64,000 nt of DNA from Fidelibacterota bacterium (lineage in GTDB: Bacteria > Pseudomonadota > Alphaproteobacteria > Rhodospirillales > Rhodospirillaceae): the NCBI GenBank assembly GCA_947475295.1, contig CANJLF010000013.1, positions 1-64,000 of the forward strand, read 5' to 3'. A program made the position numbers and the translations under genes. Positions 1 through 64,000 of this stretch are shown piece after piece. The first letter of the stretch is position 1. Each line of letters starts with the position of its first letter. The notes beneath the pieces are model-generated. The model was not told the DNA's origin, ran no database searches, and saw only the letters and a list, made by a program, of their open reading frames with translations.

Positions 1-723
1 CGGCGGCTCAAAGTGCTGGCGTTGCCGGCCAAAACCATTGCGCCCGGCGCCTACCGCGTTTTCCTGGCACCCACCGCCATGGAAGAAGTCATGGGCATGA
101 TGAGCTGGGGTGGCTTCGGCCTCGAAGCCCACCGCACAGCCACGACGCCGCTCATCAAGATGGTCGAGCAGGGCGTAAAACTGCACGCAAGCGTGACATT
201 GACGGAAAATACCGGCGAGGGCCTGGCGCCTGATTTTCAGAACGAAGGCTTTGTGAAGCCCCTGTCAGTTACATTGATCGCGGCCGGCAGTTACAAAGAC
301 TGCCTGACCAGTCCGCGTTCGGCGGCCGAGTTTGGTGCGACCCAAAACGGCGCCGATGGTTCCGAATCGCCCCAGGCTTTGGATATGGCGGCGGGCACTT
401 TGGAGTCCGCGCGCATCCTTGAGACCCTCGGAACCGGCATTTATATCGGCAATCTCTGGTATTTGAATTATTCCGACCGTAACGCCTGCCGCCTGACCGG
501 CATGACGCGCTTTGCCACCTACTGGGTTGAGAACGGCGAGATCGTTGCCCCCCTGAATGTCATGCGCTTTGACGACACGGTTTACCGCATGCTGGGTGAC
601 AACCTTGTCGGCTTGACGGCGGAGCGCGACCTGCTCCTGTCCAGCGACACCTACGAAGCCCGCTCCACGCGCTCCATGCGCCTGCCGGGCGCGGTTATCG
701 AAGATTTCAAGATGACTCTCTGA
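1..723 (+). CDS. TldD/PmbA (TldE-like) family protein, C-terminal part
   Basis: The frame is open from base 1 and ends at the TGA at 721-723, so the gene begins outside the window; the GTG at 13 is only an internal codon. The visible 240 or so residues match the C-terminal domain of the TldD/PmbA family, with the glycine-rich GTGIYIGNLWYLNYSD stretch, the RLTGMTRFATYWVENGEIV segment and a final LTAERD region. TldD/TldE form a heterodimeric metalloprotease that degrades unfolded peptides and matures microcins. The TldE type lacks the metal ligands itself. Without the N-terminal half I cannot be certain which partner this is, but no HEXXXH motif occurs in the visible part, which fits TldE. Confidence 0.8.
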   Translation, partial: RRLKVLALPAKTIAPGAYRVFLAPTAMEEVMGMMSWGGFGLEAHRTATTPLIKMVEQGVKLHASVTLTENTGEGLAPDFQNEGFVKPLSVTLIAAGSYKDCLTSPRSAAEFGATQNGADGSESPQALDMAAGTLESARILETLGTGIYIGNLWYLNYSDRNACRLTGMTRFATYWVENGEIVAPLNVMRFDDTVYRMLGDNLVGLTAERDLLLSSDTYEARSTRSMRLPGAVIEDFKMTL

Positions 724-783
724 CAGAGAGGCGCGACAAATTCGCGCACGTGCGCTAGTGTTGGGCTTCGGGGGCCATCATCC

Positions 784-1860
784 ATGAGTTTGATTCGCGA
801 TTGGTACAACGCCATCGCCGGCAACAATCAGCTGGCCATGCTTTTGATCCTGTTGGTGGCGGGCACGGCCTTCGTCGTTCTCACGGCGCGCACGTTGGCG
901 CCGTTCTACGCCGCCGTGACCATTGCCTACGTCCTACAGGTCGCCAGCGACCGGCTGCAACGCCGCGGCATGACGCGACGCGTGGCCACCACATCGGTGT
1001 TCGGAATTTTCATCGCCGCGCTTTTAGCGTTGCTCGGACTTGTGCCGCTTTTGGGCCGCCAGATCGCGCAGTTCGTCGGTCAGCTGCCGCAGCTTATGGC
1101 CCGCGTCCAGGAGATCATCGACACGCTGCCGGAGAAATATCCTACGCTTATTACGGCGGCCCAGGCCGCGAGCCTGATGGACGAGGCGCGCCACGAAGCC
1201 CTCTCTTTCAGCCAAACTCTGGCGGGCTATCTGGGCGGAACCGTCCTTGGTGTCGTAACGATCCTGATTTACCTGGTGATCGTTCCGATCATGGTTTTCT
1301 TTTTGCTGAAGGATAAAGACCCCATCGTCGCGTGGTTCGCCTCCATGCTGCCGGAACACCACGAGCTTTCGGCGGCGGTCTGGAAGGACGTTCACCAGCA
1401 GCTGCAAAACTTTGTCGGCGGCAAGGTCATCCAGATGCTGATTGTCGCCGTGGTTAGCTTCGCGGTCTTCAAGCTCATCGATTTGAATTACGCGCCGCTG
1501 CTGGGTGTCATCATCGGGGTTGCGGTCTTGATCCCCTACGTCGGTGCTGCCTTCGCCACCGTGCCGGTGGCGGTGGTCGCGGTGCTGCAATGGGGCCTCA
1601 CCATGGACGCCGGTATCGCCGTCGGCGCCTATGCCATAATCCATGCGTTGGACGGCAATGTGCTGGTGCCGCTGCTGTTCTCCGAGGCGGTTTCGATCCA
1701 TCCTGTCGCGATCATCGTGGCAATTCTGTTTTTCGGCGGGATTTGGGGTGTGTGGGGCGTGTTTTTCGCTATTCCCCTGGCGGTGCTGGTGAAAGCCGTC
1801 ATCACCGCCTGGCCGGCCCGCGCGCGCGCGCCGGCACCGACCTCGACCCTGGCGCAATAG
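784..1860 (+). CDS. AI-2E family transporter (PerM/TqsA-like membrane protein)
   Basis: This 358-residue integral membrane protein has the AI-2E transporter (UPF0118) layout. There is a hydrophobic pair near residues 15-75, a soluble middle with a LVPLLGRQIAQF segment, then a C-terminal bundle including a LGVIIGVAVLIPYVGA helix and the GGIWGVWGVFFAIPLAVLVK signature near residues 310-330. Family members export small molecules or act as ion antiporters; the substrate here is unknown. It starts 60 bases after the TldE-like gene on the same strand and could be cotranscribed with it. The last residues are a Pro/Ala/Arg-rich cytoplasmic tail. Confidence 0.88.
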   Translation: MSLIRDWYNAIAGNNQLAMLLILLVAGTAFVVLTARTLAPFYAAVTIAYVLQVASDRLQRRGMTRRVATTSVFGIFIAALLALLGLVPLLGRQIAQFVGQLPQLMARVQEIIDTLPEKYPTLITAAQAASLMDEARHEALSFSQTLAGYLGGTVLGVVTILIYLVIVPIMVFFLLKDKDPIVAWFASMLPEHHELSAAVWKDVHQQLQNFVGGKVIQMLIVAVVSFAVFKLIDLNYAPLLGVIIGVAVLIPYVGAAFATVPVAVVAVLQWGLTMDAGIAVGAYAIIHALDGNVLVPLLFSEAVSIHPVAIIVAILFFGGIWGVWGVFFAIPLAVLVKAVITAWPARARAPAPTSTLAQ

Positions 1861-1998
1861 CGCTCCCTAGCTTTGCAAAAAAAAGCCGCCGCGGCCATGG
1901 TTCCGGGGTGTATAATTCATCCAACATCTTATATCCGTTCATATATATCGCTCCGTATATTTCGCTAGGGTGCGATACGCAGTCCAAAGGAGATGACC

Positions 1999-2454
1999 AT
2001 GCCCATTTCGTTCGAATTGAACGGCCAAACCGTTGCCTTCGATGTCGATCCTGATATGCCCTTGCTCTGGGCCATCCGCGAAAAGGCGGGACTGACGGGC
2101 ACCAAGTTTGGTTGCGGCATCGCCCAATGCGGCGCGTGCACGGTTCACATCGATGGCGCGCCGGCCAGGTCCTGCTCCATCCCCATCTCGGCTGTCGCCG
2201 GCGCCAAGGTGCTGACCATCGAAGGCCTTTCCAGCAAGACCGCGCTCGCCGTGCAGGCCTCCTGGCAAAAGCTCAACGTCGTGCAATGCGGCTACTGCCA
2301 GTCCGGCCAGATCATGTCGGCGGTGGCCTTGTTGAACGACACGCCTAAACCCACCGACGACGACATCGACACCGCCATGAGCGGCAACATCTGCCGCTGC
2401 GCCACCTATAACCGCATCCGTGAAGCGATTCACGATGCGGCCACGTCGATATAA
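1999..2454 (+). CDS. (2Fe-2S)-binding subunit of an isoquinoline 1-oxidoreductase-type molybdoenzyme
   Basis: This 151-residue small subunit of a xanthine-oxidase-family hydroxylase carries two [2Fe-2S] clusters. The plant-type cluster uses Cys39, Cys44, Cys47 and Cys59, and the second uses Cys97, Cys100, Cys132 and Cys134 (QCGYCQSGQ and [11 protein letters not shown]). It passes electrons from the molybdenum cofactor in the partner subunit to an external acceptor. I chose the ATG at 1999 because AAAGGAG ends six bases before it; the ATG at 1993 directly abuts that ribosome site. The partner starts 12 bases after the stop, so the two form an operon. The 130 bases upstream are AT-rich (repeated TATAT blocks), unlike the surroundings, and probably hold the promoter. 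Confidence 0.93.
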
Positions 2455-2466
2455 GGAGCGCACGTC

Positions 2467-4659
2467 ATGAATAAGCAGATGTTTCCTTTCACAGCTTCTG
2501 AAACTGCCGTCTCCGCCCCCAGCCGCCGCGCGCTGCTGAAGGGTGCGGGCCTCATCATCGCCTTCAGCTTCGCACCCACGGGGGCGCGCGTTCTAGCAGC
2601 CGCACCGGCGGCCAAGAAGAACCTTGAAGCCAACGCCTTTGTACGCGTTGCGCCCGACAACACCGTGACCGTCATCGTCAAGCATCTGGAAATGGGCCAG
2701 GGCGTCAATACCGGCCTGCCCACCATCGTCGCCGAGGAAATGGATGCCGATTGGAGTCAGATGCGCGCCGAGTCCGCACCCGCCAATGTGGAGCTCTATA
2801 AGAATACGGCCTTCGGCATGCAAGGCACCGGCGGCAGCACCGCCATCGCCAATTCTTATGAGCAACTGCGCAAGGCCGGCGCGACCGCGCGCGCCATGCT
2901 GGTCAACGCGGCGGCCAAGGAGTGGAAAGTCCCGGCCGGCGAAATCACCGTGAAGCAGGGCGTGGTCAGTCACGCCGCGTCGAAACATTCCGCCACCTTC
3001 GGTGAGCTGGCCGACAAGGCTGCGGCTCAGATGCCGCCCGCCGACGTGAAGCTGAAGGACCCCAAGGATTTCACGCTCATCGGCACTGTCCAGCCGCGCC
3101 TGGACAATGTCGACAAGACCAACGGCAAGGCGATCTTCACGCTCGATATCGTGCGCCCCGGCATGGTTTATGCGTCCATCGCTCATCCGCCGCGCTTTGG
3201 TGCAACCGTGAAGAGCTTCGACGCCAGCGTCGCCATGAAGCTGAAAGGCGTTATTTCGGTCGTGCCGATCTCTTCGGGCGTAGCCGTTGTAGCGGATTCC
3301 TTCTGGACCGCAAAGAAAGCCCGCGACGCGGTACAGATCACCTGGGACGAAAGCAAAGCTGAAAAGCGCGGCACGCCGGAACTCATGGCGGCCTACAAAG
3401 CGCTCGGCAAAACGCCGGGCCAGTCGGCGCACAAAGCCGGTGACGCCACAAAGATCATGGCAACGGCCGCCAAGACTGTCGCGACCGAATTCGAGTTTCC
3501 CTTTCTCGCCCATGCGCCCATGGAGCCCTTGGATGCGGTGGTGGAGGTTAGAGACGGGGCTTGCGAAGTGTGGGCCGGCAGCCAGTTCCAGACCGTGGAT
3601 CAAGGCAATGTCGCTAAGGTCCTGGGCTTGAAACCGGAACAGGTATTGATTCATACGCAGCTGGCCGGTGGCAGCTTCGGACGCCGCGCCAACTTCGCCT
3701 CGGACTTCATTGTTGAAGCGACCGAGATCGCCAAGACTTTACCGGCCGGCACGCCGGTGAAGCTGATCTGGACGCGCGAAGACGACATCAAAGGCGGGAA
3801 ATACCGCCCGATGTATGTTCACAATATGAAAGCCGGGCTCGACGACAAAGGCAATCTTGTCGCCTGGACCCATCGCATCGTCGGCCAGTCCATCTTTAAA
3901 GGCACGCCTTTCCAGGGCCCGCCGGGCAGTATCGATCCACTCTCGGTGGAAGGCGCGGCCAACCTTCCTTACGCGGTTCCCAATATCGACGTCGAACTGC
4001 ACGCCACCGATGATGTCGGCGTGCCGATATTGTGGTGGCGTTCCGTGGGCAGCACGCACACGGCCTACGCGACGGAAGTCTTCACCGACATGGTGGCCAA
4101 GGCTGCGGGCAAAGACCCGCTGGCTTTCCGTCAAGCCATGCTCGGCGGTCACGCACGACACAAGGCGGTGTTGGATTTGGTTGCGGAAAAAGCCGGGTGG
4201 GGCACAGCGCTGCCGGCTAATACGGCGCGCGGCATCGCTGTCGCTGAAGCTTTCAGCAGTGTTGTTGCACAAGTGGCCGAGGTCAGCCGCGACGCTAAAG
4301 GCAATATCAAAGTCAACCGCGTCGTCTGTGCGGTGGACTGCGGGATGATCATCAATCCCGATGTGGTCCGCGCGCAGATGGAAGGCGGCATCGGTTACGG
4401 CCTGGGCGCCATCATGAAGGGCGCGATCACTTTGAAGGACGGCCGCGTGGAGCAAAGTAACTTTGACGGTTACGACGTGCTGCGCATCGATGAAATGCCG
4501 AAGATCGAAGTCCATTTCCTGCCGTCGACCGGAGCACCGACCGGTGTCGGCGAACCGGGCGTGCCGCCGATTGGCCCCGCGGTCGCCAATGCCATCTTCG
4601 CGCTGACCGGAAAGCCGGTAACGGTATTGCCGATCTCGAAGGCGATACCGACGGTCTGA
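2467..4659 (+). CDS. Molybdopterin-binding large subunit, isoquinoline 1-oxidoreductase (IorB) type
   Basis: This 730-residue xanthine-dehydrogenase-family large subunit binds the Mo-cytosine dinucleotide cofactor and hydroxylates an unknown, probably N-heterocyclic or aldehyde, substrate. A twin-arginine signal ([10 protein letters not shown], then a hydrophobic stretch) spans residues 18-45, so the complex is probably exported folded, as is usual for the IorB type. Visible motifs are [15 protein letters not shown], an [13 protein letters not shown] segment, and [17 protein letters not shown] near the C-terminus, which contains the catalytic-type glutamate. An AAGGAG ribosome site lies eight bases before the ATG. 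No cytochrome c or FAD subunit is adjacent, so the electron acceptor is not identified. Confidence 0.92.
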
Positions 4660-4678
4660 CGCGTCAGCTCATAATGTC

Positions 4679-4963
4679 CTAGCTTAGGATATCATTGTGC
4701 TCGGGGTGGCGGCGAAACCACGAGACCGCATAGCCGCAGATCGGGGTAATCTTCAGCTTGCGTGCGCGGGCGTGGGCGACCACGCCTTCCATGAGGCGTC
4801 CGGCGGTACCCTTGCCGCGTAAGGCGGGTGGGGCCTCGACATGGGGAATCGTCAGCACATCATCGTTCAGCCGGTAGTTGGCGAAGGCCGTTTCGCCGGC
4901 TTCCGCGAGCTCGAAGCGGTTGCGGGCAGGGTTGTCCAACACGGCGCTGACGTCGCTGCTCAT
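4679..4963 (-). CDS. GNAT-family N-acetyltransferase, small YjdJ-like type
   Basis: This 94-residue protein of the short GNAT class shows the beta-strand plus acetyl-CoA loop [19 protein letters not shown], followed by [18 protein letters not shown] and the [14 protein letters not shown] ending. Such one-domain proteins carry only the core of the fold. The start used is the Met at 4963 (MSSDVSAVL); an upstream in-frame ATG at 5041 would add 26 unlikely residues and run into the divergent gene. It is convergent with the molybdoenzyme gene, with 19 bases between the stops, and divergent from the DUF4169 gene at 5066. Confidence 0.82.
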
Positions 4964-5065
4964 GGGTTGCACCTTTTCCAAGTGAGCTTCTAAGATGTGG
5001 CACAGGGACGCACTTCGCAACACCCCAATCTGATACCCCAATTTGCTTCAAGGTGCGGGTTCAAC

Positions 5066-5263
5066 ATGGCTGAGATTGTCAATCTGCGGCGCGCCCGCAA
5101 AGCCAAGGCGCGCGAGGACGCCGCCGCGAAAGCTGATACCAATCGCTTGGCTCACGGCCGCACCAAAGCCGAGAAAGCCGGTCAAAAAGCCGAACGCACG
5201 CGCGGTGACAGACACCTCGACGGCCGCCGCCTCGATTCAGCCCCAAATCCGCGCAAGCCGTAA
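5066..5263 (+). CDS. DUF4169 family small basic protein
   Basis: This 65-residue highly charged protein starts MAEIVNLRRARKAKAR and has the RTKAEKAG core and RHLDGRRLD ending typical of DUF4169, a family of short alphaproteobacterial proteins of unknown function. The sequence is Lys/Arg/Ala-rich and probably helical. The family start MAEIVNLR is at 5066; the frame extends upstream to 4997 but those residues do not belong to the family. It faces away from the acetyltransferase gene, with about 100 bases shared between them. Confidence 0.8.
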   Translation: MAEIVNLRRARKAKAREDAAAKADTNRLAHGRTKAEKAGQKAERTRGDRHLDGRRLDSAPNPRKP

Positions 5264-5396
5264 CGCGGCGCTCTCGTTACAGCGGCCGGCCTTCCAGGGG
5301 CCGTATTTCTGGGCTAGTCTCTGCGCCTCAACGGCGGCTATGAAAGCCGGAAGCTAAATGGAGCGCGCGAGCGCGGAAGTTCAGGGAGGATAAATC

Positions 5397-6035
5397 ATGA
5401 AACGCAGTCATGTCGTGGCGATGTCGTTAGCCGCAACGCTGATGGGAATTGCAACCGTCAACGCCATCAGCGCCGAGCGCCGTTATGCGCCGCTCACGAT
5501 GGAAATGCTCAAGCCCGAGCAAAAGAATCTCGGCGAGCAGGTCATGAAGGTCTCCAGCGTCGGCTTGGCCGGACCCTACGCGCCCTTGCTGCGCAGCCCG
5601 GTCATGGGACAGGCCATGTTCGACCTCATGGGCTATCTGCGCTTCAAGACCACGGTGCCCGTGAAGCTCAATGAATTCGCGATCTGCATTGTTGGGCGCC
5701 AATGGCGTTCGCAGGTCGAGTGGTACGCTCACGCGCCCCTGGCCATCAAGGCGGGCGTGCCCGAAAGCGTGCTGGCCGACCTGAAGGCCAAGAAGCGCCC
5801 GGCCAACATGACGCCCGATCTCGCCACGGTCTACGACTTCACCACCCAGCTCATCGAAAAGCATGAGGTCTCCGACGCCACCTTTGGCGCAGCCACTAAA
5901 CTGCTCGGCGAACAGGCCGTGGTTGATCTCACGGCTGTGATCGGAACCTATCAAGCCGTCGCATCGCTGCTGGCGGTGGCGCAGGAAACCGTTCCGGCCG
6001 GCAAAGAAGAACCCTTCAAGCCGGGCGAGCCGTAA
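5397..6035 (+). CDS. Exported carboxymuconolactone decarboxylase-like protein
   Basis: This 212-residue protein has an N-terminal signal peptide (hydrophobic residues 7-25, cleavage probably after AISA). Its CMD/AhpD-fold domain carries the signature GRQWRSQVEWYAHAPLAIKAGV around residues 100-122. The EWxxH pair matches the proton-relay residues of the gamma-carboxymuconolactone decarboxylase branch, whereas the CXXC of peroxidase-type AhpD is absent. Most family members are cytoplasmic, so a periplasmic copy is notable. A strong GGGAGGA ribosome site precedes the ATG. It stands alone; the substrate is unknown. Confidence 0.82.
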   Translation: MKRSHVVAMSLAATLMGIATVNAISAERRYAPLTMEMLKPEQKNLGEQVMKVSSVGLAGPYAPLLRSPVMGQAMFDLMGYLRFKTTVPVKLNEFAICIVGRQWRSQVEWYAHAPLAIKAGVPESVLADLKAKKRPANMTPDLATVYDFTTQLIEKHEVSDATFGAATKLLGEQAVVDLTAVIGTYQAVASLLAVAQETVPAGKEEPFKPGEP

Positions 6036-6186
6036 CCGCTGCGAAGTCTACGGGCCGCGATCCATCAATGCATTGAGATCGCGGTCCGAAGCTGCCCGAC
6101 CTAGCGCTGGCCGGAGCGGCGCCGTCCTCGGCACCTACGGCGAAAACTTCATCGTCACGATTCACTATTGAAGCCCACAAGCAAAC

Positions 6187-6210
6187 GGCGCGGACTGAGA
6201 AGTCCGCGCC
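6187..6210 (-). terminator. Stem-loop downstream of the M28-like peptidase gene
   Basis: A perfect 10-base-pair stem (GGCGCGGACT / AGTCCGCGCC) with a 4-base loop lies 24 bases past the stop of the minus-strand peptidase gene. On that strand it is followed by GTTTGCTTG, a weak T-tract. Confidence 0.5.
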
Positions 6211-6233
6211 GCGCGCGTCGGATAAGACCGCAG

Positions 6234-7787
6234 CTATTCCTTGATCGGGTTCGGCAGCTTCGCGGTGCCTCTAATATCAGCCATCGACATCTTGTTGGTC
6301 TCGTCCAGGATCTTGGCGAAGGCCCTGGCCGAATAGGTGAGGCCAACCGCCGGCACCAGCTCGGGCGTGTCGAGGGTGGTGTGATAGATCACGTGATCGA
6401 TGATGTGGAACGACGGTGCATAGGGGCTGACGGCTCCCAGCGACCCGCCGGCGCGCGTCTCGGCCTGCTTGTAGACCGAGACATTGAAGTCCTTCAGCGT
6501 CTTCTTCACAAGCTGCTGGAAGACCGGGCTGCCGCTGGCGAACCAGCGCCGCGCGCTGACGGCGTTGGAGGTCATGAGGTCGGCATTGACCATGTAAAGC
6601 AGAGTTTGCGACGTATGCTCGGCATTGAGCACCAGCGCCACTTTGCTCCAGTCGTAGTTCTTGATCATGAAGTCGCGCCCGGTTTCGCCGTGATGGTGAT
6701 CGGGCGTCGCCACGAACACCATCGTGCGCGGGCGCTGTGCTTGCGGCACGGCGGCGTAGTGGCGGGCGAGTTCAATCGCCGTCGCCATGCCGCTGGCGTT
6801 ATCCATGGCGCCTTGGAAGAAGCAGTCCGTATGGGTCATGACGAAGATCTGTTCGTCGGACTTGCCCGGCAGCGTGGCGTAAATGTTTTGGCTGGCCACG
6901 TTCTCGCGTTCTTCGATGTCGAGCTTCAGGCTGATCTGCACCTTCTGGCCGCTGGCGATCATGTCGCGCAACAGGAAGCCTTCATCCTGGCTGATGCTCA
7001 TGGTCGGCACGGCGCCGGCCCCCGTTGGCGCACCCTCAGGGTTAAACTGTCCGTTGCCCGGAACGGCCATGACGTTGATGATCATGGCGGCGCCCGCTTT
7101 GGTCGCCAGCGTATTGGAATTGAAAAGCCCAGCGCGGTCGCTGGCCGAGTGGCTGCGCCCGCCCGGCACGAAGATGCTATAGATGATGACGGCCTTGCCT
7201 TTGAGGTCGCGCCCCACCAGGTCGGCGTTGGAGCCGACGCCGACCCAGACCGCATCGGCGGTGATGCCGGCCTTCGGAGTCGCCACAGTTTCATTGATCG
7301 GGAAGGTGGTCAGCAGGCTGCCGGTCTTGCCGCCCCCACCTTGAACGCTTGTGCTGTAGCTGGCTTCCCAATGCGTCGGGTACCACAGCTTTGGAATCGT
7401 GAAAGCCTCGCGGCGGATTGTAAGGCCGAGTTTCTGGTATTCTTCCGCCATCAGCTCGGTGGTCATCTTGTCGTACTTGGTGCCGGTGATGCGGCCCCAA
7501 TACTGTTCGCCGTCGTCAAAGCTTTTAAGGGCAATGCCGGTGAATTTTTTCAGCGTTTCTTTGATGCGGTAGCCGTCGATGTCCTTATAGGCCTGCTGAT
7601 CGGCCTTGAGCGGAAACTCGGGGTAATCCTTATCGTCGAAGATCAGCTTGTCCATGTCGCGGGGCAGGCCGAGGCCGTAGGTCTTTTCGGTCTTGGCGCC
7701 GGGGCGCATCTGGGCGAATGAAAGGCTCGCCGGCAACAATAGCACCGCGAGCGCCGCAGCCACGGTGGTGCGAGTCATGCGAATCAT
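6234..7787 (-). CDS. Secreted M28-family peptidase-like protein with an altered metal site
   Basis: This 517-residue protein has a signal peptide (MIRMTRTTVAAALAVL..., cleaved near SFAQ). A protease-associated-like insert is at about 140-280, followed by an M28 zinc-peptidase core. The metal-site elements are HTDCFFQGAMDNASG, where the His and the Asp of MDNAS are expected zinc ligands, and IYHTTLDTPELVP near the C-terminus with the last His ligand. The usual catalytic Glu-Glu segment instead reads TPDHHHGETGRDF, so the catalytic/ligand pair appears replaced by histidines. I chose the start at 7787 because GGGGGAG lies nine bases upstream; the longer frame to 7832 has no such site. Confidence 0.83.
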   Translation of the reverse strand: MIRMTRTTVAAALAVLLLPASLSFAQMRPGAKTEKTYGLGLPRDMDKLIFDDKDYPEFPLKADQQAYKDIDGYRIKETLKKFTGIALKSFDDGEQYWGRITGTKYDKMTTELMAEEYQKLGLTIRREAFTIPKLWYPTHWEASYSTSVQGGGGKTGSLLTTFPINETVATPKAGITADAVWVGVGSNADLVGRDLKGKAVIIYSIFVPGGRSHSASDRAGLFNSNTLATKAGAAMIINVMAVPGNGQFNPEGAPTGAGAVPTMSISQDEGFLLRDMIASGQKVQISLKLDIEERENVASQNIYATLPGKSDEQIFVMTHTDCFFQGAMDNASGMATAIELARHYAAVPQAQRPRTMVFVATPDHHHGETGRDFMIKNYDWSKVALVLNAEHTSQTLLYMVNADLMTSNAVSARRWFASGSPVFQQLVKKTLKDFNVSVYKQAETRAGGSLGAVSPYAPSFHIIDHVIYHTTLDTPELVPAVGLTYSARAFAKILDETNKMSMADIRGTAKLPNPIKE

Positions 7788-8053
7788 AAAGTATTTCTCC
7801 CCCTTAAGGGCCGTCCATTTCCTGTCACCCAAAGGGGCGGAACGCGACCGGAGCCGAGACTAGCTTATCGCTAGGCTACGGGTCGAGTCGCAGGAGGAAT
7901 TTTCATCGATTCATAGCCGGCCGGAAAGGCAGCGGCATGCTGCATAGCGGCATAAAATAGCGGCACGTTAGCTCCCGCGGCCGAGGTCCAAGTTAGGCCC
8001 GTAATTATTGTGCAACCCACCCATAGGTCACCGCGGGATATTTGGGTTACGGC

Positions 8054-8083
8054 TTGGCATCAGCAGCGGCAGTCCTGTAAACT
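8054..8083 (+). promoter_or_regulatory. Sigma-70-type promoter of haem/propeller unit 1
   Basis: TTGGCA (8054-8059), an 18-base spacer ending CCTG, then TAAACT (8078-8083). The same architecture occurs upstream of the two downstream paralogues. It sits in the 439-base gene-free stretch 7788-8226; I see nothing else there except the leader at 8181-8226. Confidence 0.6.
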
Positions 8084-8180
8084 TTCTCCGGGCAAATGAA
8101 CTGCGCGGGGTGCGGCCTGGCCGGCTTTTCCGAACGGCGGCCACGTACCAAATCTGCGCATTTGGATCACTGAATACCGG

Positions 8181-8226
8181 CGAGCGGCCATTCGACCGTT
8201 CGGTCACACGAGGGAGATCAAGGACC
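8181..8226 (+). promoter_or_regulatory. Conserved 5' leader and ribosome site of unit 1
   Basis: The block CGAGCGGCCATTC ... TCGGTCACACGAGGGAG directly precedes the start codon. Nearly the same block (CGAGGCCAT ... GTCGGTCACACGAGGAGG) precedes the other two paralogues. The GAGGGAG part is the likely ribosome site. Confidence 0.6.
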
Positions 8227-10500
8227 ATGAATAAGCGGTTTGTCAGGGCACTTTGTGCGACGACGTGTTTTGTTACGGTCAGCAGCGCGTGGGTCAATGC
8301 GGGCCTGGCCGCTGCTGCATCCGCGGTGCCGGTCGTTGCCGACGGCATCGGCGGAACCGTGACGGGCACCAAAGGTCCTGAAGCCGGCGTGTGGGTCATC
8401 GCCGAGACCCACGACACGCCCACCAAGCTGGTGAAGATTGTGGTCACGGATGACCAAGGCCGTTTCATGCTGCCCGAATTGCCCAAGGCAAATTACGAAA
8501 TCTGGGTGCGCGGCTATGGCCTGGTGGACTCCGAACATGTCAAAGGCGCGCCCGGCAAGAACATCGACCTGAAGTCCGTGCAGGCGCCCGATGCGAAAGC
8601 GGCCGCCGAGTACTATCCCGCCAACTATTGGGAAGCGATGTTCAAGATTCCGGCCGCCAGCGAGTTCCCCGGCACCGGCCCCAAGGGCAACGGCATCGCG
8701 GCCAACATGAAGTCTCAGCAGCAGTGGCTGGAGCTTCTGAAGAACGGGTGCCATCAGTGTCACCAGCAGGGCGACAGGACCACACGCACGCTGCTCGACA
8801 ACACGCCGGAAGGCTGGGCTGATCGTATCACCAAAGCACGTTCCGCCGGCGACCAGGCGGTCGGCAACACCGGTCCGGAACACGCGTTGGCGATGCAGAA
8901 TCGCATGACTCAGTTCGGCCGCGCACGCGGCCTGAATATGTTCGCCAACTTCACACAGCGCGTCGCCAAGGGTGAAATCCCCAAGGAAGCGCCGCCGCGT
9001 CCGCAAGGCTTAGAGCGCAACATCGTTCTGACGGCCTGGGACTGGGCCAACGGCCGCTACACGCATGATCTCGTGTCGACGGATCGCAACAATCCAACCA
9101 TTAATGCCAACGGCCCGGTTTACGGCGTTGTCGGCGTGTGGGGGCATGTCGAAGTCTTGAACCCCGTCACGGCGACGCAGACGGAATTCGCCTACCGCGT
9201 CAACGAGACCAAGGGCGTCGACCTTCTTGCGCAACCCGATCTCACGCACAACGGCGTTCCACACAACCCGATGCTGGACAGCAAAGGCCGGCTGTGGATC
9301 ACCGACCGCGGCTACCGCGACCGCAGGGAAGCCGCCAAAGCGCCGCCGAAGCTGCCCTATTGTACCGATGCGGCCGTCAGCAAATACGCCAAGTATTATC
9401 CAATGCCGGGCAAGGCGACCCAGACCATGGTGGTGTGGGATCCCAAGACCAACAAGATCGACGGCATTTCGGTGTGCACCAATGTGCAACACTTAATGCA
9501 ATCCACTGACGGCAAGATGTTCATCAGCGGCGACACCAATGCCGCCGCCTGGATCGAGGTCGCCGAGTGGGACAAGTCTCACGACCAAGGCAAAGCCACC
9601 GGTTGGTGTCCGCTTGTGCTCGACACCAACTCCAAGACGCCATCCAAGGTTGGCGCTCTGAGCGAAGTAGTCATCGATCCCAACAAGGACAGCTGGAATA
9701 AGCCGGCGGGCGGCGGCGGCGGCGAAGGCGGCGAAGAAGGCGCGGCGGCGTCCGTTGTCGACGCCAAGCCAATCGATCCGACCAAGGACACGCGCATCAG
9801 CGGCTTTCTCTACGGCCAGGACGTCGACATGACCGACGGTTCCATGTGGTACGGCAAGACCAGTCCGTGGCCGAGCTCGATCATCAAGTTCAGCCCCGGG
9901 ACCAATCCGCCGGAAACCTGCCGCACCGAGGCCTACGAACCCACGAAGCTGGCCGACGGTAGTTACGAGGGCTACAACATCCGCGGCATGTCGGTTGATT
10001 CGAAGGGCGTTGCTTGGGCGGCCTTCGGCCAAGGCCGTTTGGGCAAGCTCGATCGGTCAAAATGCAAAGTGCTCTCCGGTCCGACCGCGACCGGCCAGCA
10101 TTGCCCCGAAGGCTGGACCTATTACAACTCGCCCGGCCCGAACTTTGAGGGCGTGAAGAACGGCTCGGCCGACTTCCACTATCTGATGTGGGTCGATCTG
10201 CACGACACCATGGGCTTTGGCAAAGATACGCCGATCGTCGCGGGATCGAACTCCGACTCGCTGCTGGCCTTCGATCCTAAGGCCGAAAAGTGGACCGTCA
10301 TGCGCGTGCCGTATCCGATGGACTTCCATACCCGCGGCATGGACGGCCGTATCGACAACGCTGCAGCCGGCTGGAAAGGTAAAGGCGTCTACGCCACCTA
10401 CGCCTCACAACCGGTCTGGCACCAGGAAGGCGGCGACGACGGCCTCTCAGGTCCGACCATGGTCAAATTCCAGCTGCGCCCCGGTCCGTTGGCTCACTAA
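8227..10500 (+). CDS. Secreted haem c / beta-propeller protein, paralogue 1
   Basis: This 757-residue protein has a signal peptide of about 30 residues ending in Ala-rich sequence. A carboxypeptidase-regulatory-like beta-sandwich follows (about 38-110: GGTVTGTKGPEAGVWVIAE ... VVTDDQGRFMLPELP). One haem c attachment motif, CHQCH, is at residues 175-179. A long C-terminal region (about 240-750) has repeated blade-like motifs such as MLDSKGRLWITDRG and MSVDSKGVAWAAFGQGRLG, resembling virginiamycin-B-lyase-type propellers. About a dozen Cys outside the haem site suggest disulfides. A Gly/Glu-rich linker near residues 498-511 is unique to this copy. It is presumably a periplasmic or exported electron-transfer or catalytic protein; the reaction is unknown. 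By eye it is roughly three-quarters identical to its two downstream paralogues. The start is set by the paralogue alignment and the GAGGGAG site. Confidence 0.85.
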   Translation: MNKRFVRALCATTCFVTVSSAWVNAGLAAAASAVPVVADGIGGTVTGTKGPEAGVWVIAETHDTPTKLVKIVVTDDQGRFMLPELPKANYEIWVRGYGLVDSEHVKGAPGKNIDLKSVQAPDAKAAAEYYPANYWEAMFKIPAASEFPGTGPKGNGIAANMKSQQQWLELLKNGCHQCHQQGDRTTRTLLDNTPEGWADRITKARSAGDQAVGNTGPEHALAMQNRMTQFGRARGLNMFANFTQRVAKGEIPKEAPPRPQGLERNIVLTAWDWANGRYTHDLVSTDRNNPTINANGPVYGVVGVWGHVEVLNPVTATQTEFAYRVNETKGVDLLAQPDLTHNGVPHNPMLDSKGRLWITDRGYRDRREAAKAPPKLPYCTDAAVSKYAKYYPMPGKATQTMVVWDPKTNKIDGISVCTNVQHLMQSTDGKMFISGDTNAAAWIEVAEWDKSHDQGKATGWCPLVLDTNSKTPSKVGALSEVVIDPNKDSWNKPAGGGGGEGGEEGAAASVVDAKPIDPTKDTRISGFLYGQDVDMTDGSMWYGKTSPWPSSIIKFSPGTNPPETCRTEAYEPTKLADGSYEGYNIRGMSVDSKGVAWAAFGQGRLGKLDRSKCKVLSGPTATGQHCPEGWTYYNSPGPNFEGVKNGSADFHYLMWVDLHDTMGFGKDTPIVAGSNSDSLLAFDPKAEKWTVMRVPYPMDFHTRGMDGRIDNAAAGWKGKGVYATYASQPVWHQEGGDDGLSGPTMVKFQLRPGPLAH

Positions 10501-10586
10501 AAAGGGGGCTCACGAAAGCGGAGGTTCACTAGAACGAGACTAAAGAATAATTTAAGAGTTCCGGCTCGGTCCGGGACAAAACCACG

Positions 10587-10629
10587 AACCCGCAGAATGG
10601 AGGAAGTGCTTCTATTCTGCGGGTTTTTT
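10587..10629 (+). terminator. Intrinsic terminator of unit 1
   Basis: A 12-base-pair stem, AACCCGCAGAAT / ATTCTGCGGGTT, is followed by TTTTTT and lies about 90 bases after the stop. The inner loop has GGAAG/CTTC that can extend the stem. It resembles the terminators of units 2 and 3. Confidence 0.85.
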
Positions 10630-10675
10630 AATGGATAGCTGGCTCTTCTTATTGCGGCGCACAATTTCCGGAATG

Positions 10676-10705
10676 TTGGCGTCACGCAGGCTAATCTTGT
10701 AGAAT
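10676..10705 (+). promoter_or_regulatory. Sigma-70-type promoter of haem/propeller unit 2
   Basis: TTGGCG (10676-10681), an 18-base spacer, and TAGAAT (10700-10705), then the block ATGCCGCGAAGGGA shared with unit 3. It lies in the 434-base gap 10501-10934, which otherwise holds only the unit 1 terminator and the unit 2 leader. Confidence 0.65.
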
Positions 10706-10893
10706 AAGCGCAGTTATTGGATGCCGCGAAGGGACTGGCCCGGCTTCCTGTAATGTCATCGCTTCAGTCCCAGGATGAATCATCAGAAACAGGCCACGAG
10801 AAAAAGGCGAGGCTCGACGTTTGGGCTAGCAATCACTGTTTTGGCGGAATGCCCGCCAGTGGAAATTTGTAGACATCGCGTTAAATACCGTCC

Positions 10894-10934
10894 CGAGGCC
10901 ATCCGGCTGTCGGTCACATGAGGAGGTTACGATT
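10894..10934 (+). promoter_or_regulatory. Conserved 5' leader and ribosome site of unit 2
   Basis: CGAGGCCATCCGGCTGTCGG then TCACATGAGGAGG precedes the ATG by nine bases. GAGGAGG is the ribosome site. The block matches the leaders of units 1 and 3. Confidence 0.65.
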
Positions 10935-13205
10935 ATGAATAGGCAGTTTATCAGGGCGCTCTGCGCGTCTACTTGTTTTGTTACCGTCAGCAGCGCGTGG
11001 GTTAATGCGAGCCTGGCCGCTGCTGCTGCATCCGCGGTACCGGTCGCTGCCGACGGCATCGGCGGAACCGTGACGGGCACCAAAGGTCCCGAAGCCGGCG
11101 TGTGGGTCATCGCGGAAACGCACGACCTGCCGACCAAGTTCATGAAAATCGTCGTCACCGACGATCAGGGCCGCTTCTATCTGCCCGAAATGCCCAAGGC
11201 GAAGTACGACATCTGGGTCCGCGGCTACGGCCTCGTTGACTCGGCCCATGTCGAAGGCACGCCCGGCAAGAATATAGATCTGAAGTCCGTGCAGGCGCCC
11301 GATGCAAAGGCCGCCGCCGAGTACTATCCCGCCAACTACTGGGAATCGATGTTCAAGATGCCGGCGCAGAGCGAGTTCCCCGGCACCGGCCCCAAGGGCA
11401 ACGGCATCGCGGCGAACCTCCAGTCGCAGCAACAGTGGCTGCAGCTCTTCAAGGACGGTTGCCATCAGTGTCACCAGCAGGGCGATAAGGTAACGCGCAC
11501 CCTGCTCGACAACACGCCGGAAGGTTGGGCCGATCGTATCTCCAAGGCGCGCGGCCCGGGCGACCAGGCCGTCGGCAACACCGGCCCCGAGCACGCCGCT
11601 TCCATGAACAACCGCATGACGCAGTTCGGTCGCACCCGCGGTCTGAACATGTTCGCCGACTTCACGCAACGCGTCGCCAAGGGCGAAGTTCCGAAGGTCG
11701 CGCCGCCGCGTCCGGCAGGCATCGAACGCAACATCGTTCTGACGGCGTGGGATTGGGGCAACGGCCGCTACATTCACGACGTTGTATCCACCGACCGCAA
11801 TAACCCGACCATTAACGCGAACGGCGAAATCTACGGCATCACCGCGTTTTCGGGTTACGTCGAAGTCCTGAACCCGGTTAAGCACACGTCCTATGAGTTC
11901 GCCTATCGCGTCGATGAAACCAAAGGCGTGAAGGTCCTTGAGAATCCGGATCCCGAACATGCCGGCGTACCGCACAACCCGATGCTGGACAGCAAGGGCA
12001 ATCTCTGGCTCACCGACCGTGGTTTCCGCGATCAGAAAGAAGCCGCCAAGGCGCCGCCGAAGCTGCCCTATTGCGCCGATCCGGCCGCCAGCCCCTTCGC
12101 CAAGTACTGGCCGCAGCCCGGCAAGGCGACCGCGACGATGGTTGAATACAATCCCAAGACCAAAGCCATCGCCGGGGTTCCGATGTGCAACAACTTGCAC
12201 CATCTGATGCAGGCCACCGACGGCAAGTTCTATACCAGCGGCGCCGGCCTCGCGAGCTGGGTCAACGTTCCGGAATGGGACAAGTCCCACGATCCGGCCA
12301 AGGCGGTGGGTTGGTGCCCGTTTGTGCTCGACACGAACTCCACCACACCGTCGAAGGCAGCGGCGCTCAACGCCGTGGCCATCACGCCTGACCGCGACCA
12401 ATGGAATAAGCCCGCGGGCGGTGCGCGCAGCAACGATCCGGAAAGCGCCAGCGTCGGCTCCGCCGAAACTGCGCCGATCGATCCGAAGAAGGACACGATG
12501 ATTGCCGGCGGCACCTACGGCATGGACGTGGATCCAGTTGAAGGCGGCATCTGGTACGCCAAGACCGGTCCGTGGCCCAGCCAGATCGTCAAGTTCAACC
12601 CCGGAACCAATCCTCCGGAAACCTGCCGCTCTGAATCTTTTGAAGCCGCGAAGCTGCCCGACGGCAGCTATGAGGGCTACAACGTCCGCGGCATGAGCGT
12701 CGACTCCAAGGGCGTTGCTTGGGCCGCCTTCGGCCAAGGCCGTTTGGGCAAGCTCGATCGTTCCAAGTGCAAAGTGCTCTCCGGTCCGACCGCGACCGGC
12801 CAGCATTGCCCCGAAGGTTGGAGCTACTACAACTTCCCGGGTCCGAACTTTGAAGGCGTAACGAACGGCACCACCGACTTCGCTTACCTGATGTGGGTCG
12901 ATCTGCACGACACTCTGGGCCTCGGCAAGGATGTTCCGGTCATCACCGGTTCAAACTCCGACTCGCTGCTCGCGTTCGACCAAAAAGCCGAAAAGTGGAC
13001 GGTTATGCGCGTGCCGTATCCGATGGGCTTCCATACCCGCGGCATGGACGGGCGTATCGACGACGCCAAAGCCGGTTGGAAAGGCCGCGGCATCTGGGCG
13101 ACCTACGCGACCGGTCCGGTCTGGCACCAGGAAGGCGGCGACGACGGTCTGTCGGGCCCGACGATGGTGAAGTTCCAGGTCCGTCCTGATCCGTTAGCTC
13201 ACTAA
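10935..13205 (+). CDS. Secreted haem c / beta-propeller protein, paralogue 2
   Basis: This 756-residue protein has the same layout as its neighbours: a signal peptide with hydrophobic core ending in SLAAAAAS, a carboxypeptidase-regulatory-like domain, haem motif CHQCH at residues 176-180, then the propeller region with MLDSKGNLWLTDRG and MSVDSKGVAWAAFGQGRLG. The Ser/Asn-rich linker near residue 496-515 differs from the other copies although both flanks are conserved. It has its own promoter, leader and terminator, so it is expressed separately. The start-to-start distance from paralogue 1 is 2708 bases and to paralogue 3 is 2691, consistent with tandem duplication of a whole transcription unit. 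Function unknown. Confidence 0.86.
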   Translation: MNRQFIRALCASTCFVTVSSAWVNASLAAAAASAVPVAADGIGGTVTGTKGPEAGVWVIAETHDLPTKFMKIVVTDDQGRFYLPEMPKAKYDIWVRGYGLVDSAHVEGTPGKNIDLKSVQAPDAKAAAEYYPANYWESMFKMPAQSEFPGTGPKGNGIAANLQSQQQWLQLFKDGCHQCHQQGDKVTRTLLDNTPEGWADRISKARGPGDQAVGNTGPEHAASMNNRMTQFGRTRGLNMFADFTQRVAKGEVPKVAPPRPAGIERNIVLTAWDWGNGRYIHDVVSTDRNNPTINANGEIYGITAFSGYVEVLNPVKHTSYEFAYRVDETKGVKVLENPDPEHAGVPHNPMLDSKGNLWLTDRGFRDQKEAAKAPPKLPYCADPAASPFAKYWPQPGKATATMVEYNPKTKAIAGVPMCNNLHHLMQATDGKFYTSGAGLASWVNVPEWDKSHDPAKAVGWCPFVLDTNSTTPSKAAALNAVAITPDRDQWNKPAGGARSNDPESASVGSAETAPIDPKKDTMIAGGTYGMDVDPVEGGIWYAKTGPWPSQIVKFNPGTNPPETCRSESFEAAKLPDGSYEGYNVRGMSVDSKGVAWAAFGQGRLGKLDRSKCKVLSGPTATGQHCPEGWSYYNFPGPNFEGVTNGTTDFAYLMWVDLHDTLGLGKDVPVITGSNSDSLLAFDQKAEKWTVMRVPYPMGFHTRGMDGRIDDAKAGWKGRGIWATYATGPVWHQEGGDDGLSGPTMVKFQVRPDPLAH

Positions 13206-13254
13206 GAGCTGCAAAAACGAAGCTTGGCCGCCTAAAGGCCAAGATCAAACGACC

Positions 13255-13299
13255 AACCTGCGGTGCGGGAGGTTTTCCTCCTCACCGCAGGTTTTTTTT
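13255..13299 (+). terminator. Intrinsic terminator of unit 2
   Basis: Stem AACCTGCGGTG / CACCGCAGGTT with an inner GGGAGG/CCTCC pairing, followed by eight T. The stem sequence is almost the same as that of the unit 3 terminator. Confidence 0.9.
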
Positions 13300-13400
13300 C
13301 CCGCACGTGAAGGATTTTTTGCGGCGGCTGGACCCTTCTCCATAGCTGTGGAAGTGGCTTTTTTTCCGCCACTTTGCATGGCCCATGTATGCAGCCCCGC

Positions 13401-13430
13401 TTGGCATGTATACAGTTTGTCCTGTAGAAT
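13401..13430 (+). promoter_or_regulatory. Sigma-70-type promoter of haem/propeller unit 3
   Basis: TTGGCA (13401-13406), an 18-base spacer ending GTCCTG, and TAGAAT (13425-13430), then ATGCCGCGATGGGA as in unit 2. It lies in the 420-base gap 13206-13625, which otherwise holds the unit 2 terminator and unit 3 leader. Confidence 0.68.
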
Positions 13431-13582
13431 TGGCCCGTTACGAATGCCGCGATGGGAATGCTCTGATTTGAGTATCGCCGCTTCGATATCGAGGGAGCTT
13501 TTTCAAAAGCAGCGCGCGCGGCTAACCGTTATTCGGCCATGGGCCGAACATCAGATTTGAAGATTTGATTCATAAAATGCCG

Positions 13583-13625
13583 CGAGGCCATCAGGCCTGT
13601 CGGTCACACGAGGAGGGCAAGGACC
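13583..13625 (+). promoter_or_regulatory. Conserved 5' leader and ribosome site of unit 3
   Basis: CGAGGCCATCAGGCCTGTCG then GTCACACGAGGAGGGCAAGG immediately precedes the ATG. GAGGAGGG is the ribosome site. Confidence 0.65.
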
Positions 13626-15890
13626 ATGAATAAGCAGTTTGTTAGGGCGCTGTTCGCGTCAACATGTTTCGTTACCGTCAGCGGCGCGTGGGTGAACGCA
13701 AGCCTCGCTGCCGCAGCAACAGCCATTCCGGTTGTCGCCAACGGCATCGGCGGCACCGTCACCGGAGCGAAAGGTCCTGAAGCCGGCGTGTGGGTGATCG
13801 CCGAGACGCACGACCTGCCGACCAAGTTCATCAAGATCGTCGTCACCGACGACCAGGGCCGCTACATGCTGCCAGAACTGCCCAAAGCAAATTACGAAGT
13901 CTGGGTCCGCGGCTATGGTCTCGTTGACTCAGCCCACATTAAAGCCGCGCCCGGCAAGAACCTCGATCTGAAGGCCGTGCAGGCGCCCACCCCTAAAGAC
14001 GCGGCGGAAATTTATCCGGCGAACTACTGGTTGGCTCTGATGAAGATCCCGGCCGAGAGCGAGTTCCCCGGCACCGGCCCCAAGGGCAACGGTATCGCCG
14101 CCAACATCAAGACACAGCAACAGTGGCTGCAGCAGCTGAAGGGCTGTCAGCGTTGCCACCAGCAGGGCGATAAGGTGACCCGCACCTTGCTCGACAACAC
14201 GCCGGAAGGTTGGGCCGATCGCATCACCAAGGCGCGCGCTGCGGGTGATCAGGCCGTCGGCAATACCGGTCCGGAACATGCCGCCGCCATGACGAACCAG
14301 ATGGCGCAGTTCGGCCGCGCACGCGGCTTGAACATGTTCGCCGACTTCACGCAGCGTATCGCCAAGGGCGAATTGCCCCCGGTGCCGCCGCGTCCGCAAG
14401 GCATCGAGCGCAACATCGTTCTGACGTCGTGGGATTGGGGCAACGGCCGCTACATCCACGATCTGACCTCGACCGACCGTAATAATCCGACCTTGAATGC
14501 CAACGGTCCGATCTACGGCATCACCGCGATGTCCGGTCACATTGAAGTCTTGGATCCAAACGGCCACAAGCAGTCGGAATTCGCTTACCGCGTCGAAGAA
14601 ACCAAAGGCGTGAAGCTTCTGGCTGAGCCGGATCCCGTGCAGAACGGCGTTCCGCATAATCCGATGATGGACAGCAAGGGCCGTCTCTGGCTGACCGACC
14701 GCGGCTTCCGCGATTCCAAAGAAGCCGCCAAGGCGCCGCCGAAAATGGCTTACTGCAACGACGGCAACATCAACAAATTCGCCAAGTACTATCCGCAGCA
14801 AGGCAAGGCGACCGCCACGATGGTGGTCTATGATCCCGCGACCAAGGGCATTGCCGGCGTTTCCATGTGCAACAACCTGCACCACTTGATGCAGGCCACC
14901 GACGGCAAGTTCTATACCACCGGTGCCGACCTCGCGAGCTGGGTTGACGTTCCGGAATGGGACAAGAGCCATGATCAAGCGAAGGCCGTAGGCTGGTGTC
15001 CGTTCGTGCTCGACACGAACTCCAAGACACCGTCTAAGGTCGGCGCGTTGAGCGAAACCGTCATCACGCCTGACCGCAATGCTTGGAATAAGCCCGCTGC
15101 TACGGGCCGTTCCATGGGCGGCGACGGCGAAAGCACCGCGATCGAAATCAACGATGCCGCGATTGATCCGACGAAGGACACGCGCATCTCCGGCGGTACC
15201 TACGGCATGGATGTGGACATGACCGACGGCGGCATGTGGTTCGCCCGCACCGGCCCGTGGCCGAGTTCGATCGTGAAGTTCAATCCCGGCACCAATCCGC
15301 CGGAAACCTGCCGTTCCGAAGTCTACGAAGCAGCGAAGCTGCCGGACGGCACCTACGAGGGCTACAACGTTCGCGGCATGAGCGTCGACTCCAAGGGCAT
15401 TGCCTACGGCGCCTTCGCGCAAGGCCGTTTAGGCAAGCTCGACCGTAGCAAGTGCAAAGTGATGAGCGGTCCCACGGCGACGGGTCAGCAATGCCCCGAA
15501 GGCTGGACCTATTACAACGTGCCCGGCCCGAACTACGCCGGCGTGAAGACTGGGGCCACCGACTTCGCCTATCTGATGTGGGTCGACCTGCATGACACCC
15601 TAGGCCTCGGCAAGGACATCCCGATCGTCACCGGTTCGAACTCCGACTCGCTCTTGGCGTTCGATCCGAAGAACGAAAAGTGGACCGTCCTGCGCGTGCC
15701 CTATCCGATGGACTTCCATACCCGCGGTATGGACGGCCGTATCGATAGCGCCGCAGCCGGCTGGAAAGGCAAGGCCGTTTACGCCACTTACGCCATGCAG
15801 CCCGTGTGGCACGAAGAAGGCGGCGACGACGGTCTCTCGGGTCCGACCATGGTTAAGTTCCAGGTCCGTCCCGATCCCCTCGCTTACTAA
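13626..15890 (+). CDS. Secreted haem c / beta-propeller protein, paralogue 3
   Basis: This 754-residue protein is built like paralogues 1 and 2: signal peptide, carboxypeptidase-regulatory-like domain at about 37-110, one haem c motif, here CQRCH at residues 174-178 with one residue fewer before it, and the propeller region to the end. The blade motifs MMDSKGRLWLTDRG and MSVDSKGIAYGAFAQGRLG show small substitutions relative to the others. It is the copy nearest the SoxC-like gene, which starts 182 bases downstream beyond a strong terminator. Partner proteins and substrate are not known; the conserved CXXCH and signal peptide argue for a role in periplasmic redox chemistry. Confidence 0.86.
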   Translation: MNKQFVRALFASTCFVTVSGAWVNASLAAAATAIPVVANGIGGTVTGAKGPEAGVWVIAETHDLPTKFIKIVVTDDQGRYMLPELPKANYEVWVRGYGLVDSAHIKAAPGKNLDLKAVQAPTPKDAAEIYPANYWLALMKIPAESEFPGTGPKGNGIAANIKTQQQWLQQLKGCQRCHQQGDKVTRTLLDNTPEGWADRITKARAAGDQAVGNTGPEHAAAMTNQMAQFGRARGLNMFADFTQRIAKGELPPVPPRPQGIERNIVLTSWDWGNGRYIHDLTSTDRNNPTLNANGPIYGITAMSGHIEVLDPNGHKQSEFAYRVEETKGVKLLAEPDPVQNGVPHNPMMDSKGRLWLTDRGFRDSKEAAKAPPKMAYCNDGNINKFAKYYPQQGKATATMVVYDPATKGIAGVSMCNNLHHLMQATDGKFYTTGADLASWVDVPEWDKSHDQAKAVGWCPFVLDTNSKTPSKVGALSETVITPDRNAWNKPAATGRSMGGDGESTAIEINDAAIDPTKDTRISGGTYGMDVDMTDGGMWFARTGPWPSSIVKFNPGTNPPETCRSEVYEAAKLPDGTYEGYNVRGMSVDSKGIAYGAFAQGRLGKLDRSKCKVMSGPTATGQQCPEGWTYYNVPGPNYAGVKTGATDFAYLMWVDLHDTLGLGKDIPIVTGSNSDSLLAFDPKNEKWTVLRVPYPMDFHTRGMDGRIDSAAAGWKGKAVYATYAMQPVWHEEGGDDGLSGPTMVKFQVRPDPLAY

Positions 15891-15942
15891 GAGGGGCCGA
15901 CTTAAGCCGACAAAGCTAAATGGGGCTTAGGCCCCGGCTACG

Positions 15943-15984
15943 ACCTGCGGTGTGGAGGACATCCCTCTCACCGCAGGTTTTTTT
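15943..15984 (+). terminator. Intrinsic terminator of unit 3
   Basis: Stem ACCTGCGGTG / CACCGCAGGT with inner GGAGG/CCTC pairing, then seven T. It separates unit 3 from the SoxC-like operon. Confidence 0.9.
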
Positions 15985-16072
15985 GTGCTTTGGCAAGGCG
16001 ACTCACATCATTGTGACTCACGGGAGCGGTGTTGGTGCTAGGCTGTAAATCTGACAGGGAGAGGTGACGCAC

Positions 16073-17383
16073 ATGGCTAAAAAAACTTCGAGCGATTTGG
16101 ATTTAGGCGAATTGGAACTGGCCGCCGGCAACGGCCTGGTGGATCGCCGCGGTTTTCTGAACCGCGCTGGCAGCGCCGCGGGCATTCTTGGTACCGGTCT
16201 TGCCTCGCTGGCGGTCTCGCCCGCCCAAGCTGATCCGCTCAAGGTCCAGGACTGGACCAAAACCCCCGGCCTTGGTTTCACCGCTTACGGCCAACCCTCG
16301 CAGTATGAAAACGGTGTCGGCCGCGGACCCATCGTCGAGCCCAACGCGATGTATAAAACCGGGCCCGGTTCGATCCGCTCGCCGCTACAATTCCTCGACG
16401 GCATGATCACGCCCAATGGCCTGCACTTTGAGCGCAGCCATAACGGCATCCCCGACATCAAGCCCGATGAGCACCGTCTGCTCATTCACGGCCTGGTCAA
16501 GCGCCCGCAGGTTTTCACGCTGGAGGCTTTATCGCGCTATCCCATGACCTCGCGCATCAGCTTTGTGGAATGCGCCGGCAACAGCGGCTCGCTCTACGGC
16601 AAGACCGCCGCAGACGGCACGGCACAGACGCTGCATGGGCTTTTGTCCTGCGCCGAATGGACGGGAGTCTCGTTGGCGCTGTTGCTCGATGAAGCCGGCG
16701 TCGATCCCAAAGCCAAGTGGCTTCTGGCTGAAGGCGCCGATGCCGCTTCCATGACCCGCAGCATCCCGCTGGCCAAGGCGCTCGATGACGCCATGATCCC
16801 GCTTTATCAGAACGGCGAACGCCTTCGCCCCTCCAACGGCTATCCCATGCGCCTCCTGGTGCCCGGCTATCAGGGCAACATGAACGTCAAATGGCTGCAC
16901 CGGCTGAAGCTGACCGAAGGCCCGACCATGACGCGCGATGAAACCTCGCGTTATTCGCTGCTGCTGAAGGAAGGCAAGGTCGCCCAGTTCAAGTTTCCGC
17001 TGGACGCCAAAGCGGTTATCACCAAGCCGTCGCCGGGCCTCACCATGAAGGGCGCCGGTCTTTATGAGATCAGCGGCCTGGCCTGGTCGGGCAACGGCAA
17101 GATCGTGCGCGTCGATGTCTCGGCCGACGGCGGCAAAAGCTTCGCGCCGGCGGTTTTGTCCGAGCCCGTGCTTTCAAAGGCGCTGACGCGCTTTCGCCTG
17201 CCATGGAAGTGGGACGGGGGCCCCGCGGTCCTGCAAGCCCGCGCTGTCGACGATACCGGCTATGTCCAGCCCACACGCGATGCGCTGGTGGCGGCGCGCG
17301 GGAACAGCCCCGCCTACCATAACAACGCCATCACCAATTGGGCTGTGGCAGTCGACGGAGGGCTCAAGCATGTTTACGCGTAA
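16073..17383 (+). CDS. SoxC-like sulfite-oxidase-family molybdoenzyme
   Basis: This 436-residue protein of the sulfite oxidase family most resembles the SoxC subunit of sulfur (sulfite) dehydrogenase. A twin-arginine motif (DRRGFLNRAG) and hydrophobic stretch mark Tat export. The Mo-ligand cysteine is in SFVECAGNSG at residue 167. A GMITPNGLHFERSHNG segment near residue 120 and the C-terminal dimerisation domain (about 300-436, with GLAWSGNGKIVRVDVSADGG) follow. The ATG at 16073 has GGGAGAGG nine bases upstream; an in-frame GTG at 16064 overlaps that site. The SoxD-like cytochrome gene overlaps its last 14 bases. No SoxXYZAB genes are nearby, so thiosulfate oxidation by a full Sox system is not supported here. 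Confidence 0.9.
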   Translation: MAKKTSSDLDLGELELAAGNGLVDRRGFLNRAGSAAGILGTGLASLAVSPAQADPLKVQDWTKTPGLGFTAYGQPSQYENGVGRGPIVEPNAMYKTGPGSIRSPLQFLDGMITPNGLHFERSHNGIPDIKPDEHRLLIHGLVKRPQVFTLEALSRYPMTSRISFVECAGNSGSLYGKTAADGTAQTLHGLLSCAEWTGVSLALLLDEAGVDPKAKWLLAEGADAASMTRSIPLAKALDDAMIPLYQNGERLRPSNGYPMRLLVPGYQGNMNVKWLHRLKLTEGPTMTRDETSRYSLLLKEGKVAQFKFPLDAKAVITKPSPGLTMKGAGLYEISGLAWSGNGKIVRVDVSADGGKSFAPAVLSEPVLSKALTRFRLPWKWDGGPAVLQARAVDDTGYVQPTRDALVAARGNSPAYHNNAITNWAVAVDGGLKHVYA

Positions 17384-17900
17384 CGCTCTGGGCGCCGCGC
17401 TGCTGGTTCTTGTGGCTGGTCAGGTTATTGCAGCTGAAACGCCGCACCTGGGAACGCCGGTAACGCCCGCCGATATCGCGGCCTGGGATACGTCCATCAG
17501 TCCCGACGGGACGGGCCTGCCGCCCGGCAAAGGCTCGGCAGCGCAGGGCAAGGAAATCTATGCCCTCAAGTGCACGGGCTGTCATGGCGTCGCTGGCGAA
17601 GGCAAACCCGCCGACCGCCTCACCGGTGGCCAGGGTTCGCTGGCGACCGACGCGCCGATCAAGACCGTCGGCAGCTACTGGCCTTACGCCACGACGCTGT
17701 TCGACTACGTGCGCCGCGCCATGCCGCTCAATGAACCGATGTCGCTGACGAATGACGAAGTCTATGCCGTCAGCGCCTATGTGCTGTCGCTCAATGGTTT
17801 GATCGGCGAGAAGACCGAGCTCAACGCCAAGACACTGCCCAAGATCAAGATGCCTAACCACGACAGCTTCTTCATCGTGTATCCGGGGAACTTGAAGTAG
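17370..17900 (+). CDS. SoxD-like cytochrome c
   Basis: This 176-residue protein has a signal peptide (MFTRNALGAALLVLV..., cleaved near VIAA) and one haem c motif, CTGCH at residues 68-72. A C-terminal segment (NEPMSLTNDEVYAVSAYVLSLNGLI) is characteristic of SoxD-type and related cytochromes, with a Met available as axial ligand. It would take electrons from the SoxC-like enzyme encoded upstream. The genes overlap by 14 bases, implying translational coupling, and the start is supported by GGAGGG before the ATG. It is shorter than two-haem SoxD proteins and has only one haem domain. Confidence 0.9.
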   Translation: MFTRNALGAALLVLVAGQVIAAETPHLGTPVTPADIAAWDTSISPDGTGLPPGKGSAAQGKEIYALKCTGCHGVAGEGKPADRLTGGQGSLATDAPIKTVGSYWPYATTLFDYVRRAMPLNEPMSLTNDEVYAVSAYVLSLNGLIGEKTELNAKTLPKIKMPNHDSFFIVYPGNLK

Positions 17901-17930
17901 CGCGACGGCGAGGCCGCTTTATCTCGGCTC

Positions 17931-18329
17931 CTAGCGGGTGGCCTTTTTCAGGCTCACGATGAAAGCTGTCACATCCATCGACTGCTGCGGCGAAAGCCTG
18001 AGGTTCGGCATCGTCGGATGGGGCGATGCCAGGAAGGTCCGCATCGCGACCTGAGTCATGCCGCGTGAATTCGCGATTGCCTGAAAGTCAGGCGCCGTTG
18101 TCAAATCGCGGGGCGCCTTCTGGTCCTGCGCAACCACGTGGCATGCGCTGCAGGTTGCCAAGGCGAAAACGCGCCCCGCGGCCGAATTGCCTATTGTCTT
18201 GACGCCAGGGGCGGCGCCTGAGGGGATCGGAGCCAACACGTCGTTTAAGATATAAGCCAAGCGCACGCCGGCCCGGCTGAGTTGTGTCGCGGCGATTTTT
18301 TGCGCTTTCGCGACGTCGTCATCACTCAA
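17931..18329 (-). CDS. Cytochrome c domain frame; probable 3' part of the S1/P1-nuclease gene beyond an in-frame UAG
   Basis: A 132-residue frame starts at a TTG four bases past the UAG that ends the upstream nuclease-like gene, in the same frame. Its first 30 residues (AKAQKIAATQLSRAGVRLAY) look like the missing last helix of S1/P1 nucleases. The rest is a class I cytochrome c domain with CSACH at residues 60-64 and a MPNLRLSPQQSMDVTAFI tail with a possible Met ligand. It has no signal peptide of its own, although haem c attachment takes place outside the cytoplasm. It therefore makes sense only as part of the upstream exported polypeptide, by stop readthrough, or as the remnant of a recently broken gene. 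Confidence 0.75.
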   Translation of the reverse strand: MSDDDVAKAQKIAATQLSRAGVRLAYILNDVLAPIPSGAAPGVKTIGNSAAGRVFALATCSACHVVAQDQKAPRDLTTAPDFQAIANSRGMTQVAMRTFLASPHPTMPNLRLSPQQSMDVTAFIVSLKKATR

Positions 18330-18332
18330 TAT

Positions 18333-19088
18333 CTAATTGCCTTTGGCATCCTGACGGCCGACCATGCCGTAAACGCCGTCGACGCCAAGCTGATGAGACT
18401 CCAAAGCCCAAAGATGCGGACCACCGCTTATCCATGCGGCCCGGTCGTATTCAGAAATTTCGCCAATCAGTTTTTGCGCCACCGCCTTGGACTCAACGCC
18501 CATCTGAATCACGAGCACCTTGTCCCAAAACGTAAACAGATCGCCTGGGGTCGTATCTTTCGTGACCACAGCCGTCTTCATGCCGTGAGTGTCTCCTTCG
18601 TCGGCCACGCGAAGCGGCTGATGCAGGTCGGCCACCAGATTGAGCAGAAATTTAAGCGCGAGAATCTGCTCCTCGCGGCTCGTTTTCGGATCCGCGAGCT
18701 CGTCCGCGAACTGATCGATCTTGTCGATTACGCAATCCCGCTCAGGCCCCATTGACGCGGGCGTCCCAGGCGGCAAAGCCGGCTGGCCGAAACAGGCGGC
18801 TGGAATGTTTGGGCGCGTGGCATCGATATTCGCGAAATGCCAATTGTGCGCGCGTCGATCCTGGATTTTGTCGGCCCATACGGCCGCCGCGGCTACATCG
18901 TTGCCGGCGGGCATATCCTTGTCCTCGCCGAGCAAGGTATAGACTTTGCCGAGTGCGGGTGCGGTCAGATAGTGGGTGGCGATCTCCGCCACAACCCTAT
19001 GCCCTTGGTCGTCCCAAGCCAGGGCCGGAGACGGCACGAAGGCCCTGGCGGCAAACAAAGTCAGCGCGGCAAGCGCGATTGAACGCAT
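18333..19088 (-). CDS. S1/P1 nuclease-like exported protein, ends at an in-frame UAG
   Basis: This protein of about 251 residues has a signal peptide (MRSIALAALTLFAARAF..., cleaved before WDDQGH). The mature N-terminal Trp and the nearby His of WDDQGHRVVAEIA match the zinc ligands of the S1/P1 family, as do the VWADKIQD Asp, the HNWHFANID His and the DLHQPL His. Two other positions differ from the family: QPLH reads QPLR, and NLHxxWD reads DLFTFWD. The protein stops at TAG (18333-18335) just before the expected last helix. GGGAGG lies seven bases before the ATG at 19088, and an FNR-type box lies about 90 bases upstream. Nuclease activity is doubtful. Confidence 0.8.
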   Translation of the reverse strand: MRSIALAALTLFAARAFVPSPALAWDDQGHRVVAEIATHYLTAPALGKVYTLLGEDKDMPAGNDVAAAAVWADKIQDRRAHNWHFANIDATRPNIPAACFGQPALPPGTPASMGPERDCVIDKIDQFADELADPKTSREEQILALKFLLNLVADLHQPLRVADEGDTHGMKTAVVTKDTTPGDLFTFWDKVLVIQMGVESKAVAQKLIGEISEYDRAAWISGGPHLWALESHQLGVDGVYGMVGRQDAKGN

Positions 19089-19151
19089 CAGAGCCTCCCT
19101 TATTGGCAGCATGGGAAAGCGAGCATTTCAGCTCCTTCCACGCGCCGAGCA

Positions 19152-19157
19152 AATTAA
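19152..19157 (-). promoter_or_regulatory. -10-like element of the nuclease/cytochrome gene
   Basis: TTAATT on the minus strand, centred 31 bases from the centre of the FNR-type box. This is close to the spacing of class II FNR-activated promoters. Confidence 0.4.
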
Positions 19158-19178
19158 GGGCACGGACAAAGCTCGGCA

Positions 19179-19192
19179 TTGATGCAAATCAA
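19179..19192 (-). promoter_or_regulatory. FNR/FixK-type binding site
   Basis: TTGATGCAAATCAA is a perfect match to the TTGAT-N4-ATCAA consensus of FNR/FixK/Anr regulators. It lies 91 bases upstream of the nuclease/cytochrome start codon, with a -10-like hexamer at class II spacing. Confidence 0.7.
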
Positions 19193-19256
19193 CGGCGAGA
19201 TGGGGGTGATTCGCGGGTTCGACGGCTAGCCGCCTCGCTTCGCTCGGCAGCGCGCT

Positions 19257-19292
19257 AGCTTTTGTAAGCTCGCGTGCTCGCTAACAAAAGCT
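19257..19292 (-). repeat. Inverted repeat just 3' of tRNA-Ser(GGA)
   Basis: AGCTTTTGT (19257-19265) and ACAAAAGCT (19284-19292) form a 9-base-pair stem beginning five bases after the tRNA 3' end. GCTAGC also occurs at 19225-19230 and 19254-19259. It may act in termination or processing of the tRNA transcript. Confidence 0.5.
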
Positions 19293-19297
19293 AAGCG

Positions 19298-19388
19298 TGG
19301 CGGAGGAGGCGGGATTCGAACCCGCGATACGCTTTTGGCGTATACACACTTTCCAGGCGTGCGCCTTCAACCACTCGGCCACCCCTCC
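19298..19388 (-). tRNA. tRNA-Ser (GGA anticodon)
   Basis: Read on the minus strand it begins GGAGGGGTGGCCGAG and ends in CCTCCTCCGCCA. The acceptor stem pairs with one G-U. The anticodon loop has GGA (CCTGGAAAG). A long variable arm (GTATACGC...GCGTAT) of class II type and the GGTTCGAATCC T-arm are present, and CCA is encoded. Confidence 0.95.
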
Positions 19389-19684
19389 GTCGTTGCCTTC
19401 CAGCCCGAGTCGCTATGCAACTCCGCCGGTACGGTCTTTATGGAAGGCGCAGAACCTAACCGAGCGGGGGGACCACCGCAACAAATCCAACTCGGGTCCT
19501 TCGCTGCAAAGCGGCAGATTTCTCACATTTTCCACAGGCTTGGGGATAACTCGGGTTCCACCCCCTATCCCGTGTTGTCGTTGCTTCTCGAAACCACCCG
19601 CGAATCCACTGTAATTTAAGCAATTTATGGGGTATATCTCAGATAACGGGGTAAGAAACCGACTTAAAGACGCGTGGGGCTGCA

Positions 19685-19996
19685 GTGATATTCGGGCGTA
19701 CAGCAGGGTGGGCGCTGGTCGTTTTGGCCATGATTATGGCCTCAGCCGAGGCCGTTATGGCCTTGGGAACGGGCGCTTATAACGGTTTGGCCACATCTGA
19801 CGTCTGGACACTCCTCGTCGGTCAGACGCCGGCCTTTGCGGCGCCAACTGCCTCCACACAAGTTCTCGCTACAGTCGGTGTTGGCATTATGGCAATGCCC
19901 GCGTGGGTCGTGTTCGCCGCTATCGGATTTGTGCTGCTGCACGTCTGCCGCAAACGCCGCGCCCGCCGCCGCGTTTTCCGTTCGGCGCTATCGTAA
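19685..19996 (+). CDS. Small membrane protein of unknown function
   Basis: A 103-residue protein starts at GTG with GGGG a few bases upstream. It has two hydrophobic segments, residues about 6-28 and 70-90, joined by a short extracytoplasmic region (YNGLATSDVWTLLVGQ), and ends in a strongly basic tail (CRKRRARRRVFR), which places the C-terminus in the cytoplasm. The layout resembles short alphaproteobacterial proteins I have seen annotated only as hypothetical. It is convergent with lepA, with 35 bases between the stops. No function can be assigned. Confidence 0.6.
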   Translation: MIFGRTAGWALVVLAMIMASAEAVMALGTGAYNGLATSDVWTLLVGQTPAFAAPTASTQVLATVGVGIMAMPAWVVFAAIGFVLLHVCRKRRARRRVFRSALS

Positions 19997-20031
19997 AATC
20001 TGAATTGATATTTTGAGTTTCGAGAGAGTGA

Positions 20032-21834
20032 TTAGTCGTCACTCATGCGCAGTGCGTTGATGAACGCCGACTGCGGAATCTCGACGCGGCCAAACTGGCG
20101 CATGCGCTTTTTGCCTTCTTTCTGCTTATCGAGCAGTTTCTTTTTGCGGCTGATGTCGCCGCCGTAGCACTTGGCGGTGACGTCCTTGCGCAGCGCGCTG
20201 ATGGTTTCGCGGGCGATGACTTTGCCGCCGATGGCCGCCTGAATCGGAATCTTGAACAGGTGGCGCGGGATCAAATCCTTCAGGCGTTCGCAAATCTGGC
20301 GGCCGCGATTCTCCGCTTGGCTGCGGTGGGCCATGAACGACAGCGCGTCCACCAGATCGCCGTTCACCAGAATGGTGACCTTCACCAGGTCGGACTCGCG
20401 GTATTCGCCGACCTCGTAGTCGAAGCTGGCATAGCCGCGCGACAGCGACTTCAGGCGATCATAGAAATCGAACACAATTTCATTGAGCGGCAGATGGTAG
20501 ACCACCATGGCGCGGTTGCCGACGTAAGTGAGGTCGACCTGTTCGCCGCGCCGGTCGTTGCACAGCTTCAGAATCGTGCCGAGATATTCATCGGGCACGA
20601 GAACCGTCGCCTTCACCCACGGCTCTTCAATGCGGGCGATGCGCGTGATATCGGGCATATCGGCGGGATTGTGCATCTCCTCGATTTCGCCGCTGGTCGT
20701 ATGAATGCGGTAGACGACGCTGGGCGCCGTGGTGATGAGATCGAGATTGAATTCCCGCTCTAGTCTCTCTTGGATGATTTCCATGTGCAGAAGGCCCAGG
20801 AACCCGCAACGGAAACCGAAACCCAAGGCGGCGCTGCTTTCCATGGAGAAATGGAAGCTCGCATCATTTAACCGCAGTCTAGCAAGGCTTTCCCGCAGGT
20901 CCTCGAACTGTGCCGCATCCACCGGGAACAGGCCGCACCACACCACGGGGATGCTGGGCTTGAAGCCGGGGAGGGGCGCCGCCGCGGGGCGCGCTTCGTC
21001 GGTGATGGTATCGCCGACGGAGCAATCGGCCACGGCCTTGATGCCGGCGGTGATGAAACCCAGCTCGCCGGGCTTCAGTTCGGGAATTTCCAGGCGCTTG
21101 GGCGTGAAGACGCCGACGCGATCGACCGGATAGACAGTGCCCGAGGACATGAACTGGATCTTGGTGCCCTTTTTGATCGAGCCGTTCTTGACGCGCACCA
21201 GAATCACCACACCGAGATAGGCGTCGTACCAGGAATCCACCAAGAGTGCGGTCAAAGGCTCCGCGGCCTCGCCGACCGGTGGCGGCAGGCGCGTGACGAT
21301 AGCTTCCAGAACATCCTTGATGCCGATGCCGGTTTTGGCCGAAGCCAGCACTGCATCCGACGCATCGATGCCGATGACGTCCTCGATCTGCTGGCGTACG
21401 CGCTCGGGCTCGGCTGCCGGCAAATCGACCTTGTTGAGGACCGGCACGATTTCGTGGTTGGCGTTGATGGCCTGGTAGACATTGGCCAGCGTCTGGGCCT
21501 CGACGCCTTGGGAGGCGTCCACCACCAGAAGCGAGCCCTCGCAGGCTGCCAGCGAGCGGCTGACTTCGTAGGCGAAGTCGACATGGCCCGGCGTATCGAG
21601 AAGATTGAGCTGATAGGTCTTGTCGTCGTTGGCCTTGTAAGTGAGGCGCACGGTCTGCGCCTTGATGGTAATGCCGCGCTCTTTCTCGATGTCCATGGAA
21701 TCGAGCACTTGCTCGGTCATTTCGCGCGCTTCCAAGCCGCCGCAAAATTGAATCAAGCGATCGGCCAGCGTCGACTTGCCGTGGTCGATGTGGGCGATGA
21801 TCGCGAAGTTACGGATATGTGAAAGGTCGGTCAT
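20032..21834 (-). CDS. lepA: Elongation factor 4 (LepA), ribosome back-translocating GTPase
   Basis: This 600-residue GTPase matches the standard LepA length. It begins [20 protein letters not shown] with the P-loop AHIDHGKST, the switch motif [18 protein letters not shown] and NKVDLP. The C-terminus has the LepA-specific basic domain ([18 protein letters not shown]). It binds the ribosome under stress and promotes back-translocation or initiation. The start at 21834 is fixed by family alignment; upstream residues in the open frame are non-coding. It starts 31 bases after pheT and may be the last gene of that operon. Confidence 0.97.
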
Positions 21835-21865
21835 GTAACTACAAATGAGAGCAGGGCCGGATATA

Positions 21866-24280
21866 TCAAGCGCGCAGCCGCCCGCCGCAAGCCTTTTCCA
21901 CCGCCGCGACAATCTTCTTCGCCACACCTTCGATCTGCTCGTCGGTCAGCGTTGCGTCCTTGGGCTGCAGCGTCACCGAAACCGCCAGCGATTTTTTGCC
22001 TTCGCCCAACTCTCCCTCGCCTAGGTGTGGTCCTTCGTAGACGTCGAACAGGCCGACGTCGGTGATCAGATCCTTGTCGGTGTTGCGCACGGCGCGCAGC
22101 AAAGCTTCCGCCGCGACTCCGGTCTCCACCACAAAGGCGAAGTCCCGTTCCACCGGCTGGAAGTTGGACGCTTTCAACAGCGTCCGGGCAGACCCGGTTT
22201 TGGCCTTTTTGGACTGGGGCAGGCGGTCGAGGTATACCTCACAGGCCACCATAGGGCCTTTGACATCGAGGGTAGCTAAAACGCCCGGATGGAGCTCGCC
22301 GAAGGCGGCCAAAACCTGGTTTCCCAGCTTCAAGACCCCAGAACGGCCCGGGTGGTACCAGCTTGCAGCACCATTGGCTGTCTGCAGGCTGGAAACGGGG
22401 GTTCCGGCGGCCTCCAGGGCCGCCAGGGCATCGGCCTTGGCGTCCAGGGCATCCACGGCCCGGCGGGTCCCGGCCCAGTGGCGGGCCGTCGTATGACCGG
22501 CCCTTAAGGCAGCAGCCACCAGGGTCTGCTGGCCGGGTTTGGGCCCCTCGAATCGAGGGCCGACCTCGAAGAACCCGCAATCGCTCAGGCCGCGGGCGGC
22601 ATTGCGTCCGGCGGCGGCGGCCAGATTGGGAAGCAGCGAGGGACGCATGGCGTCGAGGTCCGAGCTGATGGGGTTGGCCAGCGTCACCAACGGCAACTCG
22701 CCCCGGAACAGGTTGGCCTGGGCGCCGGGCAGGAAAGCCCAGGTCGTGGTCTCGTTGAGTCCACGCGCGGCCAAACTGCGCCGCGTGAACGCCACCTGAC
22801 GCTGCTGCGCCGACAGCGCCACCTTGGGCATGGGTGCGCGCGGCAGTGGCGTCGGCGGAATGTTGTCGTAGCCGTGGATGCGCAAAACCTCTTCGACCAG
22901 ATCCTGCCAGCCTTCCACATCGGCGCGCCACGAGGGCGGTATTACCTGCCATGCATCGCCGGACCCGGCGACAGCGAAGCCAAGACGCTCGAGGATCGAT
23001 TTGATATCTGGAGCGGGAAGTTCCACGCCGCCCAGGGATTTCACCCGCGCCGGATTGAAAGCGATGCTGCGCTTGTGGTCGGGCGCGGCACCGCCCTCAG
23101 TGAGATGAGAAGCTTCGCCGCCGCAGATGTCGATAATCATGCGCGTGGCGATCTCGGCGCCGGGAACGGGCGAAGCCGGATCGACGCCGCGCTCGAAGCA
23201 ATAGCGCGCATCGGAGTTGATCAGAAGCTTGCGCCCGGTATTGGCAATATTGATCGGGTTGAACAGTGCAGATTCCAAAAACACAGTCGTGGTGGTTTCA
23301 GTCACACTGGTGGGTTCGCCGCCCATGACGCCGGCGATGCCTTGCGCGCCGGCTTCGTCGGCGATCACAACGATGCTGGAATCAAGCGTATATGTTTTAC
23401 CATTCAGCGCCGCGAGGGTTTCGCCGGGCGTCGCAAGGCGCGGGCCCACGTCGCCTTTGAGCTTTGCATCGTCGAAGGCGTGCAAGGGGCGGCCCAGGTC
23501 GATGGTCAGATACTGCGTGATGTCGACCAGCGCCGACACCGGGCGCAAGCCGATGGCGTTCAAGCGGTCCTTCAGCCAAGCCGGGCTCTCGCCATTTTTC
23601 ACGCCGCGAAGGGTTCGCCCGACGAATTGCGGGCATAGTTTTTCGTCGCCGCCCAGTAGGCGCATCTTCACTTTGCGCGGGCTGTCGAAGCTACCTTTGA
23701 CCGGTGCCGTGTTGAGGGGTTTAAGCTTGCCCAAACCGGCGGCGGCCAGATCGCGTGCGATGCCGTAGACGCCGAGCGCATCGACGCGGTTGGGTGTGAG
23801 GTTGATCTCGATGACCGGATCGAAGTTCATGACTTTGGTAATGGCCGCGCCGATGGGCGCATCGGCCGGCAGCTCGATGATGCCGTCGCCCTCAAGGGGA
23901 AGCTTCAACTCACCCGCCGAGCACAGCATGCCCTGGCTCTCAACGCCGCGGATGGAACCCTTCTTCAGCACATCGCCGGTGGCGGGGATCGTCACACCCG
24001 GGCGCGCGAGCACAACCTTGAGGCCTGCGCGCGCATTGGGCGCGCCGCAGACCACTTGCAGCGTCTCGGTGCCGGTCTCGACGGTGCACAGGCGTAAGCG
24101 GTCGGCATTGGGATGCTGCTTGGCGTCGCTGATATGGGCGACGATGAAGGCATCCAGGCCGGCGGCGGGATTGGCGAGGCTTTCGACCTCAAGCCCTGTT
24201 GACGTCAGCTTGGCGCCGATCTCATCCAACGATGCCGTGGTATCGAGATGATCTTTCAGCCAGGAGAGGGTGAACTTCAT
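21866..24280 (-). CDS. pheT: Phenylalanyl-tRNA synthetase beta subunit
   Basis: This 804-residue PheT, with the alpha subunit, charges tRNA-Phe as an (alpha-beta)2 enzyme. It begins [14 protein letters not shown], then the EMAP/OB-type tRNA-binding domain (about 40-150: [20 protein letters not shown]), B3/B4 editing domain, B5 domain, the catalytic-like core and the C-terminal anticodon-binding FDX-ACB domain ([13 protein letters not shown]...). GGAGGG precedes the ATG at 24280. Its start overlaps the stop of the ASCH gene by four bases (ATGA). Confidence 0.97.
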
Positions 24281-24714
24281 TTCGCCACCCTCCGGAACTC
24301 CAGCCGTTCGATCACGCGGAAATGTTGGCACAGCAAAATCATGTCGGGCGCGAAATAGCCCTCACGTTTGAAGAAAGCTTCATGGGTCTTTTGCCAATAC
24401 TTCAGCGATAAGTCGCCTTCGCCTTCATCGTGGGCAAACTTAGCGTCCACTTCGTCGAAGGGCAGGACTTCGATCTCGGTGAACTCGATTACGCAGCGCG
24501 GGCGCCCGGTGCCGTCAAGAATGACCGCGCGGTCGCCTTCCTCCGGCGCGGGCTCATCCTCGAAATGGTAAAGAGCCGCGCTGGTGGCGGTTTTTTTGCC
24601 ATCAAGGATCAGCGCGCATAGCTCATCGGCTTCCTTCACGGTGTGGCCAAAGGCCCACTGCGGCAAATGCGCGTAGACCGATGGCACCGGAGCTTTCGGG
24701 GGCGCGTTGCTCAT
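24277..24714 (-). CDS. ASCH-domain protein encoded between pheS and pheT
   Basis: This 145-residue protein has the ASCH fold, a PUA-like RNA-binding or amidohydrolase domain. A helical [20 protein letters not shown] opening sets the K-T motif of the family, followed by [20 protein letters not shown], and an ending [21 protein letters not shown]. Its ATG overlaps the pheS stop and its stop overlaps the pheT start, each as ATGA, so all three are translated as a coupled set. A link to translation is an inference from this placement; the domain is known in RNA-modification and RNA-binding contexts. The substrate is unknown. Confidence 0.88.
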
Positions 24715-25793
24715 CGTGTCAGTCCTCCCGTCACGCTCGGGATGTCGAGGGCGGCGAAGCCGTAGTGCTTCAGCCAGCGCAGATCGGATTCGAAGAAAGT
24801 GCGCAGATCGGGAATGCCGTACTTCAGCATGGCGATGCGCTCGATGCCCATGCCGGCGGCGAAGCCCTGGTAGACGTCGGGGTCGAGGCCGCAGGCGCGC
24901 AGCACGTTGGGATGCACCATGCCGCAGCCGAGAATTTCCAGCCAATCGCCGTAGTTGCCGATTTTGAGTTCGCCGCCTTTGCGCGAGCAGCCGATGTCCA
25001 TTTCCGCCGAAGGTTCGGTGAACGGGAAGAACGACGGGCGAAAGCGCGTGGTCAGATCGTCGACGCCGAAATAGGTGCGCACGAATTCCTGCAGGCAGCC
25101 GCGCAAATGGCTCATGTTGGTTTCGGTGTCGATCACCAGAAGCTCAACCTGATGGAACATGGGCGTGTGGGTCATGTCGTAGTCGCAGCGGTAAGTGCGC
25201 CCGGGAATGATCACGCGGATCGGCGGCTTCTGGTTCATCATGGTGCGGATCTGCACCGGCGAGGTGTGTGTGCGCAGCAGATAGCGCTGACCGTCCTCGG
25301 CCGGCGGCAGGAAGAAGGTGTCGTGCATCTCGCGCGCCGGATGGCCGGGCGGGAAATTCAGCGCCGTGAAATTGTGAAAGTCGTCCTCGATGTCGGGGCC
25401 GTCGGCGATCTCAAAACCCATCTGCCCGAAAATCGCCGCCACTTCGTCCATGGTCTGGCTGATGGGATGCAAGCTGCCCCGGGCTTCCGGGCGCACCGGC
25501 AAGGTCACGTCCATGCTCTCGCTGGCCAGGCGTTTGTCGAGGGCAGCGGCCTCCAGCACACTCTTGCGGGCTTCCAGGGCGGCGGTGACCTCATCCTTGA
25601 CCACATTGATCTGCTGGCCGAAGGCTTTGCGCGCGTCGGGCGCCATGGTGCCCAGGTCTTTCATCAGCGCGGTGATGCTGCCCTTCTTGCCGAGGGCGGA
25701 GACGCGCAAGGCTTCGATGGCCGCGATATCGGGCGCGGCGGTGCAGGCCGTGAGAATTTCGTCGCGTAAGGTGGTGAGGGTGGTGTTCGTCAT
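24711..25793 (-). CDS. pheS: Phenylalanyl-tRNA synthetase alpha subunit
   Basis: This 360-residue class II synthetase subunit has an N-terminal coiled coil (about 1-90), then the catalytic domain. Motif 2 is [12 protein letters not shown] followed by [19 protein letters not shown], and motif 3 is [18 protein letters not shown]. It forms the active site for Phe activation and works with PheT. It lies 101 bases after rplT with a terminator-like hairpin between, so it may be regulated apart from rplT. The stop overlaps the ASCH gene start. Confidence 0.97.
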
Positions 25794-25824
25794 AAGGCGT
25801 CTCGTCTCTGCATCAGTGTCGCTT

Positions 25825-25864
25825 AAAAAGGAAAGGGGCTGCCTGGGTAGGCGACCCCTTTTCC
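25825..25864 (-). terminator. Terminator or attenuator between rplT and pheS
   Basis: On the minus strand GGAAAAGGGG pairs with CCCCTTTCC around an inner GCCT/AGGC hairpin, followed by TTTTT. It could end the rpmI-rplT transcript or attenuate entry into pheS-pheT. Confidence 0.7.
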
Positions 25865-25894
25865 ACCGCTATTCGCAGAATTGACGAGAAGAAC

Positions 25895-26251
25895 TTAACC
25901 GAGCGCGGCTTGGGCCTGCTTCACCAGGTTGGCGAAGGTTTCGGGCTCCTTCAGGGCGATGTCCGCGAGCACTTTTCGATCAAGCTCGACACCGGCCTTC
26001 TTGAGCCCGTCGATAAATCGCGAATAGGTCAGCCCGAAAGCGCGCGTGCCGGCGTTGATGCGCTGGATCCACAGCGAACGGTAATCGCGCTTCTTCAAGC
26101 GGCGATCGGCGTATGCGTGCTGCAGGCCGGCTTCGAGGCGGGTCTTCGCGGGCTTGTAAGCCGTCGAATGACGGCCGCGGTAGCCCTTGGCCTGCTTCAG
26201 AACTTTTTTGTGGCGGGCGTGTTTGGTTACGCCGCGTTTGACGCGTGACAT
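25895..26251 (-). CDS. rplT: 50S ribosomal protein L20
   Basis: This 118-residue protein has the usual L20 start ([20 protein letters not shown]) and the conserved [16 protein letters not shown] and [12 protein letters not shown] segments. It binds 23S rRNA early in 50S assembly and in many bacteria represses its own operon. It follows rpmI by 27 bases. Confidence 0.98.
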
Positions 26252-26278
26252 GTGTGTGCTCCGTGATCGGTTTTAAGA

Positions 26279-26479
26279 TCAGCCGTAAGGCATGAAATTG
26301 CGTTTGATGATGATGCCGTCGGCTTTGGACAGGGCTCCCGTCCGGCGCGACGTGCGTTTCATCTTCGTCGACTTCGTGCTCATGCAATGGCGTTTGAAAG
26401 CCGCGCCGGCCATGACTTTGCCGGTGCTGGTGATCTTGAACCGCTTTTTGGCGGCACTTTTGGTCTTCATCTTGGGCAT
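26279..26479 (-). CDS. rpmI: 50S ribosomal protein L35
   Basis: This 66-residue L35 begins [15 protein letters not shown] and has the conserved [12 protein letters not shown] core. It is a small basic 50S protein, cotranscribed with rplT. The 264 bases upstream (26480-26743) hold GC-rich dyads such as CCGGTGGACCCGG...CCGGCCCC that could be a leader; I cannot define a structure by eye. Confidence 0.97.
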
Positions 26480-26743
26480 TTTGGCGTCCTTTCGTAAGCA
26501 TGACGGTTTTTGGACCCGGCCGGAGGCATGCCCTAAAAGTCTGATATTATTGACTTTTTAGCCCTTTAGCCGGTGGACCCGGATAAACATCCGGCCCCTC
26601 TAAACTGACGCGGGAACGACTCCCAGCCGCCAGGAGGGGGGCTTATACCCGTGGACCCTGGGATTTGCAAGGCGGGGAGCCATTTTCGGCCCCGCAGCCT
26701 GGGGAAGGGGCCAAGGCCCTATTCCGCGGCCCTGCCTAAGCGC

Positions 26744-27157
26744 CTAAGCGGACTTTTTGCGGGCGATCACGGCATCCAGGCTCCATGAGCCCGCGCCGGC
26801 GAAAACAAAATACAAATAGACAAAGCAGAACAGGATCGCCAAGTCGCCGCCGTTGTTGATGGGGAAAAAGCCGCGCGGTGCGTGGGCCATGAAATAAGCC
26901 ACGGCCATCATGCCGCAGAGAATGAAAGCCACGGGCCGCGTAAACAGGCCCAGCAGGAACAGGACGCCGCCGCCGGCTTCCAAAATGCCGCCCGCGAGTA
27001 ACAGCGGCGGCAAGGGGTCTGGCATTGGGTTCGCCGGGGGCGGAAAACCGAATAGCTTCTGCAAGCCGTGCTGCATGTAAAGCAGCGCCACCATGATGCG
27101 CAGAACGCTCAAGATCCTTGGCGCCCAGGCGGCTAACTGGAGTTCGAGTTTAGACAT
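26744..27157 (-). CDS. DoxX family membrane protein
   Basis: This 137-residue protein has four hydrophobic segments and the DoxX signature (MQHGLQKLFGFPPP, then LLLAGGILEAGGGVLFLLGL and FTRPVAFILCGMMAVAYF). DoxX-like proteins are quinone-linked or of unknown role in respiration. The start at 27157 has GGGGGAAG nine bases upstream; the longer frame to 27202 is not supported. It sits between infC and rpmI, a position where these two genes are normally adjacent. Confidence 0.88.
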   Translation of the reverse strand: MSKLELQLAAWAPRILSVLRIMVALLYMQHGLQKLFGFPPPANPMPDPLPPLLLAGGILEAGGGVLFLLGLFTRPVAFILCGMMAVAYFMAHAPRGFFPINNGGDLAILFCFVYLYFVFAGAGSWSLDAVIARKKSA

Positions 27158-27237
27158 TTTGCTTCCCCCGCTTTGTAACAGATTTCCCCTATCGGTCGTC
27201 ATCTTGGCTTAAGTCGGGGTTATTTCACAAATAACGA

Positions 27238-27297
27238 GAGCGCGACCTGAAAAGCCGCGCTCCAAATGCGTTCGGAGATTCTTGCGAATCTCCGAAC
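27238..27297 (-). terminator. Two stem-loops downstream of infC
   Basis: GTTCGGAGATTC / GAATCTCCGAAC (27270-27297, perfect 12 base pairs with a 4-base loop) and GAGCGCG / CGCGCTC (27238-27262) follow the infC stop. T-tracts are weak, so termination is only likely. Confidence 0.45.
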
Positions 27298-27322
27298 TGT
27301 AAGGGCGTTATTTGGCAGGCTA

Positions 27323-27862
27323 TTATTTGGGCGCAACGACCATGACGATCTGGCGGCCTTCGGAGCGCGGTTCCTGCTCGACTTTGGCGTCGTTCTCGAA
27401 GTCGGCTTTCACCCGGGCCAGCAGCTGGTGGCCAAGCTCCATGTGCGCCATTTCGCGGCCGCGGAAGCGCAAAGTGACTTTCACTTTGTCGCCTTCCTCA
27501 AGGAAGCGCTTCATCGCGCGCATCTTCACATCGTAATCGTGGTCGTCGATGTTGGGACGCAGCTTGATCTCTTTGACCTCGATGACCTTCTGCTTCTTGC
27601 GCGCCTCGTTCTTGCGCTTCTGTTCCTCGTATTTGTATTTGCCGATATCGAGGATTTTGCATACCGGCGGATCGGCATTGGGAGAAATCTCCACCAAATC
27701 CAATCCGGCCTCTTCGGCTTTGCGTATGGCTGTTTCGCGGTCGGTGACCCCGACGTTGACGCCGTCGGCGTCGATCAGACGTACAGTCTTGTTGTCGATC
27801 TGATGATTCATGCGCGGTCCATCGTTCTTGGACGCGGGCGCCTGTTGCTCGAACCTAGCTAT
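27323..27862 (-). CDS. infC: Translation initiation factor IF-3, probable ATA start codon
   Basis: A 179-residue IF-3 is obtained when translation starts at the ATA at 27862, which has AGGAG eight bases upstream. The added N-terminus reads [20 protein letters not shown], matching the KxGPRxNxxI motif seen at the start of IF-3 proteins. The ATG at 27811 would delete that motif and has no ribosome site. The rest shows [31 protein letters not shown] and the C-terminal [18 protein letters not shown]-3 prevents subunit joining and rejects non-AUG starts, so its own rare start codon allows the known autoregulation. It follows thrS by 92 bases. Confidence 0.9.
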
Positions 27863-27954
27863 GTACCAATCTCCTGTGGTTGTTGTCGTTCATTTAGCCG
27901 CGTGGTCACCCCCCGGTTCCCGCTCGGCATAAAGCTGCGATTCAGCGTCCGATC

Positions 27955-29934
27955 TCAAGACTGGGTGCCGGGAATCGCAGCTTCCTTGGCAAGTCTATCG
28001 GTTGCCTCATCCAGCGCAAGGATTTCTTGGGCTTGGCCGCCCAGGCGACGCAATGCAACCCCGCGCGTTTCGGCCTCTTTTTTACCCACAACCACAAGCA
28101 CTGGCACCTTGGCAAGCGAGTGTTCCCGTACCTTGTAGTTGATCTTTTCATTACGCAGGTCGGTCTCAACCCGTAAGCCGTTGGCGCGCAAGGTAGCGGC
28201 GACTTCGTCCGCATAATCATCGGCTTCGTCGGTGATTGTACACACCGTCGCCTGGACCGGGGCCAGCCAGAGCGGGAACTTACCGGCGTGATGCTCGATC
28301 AGGATGCCGATAAAGCGCTCGAAAGCGCCCAGGATGGCGCGGTGGAGCATGACCGGGCGGTGCTTGGCGCCGTCTTCGCCGACATAGGCCGCATCCAGGC
28401 GTTCGGGCAGCACGTAGTCGAGCTGAATGGTGCCGCACTGCCAGGTGCGTCCAATGGCGTCGGTAAGGTGGAATTCCAGCTTGGGCGAATAGAAGGCGCC
28501 TTCGCCCGGCAACTCCTGCCAACCGTATTCCGGCCCCATGCGGCCCGCGAGGCGCACGGCTTCGCGCAGATTGTTTTCGGCGCGGTCCCACATCTCGTCG
28601 GTGCCGAAGCGCTTTTCGGGGCGCAACGCCAGTTTGATCGCGTATCGATCGAAGCCCAGGTCTTTGTAGACGACATCGAGCAGCTCGCAGAACATACGCA
28701 CTTCATCGACGATCTGGTCTTCGCGGCAGAAAATATGCGCATCGTCCTGCGTGAACTGGCGCACACGCATGATGCCGTGCAGCGCGCCGTGCGGCTCGTT
28801 GCGGTGACAGCAGCCAAACTCGGCCATGCGGAGCGGCAAATCGCGATAGCTTTTGATGCCCTGGCGGAAGATCAGCACGTGAGCCGGGCAATTCATGGGC
28901 TTCAGCGCCAGGAGCTCGCCTTTACCCGACAACACCGGACCTTGCTCTTCGGTATTGGGCACTTCGTCGGGCACCACGAACATATTTTCGCGGTACTTGC
29001 CCCAGTGGCCGGAGGCCTCCCACTGTTTGGCGTGCATCAGCTGCGGGGTCTTCACTTCCTGATAGCCGGCGGCGTCGAGGCGGCGGCGCATATAGGTCTC
29101 GAGCTGACGCCAAAGCATATAGCCTTTGGGATGCCAGAAGATGGACCCTTGCGCTTCGGACTGCAGATGGAACAGGTCCATCTCCTGACCGATCTTGCGG
29201 TGATCGCGCTTCTCGGCTTCCTCAAGCATGGTCAGATATTCGGCCATCTGCTTGTCGTCGGCCCAGGCGGTGCCGTAGATGCGCGTCAGCATGGCCTTGG
29301 TGGAATCGCCGCGCCAATAGGCGCCGGCCACCTTGGTCAGCTTGAAGGCCTTGCCGAGCTTGCCGGTCGAGGGCAGGTGCGGGCCCAAGCAAAGATCCAG
29401 CCACTTATCGCCCTGGCGATAGATGCTGATGGGCTCCGACGTCGGCAGATCCTGAATCAGCTCGGCTTTGTACAGCTCGCCGATTTTCCTGAAATAGGTG
29501 ATGGCTTCGTTGCGGTCCCAGACCTCGCGCCGGATCGGCTCGTCGCGGTCGACGATCTCACGCATCTTGGCTTCGATCTTGGGCAGATCGTCCAGGGTGA
29601 AGGGCTCCTTGCGCGCGAAGTCGTAGTAGAAGCCGTTTTCGATGGCGGGACCGATGGTGACTTGTGTACCGGGAAACAATTCCTGCACAGCTTCCGCCAG
29701 CACGTGGGCGGCGTCGTGACGCAAGAGCTCCAGCGCGTCGGGGTCCTTTTTGGTGACGATCGCGACTTTTGAATCCGCGGTCAGCGGCAGCAGCAAATCT
29801 TTCAGGACGCCGTTGACCTTCACGGCCAGCGCCGCCTTGGCCAAACCTGGACCAATGTCCGCCGCCAGATCGGCGCCGGTAACGGGCCTGTCGTAGGTGC
29901 GTACGCTGCCGTCGGGGAGGGTAATCGCGACCAT
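27955..29934 (-). CDS. thrS: Threonyl-tRNA synthetase
   Basis: This 659-residue ThrS has the full domain set: N-terminal TGS domain ([19 protein letters not shown]), editing domain with [13 protein letters not shown], class II catalytic domain with the [20 protein letters not shown] zinc-site segment and [14 protein letters not shown], then the anticodon-binding domain. It charges tRNA-Thr. It is the first gene of the thrS-infC block. Confidence 0.97.
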
Positions 29935-30031
29935 GAGGTAAGGTTACTCTTAAGGGCCAAAAAGCCCGCGGAATCTAGGGCCGTGGCGGGGCTTGTCAAG
30001 CAACCGGTGGAACTGGTAGCCGATTGAGGCC

Positions 30032-31015
30032 CTATTTCTTGGGCGCCTCTAGTGCGGCGACGATTTCGCCCACGGGAATCTCTGAAAGCTGCTTGCGCCG
30101 CAAAATTGATACCCGGTTGCCGCGCTGTCCCACCAAGGCCGGATCCGAGGCGGCATTATAAAGGACAACCGTAGGACAGCCGGCGGCGGCGGTCAGGTGC
30201 ATGACGCCGTTGTCGGGGCCTGTGGCGCCCGTCGCCGCCCAGGCCAGGAAAACCGTTTCATTTACTGTTGCCCGCGCCGCAAGGTCCACGGCGCTGGGGC
30301 AGAACTCGGCGACGGTCGTGGAGATTTCCGGCGGTATGCCGGCCCCCACCAGGACCGGAATTTCCCCGTTCATCGCCAGAGCGCGCGCCAATTCGCCGTA
30401 ACGCTCCGCCGGCCATGGTGTACCGGGACCCGGTGTGGCGGAGATCAGCACAAAGGGCGCGGTCATGCGGAACGGCAAAGTGAAGGATTCCACCTGGCGC
30501 GCGACCCAGGACAGGTCGGGCCGCAAGACCGCGCCGACGCCGGCGATTTTCAATTGCGCGGCCCAGCGGTCGACCAGATGCATGGCGTCGCGGCGCGGAT
30601 CGCCATATGTGAGCGCGGTGCCGGGGATGGTGCCGGACCAGGGGATGCCCGCGCGGTGGAGCGGCAGCGCGCGCCGGCCGTACATCAGCCAAAACAAGCG
30701 TCGGCTATGAGGCGTGGTATCGAGATCATAGACCCGCTCAAAGGCCCCGGCCTTCAAGCGCGCGCGCAAAGCCCATAGGAGCCGCACGTCGAGCGCACCG
30801 CCGGTGTCGTCGGTCCAGATTTCGTCGAAGTAAGGCGCTGTGGCGGCGAAGGTCGATGTGGACGGCGCGGTCAGCAAAACAATGTGCGCATCGCGGTGTG
30901 TGGCGCGGATCGCACCCAGGGCGCCCAGCGCGGGCACAAAGCGCGCGAGCCCTTGCGCCGAAATAACCAGAATGCGGGGTTTCGCCGCGGGAGCAGCCGT
31001 CTCAAAACCGCTCAT
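30032..31015 (-). CDS. Glycosyltransferase family 9 (heptosyltransferase-like)
   Basis: This 327-residue GT-B protein resembles ADP-heptose:LPS heptosyltransferases. The N-terminal Rossmann half has ILVISAQGLARFVPALGALGAIR, and the C-terminal half has the nucleotide-sugar motif with GATGPDNGVMHLTAAAGCPTVVLYN. It probably adds a sugar to the LPS core. Its ATG overlaps the stop of the GT4 gene by four bases (ATGA), so the two are coupled. Confidence 0.88.
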   Translation of the reverse strand: MSGFETAAPAAKPRILVISAQGLARFVPALGALGAIRATHRDAHIVLLTAPSTSTFAATAPYFDEIWTDDTGGALDVRLLWALRARLKAGAFERVYDLDTTPHSRRLFWLMYGRRALPLHRAGIPWSGTIPGTALTYGDPRRDAMHLVDRWAAQLKIAGVGAVLRPDLSWVARQVESFTLPFRMTAPFVLISATPGPGTPWPAERYGELARALAMNGEIPVLVGAGIPPEISTTVAEFCPSAVDLAARATVNETVFLAWAATGATGPDNGVMHLTAAAGCPTVVLYNAASDPALVGQRGNRVSILRRKQLSEIPVGEIVAALEAPKK

Positions 31016-32199
31016 GATGCCGCCGGCGATGCCGCAAGCACCTCGTCATAGACGCTGAGCGTCTTCGCGCACATCTCGGTCTTGCTGAAATGTTCGCGCG
31101 CCCGCGCGATGGCGGCGTCGGCGACGCGGATGCGTTCGTCCTGGCTGAGATGCAAAGCCCGGTCCAGCGCGTCGGCCAGGGACACCGGATCGCTGGGCGT
31201 GAACAGCCAACCGGTGACGCCGGGCACAATGATCTCGGGTGCGCCGCCGTGCGAGGGTGCCACCACCGGCCGGCCCATGGCTTGCGCTTCCGCCACCACG
31301 CGCCCGAAAGCCTCGGGCCGCGTCGAGGCCGAGACCACCACATCGGTCGCCATGTAGGCGGCGGGAAGATCATTGCAGTCGTCGATGATGTGCACATCGG
31401 CGCCGCGCGCGGCGGCGTAGCTCATGATGTGATCGCGGTGGCTGGTGCGGCCGTGATCCTGGCCGACCATGATGCAGCGCAAGTCTGTTTGCCCGCCGCT
31501 GCGGCGTTTCAATTCGGCGATGGCGTCGATCAGGACTTCATGGCCTTTCCAGCTGGTCAGGCGGCCCGGCAGCATGACAACTTGCGCCGAGTCCTGCAGA
31601 CGCCACTTGGCCGTTACCTGGATGAGTCGTGTGGGTGACACCCGGTTGGCGTCGAACAGGTCCACATCGACGCCGCGGTGGATCACGCGGATGCGCTCGG
31701 CGGGCACGCCGTATTCCTGCATCAGGTGATCGCGGATGAATCCCGACACCGCGATGACCAGGGCGCCTTCGGCCATGACGCGGTTGTAGAGTTTTTTTAC
31801 GCCGAAGGGCCCCAGGCTGTAGACACCGTGGAAGGTGGTCACGAAGGGCACGCCGGCGACCCGCGCGGCCTCGCGGGCGCTCCAGGCCGGCGCGCGCGAA
31901 CGGGCATGAACCAGATCGACATTTTGGGCGCGGATCAGCGCCGTCAGCGTCTCGACGTTCTTGCGGATGGCGAAGGGATTTTTGGTATTGAGCGGCAAGG
32001 TGATGTGTTCGGCGCCGGCGCGCTCCAGCTCGCGCACCATGGGCCCGCCGGCCGAGGCCACCAGCGCCCGCCAGCCGGCCTGGACTATGGCATGGGCCAC
32101 ATCGACCGTGCCGCGTTCGACCCCGCCCGAAATCAGATTGGGCAGAACCTGCAGAACGGTCCTGGTTCTTGCCGGGGCGCTTGGATTTGCCATAGACAT
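31012..32199 (-). CDS. Glycosyltransferase family 4
   Basis: This protein of about 395 residues has a GT-B fold: VLQVLPNLISGGVERGTVDVA at the N-terminus, with the glycine loop that binds acceptor, and the GT4 donor motif RPEAFGRVVAEAQAMGRPVV near residue 290-310 (EX7E type). It likely acts in cell-surface polysaccharide or LPS core assembly with the adjacent GT9. The start at 32199 (MSMANPS) or 32193 is uncertain; the frame to 32301 has no clear ribosome site and overlaps the divergent hydrolase gene. Confidence 0.88.
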   Translation of the reverse strand: MSMANPSAPARTRTVLQVLPNLISGGVERGTVDVAHAIVQAGWRALVASAGGPMVRELERAGAEHITLPLNTKNPFAIRKNVETLTALIRAQNVDLVHARSRAPAWSAREAARVAGVPFVTTFHGVYSLGPFGVKKLYNRVMAEGALVIAVSGFIRDHLMQEYGVPAERIRVIHRGVDVDLFDANRVSPTRLIQVTAKWRLQDSAQVVMLPGRLTSWKGHEVLIDAIAELKRRSGGQTDLRCIMVGQDHGRTSHRDHIMSYAAARGADVHIIDDCNDLPAAYMATDVVVSASTRPEAFGRVVAEAQAMGRPVVAPSHGGAPEIIVPGVTGWLFTPSDPVSLADALDRALHLSQDERIRVADAAIARAREHFSKTEMCAKTLSVYDEVLAASPAAS

Positions 32200-32287
32200 G
32201 CCCGCGTTGTAACACGACGCGCATAATTGAATCGCGCAATAATAGCGCAAGAATTGCCACAATAGCGGTCTATTCAGCCCTCCACAT

Positions 32288-33046
32288 ATGGCCTCCGGCA
32301 TACAATCTCTTAAGCGTCCCGATGGCTCGGTATTGGCCTATGACCGACTGGCCGGCGCGCCCGGCGTGATCTTTCTGCACGGCCTGATGTCGGACCGGAC
32401 GGGGACCAAGGCCATGGCGCTGGCGGACCATTGCCGAGACAAAGGCTACGCCTTCGTGCGTTTCGATATGTTCGGCCACGGCGAGTCCTCCGGGCGCTTC
32501 GAGGATGGTACGATCTCGCGTTGGACCGACGATACGCTGGCGGTCATGGACGCCCTGACAGAAGGCCCGCAAATTATCGTCGGCTCCAGCATGGGCGCCT
32601 GGGTTATGGTGAAGGCGGCTCTGGCCAGAACCTCACGCATTGCCGGGTTGATCGGCATCGCCGCAGCACCCGACTTTACCGAGGACTTAATGTGGCCGGG
32701 ACTTTCCGAAGCCCAGCGGGCGGCGCTTCAAGCACAAGGTGTCGTGGACGTGAAAAGCGACGAAGATCCCAGGCCCTATCCCGTCAGCCGCGCCTTGATC
32801 GAGGACGGCCGGCGGAATCTGGTGCTGCGCGGTGCGATCGCGCTCGATTGTCCGGTGCGGCTCTTGCATGGCCAGCAAGACGTAAGCGTGCCGTGGCAGA
32901 CATCGCCGCGTCTGGCCGAGCGTATCGCGGGCAAAAATGTCGAGGTACATCTAATCAAGGACGGTGATCATCGTTTGTCGCGGCCCCAGGACTTGAAGCG
33001 GCTGTGTGCGGCGCTGGACGCTCTGGTGGCGGAGGCGCGTATCTGA
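32288..33046 (+). CDS. Alpha/beta hydrolase
   Basis: This 252-residue alpha/beta hydrolase has an oxyanion-type HGLMSDR near residue 32 and the nucleophile elbow GSSMGAWV near residue 101. An acid-bearing LLHGQQDVSVPW precedes the catalytic His in KDGDHRLSRP near the C-terminus. The triad is complete. The substrate is unknown; the layout resembles palmitoyl-thioesterase ABHD10-type and short carboxylesterases. Its stop overlaps the next gene (TGATG). Confidence 0.88.
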   Translation: MASGIQSLKRPDGSVLAYDRLAGAPGVIFLHGLMSDRTGTKAMALADHCRDKGYAFVRFDMFGHGESSGRFEDGTISRWTDDTLAVMDALTEGPQIIVGSSMGAWVMVKAALARTSRIAGLIGIAAAPDFTEDLMWPGLSEAQRAALQAQGVVDVKSDEDPRPYPVSRALIEDGRRNLVLRGAIALDCPVRLLHGQQDVSVPWQTSPRLAERIAGKNVEVHLIKDGDHRLSRPQDLKRLCAALDALVAEARI

Positions 33047-33852
33047 TGCGCGGTTTGGTTTTCATCGCCGGCTTGGCGTGGGCGCTTTCGCAAGTTCCGG
33101 CTCTTGCCGCTGACGTGCCCGCCGGCACGCAACTTGCGCCGGACCCGGACCTGGAACGCCCCGAGCGCACCTACCAATCCTGTTTGTTGCTCACCGCCAA
33201 GCAGCCCGACAAAGCCATCGAGCTCGCGAGCAAGTGGATCGTTCTGGGCGGCGGGGAAGCCGCGCGGCATTGCCAGGCGCTGGCCCTCATCGCCTTGAAG
33301 GACTACGGCGAGGGTGCGACACGGCTGGAAGAATTGGCCAAGGCGTCAAAGCAGGCGCCCTTGGTGCGCGCCAATATGCTGGCCCAGGCGGGGCAGGCTT
33401 GGCTTCTGCAAGATGAGCCTTCGCGCGCCTACGCCGCGCAATCGGCGGCGCTGATCATCGTGCCGCAAGGCACCGCGCAGCACGTCGAGCTGCTGCTGGA
33501 CCGCGCCGGCACCTTGGCCGACGCCGGCAAATACGACGAAGTTCTGAACGACGTCGATGCGGCCTTAAAGATCCAGCCCAACAATGCCGAGGCGATTGCT
33601 TTTCGCGCCAGCGCCTTCCGCTCCATGGGCAAGATTGACGACGCCATGGCCGAGGCCGAGCGGGCTGTCGGCATCGCGCCCGACAATGTCGCGGCGCTTC
33701 TGGAGCGCGGCAATCTCTATCGCCTAAAACGGCGCCTGCCCGAGGCGCGCAAGGACTGGCTGCACATCTTAGAGGTGGACCCGGACTCCGCCGCCGCCGA
33801 TGCCGCGCGCACCAATATCGAACACATGGATGTCGATACGCGCGCACGCTAG
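33046..33852 (+). CDS. Exported TPR-repeat protein
   Basis: This 268-residue protein starts at the ATG overlapping the previous stop (TGATG). A signal peptide (MRGLVFIAGLAWALS..., cleaved after ALAA) is followed by helical TPR-like repeats, clearest at AAQSAALIIVPQGTAQHVEL, DVDAALKIQPNNAEAIAFRA and AERAVGIAPDNVAALLERGN. TPR arrays mediate protein contacts in the periplasm. No catalytic motif is seen. Coupling to the hydrolase gene suggests joint use, but no pathway is evident. Confidence 0.8.
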   Translation: MRGLVFIAGLAWALSQVPALAADVPAGTQLAPDPDLERPERTYQSCLLLTAKQPDKAIELASKWIVLGGGEAARHCQALALIALKDYGEGATRLEELAKASKQAPLVRANMLAQAGQAWLLQDEPSRAYAAQSAALIIVPQGTAQHVELLLDRAGTLADAGKYDEVLNDVDAALKIQPNNAEAIAFRASAFRSMGKIDDAMAEAERAVGIAPDNVAALLERGNLYRLKRRLPEARKDWLHILEVDPDSAAADAARTNIEHMDVDTRAR

Positions 33853-33869
33853 CGCATTAAACCTAGCGG

Positions 33870-34538
33870 CTAGAAGTCCAGATCGGCGTAAACCCGCGCG
33901 GCGGGCACACCCTGGACGACGTCTTTCAGGAGGCAGCGAAAGCTGGGCCGCGACTTCACGCGTACGTACCATTCTTTGGTGAGCGGGTGATCATCCCAGG
34001 GCACATCGCCGGAATAATCCACCAGCGACAGGTTGGCCGCGGCCGCAAGATCGGCGACGCTCAAGTGATCGCCGGCCAGCCAGCTGCGGCGTTCCGTCAG
34101 CCAGGCGATGTACTGCAAATGGGTGTGAATATTGTCGCGCCCGGCTTTCAGCGCGCGCGAGTCCGGCGCGGCATTGGTGCTGACCCGGCGGTAAAGCTTC
34201 TCGCCCGCCAGATGTTGCGTTACTTCGCGCTGGAATTTTTCGTCGAACCAGGCCGCCAGGCGCCGGGCCTCGGCGCGCTCGGCGGGATCACGTCCGAACA
34301 GCGGCGCTTCGGGATAGACTTCGTCGAGATATTCGCAGATGGCGCCGTGGCCGCAGACCACGGTTTCATTCTCGTCCACAAGCACCGGCAGTTCGCCGGC
34401 GGGGTTGAGCGCCAAGAGATCGTCATCGCGCCGCCAGGGCTCGAGCACATGCTCGGCGAAGTCCAACCGCTTTTCATGGAGCGCGAGGCGGACTTTGCGC
34501 GCCGTGGGCAAAAGCGTGTGATGGTAAAGCGTGCGCAT
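33870..34538 (-). CDS. Glutathione S-transferase family protein
   Basis: This 222-residue GST has a thioredoxin-like N-terminal domain with LYHHTLLPTARKVRLALHEK and the GSH-binding segment ELPVLVDENETVVCGHGAIC (cis-Pro and the Glu/Asp-Ser position replaced by GHG). An all-helical C-terminal domain carries the N-capping motif HLSVADLAAAANLSLVDY. It probably conjugates or reduces small electrophiles. It is convergent with the TPR gene. Confidence 0.9.
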   Translation of the reverse strand: MRTLYHHTLLPTARKVRLALHEKRLDFAEHVLEPWRRDDDLLALNPAGELPVLVDENETVVCGHGAICEYLDEVYPEAPLFGRDPAERAEARRLAAWFDEKFQREVTQHLAGEKLYRRVSTNAAPDSRALKAGRDNIHTHLQYIAWLTERRSWLAGDHLSVADLAAAANLSLVDYSGDVPWDDHPLTKEWYVRVKSRPSFRCLLKDVVQGVPAARVYADLDF

Positions 34539-34589
34539 GGATGCGACGTATTTAAAAGATCGTGCGCCGATCTTCCAGCATATAAAAGA

Positions 34590-34868
34590 TCAGTCGCCTT
34601 GGTTGTAAATCGACTTGACCAGTTCCGTCAGGGTGACGCCGATCTTATCGCCGGAGGTGATGACGACTTCGCCGCGGGCGATAAGCACTTCGTTGGCGAA
34701 GATTTCCACCGGATCGGAGGTTTTCTGTTCCAGTTCAACCACCGCGCCGCGGCCCAGTTTCAGAAGCTGGTTGACGCGCAAGGCGGCCTGGCCGAGCACG
34801 ACGGAAATATCGACGTCGACGCCGTAGACCGCCTGTTTACTTTTCTCGTCGTCGTCGTCTCTGGCCAT
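34590..34868 (-). CDS. fliN: Flagellar motor switch protein FliN
   Basis: This 92-residue protein is a single SpoA (FliN/FliM C-terminal) domain with the signature VDISVVLGQAALRVNQLLKL, GAVVELEQKTSDPVEIFAN and LIARGEVVITSGDKIGV. FliN forms the bottom of the flagellar C-ring and binds CheY-P. No other flagellar gene is in the window, so it is outside any flagellar cluster. A type III secretion YscQ/SpaO-like alternative is less likely given the length and charged N-terminus (MARDDDDEKSKQAVYG). Confidence 0.9.
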   Translation of the reverse strand: MARDDDDEKSKQAVYGVDVDISVVLGQAALRVNQLLKLGRGAVVELEQKTSDPVEIFANEVLIARGEVVITSGDKIGVTLTELVKSIYNQGD

Positions 34869-34984
34869 CTGTCCGTTCCGTTCCGCAGGGTTTTTCCCCT
34901 ATGGCCCTACTATGATCCAGGGACTCAGATGCGGCAAGACCGGCTGTAAGCCTAGGCAGCATTGGTTAAGAGGGGGTAACACTT

Positions 34985-36601
34985 TTAGGAGTGGGCGCTG
35001 GCCTTAAGGTTCAGCGCGGCGTCCAGCAAGGCCCGCGTGTAAGGGTCGCGGGGCGCGCTGAAGACCTGGTCGGCCGCGCCGGATTCGCGCACGGTGCCGT
35101 CCTTCATGACGATGATGGTATCGGCCAGAGCCCGCACCACGCGCAGGTCGTGGCTGATGAACAGGTACGCCAGGCTGTATTTGGTTTGCAGGTCCCGGAG
35201 CAGATCAACGATCTGGGCCTGGACCGAGACATCGAGGGCGCTGGTGGGCTCGTCCAGCACCAGGAACCGGGGCCGCAAGACCATGGCGCGGGCAATGGCG
35301 ATGCGCTGGCGCTGGCCGCCGGAAAATTCGTGGGGGTAGCGGTCCTTCACGGCCGGGTCGAGGCCGACTTCGCGCAAGGCCTCGGCGACGTGCTCGTCGC
35401 GTTCCGCCGCCGTGCCGATCTGGTGAACTATGAGCCCTTCGCCGACGATCTGGCCGATGGACAGGCGCGGGCTCAAGGAGCCAAAGGGATCTTGAAAGAC
35501 GATCTGCATATGGCGCCGCAAGGGCCTGACAGCTTTCGACGACAGGCCGTCGATGCGCTGGCCCTGAAAACGGATCGCGCCCTCGCTGCCGATGAGGCGC
35601 AAGAGGCCGAGGCCCAAGGTGGTCTTGCCCGAGCCGCTTTCGCCCACCACGCCGATGGTGCGCCCGGCCGCGACCGTGAAGGAAACGCCGTCCACGGCTT
35701 TGATGTGGCCCACCGTGCGGCGGATGACGCCGCGCCGGATCGGGAACCAGACTTTCAGATTCTCAGTGGCGATGATTTCCTCGCCCGCCGGTGCGGCGAC
35801 GCCCTTCGCTTTGGGCTGGGCGGCCAGAAGGCGCTGTGTGTAGTCGTGCTTGGGTGCGGCGAAGATGCCGGCGACCGGGCCTTGCTCGACAATGGTGCCG
35901 TCTTTCATCACACATATGCGATCCGCGACCTTGCGCACGATGCTGAGATCGTGGGTGATGAACAACAGCGCCATGCCGAGGCGGTCTTTCAAATCCTTCA
36001 GCAGCTCCAGAATTTGCGCCTGAATGGTGACGTCGAGCGCCGTGGTGGGTTCATCGGCGATGAGAATGTCGGGATTGAGCGCCAGCGCCATGGCGATCAT
36101 GACGCGCTGGCGCTGTCCGCCGGAAAGCTCGTGGGGCAAAGCGCCCAGGCGGCTTTCGACGTCGGGCAAACCCACCAGCTTTAAAAGTTCCAACACGCGG
36201 GCGCGCTTGGCCTCGCCGGTCATGCCGCCGTGGATTTCCAGCACTTCGCCCACCTGCTTCTCGATGTTGTGCAGGGGATTGAGCGAGGTCATGGGTTCCT
36301 GGAACACCATGCCGATGCGGTTGCCGCGCACGCGCCGTAAGGTGGGCTCGGGCGCGTTCAGCAGTTCCTCGCCGCGGAAGATGATGCTGCCCGCCGGGTG
36401 GCGGGCGAGCGGATAAGGCAACAGGCCCAGGATCGAAAGGGCGGTGACGGTTTTGCCGCTGCCGCTTTCGCCCACCAGGGCCAGGGTTTCGCCCTTGCCC
36501 AGGGTGAACGACACGCCCTTGACGGCCGTCACTTCGTTGGCGCCGTGGCCGAAGACCACGCCCAGGTCCGAGATCGCCAATAACTGTGAGTGGTCGGTCA
36601 T
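34985..36601 (-). CDS. yejF: Peptide ABC transporter ATP-binding protein with two ATPase domains (YejF-type)
   Basis: This 538-residue protein has two complete ABC domains. Each has a Walker A (GESGSGKT, near residues 39 and 320), an LSGGQRQR or FSGGQRQR signature and a Walker B (ILIADEPTTALD and FLVLDEPTSALD). Fused double ATPases of this length serve the Yej microcin C / oligopeptide importer. It is the last gene of the importer operon, 7 bases after the permease yejE. Confidence 0.93.
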   Translation of the reverse strand: MTDHSQLLAISDLGVVFGHGANEVTAVKGVSFTLGKGETLALVGESGSGKTVTALSILGLLPYPLARHPAGSIIFRGEELLNAPEPTLRRVRGNRIGMVFQEPMTSLNPLHNIEKQVGEVLEIHGGMTGEAKRARVLELLKLVGLPDVESRLGALPHELSGGQRQRVMIAMALALNPDILIADEPTTALDVTIQAQILELLKDLKDRLGMALLFITHDLSIVRKVADRICVMKDGTIVEQGPVAGIFAAPKHDYTQRLLAAQPKAKGVAAPAGEEIIATENLKVWFPIRRGVIRRTVGHIKAVDGVSFTVAAGRTIGVVGESGSGKTTLGLGLLRLIGSEGAIRFQGQRIDGLSSKAVRPLRRHMQIVFQDPFGSLSPRLSIGQIVGEGLIVHQIGTAAERDEHVAEALREVGLDPAVKDRYPHEFSGGQRQRIAIARAMVLRPRFLVLDEPTSALDVSVQAQIVDLLRDLQTKYSLAYLFISHDLRVVRALADTIIVMKDGTVRESGAADQVFSAPRDPYTRALLDAALNLKASAHS

Positions 36602-36608
36602 GACGCCC

Positions 36609-37670
36609 TCACGAGAAGGTCTTGCGCGGATCGAGTGCGTCGCGCACGGCCTCGCCCACGAACACCAGAAGGGTCAACATGCCGGCGATGGCAAAGAAGC
36701 CGGTGAAGCCCAGCCAGGGCGCTTGCAGGTTTTCTTTGCCCTGACGCAGCAGTTCGCCGAGAGAGGCGGAGCCGGGCGGCATGCCGAGGCCGAGGAAGTC
36801 CAGCGACGTCAAAGCCACCACCGCGCCCGACAGAATGAACGGCATGAAGGTCACCGTCGCCACCATGGCATTGGGCAGGATGTGCTTGGCCATGACGTTG
36901 ACGTCGTCCATGCCGAGCGCCTTGGCGGCGCGGACATAGTCGAGATTGCGCGCGCGCAGAAACTCGGCGCGCACCACCGAGACCAGCGACGTCCAACTGA
37001 ACAGCAAAAGCACGCCCAGCAGCGTCCAGAACCCGGGCGCGATGATCGAGGCGACGATGATCAGAATGAACAGCTGCGGCAGCCCGCCCCAGATCTCAAT
37101 GAAACGTTGGAACAAGAGGTCGGTCTTGCCGCCGAAATAACCCTGCACCGCGCCGGCGGCGACGCCGACAATGCTGGAGGTGATGGTCAGCATCAGCGCG
37201 AACAGCATGGAGATGCGGAAGCCGTAAATCAGGCGCGCAAGCACGTCGCGGCCCTGGTTGTCTGTGCCCAGCCAATGTTTCAGGGACGGCGGCGCGGGCG
37301 CGGGGCGGCCGAGATTGAAGTCGATGGTATCGAAACTGAAGGGGATCAGCGTGTGCAGCATCCAGCCGTCGGCGTTGATGGCGTCGCGCACGAAAGGGTC
37401 ATCGTAGTTGGCAGGAGTCTCAAAGACGCCGCCGAAGGCCGTCTCCGGATAATCGAACAGCACCGGCGAATGCAGCGCGCCCTTGTAGCCGACCAAGAGC
37501 GGCCGGTCGTTGGCGATGAACTCGGCGAACAGCGAGATGATGAACAGCGCCGCGATGATCCAGAGAGACCAATAGCCTCGGCGGTTGGCGGTGAAGTTGG
37601 CCAGACGCCGCTGATTGATCGCCGTAAGGCGGCGCTTCCACGCAAGTTTTGGGGGAAGTTTCGGGATCAT
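36609..37670 (-). CDS. yejE: Peptide ABC transporter permease (YejE-type)
   Basis: This 353-residue inner-membrane permease begins with a basic cytoplasmic region and a first helix near 38. It has the [20 protein letters not shown] motif of DppC/OppC-type permeases, the EAA loop ([20 protein letters not shown]) that contacts the ATPase, and about six helices. Its start overlaps the yejB stop by four bases. Confidence 0.93.
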
Positions 37671-38752
37671 GTCTGGCGCGATTCAAAGTCGATGCGCGGA
37701 TCGACCATGTGATAGGTCAAATCGCTGAGCAGGTTGAGCACCAGGCCGATCAGGCTGAACAGATACAGTGTGCCGAAGACGACCGGATAGTCGCGGTCGA
37801 GAATGGCCTGGTAGCCGAGCAGGCCCAGACCGTCGAGCGAGAAGATCACCTCGATCAGCAGCGAGCCCGTGAACAGCATGCTGACCAGGGTCGCCGGGAA
37901 TCCGGCGATGACCAGCAGCATGGCGTTGCGGAAAACGTGGCCGTAGAGGATGCGGTTTTGCGTCAGGCCCTTGGCCTTGGCCGTCAGCACATATTGTTTG
38001 TTGATCTCGTCCAGGAAGCAATTCTTGGTCAGCATGGTGAGCGAGGCGAAGCCGCCGATGGTCATGGCGGTCACGGGCAGGATCAGGTGCCAGAGGTAAT
38101 CGAGCACCTTGCCGCCCATGGACAGGCTCGACCAGTTGTCCGACGTAAGCCCGCGCAAGGGGAACCAGTTGAGGTAACTGCCGCCGGCGAACAGCACGAT
38201 CAGCACAATCGCGAACATGAACGACGGCACGGCGTAACCGATGACGACGACGTAGGAGGTCGCCACGTCGAAGCGCGAGCCGTCGCGCACAGCTTTGGCG
38301 ATGCCGAGCGGGATCGAGATGAGATAGATGATCAGCGTCGACCATAGGCCGATGGAAATCGACACCGGCATTTTTTCGACGATCAGGTCGCCGACATCGA
38401 TGGTGCGGTAGAAGCTCTGACCCAGATCAAAGGTCAGATAGTTCTTCATCATCAGGGTGAAGCGCTCAAGGGGCGGCTTATCGAAACCAAACTGCCTTTC
38501 GATGTCCTTGACGAAGGCCGGATCGAGGCCTTGCGCGCCGCGGTACATACTATTGGCGGACCCCGAGGCACGCACGATGTCGCCGCCGCCGCCCGAGAGG
38601 CCGCCCATGCTGCTTTCCAGGCCCCTCAGTTGGGCGAGGACGCGTTCCACCGGTCCGCCCGGCGCCATCTGCACAATGGCGAAGTTCAACGCGATAATGC
38701 CGAACAGGGTGAGGGGAATTAACGCGATGCGTCGAATGATATAGGCGAACAC
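37667..38752 (-). CDS. yejB: Peptide ABC transporter permease (YejB-type)
   Basis: This protein of about 361 residues has the first helix [20 protein letters not shown], the long periplasmic insert of YejB ([15 protein letters not shown]...), the EAA-type loop [20 protein letters not shown] and a C-terminal permease core. The GTG at 38752 starts the first helix 19 bases after the upstream binding-protein gene; the frame runs on to 38815 inside that gene, which I do not favour. It forms a heterodimer with YejE. Confidence 0.92.
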
Positions 38753-38771
38753 GGGAAGGCTGTTCCGATCT

Positions 38772-40739
38772 TTAGGATTTCTTGCGCCTGAGGAACAACA
38801 CCACCACAAGCGCACCCATCAGGGCAAGGGCCGCGAGCAGCCAGCGGCTGCTTGCCGGTTGCGCCGCCCCATCGGCGGCGGGTGTTTGCGGGGTGGCTGC
38901 CTGCGCAGCGGGTATCGTCTGGTCCAGCCACCACAACGCGATGACGCTCTCGCCCATCTGCCCCAGGCCCAAGGCCGGCAGGACCGCAGGCATTTTAAGC
39001 TTGTCCCAATAGGCAAAGCGGTCGGCGGGCAGGCAGTAGCGCAGAATGTAATAGTGGTTGAAGGTCAGCACCCGGTCCAGCGCCCGGGTCATCGTGGTCA
39101 CATCGTCATAGTTGTCGGCCTGGATGATGCGCTTGAGCAGCGCATCAACGACCGGATCCTTGATGCCGCCGTAGTTGGAGCTGCCCGGCTTGTCGGCTGA
39201 CTCCGAGCCCAGCGAGTCTAGAAGCTCGTTGCCGGGAGTGAGGCTGGTGGCTACGCCGATGTAGATGGCATCGTAGTCGTAGTCGTTGACGCGATTGGCG
39301 TACTGGGCGGTATCGATTATGCGCAGTTTGGCGTCGATGCCGAGGCGTTTCAGATCTTGCAACCAAGGGGCCAAGGCTCGCTCAAGATTCGGCTGCACGA
39401 TGGTGATCTCAAAAGCGAAGGGCTGCCCGGTCTTGACGTTGACCAGCTTGTCGCCCTGGACATCCCAACCGGCTTCCTTCAGCAAGTCGCGCGCCTTGAT
39501 CAGATTCTCGCGGTTGTCGCCGCTGCCGGCGGTGGTCGGCTGCTTGAATTCCTCGGTGAACACTTCCGGTGGCAGTTTGTCGCGGAAGGGTTCAAGCAGC
39601 TTTATCTCTGCTTCGCTGGGAAGCCCCTTGGCTTCCAGCGGCGAGCCTTGCCAGTAGCTGCGCAGACGGTCGTAGAGGCCATACTGAATGTTCTTGTTGA
39701 GGGACTCAAAGTCGAATGCGTAGTTGATGGCCTCGCGCACGCGCCGGTCCTGAAACAGCGGACGGCGCATGTTCATGGCGAGGATGGTTACATCGCGGGG
39801 CTGAATGCTGGGGACTTCGAGTTTTTTGACATGGCCTTGTTGGAAGGCCGGAAAGTCGTAGCCGGTCGCCCAACGACGCGCGACCATCTCGCGGTTGATG
39901 TCATAGGCATTGGTCTTAAAAGCCTCGAAGCTGACATCGTCGTCGCGGAAATATTCGTAACGCACGTGATCGAAGTTATAGAGCCCGCGATTGCGCGGCT
40001 GATCTTTGGCCCAGTGGTTGTCCAGCCGCCTATAAAGCACGTAACGGCCGACCTCGAAGGACTCAATGGTGTAGGGACCGCTGGTGACCGGGATATCCAA
40101 GGTCGTGGCGGTAAAATCGCGATCCTTCCAAAAGGCCTGCGACAGCACCGGCAGGGCCGCGAGCATGAGCGGCAGCTTGGCGTTCTGCGTGCTCTTCAGC
40201 GTGAACTTGACGGTGCGGGGATCAATGGCCTCGGCCTTGACCACGTCTTCATAGACAAGGCGGTACTGGGGCCGGGCTTTGGTTATCAAGGTGTCGAAGC
40301 TGAACACCACATCGTCTGATGTGATGGGGCTGTTGTCGCTGAAGCGGGCGGTGGGATTTAAGACGAACTGCACCCACGAACCATCCGGCGCGATCTCGAT
40401 GGTGTCGGCAATGGCGCTGTAGACGCTGGCGGGCTCATCCTGGCTTGCGACCATCAAGGAGTCGTCCAACAGAACGTCGGTGCCGTAGGCCGCCGCGCCC
40501 TTCAACGTGTAGGGGTTGAAGGTGTCAAAGGTCAGAAAGGCTTCGTTGGATTTGACGAAGGTGCCGGTCTTGGGCGCGTCAGGGTTGGTGTAATCGAAAT
40601 GCGTGAAGTCGGGCGCGTATTTGGGCTCGCCGTAAAGCGCAAGCCCGCGCACCGGCTTGCCACGCACGACGGCGTGGGCGGGTGAAACGGCGCTGCAGAG
40701 CAGGATGACCGCGGCGCAGCCGCTCAGAAAACCGCGCAT
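38772..40739 (-). CDS. yejA: Peptide ABC transporter substrate-binding protein, second copy (YejA-type)
   Basis: This 655-residue binding protein has a signal peptide ([15 protein letters not shown]..., cleaved after AHA) and the family 5 solute-binding fold ([20 protein letters not shown], later [22 protein letters not shown]). Unusually it also ends in a hydrophobic helix followed by a basic tail ([22 protein letters not shown]), which would tether it to the membrane. It is closely related to the gene just upstream. The pair and the permeases form a five-gene Yej-type importer for peptides or peptide-like compounds. Confidence 0.9.
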
Positions 40740-40753
40740 GGAGGATGTCCTGT

Positions 40754-42604
40754 TCACGGCTTGGCGGCGGCTTTGGCCGGGTCCATCCACCACAACGCCA
40801 CCACGCCGGCGCCTGTAGCGCCCCAGCCCAAGAGCGGCGTCTTGGCGGGTTTTTGCAGACGGTCCCAGTAAGCGAGGCGGTCAAAGGGCGCTGAATAGGT
40901 CAGCATGCGATAGTAGTTCCAGGTTAGCACGCGGTCCAGCGCGTGCGTCGCGGTAATCAGAGCCGGCCGATCCTCGGCATCGATGATCTTTTTCACCAGG
41001 ATATCGACCGCCGGGTCGCTGACTCCGCTGTAATTGTCGCTGCCCTTTTGCGTCGCCGCTTCACTGCCCCAGAACCGGGCTTGTTCATTGCCGGGGCTCA
41101 AAGAATTACCGCCGGGGACGGATGTCGCGTCGAAGTCGCTGTCATTGATGCGATTGGAGTATTGCGTGGTATCGATTATGCGAATGGTAGCTTTGATGCC
41201 TAGGCGCTCCAAGTTCTTCACCCACGGGCCGAAGACAGTCTCCATATTGGCCTGATATTCGAGGAGCTCAAAAACAAAGGGCGTGCTGCCTTTCATCAAG
41301 GTTCCGTCTTTCAGCGTCCAGCCGGCGGCGGCCAAGAGGTCGCGCGCTTTCAAGAGATTGTTGCGGAGCGCAGTCTGATCGGGATCGCTTGGTGACTGAA
41401 ACTCTGTGGTGAAAACTTCCGGCGGAATTTTGCCGCGCAGCGGCTCCAGCAACTTCAGCTCTTCGGGACTTGGCAATCCTTTAGCTTCCATCTCGGAGCG
41501 CTGCCAATAGCTGCGCAGACGCGTGTACTGATTATAAAAAACCGTTTTGTTGAGGGACTCAAAGTCGAAGGCTAGGCCCATGGCCTCGCGCACGCGGCGG
41601 TCTTGAAACAGCGGCCGGCGCAGATTGAAGATCACGGCCTGGTAGGACATGGGCGAGCCGTCGGCGATCTGAAGCTTCGTAACGCGTCCGTCTTTGACGG
41701 CGGGGAAGTCGTAGCCCGTCGCCCAGCGGCGGGCGGTGTTCTCGGCGAAGAAATCGAAGGTGCCGCTCTTGAAGGCTTCAAACTGAACGGTGTCGTCGCG
41801 GAAATACTCGGCGCGGATTTTGTCGAAGTTATACATGCCGCGCATCACGGGCAGATCGGCTGCCCAATATTTTCCGGCGCGCTTGTAAAGCACGTAACGA
41901 CCGATTTCGAAGGACTCAATCGTATAGGGGCCGCTGGCCAAGGGCACGTCCAGCGTCGTGGCGGCGAAGTCGCGCTTGCTCCAGTAGGCCTTTGGCAAAA
42001 CCGGAAGCTGACCGAGAATTCCCGGCAGCTCGCGATTGGTGCCGTTCTTGAAGACAAAGCGTGCGGTGAGCTTGTCTTTCACCTCCACCTTAGCCACATC
42101 GGCATAGTACACGCGGTACTGTGGCGCACCCTTCTCGGTCAGGGTCGCGAAGGTGAAGGCGACATCTTCCGCCGTGATGGGTGTGCCGTCCTGCCACTTG
42201 GCGATGGGCCGGATCTTGAACTCGACCCAGGTATTGTCCGGCGCCACCTCGACGGTTTCACAGACCAGGCAATACATGGTGAAGGGTTCGTCCAAGGTCT
42301 CCAGCATCAGGGTGTCGTACATGAGGCCGCTGTAGGCCACGGGCACGCCCTTCAAGGTGAAGCCGTTCAAGGTGTCGAATGTGCCGGCCGCGCCGCTGGT
42401 GGTCACGAGGGTGCCGCCTTTGGGCGCGTTGGGATTGGCGTAGTCGAAATTCTTGAAGTCCGGCCCGAACTTCGGTTCACCGTACAGCGCCAGGGCGTGG
42501 ACTGGCTTGCCGCGCACAAAGGCGTGAGCCGGTTGAAGGACCGCCATAAAGGCCGCCGCGCATAAACTCGCCCACACTGTCTTGTTCACGAGGGTCTTGT
42601 TCAT
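40754..42604 (-). CDS. yejA: Peptide ABC transporter substrate-binding protein, first copy (YejA-type)
   Basis: This 616-residue family 5 binding protein has a signal peptide (MNKTLVNKTVWASLC..., cleaved after AHA) and the YejA hallmarks [34 protein letters not shown] and ERLGIKATIRIIDTTQYSN. It lacks the C-terminal membrane helix of the copy downstream. The two genes are 14 bases apart and read as an ancient tandem duplication with ligand-site divergence, so they may widen the range of peptides taken up. Confidence 0.92.
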   Translation of the reverse strand: MNKTLVNKTVWASLCAAAFMAVLQPAHAFVRGKPVHALALYGEPKFGPDFKNFDYANPNAPKGGTLVTTSGAAGTFDTLNGFTLKGVPVAYSGLMYDTLMLETLDEPFTMYCLVCETVEVAPDNTWVEFKIRPIAKWQDGTPITAEDVAFTFATLTEKGAPQYRVYYADVAKVEVKDKLTARFVFKNGTNRELPGILGQLPVLPKAYWSKRDFAATTLDVPLASGPYTIESFEIGRYVLYKRAGKYWAADLPVMRGMYNFDKIRAEYFRDDTVQFEAFKSGTFDFFAENTARRWATGYDFPAVKDGRVTKLQIADGSPMSYQAVIFNLRRPLFQDRRVREAMGLAFDFESLNKTVFYNQYTRLRSYWQRSEMEAKGLPSPEELKLLEPLRGKIPPEVFTTEFQSPSDPDQTALRNNLLKARDLLAAAGWTLKDGTLMKGSTPFVFELLEYQANMETVFGPWVKNLERLGIKATIRIIDTTQYSNRINDSDFDATSVPGGNSLSPGNEQARFWGSEAATQKGSDNYSGVSDPAVDILVKKIIDAEDRPALITATHALDRVLTWNYYRMLTYSAPFDRLAYWDRLQKPAKTPLLGWGATGAGVVALWWMDPAKAAAKP

Positions 42605-42620
42605 GATGTCCGCCTCTTGG

Positions 42621-43439
42621 TTAGATATCGCCTTTTAGTATTCGCACCGCCTCGGCATGTACCCGGGCGTCGCCGCCCGTCAGTACGCGGCCGTTCACGG
42701 CTGTCTCCGACTCTATGTTCAAAGCCGCGCCGTTCCAATCGGTGATCACGGCGCCCGCCGCCTGCAGCACCGGCACAATGGCGGCGTAGTCATGCAGTTT
42801 CAGGCCGGCTTCACAGGCTATATCCGTCCAGCCGGAGGCCACCATGCCGTAATGGTAACAATCCGTACCGCCGTAACGCCGCCGGGCCACCTTGCGTTCC
42901 AGGCGTGTGAAGGCCGCGCGTTCCTCGGTGGTGAAATGATCGGGGGCGGTGAGATAAAGGGTCGCGGCGGCGAGGGACGGGCAAGCCCGCGCTTTCACCG
43001 GCTGGCCGTTGAGGGTGGTGGGAAGGCCGTCGCCGCCCAGCCAGCGGTCCTTGAGAGCCGGGTGATTGATGCAGCCCAGCCAAGGTGTCGCACTGCCTCT
43101 GCCGTCCTGGCGCCAAAGGCCGATCAGGGTGCCGAACAGCGGCACGCCATTAATGAACGACGCCGTGCCGTCGATGGGGTCCAAAATCCACAAGTATTCC
43201 GCGCCGGTTTGTTCGCGGCCGTGCTCCTCGCCGATGATGCCGTGGGTGGGAAAGGCCTGGCGGATGGCCTCGCGCATGGCGGTCTCGGCGTCGCGGTCGG
43301 CAATGGTGACCGGCGAGGCGTCGGATTTGGCGTCGACCGCCAGCGGCGTGCGGAAATGCTTGAGGGCGATGTCGCCGCTCAAATCCGCCAGCCGGTGAAT
43401 CAGGGCAACGCAGGCTTGCGAGAAACCGGCGTCAGCCAT
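42621..43439 (-). CDS. Inositol-monophosphatase-family phosphatase, HisN-like (histidinol phosphatase)
   Basis: This 272-residue Li-sensitive phosphatase-fold protein has the metal-binding motifs GEEHGREQ, LDPIDGTASFINGVP and the C-terminal CEAGLKLHDYAAIVPVLQAAG. Sequence details (RFEFAL-type opening replaced by DIALKHFRTPLAVDAKSDASPV) fit the HisN branch that dephosphorylates histidinol phosphate in many alphaproteobacteria, but an inositol or nucleotide phosphatase is possible. It lies 16 bases before the YejA genes and 10 after the cytochrome gene on the same strand. Confidence 0.85.
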   Translation of the reverse strand: MADAGFSQACVALIHRLADLSGDIALKHFRTPLAVDAKSDASPVTIADRDAETAMREAIRQAFPTHGIIGEEHGREQTGAEYLWILDPIDGTASFINGVPLFGTLIGLWRQDGRGSATPWLGCINHPALKDRWLGGDGLPTTLNGQPVKARACPSLAAATLYLTAPDHFTTEERAAFTRLERKVARRRYGGTDCYHYGMVASGWTDIACEAGLKLHDYAAIVPVLQAAGAVITDWNGAALNIESETAVNGRVLTGGDARVHAEAVRILKGDI

Positions 43440-43449
43440 GGGGTGAAGA

Positions 43450-44079
43450 TTATTTGGGGGCGGCTGGCGCTGCGGCAGGCTCCGCCGCTGCGGGCGCGGC
43501 CGGCGTTTCCGCGGCGGCCGGGATCGGCGGCGGATTTTCGGTGTTGGATATCAGGAACTTGATCAACGCCGCGCGGTCTTGCGGCTTCTTCAAGCCGGCG
43601 AAGGACATGGAACCCTTCGGCGCCAGGTGCTTGGGGTTATCGAGGTAATCGTCGAGGAGTTCGTAGGTCCAAATGCCGCCCAATATGGCCTTAAGGGAGT
43701 CGGTGGTCTTGAAGCCGTTGCGGTCGCCGATTACGTCGCCAACGATGTTGTGCAGATTGGGGCCGGTCTTATTGGCGCCGCCTGCTTCGGCGGTGTGGCA
43801 TGCGCCGCACTTCTTGAAGACCGCGGCGCCCTCTTCGACGCTGGCGGCAGCGACCAAAGGCAAGCTGCTGACAAACGCCGTGCCGCCTGTGCCGGCTTCA
43901 GCCGGAGCCTCTTCCACGACTTCGATGGGGTAGCCGAACTTTTCGAGCTTTTCGTGTTCTTCGGCCACGGGGCTGCCGTACATGACCGTGTTGCCCACGA
44001 GGTTGACCCCGAGAATGGTCAGAAACGCCAGCCAGAAGGCAGCGATAATTGTGTACCACGTGAGTGTCGCGTTCGACAT
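43450..44079 (-). CDS. Membrane-anchored cytochrome c (CycM/c552-like)
   Basis: This 209-residue protein has an uncleaved N-terminal helix (about 8-32) and a class I haem c domain with CGACH (KKCGACHTAEAGGANKTGP) and a distal Met in GSMSFAGLKKPQDR. The C-terminal tail is Ala/Pro-rich. Such anchored cytochromes carry electrons from the bc1 complex to terminal oxidases in alphaproteobacteria. It is divergent from kdsB, with 297 bases between them in which I see no clear site. Confidence 0.92.
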   Translation of the reverse strand: MSNATLTWYTIIAAFWLAFLTILGVNLVGNTVMYGSPVAEEHEKLEKFGYPIEVVEEAPAEAGTGGTAFVSSLPLVAAASVEEGAAVFKKCGACHTAEAGGANKTGPNLHNIVGDVIGDRNGFKTTDSLKAILGGIWTYELLDDYLDNPKHLAPKGSMSFAGLKKPQDRAALIKFLISNTENPPPIPAAAETPAAPAAAEPAAAPAAPK

Positions 44080-44376
44080 GCCAGCGTCCCCAGTAAGATC
44101 CCCGCGCCGGATAGGAAAGTGTGGCGCGCCTTGAGCAGGTGTTCAGCCCTTGGGAATACTGGGTTTGGGCCTAAATCTCAATATGAATCAATGTGCCTGG
44201 GCGAGACCAAGGCGCGCCCCCGGTTTTCCCCTAAGGCCTTGACGCCAAAGCCCTGGGGACGGGCGGGTTGGGGAGCCCAAACCCCGGAAGACACCCTTGG
44301 AAGGCGGTCTTAAGTCCTGTATGTGTCGCGCCGTGCTTTAAGAGCCTGTTCCCGTGATTTGTAACCAAGGCCTGAC

Positions 44377-45111
44377 ATGCCCGCGCTGATCGTAATTCCT
44401 GCCCGTTTAGCGGCCACGCGCCTGCCCAACAAGCCGCTGGCCATGATTGGCCCTGAGCCCATGATCGTCCATGTCTGGCGCCGGGCCGTGAAAGCCAATG
44501 CCGGGCCGGTGATCGTGGCTTGCGGCGACCAGCCCATTGCCGATGCCATTATAGCGGCAGGCGGCACCGCCATCCTGACCGATCCGGCGCTGCCCTCGGG
44601 CTCGGACCGGGTCCACGCGGCTGCGGAAATTTATGACCCCGCCGGCAAGTTTGACGTGGTCGTCAACGTCCAGGGCGACCTGCCGACCCTGGAGCCGGTT
44701 CTGGTGGCCGCCTCGGTGACGCCCTTGGCCGATGCGGTGATCGATATCGCCACGGTCGTCGCGCGCATCACGATCCCGGAAGAACTCAATGACCCGGCGG
44801 TGGTGAAGGCGGCCTTGTCGCTGCAACCAGGCGCCACGGTTGGTCCCGCCTTGTACTTCAGCCGCAACCTGATTCCCTCAGGGCCGGGCGATCATTATCA
44901 CCACATCGGCATCTATGCCTTCCGCCGCGCGGCGCTCCGCCGCTTTGTGACCCTGAAGCCGACGATCCTGGAATTGCGCGAGCGCCTTGAGCAACTGCGC
45001 GCCATCGAGAACGGCATGCGTATGGCGGCTGCGCTGGTGGATACCATCCCGCTCGGCGTCGATACGCCGTCGGACCTCGACCGTGCGCGGCGTCTCTTGG
45101 GTTTTGCCTGA
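44377..45111 (+). CDS. kdsB: 3-deoxy-manno-octulosonate cytidylyltransferase
   Basis: This 244-residue KdsB activates Kdo as CMP-Kdo for lipid A-core synthesis. Motifs are VIPARLAATRLPNKPLAMI (nucleotide-binding opening), ACGDQPIADAI, SGSDRVHAA and VNVQGDLPTLEP, followed by the HHIGIYAFRRAALRRF segment. The next gene starts within its stop codon (TGATG), so pheA is translationally coupled. Confidence 0.95.
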   Translation: MPALIVIPARLAATRLPNKPLAMIGPEPMIVHVWRRAVKANAGPVIVACGDQPIADAIIAAGGTAILTDPALPSGSDRVHAAAEIYDPAGKFDVVVNVQGDLPTLEPVLVAASVTPLADAVIDIATVVARITIPEELNDPAVVKAALSLQPGATVGPALYFSRNLIPSGPGDHYHHIGIYAFRRAALRRFVTLKPTILELRERLEQLRAIENGMRMAAALVDTIPLGVDTPSDLDRARRLLGFA

Positions 45112-45965
45112 TGGCGACAGCTTCAAACACCATCGCCTTTCAGGGCTATCTCGGCGCCAATTCCCACATCGCCATCAAAGCCTGCTTCCCGAAGATGACG
45201 CCGCTGCCTTGCGTGCGCTTCGAGGATGCTTTCGAGGCTGTCCAAAAAGGCAAAGCTAAGCTGGCTATGATTCCTGTGGACAACTCGATTGCCGGGCGCG
45301 TGGCCGACATCCATCACATCCTGCCGCAGTCAGGCTTGCACATTATCGGCGAGCACTTCATGCCTGTGACGTATCACTTGCTGGCCGTGCCCGGCGCCAC
45401 GCTCAAGACGCTCAAGCGTGTGGAGAGCCACGTGCAGTCGCTCAGCCAGTGCGCAAAGTTCATCCGCAAACATAAACTGACGCCGGTTGTTTCGGCCGAC
45501 AATGCCGGGGCGGCAAAAGATGTGGCCGAGCGCGGCGACAAGACCGTCGCGGCCATCGCGCCGCCTTTGGCCGCGAAGATATACGGCCTCAAGACGCTCG
45601 CCTCCAAAATCGAAGACGCCGATCACAACACCACGCGCTTCCTCATCATGTCGAAGACGCCGTTGAAGACCAACGCCACGAAGGGCGGGCCCTTTGTCAC
45701 GTCCTTCGTCTTCCGGCTGCGCAGCGTGCCGGCGGCGTTGTACAAGGCCCTCGGCGGCTTCGCCACCAACGGCGTCAACATGACCAAGCTTGAGAGCTAT
45801 ATGATCGGCGGCAAGTTCTCGGCGGCGCAGTTTTATGCCGATGTCGACGGCCATCCCGACGATGTCGCCCTGCGCCATGCCCTTGAGGACTTACGCTTCT
45901 ATTCCAAAGAAGTGATCATCCTCGGCACGTACCCGGCGCATCCCTACCGCAAGTCTGCAAAATAG
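45111..45965 (+). CDS. pheA: Prephenate dehydratase
   Basis: This 284-residue monofunctional prephenate dehydratase converts prephenate to phenylpyruvate in phenylalanine synthesis. It has the periplasmic-binding-like catalytic fold (IAFQGYLGANSHIAIKACFP, IPVDNSIAGRV, DNAGAAKDVAERGDKTVAAI, HNTTRFLIM) and a C-terminal ACT domain (GGFATNGVNMTKLESYM) for feedback by phenylalanine. No chorismate mutase domain is present. It is convergent with rlmH with only two bases between the stop codons. Confidence 0.95.
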   Translation: MATASNTIAFQGYLGANSHIAIKACFPKMTPLPCVRFEDAFEAVQKGKAKLAMIPVDNSIAGRVADIHHILPQSGLHIIGEHFMPVTYHLLAVPGATLKTLKRVESHVQSLSQCAKFIRKHKLTPVVSADNAGAAKDVAERGDKTVAAIAPPLAAKIYGLKTLASKIEDADHNTTRFLIMSKTPLKTNATKGGPFVTSFVFRLRSVPAALYKALGGFATNGVNMTKLESYMIGGKFSAAQFYADVDGHPDDVALRHALEDLRFYSKEVIILGTYPAHPYRKSAK

Positions 45966-45967
45966 CT

Positions 45968-46426
45968 TTACGAGCGGTGATACGGGTGGCCCGTAAGGAT
46001 GGTATGGGCGCGGTAAAGCTGCTCGGCCAAGAGCGCGCGCACCAGCATGTGCGGCCAGGTGAGCGCGCCAAAACTTAAAGTCGCATCGGCGCGTTTGCGC
46101 ACGCTCTCATCCAGTCCGTCGGCGCCGCCGATCAGAAACGCCACGCCCCTCACGCCGTCGTCGCGCCAGCGCCCGAGACGCTTGGCGAAGGCCTCGCTGG
46201 TTTCACTCTTACCGCGTTCGTCGAGAGCGATGATGCGCGCACCCTCGGGCACCGCGCCCAGCAGCGCCTCGCCCTCACGGGCGCGGCGCACATTGACGGC
46301 GGCTTCTTTTTTGATTTCGATTTCTTTGAGATCCACGCGCCAGGGCAGACGCGCGGCGTAGGATTCAAACAACTCCCGCTCCGCGCCGGGTTTGGCTTTG
46401 CCAACGGCGGCGACGAGAATGTTCAC
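45968..46426 (-). CDS. rlmH: 23S rRNA pseudouridine-1915 N3-methyltransferase
   Basis: This 152-residue SPOUT-family RlmH opens with MNILVAAVGKAKPGAERELF and has RIIALDERGKSETSEAFA, the cofactor-binding VAFLIGGADGLDESV and the ending ALLAEQLYRAHTILTGHPYH. It methylates pseudouridine 1915 in helix 69. It is the end of the obgE-to-rlmH block, 17 bases after rsfS. Confidence 0.96.
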   Translation of the reverse strand: MNILVAAVGKAKPGAERELFESYAARLPWRVDLKEIEIKKEAAVNVRRAREGEALLGAVPEGARIIALDERGKSETSEAFAKRLGRWRDDGVRGVAFLIGGADGLDESVRKRADATLSFGALTWPHMLVRALLAEQLYRAHTILTGHPYHRS

Positions 46427-46443
46427 GAGGGCGTTACGATGGG

Positions 46444-46869
46444 TTAAGCGCGGCGCGCGGATTTGCGCGGCGCGGCTTTTTTTGCCGGCGCTTTTTTGAT
46501 GCCCGTTTTCAATCCAGTTTTCAGTCCGGTTTTCAGCGGTGTATTGGCGGGCGCGGCCGGCGCCTGCCAGATGCGCTCGATGTTATAGAAGGTGCGGACT
46601 TCGGGGCGGAACAGATGCACGATCACGTCGCCCGCGTCGATCAACACCCAGTCGCCGAATTTCTCGCCTTCGCTCTGAGGCTTGTGACCGGCAGCCTTCA
46701 GCTTGGTCACCAAATGTTGCGCCATGGCCGAGACCATGCGCCCCGAGGTGCCCGAGGCGACGATCATGCGATCGGCGATGCTGGTTTTACCGACGAGATC
46801 GATGGCGAGAACGTCTTGCGCTTTGTCGTCGTCGAGGGACTTCAGAATTGTTTCGACCAGGGCGTCCAA
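46444..46869 (-). CDS. rsfS: Ribosome silencing factor RsfS
   Basis: This RsfS/Iojap domain (LDDDKAQDVLAIDLVGKTSIADRMIVASG, then WVLIDAGDVIVHLFRPEVRTFYNIE) binds L14 to block subunit joining. The basic Ala/Lys-rich C-terminal tail is typical of alphaproteobacteria. The start is uncertain. The TTG at 46869 has no ribosome site. The frame stays open upstream to an ATC at 46923, which has GGAG six bases before it and would add 18 residues (IPKASKSASKSAPPAASP) of the kind seen at RsfS N-termini. No ATG or GTG occurs between. Confidence 0.9.
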   Translation of the reverse strand: MDALVETILKSLDDDKAQDVLAIDLVGKTSIADRMIVASGTSGRMVSAMAQHLVTKLKAAGHKPQSEGEKFGDWVLIDAGDVIVHLFRPEVRTFYNIERIWQAPAAPANTPLKTGLKTGLKTGIKKAPAKKAAPRKSARRA

Positions 46870-46932
46870 GGGACTGGCGGCCGGGGGGGCCGACTTGCTG
46901 GCGGATTTTGAGGCTTTGGGGATGTTCGTCTC

Positions 46933-47571
46933 CTATGTGTCGCGCGCGATCTGGGCACGCAGTGATGTCGCAGAGGCCGGATGGCGGCGGATGGCGACAT
47001 AGGTCCAGACCGGAGGAAGACGAAACCAGATGGCTGAAGGCCTCCCTGTTCGAACCTTGGCAAACCGCTGCGCCGCCGCACCGGCCAATGCGCCGTAAGA
47101 ATAAGGGCTGCGGTCGAAAACCGCAACGCGCGCGGTATGAAAGATGCGCGTCCAACGCCACCAGCGGGAGGCTTGTTTGAGATTGTCGGCGCCCATGAGC
47201 CAGACAAAATCGATGCCGGGGTAGCGCCGCGTAAGGTGCTTGAGGGTGAGGGCGGTGCGGTTCACACCAAGCCGCCGTTCCAGATCGGTCACAATGATCC
47301 GGCGGTCGCGGACGAGGCTCCGCGCCGCTGCCAGCCGCTTGGCCAAGGGCGCCATTCCAGCCACCGGTTTCAAGGGGTTCTGCGGACTGACCAACCACCA
47401 GACCTGGTGCAGTTTCAGGGCCTTGAGGGCTTCCTGGCTGATGTGCAAATGCCCGTCGTGGGCCGGATTGAAGGAGCCGCCCAGCACCCCGATGCGCCGC
47501 CGCTGGCGGTCACCGAAGGGGGGCGGAGCGGGCGCGAACGCCAGAGCGTTACGGCCGGACTTGGCCGTCAC
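46933..47571 (-). CDS. nadD: Nicotinate-nucleotide adenylyltransferase
   Basis: This 212-residue NadD of the cytidylyltransferase superfamily has [20 protein letters not shown] (GxFxPxHxGH), the [16 protein letters not shown] segment, and the C-terminal region [20 protein letters not shown] where an ISST-type motif is expected. It makes nicotinate adenine dinucleotide in NAD synthesis. Its start lies within the last 23 bases of proA, and its TAG is nine bases before the probable rsfS start. Confidence 0.93.
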
Positions 47572-48829
47572 CGCGCACCTTGTATTTGAAGGTCGTCAAT
47601 TGCTCCACGCCCACGGGTCCACGGGCATGAAGCTTGCCGGTGGCGATGCCGATCTCGGCACCCATGCCGAATTCGCCGCCGTCGGCGAATTGGGTAGAGG
47701 CGTTGTGAATTACGATGGCGCTGTCGAGCCCGGCCATGAAACGTTCGGCGGCCACAGCGTCCTCGGTGACGATGGCCTCGGTGTGCTCGGAGCCGTGGGC
47801 GACGATATGGGCCATGGCGTCCTCGAGATTCTTCACGGTCTTCACCGCAAGAATGGCGTCGAGATATTCCGTATCCCAATCGGCGGCGGCGGCGGGTTTT
47901 ACGCGCGCGTCCAACTTCTGCACGGCGCTGTCGCCGCGGATTTCGCAGCCGGCCTTGATGAGATCATCCAAAATCGGCGGCAGGATTTTTCCCGCCACGG
48001 CTTCGTCCACAAGCAAGGTCTCAGTGGCGCCGCAGACGCCGGTGCGGCGCATCTTGGCGTTGAGCACAATTTTACGCGCTTTGGCGGGATCGGCATCGCT
48101 GTGAATATAGGTGTGACAGAGGCCGGTCAGATGCTGGAACGTCGGCACGCGCGATTCCCGCACAACGCGCTCCACCAGCGACTGGCCGCCGCGCGGGATG
48201 ATCACGTCGATGTACTTGGTCATGGTCAGCATTTCGCCGACGGCGGCGCGGTCCGTGGTCGGCACCATCTGGATGCAGGCTTCGGGCAGGCGTGCGGCGC
48301 GCAGGCCTTCTTGCAGGCAGGTGAAGATGGCGCGCGAGGAATGAAAGCTCTCGGACCCCCCGCGCAGGATGCAGGCGTTGCCGGCTTTCAGGCAAAGGCC
48401 GCCGGCGTCGGCGGTGACATTAGGACGCGACTCATAAATGATCCCGATGACGCCGAGCGGCGTGCGCACGCGCTGGATTTCAAGACCATTGGGGCGGCTC
48501 CATTCGTCCATCACCGCGCCGACCGGATCGGGCAGCGAGGCGATCTCCACCAGGCCCTTGGCCATGGCGGCGATGCGGCTGTCGGTGAGTTCAAGGCGAT
48601 CCAAAAGCGCGGGCGAAAGTTTCTTCTCGCGGGCGGCGGCCATGTCCTTGGCGTTGGCGGCTTTGATCTCGGGCCCGTGCGTGCCGATGGATTCCGCGGC
48701 CGCCATGAGCGCGGCGTTTTTAGCCATGGTCTGGGTCTTGGCCAGCAGGCGCGCGGCAGCCCGGGCCTTCTCGCCCATTTCCGCCATGAGGGCGGCAATA
48801 TCGCCGTCTTTATCGCCCGCGCCGTCCAT
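47549..48829 (-). CDS. proA: Gamma-glutamyl phosphate reductase
   Basis: This 426-residue ProA reduces glutamyl phosphate to the semialdehyde in proline synthesis. It has [37 protein letters not shown] and the catalytic cysteine region [14 protein letters not shown]. It follows proB by 38 bases and overlaps nadD. Confidence 0.96.
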
Positions 48830-48867
48830 AACTGCTCCTACCTGACGTCTATTCTAACATTGTGGCT

Positions 48868-51062
<2,195 letters not shown>

Positions 51063-51092
51063 CTATTCTATACCTAAACTCAGCGCACAAAT

Positions 51093-51124
51093 AAAAAAGG
51101 AGACGGCGATCCGTCTCCTTTTTT
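51093..51124. terminator. Bidirectional terminator between rpmA and obgE
   Basis: AAAAAAGGAGACGG CGAT CCGTCTCCTTTTTT: an 8-base-pair GC stem with a 4-base loop and six-base A and T tracts on the two sides. Confidence 0.9.
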
Positions 51125-51173
51125 CAACCACGGGATCGCCAGCGTGGATGCCGGCGATGAAAAACCGCCGTTA

Positions 51174-51449
51174 TTATTCCGCTGCTTGCGGCATCGGCGT
51201 CGGATCCACGGACACGTAGACGCGGCCCTTGGTCGACGTCTGGAAAGTGACCTTGCCTTCGAGCACGGCGAAGATGGTGTAGTCACGGCCCATGCCGACG
51301 CCTTTGCCGGGGTGCCACTTGGTGCCGCGCTGACGGACCAGGATGTTGCCCGGGACGACGTGCTGGCCGCCGAACTTCTTGATGCCAAGGCGTTTGCCAA
51401 TGGTATCGCGGCCGTTGGACGACGAGCCGCCGGATTTCTTATGTGCCAT
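51174..51449 (-). CDS. rpmA: 50S ribosomal protein L27
   Basis: This 91-residue L27 begins [16 protein letters not shown] with no leader to be cleaved, followed by [23 protein letters not shown]. Its N-terminal tail reaches the peptidyl-transferase centre. It follows rplU by 26 bases. Confidence 0.98.
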
Positions 51450-51475
51450 AACAAATACTCCTAATACGCTGCGCT

Positions 51476-51877
51476 TTAAGCTTCAGCGGTCTTTTTTACG
51501 GCTGCCTTTTTGGCAGCGGGTTTCTTGGCCGGCTTCGTGGACTCTTCGGCGCGCGCCTTCGGCGCGACAGCGGCCAGGCCCACGCCCATGTCCGTGATCT
51601 TCACCAGGGTGAGATGCTGACGGTGACCGTTGCGGCGGCGGTAGTGCTTGCGGCGGCGCTTTTTGAAGATGATGACCTTGTCGCCGCGGAATTGGCGGAC
51701 GACTTCGCCGGTCACTTGCGCGTTGGCGACGCGCGGCGCGCCGACTTGATCGCCCAGCATCAACACCTCGTCGAACACGATGGTGGCGCCGGCGTCTCCG
51801 TCGAGCTTTTCAATGGCAATCACGTCGTCTTTGCTGACGCGATACTGTTTGCCGCCCGTCTTGATTACTGCGAACAT
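51476..51877 (-). CDS. rplU: 50S ribosomal protein L21 with Lys/Ala tail
   Basis: This 133-residue L21 has the standard domain ([38 protein letters not shown]) followed by about 25 extra residues rich in Lys and Ala ([19 protein letters not shown]), as in some alphaproteobacteria. The frame continues upstream to 51991, but [12 protein letters not shown] is the family start. Confidence 0.97.
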
Positions 51878-52190
51878 GGTCTCGAAATCCTGATGAAGCA
51901 AATACGGCGGGTCGTGACCGGAATGATCACGAGATGCACTTGGCCCCGCGCGGAAGCGGCGTGAATATACTGACGGGGGGCCTTGAGTCAATGGCGCGTG
52001 GGCGGCGCATCAGCCGCCGGGACCGCCGTCTTAATCGCCTATTAACTATTGTTTTACAGAGGCTTAGGCCTATGGGCCAGGACCAAGAACAAAGCCAAAA
52101 CGGGCCCGCCATTCAGGGCTCTACCCGGAAACCGGTGGCAGAATGAGCAAGCTGGGCGCTTTTTCAGGTAGAAGGCACCGGTAAGCGCCC
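51878..52190. other. Divergent intergenic region, rplU leader and DUF1704 upstream
   Basis: Between the rplU start and the DUF1704 start there are 313 bases. They hold the rplU 5' leader and, on the plus strand, an Arg-rich open frame (51934-52146) without a ribosome site that I do not call a gene. No tRNA or clear regulatory palindrome is visible. Confidence 0.6.
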
Positions 52191-53591
52191 ATGGAAGGCT
52201 CCGCCACCCCCGATTTGCCGCCTCCGCCCGACCGGCTCTCGCCCGCGACCATCGAGCGGCTTCAAGCCGCCGCCGTGCTGCTGCGCAAAGCTGAAAAACC
52301 CGTGCGTGTGCTGCGGGCCGTGGCCTGGGGACCCGAGGTGGCCCAGGCCTTTTTTGCCGCCGGGGAAAAAGAGCTGCCTAAGGTTACCTATACCCCGCTC
52401 GATGCCGCCCCGGTTCACGAAGCGCTCACGGCCGCGCGGGCGCTGATCGACGGGGATGGCCCTGTCCAGGCGTGGTTGTTGCGCATCGCCGATGTCATCG
52501 GCACGGGCGCCGACATGCTGGCGGGCATCGGCACCAAGGAATTCCATCGCCAGTCGGTGAAACTTTACGGCTCGCCGCAAACCGATCTGCTGAACTGCGA
52601 TGTGCGCCCGCTCGATCTCGCGCGCATGCTCGACTACGTGCTGGGCTCGTTCCACAATCTCGATATCAATCTCGACGCCAAGACCGAAGCCAGCACCACA
52701 TCGGAAGAGCTGGCCTTGCGTATGGCCAAGGTGCTGGCCCGCCACTTCGGCGAGGCCGCGCCCAAGATCGAGATTGTCGATCACCTGTCGTCAAATGCCT
52801 TGGCAGGCGCGCGCTACATCCGCATTCGGCGCGACGCGGTGTTCTCGGACCGCGACCTCGCACAACTCGTGCAGCACGAGGCCTTTGTGCATATTGCCAC
52901 GTCGCTGAACGGCGCCGCGCAAAGCGCATTTCCGATTTTGGGCGCCGGGCACCCGGGCACCACGCGCACGCAAGAAGGCCTCGCCGTTTTCGCCGAGCTG
53001 ATCTCCGGCGCCATGGATCCGTCGCGTTTGCTTCGCCTTGCCGACCGCGTGCTGGCGATTCAAATGTCCATGGACGGCGCTGATTTCCTCGAGCTCTATC
53101 GCTTCTTCGGTGAGCGTACCCACAATAAATTTTCCGCTTTTGAGAACGCGCGGCGTATTACGCGCGGCGGCTTGGTGGAAGGCGGCGGACCTTTCACCAA
53201 GGATTCGGTTTACCTCGAGGGCCTGGTGCGCGTGCACAACTTTCTGCGCATCGCCGTGCAGGAGACGCGCGTGGATTGTATACGCCTGCTGTTCGCTGGA
53301 AAGATGGACATCGACGACATGCCAGCCATTACCACGCTGGCCGCCCACGGCCTCTGTACCTTCCCGCGCTTCCTGCCGCCCTGGGCCAGGGATTTGCGCT
53401 TCGTGCTGTCCTATATCGCCTACTCGTCGTTCTTGAACCGCATGAACCTGGAACGGGTGCGCGATCACTATAAAGCCATGCTGGACAGCTGCGCGCCGGC
53501 GATGCAGTCGCCCGGCGCCGGCCCGCCGGCGCCAATGTCACCCCTCGGCGTCATGGGCGGCCTCATGGGCCCGCCCGGCGGCGACCATTAG
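52191..53591 (+). CDS. DUF1704 / QEGLA-motif metallopeptidase-like protein
   Basis: This 466-residue protein carries HEAFVH (HExxxH) near residue 235 followed by TRTQEGLAVFAEL, the signature of the DUF1704 family. Bacterial members are often annotated as flavohaemoglobin-expression-modulating QEGLA proteins, and animal members are tubulin/tyrosine carboxypeptidases. The two His and the Glu of QEGLA form a plausible zinc site. No signal peptide is seen, so it should be cytoplasmic. The ending is Pro/Gly-rich. The bacterial substrate is not known. Confidence 0.88.
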   Translation: MEGSATPDLPPPPDRLSPATIERLQAAAVLLRKAEKPVRVLRAVAWGPEVAQAFFAAGEKELPKVTYTPLDAAPVHEALTAARALIDGDGPVQAWLLRIADVIGTGADMLAGIGTKEFHRQSVKLYGSPQTDLLNCDVRPLDLARMLDYVLGSFHNLDINLDAKTEASTTSEELALRMAKVLARHFGEAAPKIEIVDHLSSNALAGARYIRIRRDAVFSDRDLAQLVQHEAFVHIATSLNGAAQSAFPILGAGHPGTTRTQEGLAVFAELISGAMDPSRLLRLADRVLAIQMSMDGADFLELYRFFGERTHNKFSAFENARRITRGGLVEGGGPFTKDSVYLEGLVRVHNFLRIAVQETRVDCIRLLFAGKMDIDDMPAITTLAAHGLCTFPRFLPPWARDLRFVLSYIAYSSFLNRMNLERVRDHYKAMLDSCAPAMQSPGAGPPAPMSPLGVMGGLMGPPGGDH

Positions 53592-53709
53592 GGCGGAAAC
53601 CTTGGCCGCGGGCGCGCCTCAGGCGTTGCAGCCGGAACCGCCATGGGCTAGTTTCCGCGCGCCTGCGGGTTCGGCACACATATATATAAGTGGCGGACCG
53701 CCTGCGATC

Positions 53710-53799
53710 GGAGAGGTGCCAGAGTGGCCGATCGGGCCGGTCTCGAAAACCGGTGTACCAGCAATGGTACCGTGAGTTCGAATCTCACCCTCTCCGCCA
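53710..53799 (+). tRNA. tRNA-Ser (CGA anticodon)
   Basis: It begins GGAGAGGTGCCAGAGTGG and ends in CCTCTCCGCCA. The anticodon loop reads TCTCGAAAA (CGA), with a long class II variable arm (GGTGTACCAGCAATGGTACC) and a GAGTTCGAATCTC T-arm. CCA is encoded. The acceptor stem GGAGAGG/CCTCTCC is perfectly paired. Confidence 0.96.
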
Positions 53800-53912
53800 G
53801 CGCGCCATTCGCTATCGGTCGCGGTTGTTCAGCCGGCCGCCACGCGAATGGGACTTTCGCTGGTACACGGCATTCCGTTAGATGTTATGTTCGAGGAGTT
53901 CGGGGGGTCTCT

Positions 53913-55841
53913 TTGTATAAGCGTCCGTTATTGACCGGGGCGGCCTGCCTCGCGGCCGCCTGGGGTGTCGCCGGACCGGCCCTCGCCCAGCGCGCTGACG
54001 AAAACGCGATCAACGCCGCCCAGGACGCGTTCGGCACCCAAGTCGGCAACGAGTCCATTGGTCTTTATAACGCCACCGACGTGCGCGGTTTCAGTCCAAC
54101 CGAAGCGGGCAACCTCCGTCTCGAGGGTCTCTACTTTGACCGTCAGGGCGACACCACCAATCGCGTCGTCGCCGGCTCGACTGTGCGCGTAGGCCTCTCC
54201 GCGCAGTCGTACCCCTTCATGGCGCCCACCGGCGTCGTGGACTACCGTCTGCGCATGCCGGGCGACCGCGCGGTCACCAGCGTCCTCACCACCCTCGGTC
54301 CCTTCGAACAGATGAGCCTCGAAGTCGACACGCAGATCCCACTCGGCGAGAAACTCTCGGTGGGCGCGGGCATCGCAGGTGTGAAGGAAAAAACGCCCGC
54401 CGATACGAGCGGCGGGGTGTGGAACGCCGGCGGCATCCTGCGGTGGCGCCCCAGCGACAAGATTGAGATTGTGCCCTTCGCCGGAATCAATTTCCGTTAT
54501 GACAAGGAGCCGCTTCACACCGTCATTACGGCCGGTCCGTTCCTCCCGCCCAAGGTCGATCGCGACGTCTTCTACGGCCAGCACTGGCTTCCCTTCTCCT
54601 CGCAGCAATTTGTGGTGGGTGTCGTTGGTCGCGCGGATCTGGGCAACGACTGGACCTTCCGCACCGGCTGGTTCCGCTCGTCCAACTGGCGCATCGAGCA
54701 GAGCGACATGCAGTTCCGCAACACTCAGCCCGACGGCCGCACGGACCGTGTTGCTGTCGTCATTCCAGGCAATATCCTCGCCTCCTGGTCCGGCGAAGCG
54801 CGCCTTTCCAAGATCATCTACGAAGGTCCGCGCCGGCACACGGTTCACGGGTCCTTTCGCGGCCGCATGAAGACCCGCGTCTTCGGCGGCTCCACGACCA
54901 TTCCGCTCGGCCCAGGCGTCATTGGCGTGCCGGACTTCGAACCGGAACCGACGTGGACTCTGGGCGAAAAGAGCAACTCGCGCGTTCGCCAAGGCACTGG
55001 CGGCATTGCCTACGAGGGCCTCTGGCCGCGCGTCGGTGAAGTTAGCTTTGGCGTCCAGAAGACCTTTTACCGTCGGGCCAGCACGCAACCCAACTTACCC
55101 ACGGTCGTCTCGAAGGATAGGCCTTGGCTTTTCAATGGAACGATTGCCGCCTATCTCAGCGACGATCTCGCCATCTATGGAAGCTGGACGCGGGGCCTCG
55201 AGGAGTCCGGCGAAGCGCCGCAAACAGCCGTGAACCGCGGCGAGTCCGTGCCTGCGACGCGCACTGAACAAGTGGACGCTGGATTCCGCTATACCATCAT
55301 GCCGGGCCTGCGCGTGGTCGGCGGTGTGTTCGAAGTGAAGAAGCCCTTCTTCAACGTCGATGCCGCCAACATCTTCACCAGGGTCGGTGATGTGCGCCAT
55401 CGCGGTGTGGAGTTCTCCCTCACCGGACAAGTGATCCCCGGCCTCACGGTCGTTGCGGGCACCGTGCTTCTAAAGGCCCGCACCGAAGGCCAGACCGTGA
55501 CCAGCGGACGCCTCGGCGCCGTTCCCCTGGGCCGTTTCCCACATGTCATGCGGCTCAATGTCCAATACGGGCCGAAGTCATGGAAGGGACTCTCCGTGGA
55601 CGGCCAGATCGAGAATGTCTCCTCGCGTTACGCCAATCTTCTCAACACCGTGCGCGCGCCCGCCTACACCACCGTTAATGTCGGCGGACGTTACGCGTTC
55701 AAGATCAGCGATACACAGGCCTCGCTACGGGTCCAAGTGCAGAACATCACCGATGCATTCGCGTGGTCTGTCGCGCCGGCCGGCAGCTTCACGCCCATCG
55801 ATCAGCGGCGGTTCATCGTGAGTTTGACGGCGGACTTCTAG
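53913..55841 (+). CDS. TonB-dependent receptor
   Basis: This outer-membrane protein of about 642 residues starts at a TTG with GGGGGG just upstream. No in-frame ATG or GTG fits, and the TTG gives a clean signal peptide (KRPLLTGAACLAAAWGVAGP, cleaved after ALA). A plug-like N-terminus (QDAFGTQVGNESIGLYN, VRGFSPTEAGNLRLEGLYFD) leads into a barrel ending in a phenylalanine (RRFIVSLTADF). The barrel has a TonB-receptor C-terminal segment (NVGGRYAFKISDTQASLRVQ). The ligand, perhaps a siderophore, is unknown. It lies alone downstream of tRNA-Ser(CGA). Confidence 0.85.
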   Translation: MYKRPLLTGAACLAAAWGVAGPALAQRADENAINAAQDAFGTQVGNESIGLYNATDVRGFSPTEAGNLRLEGLYFDRQGDTTNRVVAGSTVRVGLSAQSYPFMAPTGVVDYRLRMPGDRAVTSVLTTLGPFEQMSLEVDTQIPLGEKLSVGAGIAGVKEKTPADTSGGVWNAGGILRWRPSDKIEIVPFAGINFRYDKEPLHTVITAGPFLPPKVDRDVFYGQHWLPFSSQQFVVGVVGRADLGNDWTFRTGWFRSSNWRIEQSDMQFRNTQPDGRTDRVAVVIPGNILASWSGEARLSKIIYEGPRRHTVHGSFRGRMKTRVFGGSTTIPLGPGVIGVPDFEPEPTWTLGEKSNSRVRQGTGGIAYEGLWPRVGEVSFGVQKTFYRRASTQPNLPTVVSKDRPWLFNGTIAAYLSDDLAIYGSWTRGLEESGEAPQTAVNRGESVPATRTEQVDAGFRYTIMPGLRVVGGVFEVKKPFFNVDAANIFTRVGDVRHRGVEFSLTGQVIPGLTVVAGTVLLKARTEGQTVTSGRLGAVPLGRFPHVMRLNVQYGPKSWKGLSVDGQIENVSSRYANLLNTVRAPAYTTVNVGGRYAFKISDTQASLRVQVQNITDAFAWSVAPAGSFTPIDQRRFIVSLTADF

Positions 55842-56073
55842 AACCCATACACCTGCGACAAGCGTCGTCGCGTCGGTGACCCGCGCCCACGGGCTAGCGC
55901 CTTTTGAAGCTCGCGGGAGACCGCTCGGCGCATTAGAGCTTACTAAAACAAAAGGGACGCCCGTTTTCAGGCATCCCAGCATCCAGCGTATTTTAGGCCA
56001 AAAAAAAACAGACTAGAAAGCTGCGCTCATGCGTAATAAATGACATCCCCTTTCACCGCCCATGGGGATCGTC

Positions 56074-57327
56074 ATGTCAGCTTGCGGTCTAGACTTCGGC
56101 ACCTCCAACTCTGCCATCGGAATAATGCGCGGCAACGCGCCAGTTCTTGCGCCGGTCGAAGGCGACGCCACAATTATTCCGAGCGCGGTTTTCTTTGATT
56201 ACGAAAACAAGGGAAGGGTGTCGTTCGGCAGCGATGCCATCAAATCCATTATCGAGCAGCGCGATGGCCGTTTAATGCGGGCCTTGAAATCAATCCTCGC
56301 GTCGTCGCTGATCGATAAAAAGACCGCGCTAGGTAGCCGCATGGTGCCGTTGACCGAGGTCGTGGAGATATTCGTCCGTCACCTCAAAGAAAAAGCGGAA
56401 GCTTTCGCAGGCGAAGAACTCACAGCGGTAGTACATGGCCGACCAGTGCGCTTTGTCGACGATGATGATGTAGCAGACGCGAAGGCGCAGCGCGTGCTCC
56501 AAGACATCGCGCATAAGGTCGGCTTCCGTGATGTGGCATTCGTCTATGAGCCAATCGCCGCCGCTCGTCATTATGAGGAAGGCGCAACGCGCGAAGAAAC
56601 GGTGCTGATTGCCGACATTGGCGGCGGAACCTCCGACTTCACTGTCATTCGTGTAGGACCCGAGCGGCGCCTGCGGATAGATCGTGCACAGGATATTCTC
56701 GCCAATGCCGGCACGCGCATTGGGGGGACCGACTTCGATGCGCTTTTCAGTTTAAATACCGTGATGCCAATTTTAGGACTCGGCACATACCTAATGACCA
56801 AGAACCTACCCATGCCGCGCTCGTTGTATTCCGAGTTGGCCAACTGGCCCACGATCAACTTTACCTACACCTTCCAAAACGAACGTATGCTGACAGAACT
56901 GGTCGCAGACGCTTGCGAACCGGAAAAGGTCGCCCGCCTATTGAAAACGATTAGGCAAAGACTTGGCCACCGGATTGCCTTAGCGGTCGAGGACGCCAAG
57001 ATCGCTCTCAGTGAAGCAGTGAGCGTCGGCTTGCATCTTGATTTTCTGGAGACAGGGTTAGAGGCACTTCCTGACCGTAAGAGCTTAGATAGTTCCATCG
57101 CGGAGAAAACAGAACGCCTGCATAGGACCGCTGCCGCCTGCATAGCGGACGAAGGCATCAAGTCTGCCGACATTCAAACGATATTCTTTACCGGTGGATC
57201 GGGCCGCATCCCCAAAGTGCGTGATGCAATCATGAGGGCCGCGCCTATTGCCCGCACAACAAAGGGTTCTGATTTTCTTTCCGTTGCGCTGGGGCTTACG
57301 CGGGAAGCGCTAAAGCGATTCGAATGA
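56074..57327 (+). CDS. Hsp70-family chaperone-like protein (YegD-type)
   Basis: This protein of about 417 residues is limited to the actin-like ATPase half of Hsp70. Phosphate 1 is GLDFGTSNSAIGI, the linker segment is VHGRPVRF, phosphate 2 is LIADIGGGTSDFTVI, and the adenosine motif is IFFTGGSGRIPKVRDAI. It lacks the substrate-binding domain and lid, as in YegD. The ATG at 56074 has GGGA upstream; 56062 is an alternative. Base use is visibly more AT-rich than in neighbouring genes. It is convergent with the tannase-family gene. Confidence 0.9.
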   Translation: MSACGLDFGTSNSAIGIMRGNAPVLAPVEGDATIIPSAVFFDYENKGRVSFGSDAIKSIIEQRDGRLMRALKSILASSLIDKKTALGSRMVPLTEVVEIFVRHLKEKAEAFAGEELTAVVHGRPVRFVDDDDVADAKAQRVLQDIAHKVGFRDVAFVYEPIAAARHYEEGATREETVLIADIGGGTSDFTVIRVGPERRLRIDRAQDILANAGTRIGGTDFDALFSLNTVMPILGLGTYLMTKNLPMPRSLYSELANWPTINFTYTFQNERMLTELVADACEPEKVARLLKTIRQRLGHRIALAVEDAKIALSEAVSVGLHLDFLETGLEALPDRKSLDSSIAEKTERLHRTAAACIADEGIKSADIQTIFFTGGSGRIPKVRDAIMRAAPIARTTKGSDFLSVALGLTREALKRFE

Positions 57328-57337
57328 TGTTTCTCGC

Positions 57338-58996
57338 TCAGTATTTCCCTTGAGCACAGGTGAAGCTGGCGGCGTCGGAGACCGCACCGGTTCCTTTGTA
57401 TTGAGGCCACGACGGATAAGCACACAGCGGCCGACTGCGGTTGCCGTTCTTGGAATTGGTGTCGTACCCGACCGGCATCGCCGGCGGCGGTGTATTCTTC
57501 TCGACCCAGGTGTCGAGCGTGCCGACGTTATCCCAATTGATCAGGAACGTCCCAATGCCGTGCCCAAGTCCAGGTATCAGATAAAAGCGCATGAACGCAT
57601 CCGCGCGGGCTTCCCCCAGCTTCGTCCGGATGGCTTTGTGATAAGCGGTATTTTCATTTGGGCTGACACTCACATCATCGTTGCCCTGTAAAAGCAGTAC
57701 TTTTCCGCCTGCCTTTACATAAGCGTCCCATCCATCCAGTCCCGGATTAATTACCGTCGTCACTTCGTGGACTTTCTCCGCCCACGGACCGGGCTCATCA
57801 AACTCGACGCTCAGCAGATGGTACGCAGGATCCTTGGCGATGAAAAATTTCATGAATTGATCGGCGCGCGCGGAATGGTGCGCGCTTTGGCCGTCGATCA
57901 AAGGCTCGGCCGGTATTGGATTTGTTCCGACAGACATGGCTGCGCCTTCAAGGATGTTGTATCCGCCGGACGAGGGAATCAGCGCTTTCACTTTAGGGCC
58001 GGCAACGTAGCCATCGTGATAAACCGCAATAGTGTCCAATTGCGCAGGCGTTAGACAATCAGATGATGTGCTTCCCGGCGGACAGGCAAAGGCTTTTAGC
58101 CGTTGCGGCGATCCTGCCCGGCAAGCCTGCATGTTGGAGACGATGCCGTCTTTTAAGCCATCAAGTTCGTCGCACGCGGCCATGCTCGACTGAGTGATCT
58201 TGTCGATAAGGGAAGATGGAATCCAGCCAGCGGAATTGTTGGCGTAGAGCGCGTCCGCCAATTTTCCGCCCCATAACCGCAAGCCGGTGAAGTTCTGAGT
58301 GGGATAATTCGCAATCACACCCGCATAGTCATGCGGCCAGCGGACGGCAGCGGTCAAAGCTTCGCGTCCACCGGTTGATCCGCCTGCGAAATATAAACGA
58401 CGCGGCGTCTTGCCATAGAATTCCTGCGCCAAAACAAACGTCGCGTCTCTCGCTTTCTTGATATGCATGTACGCATAATTGCGCATCGCTTCATCGTTGA
58501 CAGCGAACGAGGCATCGTTTGGGTCCTTGGCCTGGTGTCCGGAATCGTCTCCGAAGGTCAAATAGCCTTGCGCTAAGGGCGGCGGTGCGCTCCGCAAACC
58601 TAAGGCCGACCAGGAAGCGGTGTTGGGAATAACGCCGTTATAACCGCCGCCGCCGAACTGCAGCGCTTTGCCATTCCAGGTGAACGGCAGGTCAGCCTCA
58701 AAGCGAATGTCTGGAGCCCCTGCGCTTGCCGGCGATATGACGCCGGTCACTTTGCAATAAGATGAACCGTTGGCGCTCGCGACGCTAGCCTGCGTGACAT
58801 GCGCGCCCGAAGTGGGAAGGGTTATGACTTTGGCTGGAATGGATATGGTCGCAAGCTTCGTGCATTGGGCGGTCATCGCGGCATCGGGCGCGACAGTGGC
58901 CTGTGTGCCCTGCGCGCGAACCGAGTTCACAAAACCTTCGGAGGCCAGCAATCCGCAAAGTAAGAGTCCGGACTTGGTAAGAGACTTCTTTTCCAT
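57338..58996 (-). CDS. Tannase/feruloyl-esterase family exported esterase
   Basis: This 552-residue protein has a signal peptide (MEKKSLTKSGLLLCGLL..., cleaved after VRA) and the tannase-family fold. The nucleophile is in GGSTGGREALT, the acid near LQGNDDVSVSP and the catalytic His in IPGLGHGIGT. A disulfide-linked lid is likely (Cys of CDELDGLKDG and CRAGS). It hydrolyses aromatic esters such as gallate, ferulate or mono-hydroxyethyl esters; the specific substrate is not deduced. GGGGAG precedes the ATG. The gene is more AT-rich than the window average. Confidence 0.9.
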   Translation of the reverse strand: MEKKSLTKSGLLLCGLLASEGFVNSVRAQGTQATVAPDAAMTAQCTKLATISIPAKVITLPTSGAHVTQASVASANGSSYCKVTGVISPASAGAPDIRFEADLPFTWNGKALQFGGGGYNGVIPNTASWSALGLRSAPPPLAQGYLTFGDDSGHQAKDPNDASFAVNDEAMRNYAYMHIKKARDATFVLAQEFYGKTPRRLYFAGGSTGGREALTAAVRWPHDYAGVIANYPTQNFTGLRLWGGKLADALYANNSAGWIPSSLIDKITQSSMAACDELDGLKDGIVSNMQACRAGSPQRLKAFACPPGSTSSDCLTPAQLDTIAVYHDGYVAGPKVKALIPSSGGYNILEGAAMSVGTNPIPAEPLIDGQSAHHSARADQFMKFFIAKDPAYHLLSVEFDEPGPWAEKVHEVTTVINPGLDGWDAYVKAGGKVLLLQGNDDVSVSPNENTAYHKAIRTKLGEARADAFMRFYLIPGLGHGIGTFLINWDNVGTLDTWVEKNTPPPAMPVGYDTNSKNGNRSRPLCAYPSWPQYKGTGAVSDAASFTCAQGKY

Positions 58997-59127
58997 CGCA
59001 TTTTCTCCCCAGAAAATTCACAGCGTGTGCCACAACCGGCGCTCCCGGACAGTAGCTCAGTTTCGGCGCCCATGGCATTCCCTTGCCGCACGGGAACTGG
59101 AGATTTTTGACGGTCGCTACAGCGATC

Positions 59128-59268
59128 CTAGCGCCGACGGCTCCAGATGCTGATGAACCCCAGAAATCCACCGAACCCGAGAAACGCCAATATAACGAAT
59201 GTAAGATAAATCGGTTGACCAGTCGCCAAAAAGGCCTCCTGCGTTGAACGAGGAGGCCTTTTTGCCAT
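59128..59268 (-). CDS. Possible 46-residue single-span membrane protein
   Basis: A frame starting MAKRPPRSTQEAFLATG has one strong membrane segment (PIYLTFVILAFLGFGGFLGF) and ends in WSRRR. Its first codons pass through the 13-base-pair stem at 59228-59263, which is itself a good terminator for the Sel1 gene, so the frame may be chance. The very hydrophobic segment is the only reason to keep it. Confidence 0.3.
   Translation of the reverse strand: MAKRPPRSTQEAFLATGQPIYLTFVILAFLGFGGFLGFISIWSRRR
59228..59263. terminator. Terminator downstream of the oxidase operon
   Basis: AAAAAGGCCTCCT / AGGAGGCCTTTTT is a perfect 13-base-pair stem with T-tracts on both strands, 75 bases past the Sel1 gene stop. 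Confidence 0.85.
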
Positions 59269-59338
59269 GGTAGGCGCCGCGTTTCCTTGAGCGGCGTCAA
59301 AGTTTCTCATCTTTGTCGCCAGGGCCAGGGCGGCTATT

Positions 59339-60169
59339 TCATCGGCGGCCGGACTCCCATTGGCGCGCCTGATTGTTCGCCTCGGTAATTTGCGCAGGCG
59401 TCATTTTTTGCTCGAGTTCACGAGTCTTTTGCAAGCATAGGATCCGACGGCGAGACTCGGTCTGCGAAAATCGCGCAATTGCGAGCGTGTACCATTTGTG
59501 GGCCTGCACGAGATCGAGCGGAACACCTCGGCCATTGGCATACATAAGTCCGAGCGTGTCTAGTGCCTCCGGATATCCCTGATCCGCGGCTTTGCGGTAC
59601 CAGTGCAAGGCAAGAGCGATGTCTTGCGTGACGCCACGGCCTTTGTCGTACATGTAAGCCAGGTTGTTCTGGGCGCCGGCATTTCCTTGATCGGCGGCCT
59701 TACGGTACCATTTCACGGCTTCGACATTATCCTGCGGAACGCCGCGCTTTTTGTCATACATGATTCCCAGATTGTTCTGGGCCCCAGCGTCGCCCTGATC
59801 CGCGGCCTTACGATACCACCGCGCCGCCTCGGCATAATCCTGCGGCACACCGAGGCCCGCAACGTACATGGCTCCTAAGCCGAACTGTGCCTCGGGCCGT
59901 CCCTGGTCTGCGGCCTTGCGATACCACTTCGCCGCCTCGGCGTAGTCGCGGGGCACGCCCTCGCCCTTGGCGTAGAGGATGCCTAGGTCGAACTGCGCGG
60001 CGGCATTGCCCTGCTCGGCGAGCGGACGAAACAGACCCAGGGCAGCCGCGTAGTCGCCATTTCGATAGGCCGTTAACGCGGTCTCCAGAGGGTCGGCCGC
60101 ACCTGCATTTTGTGTAGTGAAAACCAACGCAAGGAAACAGAGCCCGATGATGCGCGGTGGCTTGATCAC
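59339..60169 (-). CDS. Exported Sel1-like repeat protein
   Basis: This 276-residue protein has a signal peptide (IIGLCFLALVFTTQNAGAA) and five Sel1-like repeats of about 36 residues (pattern AAKWYRKAADQGxxxAQFxLG...MYxxGxGVPQD). It probably scaffolds protein partners in the periplasm. It starts at GTG with AAGGAG eight bases upstream, only 27 bases after the dihaem cytochrome stop, so it is likely the last gene of the oxidase operon. A strong terminator follows. The repeats make the DNA internally repetitive (about 108-base period). Confidence 0.88.
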   Translation of the reverse strand: MIKPPRIIGLCFLALVFTTQNAGAADPLETALTAYRNGDYAAALGLFRPLAEQGNAAAQFDLGILYAKGEGVPRDYAEAAKWYRKAADQGRPEAQFGLGAMYVAGLGVPQDYAEAARWYRKAADQGDAGAQNNLGIMYDKKRGVPQDNVEAVKWYRKAADQGNAGAQNNLAYMYDKGRGVTQDIALALHWYRKAADQGYPEALDTLGLMYANGRGVPLDLVQAHKWYTLAIARFSQTESRRRILCLQKTRELEQKMTPAQITEANNQARQWESGRR

Positions 60170-60196
60170 TGAAACTCCTTAAAGCCGGCTTCGCGA

Positions 60197-61027
60197 CTAT
60201 CGTGGAGCGTCGTAGTAGGCGGCAACGTCTTTGATTTCCTGGTCCGTGAGTTTCCCGGCTATCCGGCGCATTCGTCCGTAGATGTCATTTTTGCGCGCGC
60301 CGCTCGCATAGGCCCGAAGCTGCGCCGCGATGTAATCAGGATACTGCCCGGTCAGCATGGGCACTTCCAACGGCCCGCCGGCATTGGCGCCGTGGCACGC
60401 CTCACACGCGGGTAACGCGCGCGACACATCGCCTTTGGTCGCCAACACAATCGCCCCACCGCGCGCGCTCGCGATCGCGTGGATATCATGATTGCGACGC
60501 GGCAGGCGGCTATAGTAGGCGGCAAGATCAGCCAATTGCTTTTGACTCAGCTCGTCCAGTATCGGCTTCATCACATCGTTCGGGCGTTCGCCGCGCTTCA
60601 TGTCGCTGAGCTGCTTATAAAGTGCGCGGGCCGACTGGCCTGTCGTGCTCGGTATCGTCGCCGGATCGGTCGTCAGTCCATTTGGGTCGTGACAAGCGAC
60701 GCACGAGTCTTGTGCCAGAGCGGCCCCGGCGACGGGATCACCCAGGGCGACGGCATCCAACGTCGTGGCATCCCAGGCCGTCATTGATGCGGGCACCGCC
60801 GTCTGTGTACTTGGCGCCTGCTTTGCCGGCGCAGCAATGCCGAGAGCCCGGCAAATGGCCGTCAAGGAATCGATGCCGGTATTGTTCGCGTCGATGACCG
60901 GCAGGATCAGGAATCCGAGAGCCCATACCGCGAGGGCCATTCCAACGATTGACGCCGACGTTTTGACGGCAAATGCCGCGCTTTTGGCCGCGCTCGAAAC
61001 GCAGGTTTTATGGGGTTCGGTCGACAC
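60197..61027 (-). CDS. Membrane-anchored dihaem cytochrome c (c4-like)
   Basis: This 276-residue protein has an N-terminal helix at about 28-48 that serves as anchor, a linker, then two haem c domains with CVACH (109-113) and CEACH (208-212). Each domain ends in a DLAAYYS or DVAAYYD motif of cytochrome c4 type. It probably delivers electrons to the ba3-type oxidase encoded just upstream; its start lies inside the last 20 bases of subunit I, implying coupled translation. Confidence 0.92.
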   Translation of the reverse strand: MSTEPHKTCVSSAAKSAAFAVKTSASIVGMALAVWALGFLILPVIDANNTGIDSLTAICRALGIAAPAKQAPSTQTAVPASMTAWDATTLDAVALGDPVAGAALAQDSCVACHDPNGLTTDPATIPSTTGQSARALYKQLSDMKRGERPNDVMKPILDELSQKQLADLAAYYSRLPRRNHDIHAIASARGGAIVLATKGDVSRALPACEACHGANAGGPLEVPMLTGQYPDYIAAQLRAYASGARKNDIYGRMRRIAGKLTDQEIKDVAAYYDAPR

Positions 61028-62639
61028 GGTGCACCACGGCTTGAGGAGGTTTGAGGATGAAGAATTGGGCGATTGGATAGGTGTAGGCGGCGGCCATCAG
61101 CACAAGAACGAATGCGTTCCACAATACAAAGCCGTTGAGCGCGGCCGGAACCGGGACGCCGGGATGAAGCGCGCGCGCGTACTCAACGGGCCCGGGCTTT
61201 GCGGCCCCGGTGCGCTCGAAGTGAAAGCTTACGAGATTCCATATGAACATGCCTGCGCTGATCACCAGCATGCCGCCACCGACTACGGACATGATCATCC
61301 ACGGCGCCCACCATGAGATGGACGGGTCGGCGTAGTCGAATTGTGCAACCCGGCGGACTTGGCCGCTCAGCCCAAGCCAATGCCACGGCAGACTCATGAC
61401 CATCATGCCGATAGCCCACAGCCAAAGTTGCGCGCGTTGCAACACCAGGGAGGGCGCGAGCCGACCTGTCAGGTTCGGCCAGATATGGTAAGCGATGGCG
61501 AAGTACATAATGACGACGCTGCCGCCGAAGATCATGTGGAAGTGCGCGCTGACCCACGACGTATTGTGAACCATGGCGTTCATGCCGTAGCTCATGTTGA
61601 TAAGTCCGCCGAATCCACCGAACCACAGCATGAAGAATGACAGACCGGTCGCCAGCACCATGGGCCGCTCCCATGGCAACGCGCCGATCCAGCCCAAGAG
61701 GCCTTTACCGCCGCGCAAACGTCCGCCGATTTCCATCGAGGCCGTTACGGTGAACACCGTCAGCAATGTCGGAACCGCCACAAGGACCGTCAACATCATT
61801 TGCACAGTCTTGAACCCGCTGGAGTGCTCGGGATCCATGAACAGGTGGTGTAAGCCGACGGGCAAGCCGCACAGCAGGAATAGGATGAAGCTGCCGCGCG
61901 CCATGAGGTCGCTGAACAGGCGCCCGCCCGCGGCTTGGGGCGCCATGGTGTAGAAGGCGATGTAAGCGGGGATCAGCCAGAAGTAGACAATGGCATGCAG
62001 TGTCCATGAAAACAGGGTGCGGGTAAGGCCGACGTCAACGGTCTGCGTCCAGCCGAAGGCCGCCGGAATGACCACGAACAATAGTTCGGCGGCGACACCC
62101 ACCGTTGTCCACAGCCAGAGGATAGCGTTCGCCACGGTGGCGTACATGGCTAGCGGAACCGGCGTGCCTGGATTGGCTTTCTTCCAGCGGGTCATTGCGA
62201 CAATCATCAACGCGCACCAGATCCACGACCCAACGACAACCAGGACCAGTCCGATATAAAAAAGCGGACTAGCTGAAAGCGGCGGATAAAATGTGAACAT
62301 GACGCTGGCCTGGCCGGACAGGACCGTCGCGACCACAAGCACCGTGCCTACAATGCCGAGGACAAAGCCAGCCCACGCCAGGCGTGGTGCGGGGAGTGCC
62401 TGTTTGAGCGCGCTCTCGGCGACGAAGTAGCCAAAACCCATAATAAAGAACGTTGTCAGCACATAGGCCATGGCGGAGCCGTGCGCGGTGACCGAGAGAT
62501 AATAGTTATCCGGGGTCGACAACGGCGCGGCCAAGGGGCTGCGCACCCACATCTGCCAAAGGCCGAGCAGGATGGCGACGCCGAAGGCGGCAAAAGCCGT
62601 CCAAAGATGCGCCAGGATCAGGCGATTATTAATTGTCAC
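61008..62639 (-). CDS. Cytochrome c oxidase subunit I, ba3 (B-family) type
   Basis: This 543-residue haem-copper oxidase subunit has about 13 helices. The low-spin haem ligand is in TAHGSAMAYV. The CuB region has LHAIVYFWLIPAYIAFYT and GLPVGLHHLF. The high-spin and low-spin haem ligands are in WVSAHFHMIFGG. It lacks the K- and D-channel motifs of A-type enzymes, fitting the ba3 (B) family. These have high oxygen affinity. Its start overlaps the subunit II gene by 11 bases. Confidence 0.94.
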   Translation of the reverse strand: MTINNRLILAHLWTAFAAFGVAILLGLWQMWVRSPLAAPLSTPDNYYLSVTAHGSAMAYVLTTFFIMGFGYFVAESALKQALPAPRLAWAGFVLGIVGTVLVVATVLSGQASVMFTFYPPLSASPLFYIGLVLVVVGSWIWCALMIVAMTRWKKANPGTPVPLAMYATVANAILWLWTTVGVAAELLFVVIPAAFGWTQTVDVGLTRTLFSWTLHAIVYFWLIPAYIAFYTMAPQAAGGRLFSDLMARGSFILFLLCGLPVGLHHLFMDPEHSSGFKTVQMMLTVLVAVPTLLTVFTVTASMEIGGRLRGGKGLLGWIGALPWERPMVLATGLSFFMLWFGGFGGLINMSYGMNAMVHNTSWVSAHFHMIFGGSVVIMYFAIAYHIWPNLTGRLAPSLVLQRAQLWLWAIGMMVMSLPWHWLGLSGQVRRVAQFDYADPSISWWAPWMIMSVVGGGMLVISAGMFIWNLVSFHFERTGAAKPGPVEYARALHPGVPVPAALNGFVLWNAFVLVLMAAAYTYPIAQFFILKPPQAVVHRVDRTP

Positions 62640-63168
62640 AGGTCACTCTCCCGTCCCCATCCGGCCTAAAGTCGGCAATAGGCACGACACGTACGTGGGC
62701 AACCATTTGGCCGTGCCCGAGACCGCAGAACTCGTGGCATGGCATCAGCAGGTCGCCGGGTTTGTCGAATACCGTGTGTACCTGGCTCACGAAGCCCGGC
62801 ACCACCATGGTGTTGACGTTGGTTCCCACAACAATGAGGCCGTGGATTACGTCGGGGCTCGCCAGACGGAAAGTCACCTGCATATCCTGCGGCACCACAA
62901 CGCACTCCGGTACAAAGGCAAACTGTGTGGTAACGATGCGCGTGGTGATTTTGCCGGCACTGTCGACGTGGGTGCCGAGATTGTTCTCGGCGAATTCCCC
63001 AGCGACGTGAAGGGTATTTGGATCCACAGTCTCGATGTTGCTGGGCGGATTCATGTGCAGCCCCAAGCCGGCCCATACAATGGCGGCAAGCATGACCGCC
63101 GCCACACCACCCATCGCCAGCGCCCATCGCCGTTCGTTCTGTACAGCTGAGATTTCGTCGACTGCCAT
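62629..63168 (-). CDS. Cytochrome c oxidase subunit II, ba3 type (CuA)
   Basis: This 179-residue protein has one N-terminal helix (about 16-36) and a cupredoxin domain with a complete CuA site: His109, Cys144, Cys148, His152 and Met155 (CHEFCGLGHGQM). A single helix, rather than two, is typical of ba3 subunit II. It receives electrons from cytochrome c. Confidence 0.95.
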   Translation of the reverse strand: MAVDEISAVQNERRWALAMGGVAAVMLAAIVWAGLGLHMNPPSNIETVDPNTLHVAGEFAENNLGTHVDSAGKITTRIVTTQFAFVPECVVVPQDMQVTFRLASPDVIHGLIVVGTNVNTMVVPGFVSQVHTVFDKPGDLLMPCHEFCGLGHGQMVAHVRVVPIADFRPDGDGRVTCDN

Positions 63169-63172
63169 GGCG

Positions 63173-63346
63173 CTAGCCCACCGGTCCGCGTGGCAGAAAC
63201 GTGAAGAAATACATCACAAGCCAGGCGACAAGCAGCAACGCGACCGCGGCGCCCGCGAGGGCAAAAGCGCCCGACGGCACGGGCTGTATCAGAAGAGCGG
63301 ACGCGGGCTCCTCAATGTTCGCACCAGATTCTTTGATGGTATCCAT
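63173..63346 (-). CDS. Small oxidase subunit (IIa-like)
   Basis: A 57-residue protein starting MDTIKESGANIEEP has a single membrane helix (GAFALAGAAVALLLVAWLVMYFF shortened at its ends) four bases before the subunit II gene. Position and size fit the subunit IIa of ba3 oxidases, which supplies the helix missing from subunit II. The frame extends to 63430, but those residues are not helical or conserved. Confidence 0.75.
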   Translation of the reverse strand: MDTIKESGANIEEPASALLIQPVPSGAFALAGAAVALLLVAWLVMYFFTFLPRGPVG

Positions 63347-63920
63347 CTGCTCGACTACCCTTTTCCGTGAAACCCCGTATCTCCGTGGAACCCCATAACG
63401 CGCCGCCGCGCGCCGTGAGGCGTGACACAAACTGGCAGGTTGGGAAAACGCCTGCCTTGACGAGCGTCAATGATTTAATATGGCGGCGCACCGGCCAAAG
63501 CCGCGGCAACAAGACAATGAGCAGCGTCCTTGCGAACCAAGGCAATCATTAAGCCGGCGCGGCTCTAAGGCGCGTCTTTCGCGACCGGTTCCATCTTCCC
63601 TGGACCGCAGTCTTAGACCGGGAATTGGAAGGTCGGAATATGCATCACAACGTCGGCGGAAGCCTACGCGGCAAGACGCGAACTTGGCGAAGAACAAGTT
63701 TGAAACCGTGACGCCTTCGGTCAGCCATCAGGCGGACTTAGGCGGCTGGGACAATATTGCCAGGGAACAACCCGGCACCCGGCGGCACGCTTGATCAAGT
63801 GTTCACCGGCAAATAGCGATCGGCCCTGGTTGTTACGTTTAGCCGGAAAGGTGAATTCGGTAGCACTCCACCCTGTATCACTTTAATATGGACGACACAC
63901 CCAAGTGGAGGACATCTGTC
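63347..63920. other. Divergent intergenic region with an FNR-like palindrome
   Basis: These 574 bases lie between the oxidase operon and the exported protein at the right edge. They hold the palindrome at 63457-63470 and a TAATAT at 63476-63481. An open frame at 63480-63794 (plus) lacks a ribosome site and looks like chance. Nothing else is supported. Confidence 0.6.
63457..63470. promoter_or_regulatory. FNR/FixK-type palindrome upstream of the ba3 oxidase operon
   Basis: TTGACGAGCGTCAA has perfect arms (TTGAC / GTCAA) and differs from the TTGAT-N4-ATCAA consensus at one position per arm. It lies 111 bases upstream of the first oxidase gene on the minus strand. A good -10 at class II spacing is not obvious. 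Confidence 0.55.
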
Positions 63921-64000
63921 ATGAAGACCGCATCTGCCGTGCTGTTCGCCTTTGTCGCTTTGGTCTGCGCGCGCGCGGCCTTAGCGGAGCCAACTGAGGT
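63921..64000 (+). CDS. N-terminus of an exported protein (runs off the right edge)
   Basis: An ATG preceded by GGAGGAC begins a signal peptide (MKTASAVLFAFVALVCARAA, then LAEPTE) with a clean cleavage site after ALA. Only 26 residues are visible, so no family can be assigned. Confidence 0.75.
   Translation, partial: MKTASAVLFAFVALVCARAALAEPTE

Follow-up and report, generated by a model that had tools for sequence, protein, structure and literature searches.

Why does an uncultured alphaproteobacterium keep, one after another, three genes of a single design, and what could proteins that join a beta-sandwich, a haem c motif and a propeller-like region be doing? The question arises from a 64,000-nucleotide stretch of DNA (the window), in which an initial annotation had described three paralogues lying head to tail. 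We find them as open reading frames on the forward strand: copy 1 at 8227–10500 (757 residues, with a signal-like start), copy 2 at 10935–13205 (756 residues) and copy 3 at 13626–15890 (754 residues), with 2708 and 2691 bases between starts. Each carries exactly one CXXCH, as had been claimed (CHQCH at residue 175, CHQCH at 176 and CQRCH at 174, respectively), and all three share the order carboxypeptidase-regulatory-like domain, haem c segment, propeller-like region. At the DNA level, ten repeat families of 70–87% identity run across the copies, nine of which include all three.

Three Genes with Their Own Putative Transcription Signals

The proposal that each copy forms its own transcription unit agrees with the signals read around them. 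Upstream of each gene, on the forward strand, lies a promoter-like site of the shared pattern TTGGC(A/G)-N18-TA(A/G)A(A/C)T, identified by consensus match only: TTGGCA-N18-TAAACT at 8054–8083 for copy 1, TTGGCG-N18-TAGAAT at 10676–10705 for copy 2 and TTGGCA-N18-TAGAAT at 13401–13430 for copy 3. Since a scan returned four such sites when 2.9 were expected by shuffling, it is their like placement, not their number, that supports them. Each gene is also followed, on the same strand, by a terminator-like hairpin of its own, at 10589–10623 (T run to 10631; −24.8 kcal/mol), 13257–13291 (T run to 13299; −27.8 kcal/mol) and 15944–15977 (T run to 15985; −24.3 kcal/mol). These hairpins were read off the sequence; an automated terminator scan recovered part of the one behind copy 2 and neither of the others. 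From these positions, the interval 8054–15984 originally marked out runs from the first promoter-like site through the last T run.

A Scattered Family with Large Local Expansions

Three copies are few for this family, which has expanded much further in other genomes. Members occur in 11 of 19 genomes of the genus, the largest sets comprising about 25 genes in one genome of 3.5 Mb and 19 in another, and the family is scattered elsewhere, in at least 10 of 385 genomes of the class. The assignment to Alphaproteobacteria comes from a permuted alpha_tmRNA, present in 6 of 6 genomes tested, for which Caulobacter alone among 14 controls gave a signal; the assembly containing the window yielded no 16S sequence. 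The scans of order, class and phylum scored only 2–3 candidates per genome, so that these tallies are lower bounds. Relatives among genome contigs came from three loci, and a plasmid search gave one, in Microvirga ossetica, at 38.5%; in viral contigs, 102 pattern matches contained no relatives. We collected 121 members, all of them used in the neighbour counts below; 13 incomplete ones, including the cut duplicate G305_C370_12002, were omitted from the counts on 108 full members, and the Pfam and NCBIfam family scans covered 61 of these 108. As the initial annotation had suspected, no named system was found for these proteins: apart from the sub-threshold carboxypeptidase-regulatory-like domain, nothing in Pfam, NCBIfam or the PDB accounts for the architecture, and searches of an open-licence library found no paper on it. 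Within the scope of those searches, the protein family is undescribed.

Domains and Fold

The joined architecture originally proposed stands, with a regulatory-like match that is sub-threshold and a propeller that comes from a low-confidence model. The N-terminal carboxypeptidase-regulatory-like beta-sandwich spans about residues 41–120, with E values of 9e-6, 6e-4 and 3e-5 in copies 1, 2 and 3; their scores of 20.5–26.4 bits miss the curated PF13620 cut-off of 32.3, and the same family is matched by 60 of the 61 scanned members at E ≤ 0.1 (best 3e-8). The C-terminal part, from about 260 to 756, is modelled as a Vgb/SMP-30-like beta-propeller. Modelling used the window proteins plus loci L006, L007 and L008. 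A model of the whole protein was set aside (mean pLDDT 28.7, 8 close sequences), and the model of residues 257–756 is itself of low confidence (mean pLDDT 44, pTM 0.43). Searched against known structures, this low-confidence model aligned with 972 chains, 749 of them at Z ≥ 8, and those listed were nearly all beta-propellers by title. Vgb (2z2n) was matched with Z 13.2 and rmsd 4.2 over 269 of 293 residues, and many WD40 scaffold proteins scored slightly above it. Sequence profiles gave less: the 108-row profile found no PDB relatives at E ≤ 1, and the sole PDB match of the 61-row profile at E ≤ 10 was a short beta-sandwich stretch aligned to SdrD. A weak internal repeat (residues 289–360 against 381–435, probability 8%) appeared when the profile was compared with itself.

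Several of the propeller matches are enzymes, among them Vgb, Drp35, luciferin-regenerating enzyme, xylonolactonase and the RPA3624 lactonase; single weak Pfam matches to SGL (0.0084) and NHL (0.017) occur among the 61 members. Both would suit a Vgb/SMP-30-like enzyme acting as hydrolase, lyase or lactonase, with a haem segment that serves structure or sensing. We consider this improbable: a propeller fold by itself assigns no function, and neither the CXXCH nor the Met downstream of it varies in 108 members, which makes a dispensable haem unlikely.

The Haem Motif and Other Conserved Residues

The initial annotation would have been undermined by a CXXCH that varied among homologues. The motif (residues 176–180; conserved sites follow the numbering of copy 2) is instead kept in 108 of 108 full members, and the recurrence of this lone CXXCH at one position in so many full-length relatives takes the architecture beyond chance. 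Met224, downstream of it, is equally invariant, which speaks by conservation only, and lies 44 residues from the motif His in 65 of the 108 (range 28–52). Since no Pfam cytochrome c family was listed among the 61 members at E ≤ 0.1, the assignment is made from the motif and this Met by themselves; on that footing, a one-haem c-type segment with His/Met ligation is probable.

Within the propeller region, three His hardly vary (His281 in 107, His347 in 106 and His423 in 107 of 108, each thus absent from one or two members), Tyr528 and Asp656 are both kept in all 108, and Arg585 in 99. Four Cys are also invariant in the 108, and a further pair covaries perfectly, both Cys being present in 93 members and both missing in 15, as in proteins of an oxidising compartment. 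Dividing the family by this pair (15/93) nearly reproduces the division by the tree (16/92), a quick one supported by SH-aLRT only; the odd row is the long-branch G014_C15_1774. A crude signal-like start was detected in 95 of 108 members, and copies 1–3 are probably exported and periplasmic. The members in G861 and G877, which lie outside the alignment, keep the CXXCH, Met224, the three His and the four Cys. An EF-hand-like calcium loop pattern occurs in 28 of the 108 members and is absent from copies 1–3.

A Proposed Function

The reading that we prefer, to which we give a probability of about 0.47, is that these proteins are periplasmic cytochrome-c-linked oxidoreductases, with a substrate site in the propeller, the haem as electron exit and copies diversified by substrate. 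A small organic compound would bind at the mouth of the propeller, where His281, His347, His423, Tyr528, Arg585 and Asp656, picked out by their near-invariance, would form a candidate pocket; there it would be oxidised, whether or not the three His hold a metal, and electrons would exit singly via the built-in haem, pass to a soluble periplasmic cytochrome and reach a terminal oxidase. The paralogues would then be one machine with differing substrate mouths, in a lineage that has their genes in the vicinity of those for TonB receptors, periplasmic alcohol dehydrogenases and acyl-CoA enzymes. We infer the pocket, the electron flow, the metal, the catalysis and the substrates; PDB profile searches matched no characterised oxidoreductase by sequence. 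The three-His pocket is put forward as a proposal, since the internal repeat, with its probability of 8%, aligns His347 with His422 (91/108) and not with His423. A bolder version, which we regard as rather unlikely, would make the family a new class of periplasmic oxidoreductases complete in themselves, each linking a three-His propeller site, which may bind a metal, to its own haem c; they would have radiated in one genus to about 25 genes in a single genome, each adapted to a different organic compound, and would work beside DUF1552 and DUF1592 proteins.

Gene Neighbourhood

The neighbours of the family are varied. Within 8 kb of the 121 members, a TonB receptor was seen for 27 and some member of five catabolic enzyme families for 34; single tallies were 19 for Lipoprotein_15, 17 for DUF1552, 14 for acyl-CoA dehydrogenase, 11 for DUF1592 and 11 for PQQ-ADH. 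DUF1552 lies near the family in 16 cases against 4.2 expected (six genomes), and was found in 18 of 18 genomes tested, including those without this haem c propeller family. No labelled neighbour accompanies 47 of the 121 members, 25 of which have short flanks and 15 the full 16 kb, and among the ORFs listed around the gene in G861 and G877 no enzyme operon is evident. The wider family occupies many different gene settings.

In the window, copy 3 is followed on the forward strand by a gene for a SoxC-type molybdopterin sulfite dehydrogenase (16064–17383; TIGR04555, 559.8 bits, cut-off 420), whose end is overlapped by a gene for a small cytochrome c with one CXXCH, of sequence CTGCH (17370–17900, forward strand; PF00034, 1.1e-11, tested from 17364). 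All 9 genus genomes tested had SoxC, whether or not they carried the family: it occurs in G003 and G015, where no member was found, and in G009 and G011 on contigs without a member. The SoxC/cytochrome pair is also found in relatives lacking the family, and a search for SoxY gave nothing in 9 of the 11 genomes tested, that of the window included. Because genus genomes lacking the family have SoxC too, and SoxY was not found in those nine, a main role in Sox sulfur oxidation was rejected; the SoxC-like gene is a separate, loosely linked unit outside the propeller family.

These same neighbours bear on another explanation, that the proteins are non-catalytic electron carriers or hubs, whose propeller and beta-sandwich dock dehydrogenases (SoxC-like, PQQ-ADH, DUF1592) while the haem relays electrons, the copies being fitted to different partners. 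A single haem motif, variable redox neighbours, WD40 scaffolds among the top fold matches and a SoxC gene 0.25–13.5 kb from a member on the same contig in 5 of the 7 tested genus genomes that bear the family would all agree with it; yet SoxC recurs in genomes and on contigs where the family is missing, and the invariant polar residues of the propeller suggest, by conservation, a candidate small-molecule site. We judge the carrier explanation rather unlikely.

Divergence of the Copies

Copies 1–3 are mutually 76–79% identical. In G018, a second species of the genus, every copy has a separate best match: copy 1 at 90%, the two being joined in the tree with an SH-aLRT of 100, copy 2 at 81% over 489 residues and copy 3 at 88% over 308 residues, again with SoxC as the next gene, against 72–77% to the remaining copies. 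The comparison of dN/dS between copies that had been suggested at the outset gave 0.20–0.22 in the window, pointing to purifying selection, and 0.12 and 0.14 for copies inside G018 and G016, a measure that does not everywhere separate copies from orthologues. Given this identity, the purifying selection and the separate best matches, the window genes are old copies kept apart.

Dosage or different substrates had been offered as reasons for keeping three copies. In the first case, they would do the same job at high expression, whatever the function, and be partly homogenised by gene conversion. The like promoter-like sites and terminators on all three are in keeping with this, and there is room for gene conversion, as dS between window copies (0.68–0.82) is no larger than to the orthologues (0.69–0.92); moreover, pS falls to 0.23–0.33 in some 60-codon windows between copies 1 and 2 and between copies 2 and 3. 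Nevertheless, dN is 0.147–0.163 between the copies and 0.059–0.115 to their G018 matches, and this contrast, together with the one-to-one matches and the many gene settings of the wider family, leads us to favour different roles on sequence grounds and to hold pure dosage improbable. That the roles differ by substrate is a further step that we infer. A denser set of changes at residues 301–520, which would also speak against dosage, was considered as a substrate signature and rejected: the excess is weak (p 0.048, 0.091, 0.127, 0.128 and 0.350 in five Fisher tests), and copy 2 shows the same against its own orthologue.

The family is a clear example of redox proteins that multiply by tandem duplication while their copies stay separate across species. 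If the preferred oxidoreductase reading is true, it would give a handle on the periplasmic oxidation of poorly characterised organic matter by these small-genome bacteria, and would add to DUF1552/DUF1592 another family through which the role of those abundant unknown proteins could be tested.

Comparison with Known Systems

With Vgb and SMP-30/Drp35-type propellers the family probably shares the general fold, on a low-confidence model with which other propellers score alike. It differs from them in that no sequence match between the two was found, NCBIfam Vgb being listed for neither the copies nor the 61 members. Those proteins are not known to have a haem segment or a regulatory-like domain.

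From SoxCD sulfite/sulfane dehydrogenase the window and G018 have SoxC as the next gene after copy 3, in the window beyond a terminator-like hairpin. PSD/PSCyt proteins (DUF1592, DUF1588) and DUF1552 often lie in the same gene runs as the family, although no PSD, PSCyt or DUF1552 profile was listed for the 61 members. Freshwater Verrucomicrobia are reported to have many PSCyt/PSD proteins, whose function is unknown (PMC5615132).

Parallels in design are found among oxidoreductases. PMC9456337 presents PQQ-methanol dehydrogenase with cytochrome cL, and thiocyanate dehydrogenase with cytochrome c552, as a propeller enzyme paired with a one-haem cytochrome c, and our family would resemble thiocyanate dehydrogenase, PQQ-methanol dehydrogenase and quinohaemoprotein alcohol dehydrogenase in passing electrons from a propeller oxidoreductase to a one-haem cytochrome c. 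Unlike the PQQ enzymes, it has no PQQ-propeller match (PF01011/PF13360) in copies 1–3 or listed for the 61 members. Set against the copper sites of thiocyanate dehydrogenase and of lactonase-type N2O reductase (NCBIfam L-NosZ), it has three conserved His, and one of the 61 members weakly matches L-NosZ (E 0.0089). Finally, unlike the thiocyanate dehydrogenase and PQQ systems, the family carries its haem segment ahead of the propeller, in one and the same chain.

Genomic arrangement and age of the triplet

The genes under study lie head to tail on the forward strand at 8227-10500 (copy 1, 757 residues, single CXXCH at 175), 10935-13205 (copy 2, 756 residues, single CXXCH at 176, used here for residue numbering) and 13626-15890 (copy 3, 754 residues, single CXXCH at 174), with starts spaced by 2708 and 2691 bases. 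ORF spacing, lengths and motif counts agree with the initial annotation, which had described three tandem paralogues of 754-757 residues with one CXXCH each. Promoter-like sites were found by sequence scan at 8054, 10676 and 13401 (copies 1, 2 and 3) and were taken as of interest because they are similarly placed upstream of each copy, in a scan barely above shuffled sequence (4 found vs 2.9 expected); in G018, the genome of a second species of the genus, the first copy likewise has an aligned TTGGCA...TAGACT stretch ahead of it. Hairpins followed by a T run can be read from the sequence after copy 1 (10589-10623, -24.8 kcal/mol), copy 2 (13257-13291, -27.8 kcal/mol) and copy 3 (15944-15977, -24.3 kcal/mol), of which an automated terminator scan (16 found vs 11.6 expected) recovered only part of the second and missed the other two. 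An M28-type peptidase (6234-7832, - strand) is divergent from copy 1, and a related gene occupies the matching position in G018 and in G016, another relative's genome.

The copies are 76-79% identical (dS 0.68-0.82, dN/dS 0.20-0.22). One contig of G018 carries matches to copy 1 (90%) and copy 2 (81%), arranged as in the window. Its contig with SoxC, the SoxC-type molybdopterin sulfite dehydrogenase gene that follows copy 3 (16064-17383, +), opens with a gene end that is 88% identical to copy 3, the gap to SoxC being 258 bases in the window and 249 in G018. That end (L159 1-1002, G018:C7) contains an in-frame stop near the contig edge, either a broken gene or an assembly error. Copy 1 and its G018 match, the sole pair of the three placed in the tree, group together with an SH-aLRT of 100. 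By these one-to-one matches, the triplet probably predates the split of the two species and is no assembly artefact. The dN values to the G018 matches (0.059, 0.115 and 0.092 for copies 1, 2 and 3) are lower than those between copies (0.147-0.163), with dN/dS of 0.064, 0.168 and 0.125. A comparison of dN/dS between copies had been proposed from the outset; its values of 0.20-0.22 hold for the window copies, but the ratio fails to separate copies from orthologues everywhere, because it is 0.122 between G018 copies 1 and 2 and 0.140 between two G016 copies. The dS values among the window copies could be depressed by gene conversion or by base composition. In G016 the corresponding place between the M28 peptidase and lepA holds two copies, and its one SoxC is located elsewhere.

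Conservation and architecture of the family

Among 108 full-length members, the CXXCH is invariant (108/108), so that its conservation across homologues, on which the initial reading depended, was borne out. Equally invariant are Met224, Cys380, Cys418, Cys612 and Cys625, as well as Glu264, Asp282, Asp520, Tyr528, Glu567 and Asp656, and three propeller histidines are nearly so (His281 107/108, His347 106/108, His423 107/108). Positions 461 and 564 are both Cys in 93 members (type B, the expanded form) and both another residue in 15 (type A, mostly one per genome across several taxonomic families), a covariation as expected of a disulfide; the tree splits the members 16/92. The members in G861 and G877 have neither cysteine and keep the other key residues.

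Region 41-120 of the copies gives a weak carboxypeptidase-regulatory-like match (20.5-26.4 bits vs a cut-off of 32.3), and this domain was seen in 60 of 61 scanned members. For the remainder, Pfam and NCBIfam offer no covering family, and searches of open-licence literature turned up no description of the architecture, in line with the earlier view, in which it was not recognised as a named system. Scattered weak matches (SGL, NHL, Reg_prop, EF-hand and L-NosZ among them) appeared in one to five of the 61 members. Against solved structures, the 108-member profile found none at E<=1, and the sole match of the 61-member profile (at E<=10) was a short one between the family's beta-sandwich region and SdrD. 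AlphaFold reached a pLDDT of only 28.7 for the full-length protein (eight close sequences as input), and 44 (pTM 0.43) for residues 257-756. The matches listed for this second model (Foldseek, VIA-align) are nearly all beta-propellers, judged by titles, including Vgb (2z2n; Z 13.2, rmsd 4.2, 269/293 residues), outscored by several WD40 proteins (up to Z 14.2). The low-confidence model and its propeller matches thus point, without detail, to a probable propeller in the region first proposed from sequence. When the profile is compared with itself, 289-360 pairs with 381-435 (8% probability), placing His422 opposite His347 and His423 one residue further on; by eye, Tyr528, Arg585 and Asp656 appear to come from further blades and to face the same mouth.

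Distribution and copy number

A fourth member of the family, more divergent at about 49% identity, is encoded on a different contig of the window's assembly (G000:C26). Among relatives, the family is present in 14 of 61 genomes searched (E<=1e-10): 11/19 in the genus, 3/18 in the rest of the taxonomic family and 0/24 in the rest of the order. Wider scans, which include the window's own genome and scored 2-3 candidates per genome, gave a scattered presence in at least 10/297 genomes of the order, 10/385 of the class and 3/398 of the phylum, the other two of the latter being large genomes of one genus in the same class. A permuted tmRNA, seen in 6/6 genomes tested (G016 included), identifies that class as Alphaproteobacteria. 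Microvirga ossetica has the one plasmid relative (38.5% identity). When five genomes were scored in full, the matching stretches numbered 27 (G001), 20 (G009), 13 (G010), 6 (G305) and 7 (G385); counts by hand were lower, 24 genes plus an end fragment in G001 and 19 genes in G009, because certain genes had been matched as two halves. Five copies are consecutive in G009.

Gene neighbourhoods

Within 8 kb of the 121 members collected, many with cut flanks, we found Lipoprotein_15 (19), DUF1552 (17), acyl-CoA dehydrogenase (14), DUF1592, an unnamed protein and PQQ-ADH (11 each), a tannase-like esterase (9), CoA-transferase III (8) and aldehyde dehydrogenase (5). Any TonB receptor lies near 27 members and any of five catabolic families near 34, while 47 are without any of 19 labelled neighbour queries, 15 of these with full flanks. 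Lipoprotein_15 is less than 700 bases from the family gene in ten cases, four of which (G001_C1, G001_C61, G010_C61 and G011_C20) show the full run of unnamed protein, DUF1592, DUF1552, Lipoprotein_15 and family member. DUF1552 is near 16 of 73 members in six genomes vs 4.2 expected from density, an excess whose Poisson value is overstated because tandem copies are not independent. It occurs in 18/18 genomes tested, also those without the family, and is highly abundant in these alphaproteobacteria, with 6-28 matches in each of the 18 and in 0/14 controls. Relatives of PSCyt/PSD proteins often adjoin the family genes here; a study of freshwater Verrucomicrobia describes the functions of such proteins as wholly unknown (PMC5615132).

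SoxC scored above cut-off in 9/9 genus genomes tested, in two of which no family member was found, and lies less than 14 kb from a member in five of the seven with both. A search for SoxY in 11 genomes detected it in two; none was found in the window's genome, which has the SoxC-type sulfite dehydrogenase and cytochrome c at 16064-17900. A second SoxC-like match, below cut-off, lies on G000:C28. Further along, on the - strand at 17931-19112, an S1/P1 nuclease ORF stops at about position 221 of its 258-position profile. The ORF after it begins by weakly matching positions 231-257 (E 0.0047) and runs on into a cytochrome c domain; the pair resembles a single nuclease-cytochrome c fusion broken across two frames. 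The window also encodes, at 52191-53591, a bacterial protein matching MATCAP (microtubule-associated tyrosine carboxypeptidase, PF08014; E 1.8e-118).

Possible function and comparison with known systems

A constant haem segment, constant polar residues and changing neighbours accord with a cytochrome-c-linked oxidoreductase in the periplasm, its copies differing in substrate, a reading to which we give a probability of roughly 0.47, just short of an even chance; its main rival is a carrier role without catalysis. That such a mechanism is workable is shown by PQQ-methanol dehydrogenase and thiocyanate dehydrogenase, both of them propeller enzymes with a one-haem cytochrome c as electron acceptor (PMC9456337). 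We liken the family to these enzymes as analogues only, with no kinship implied.
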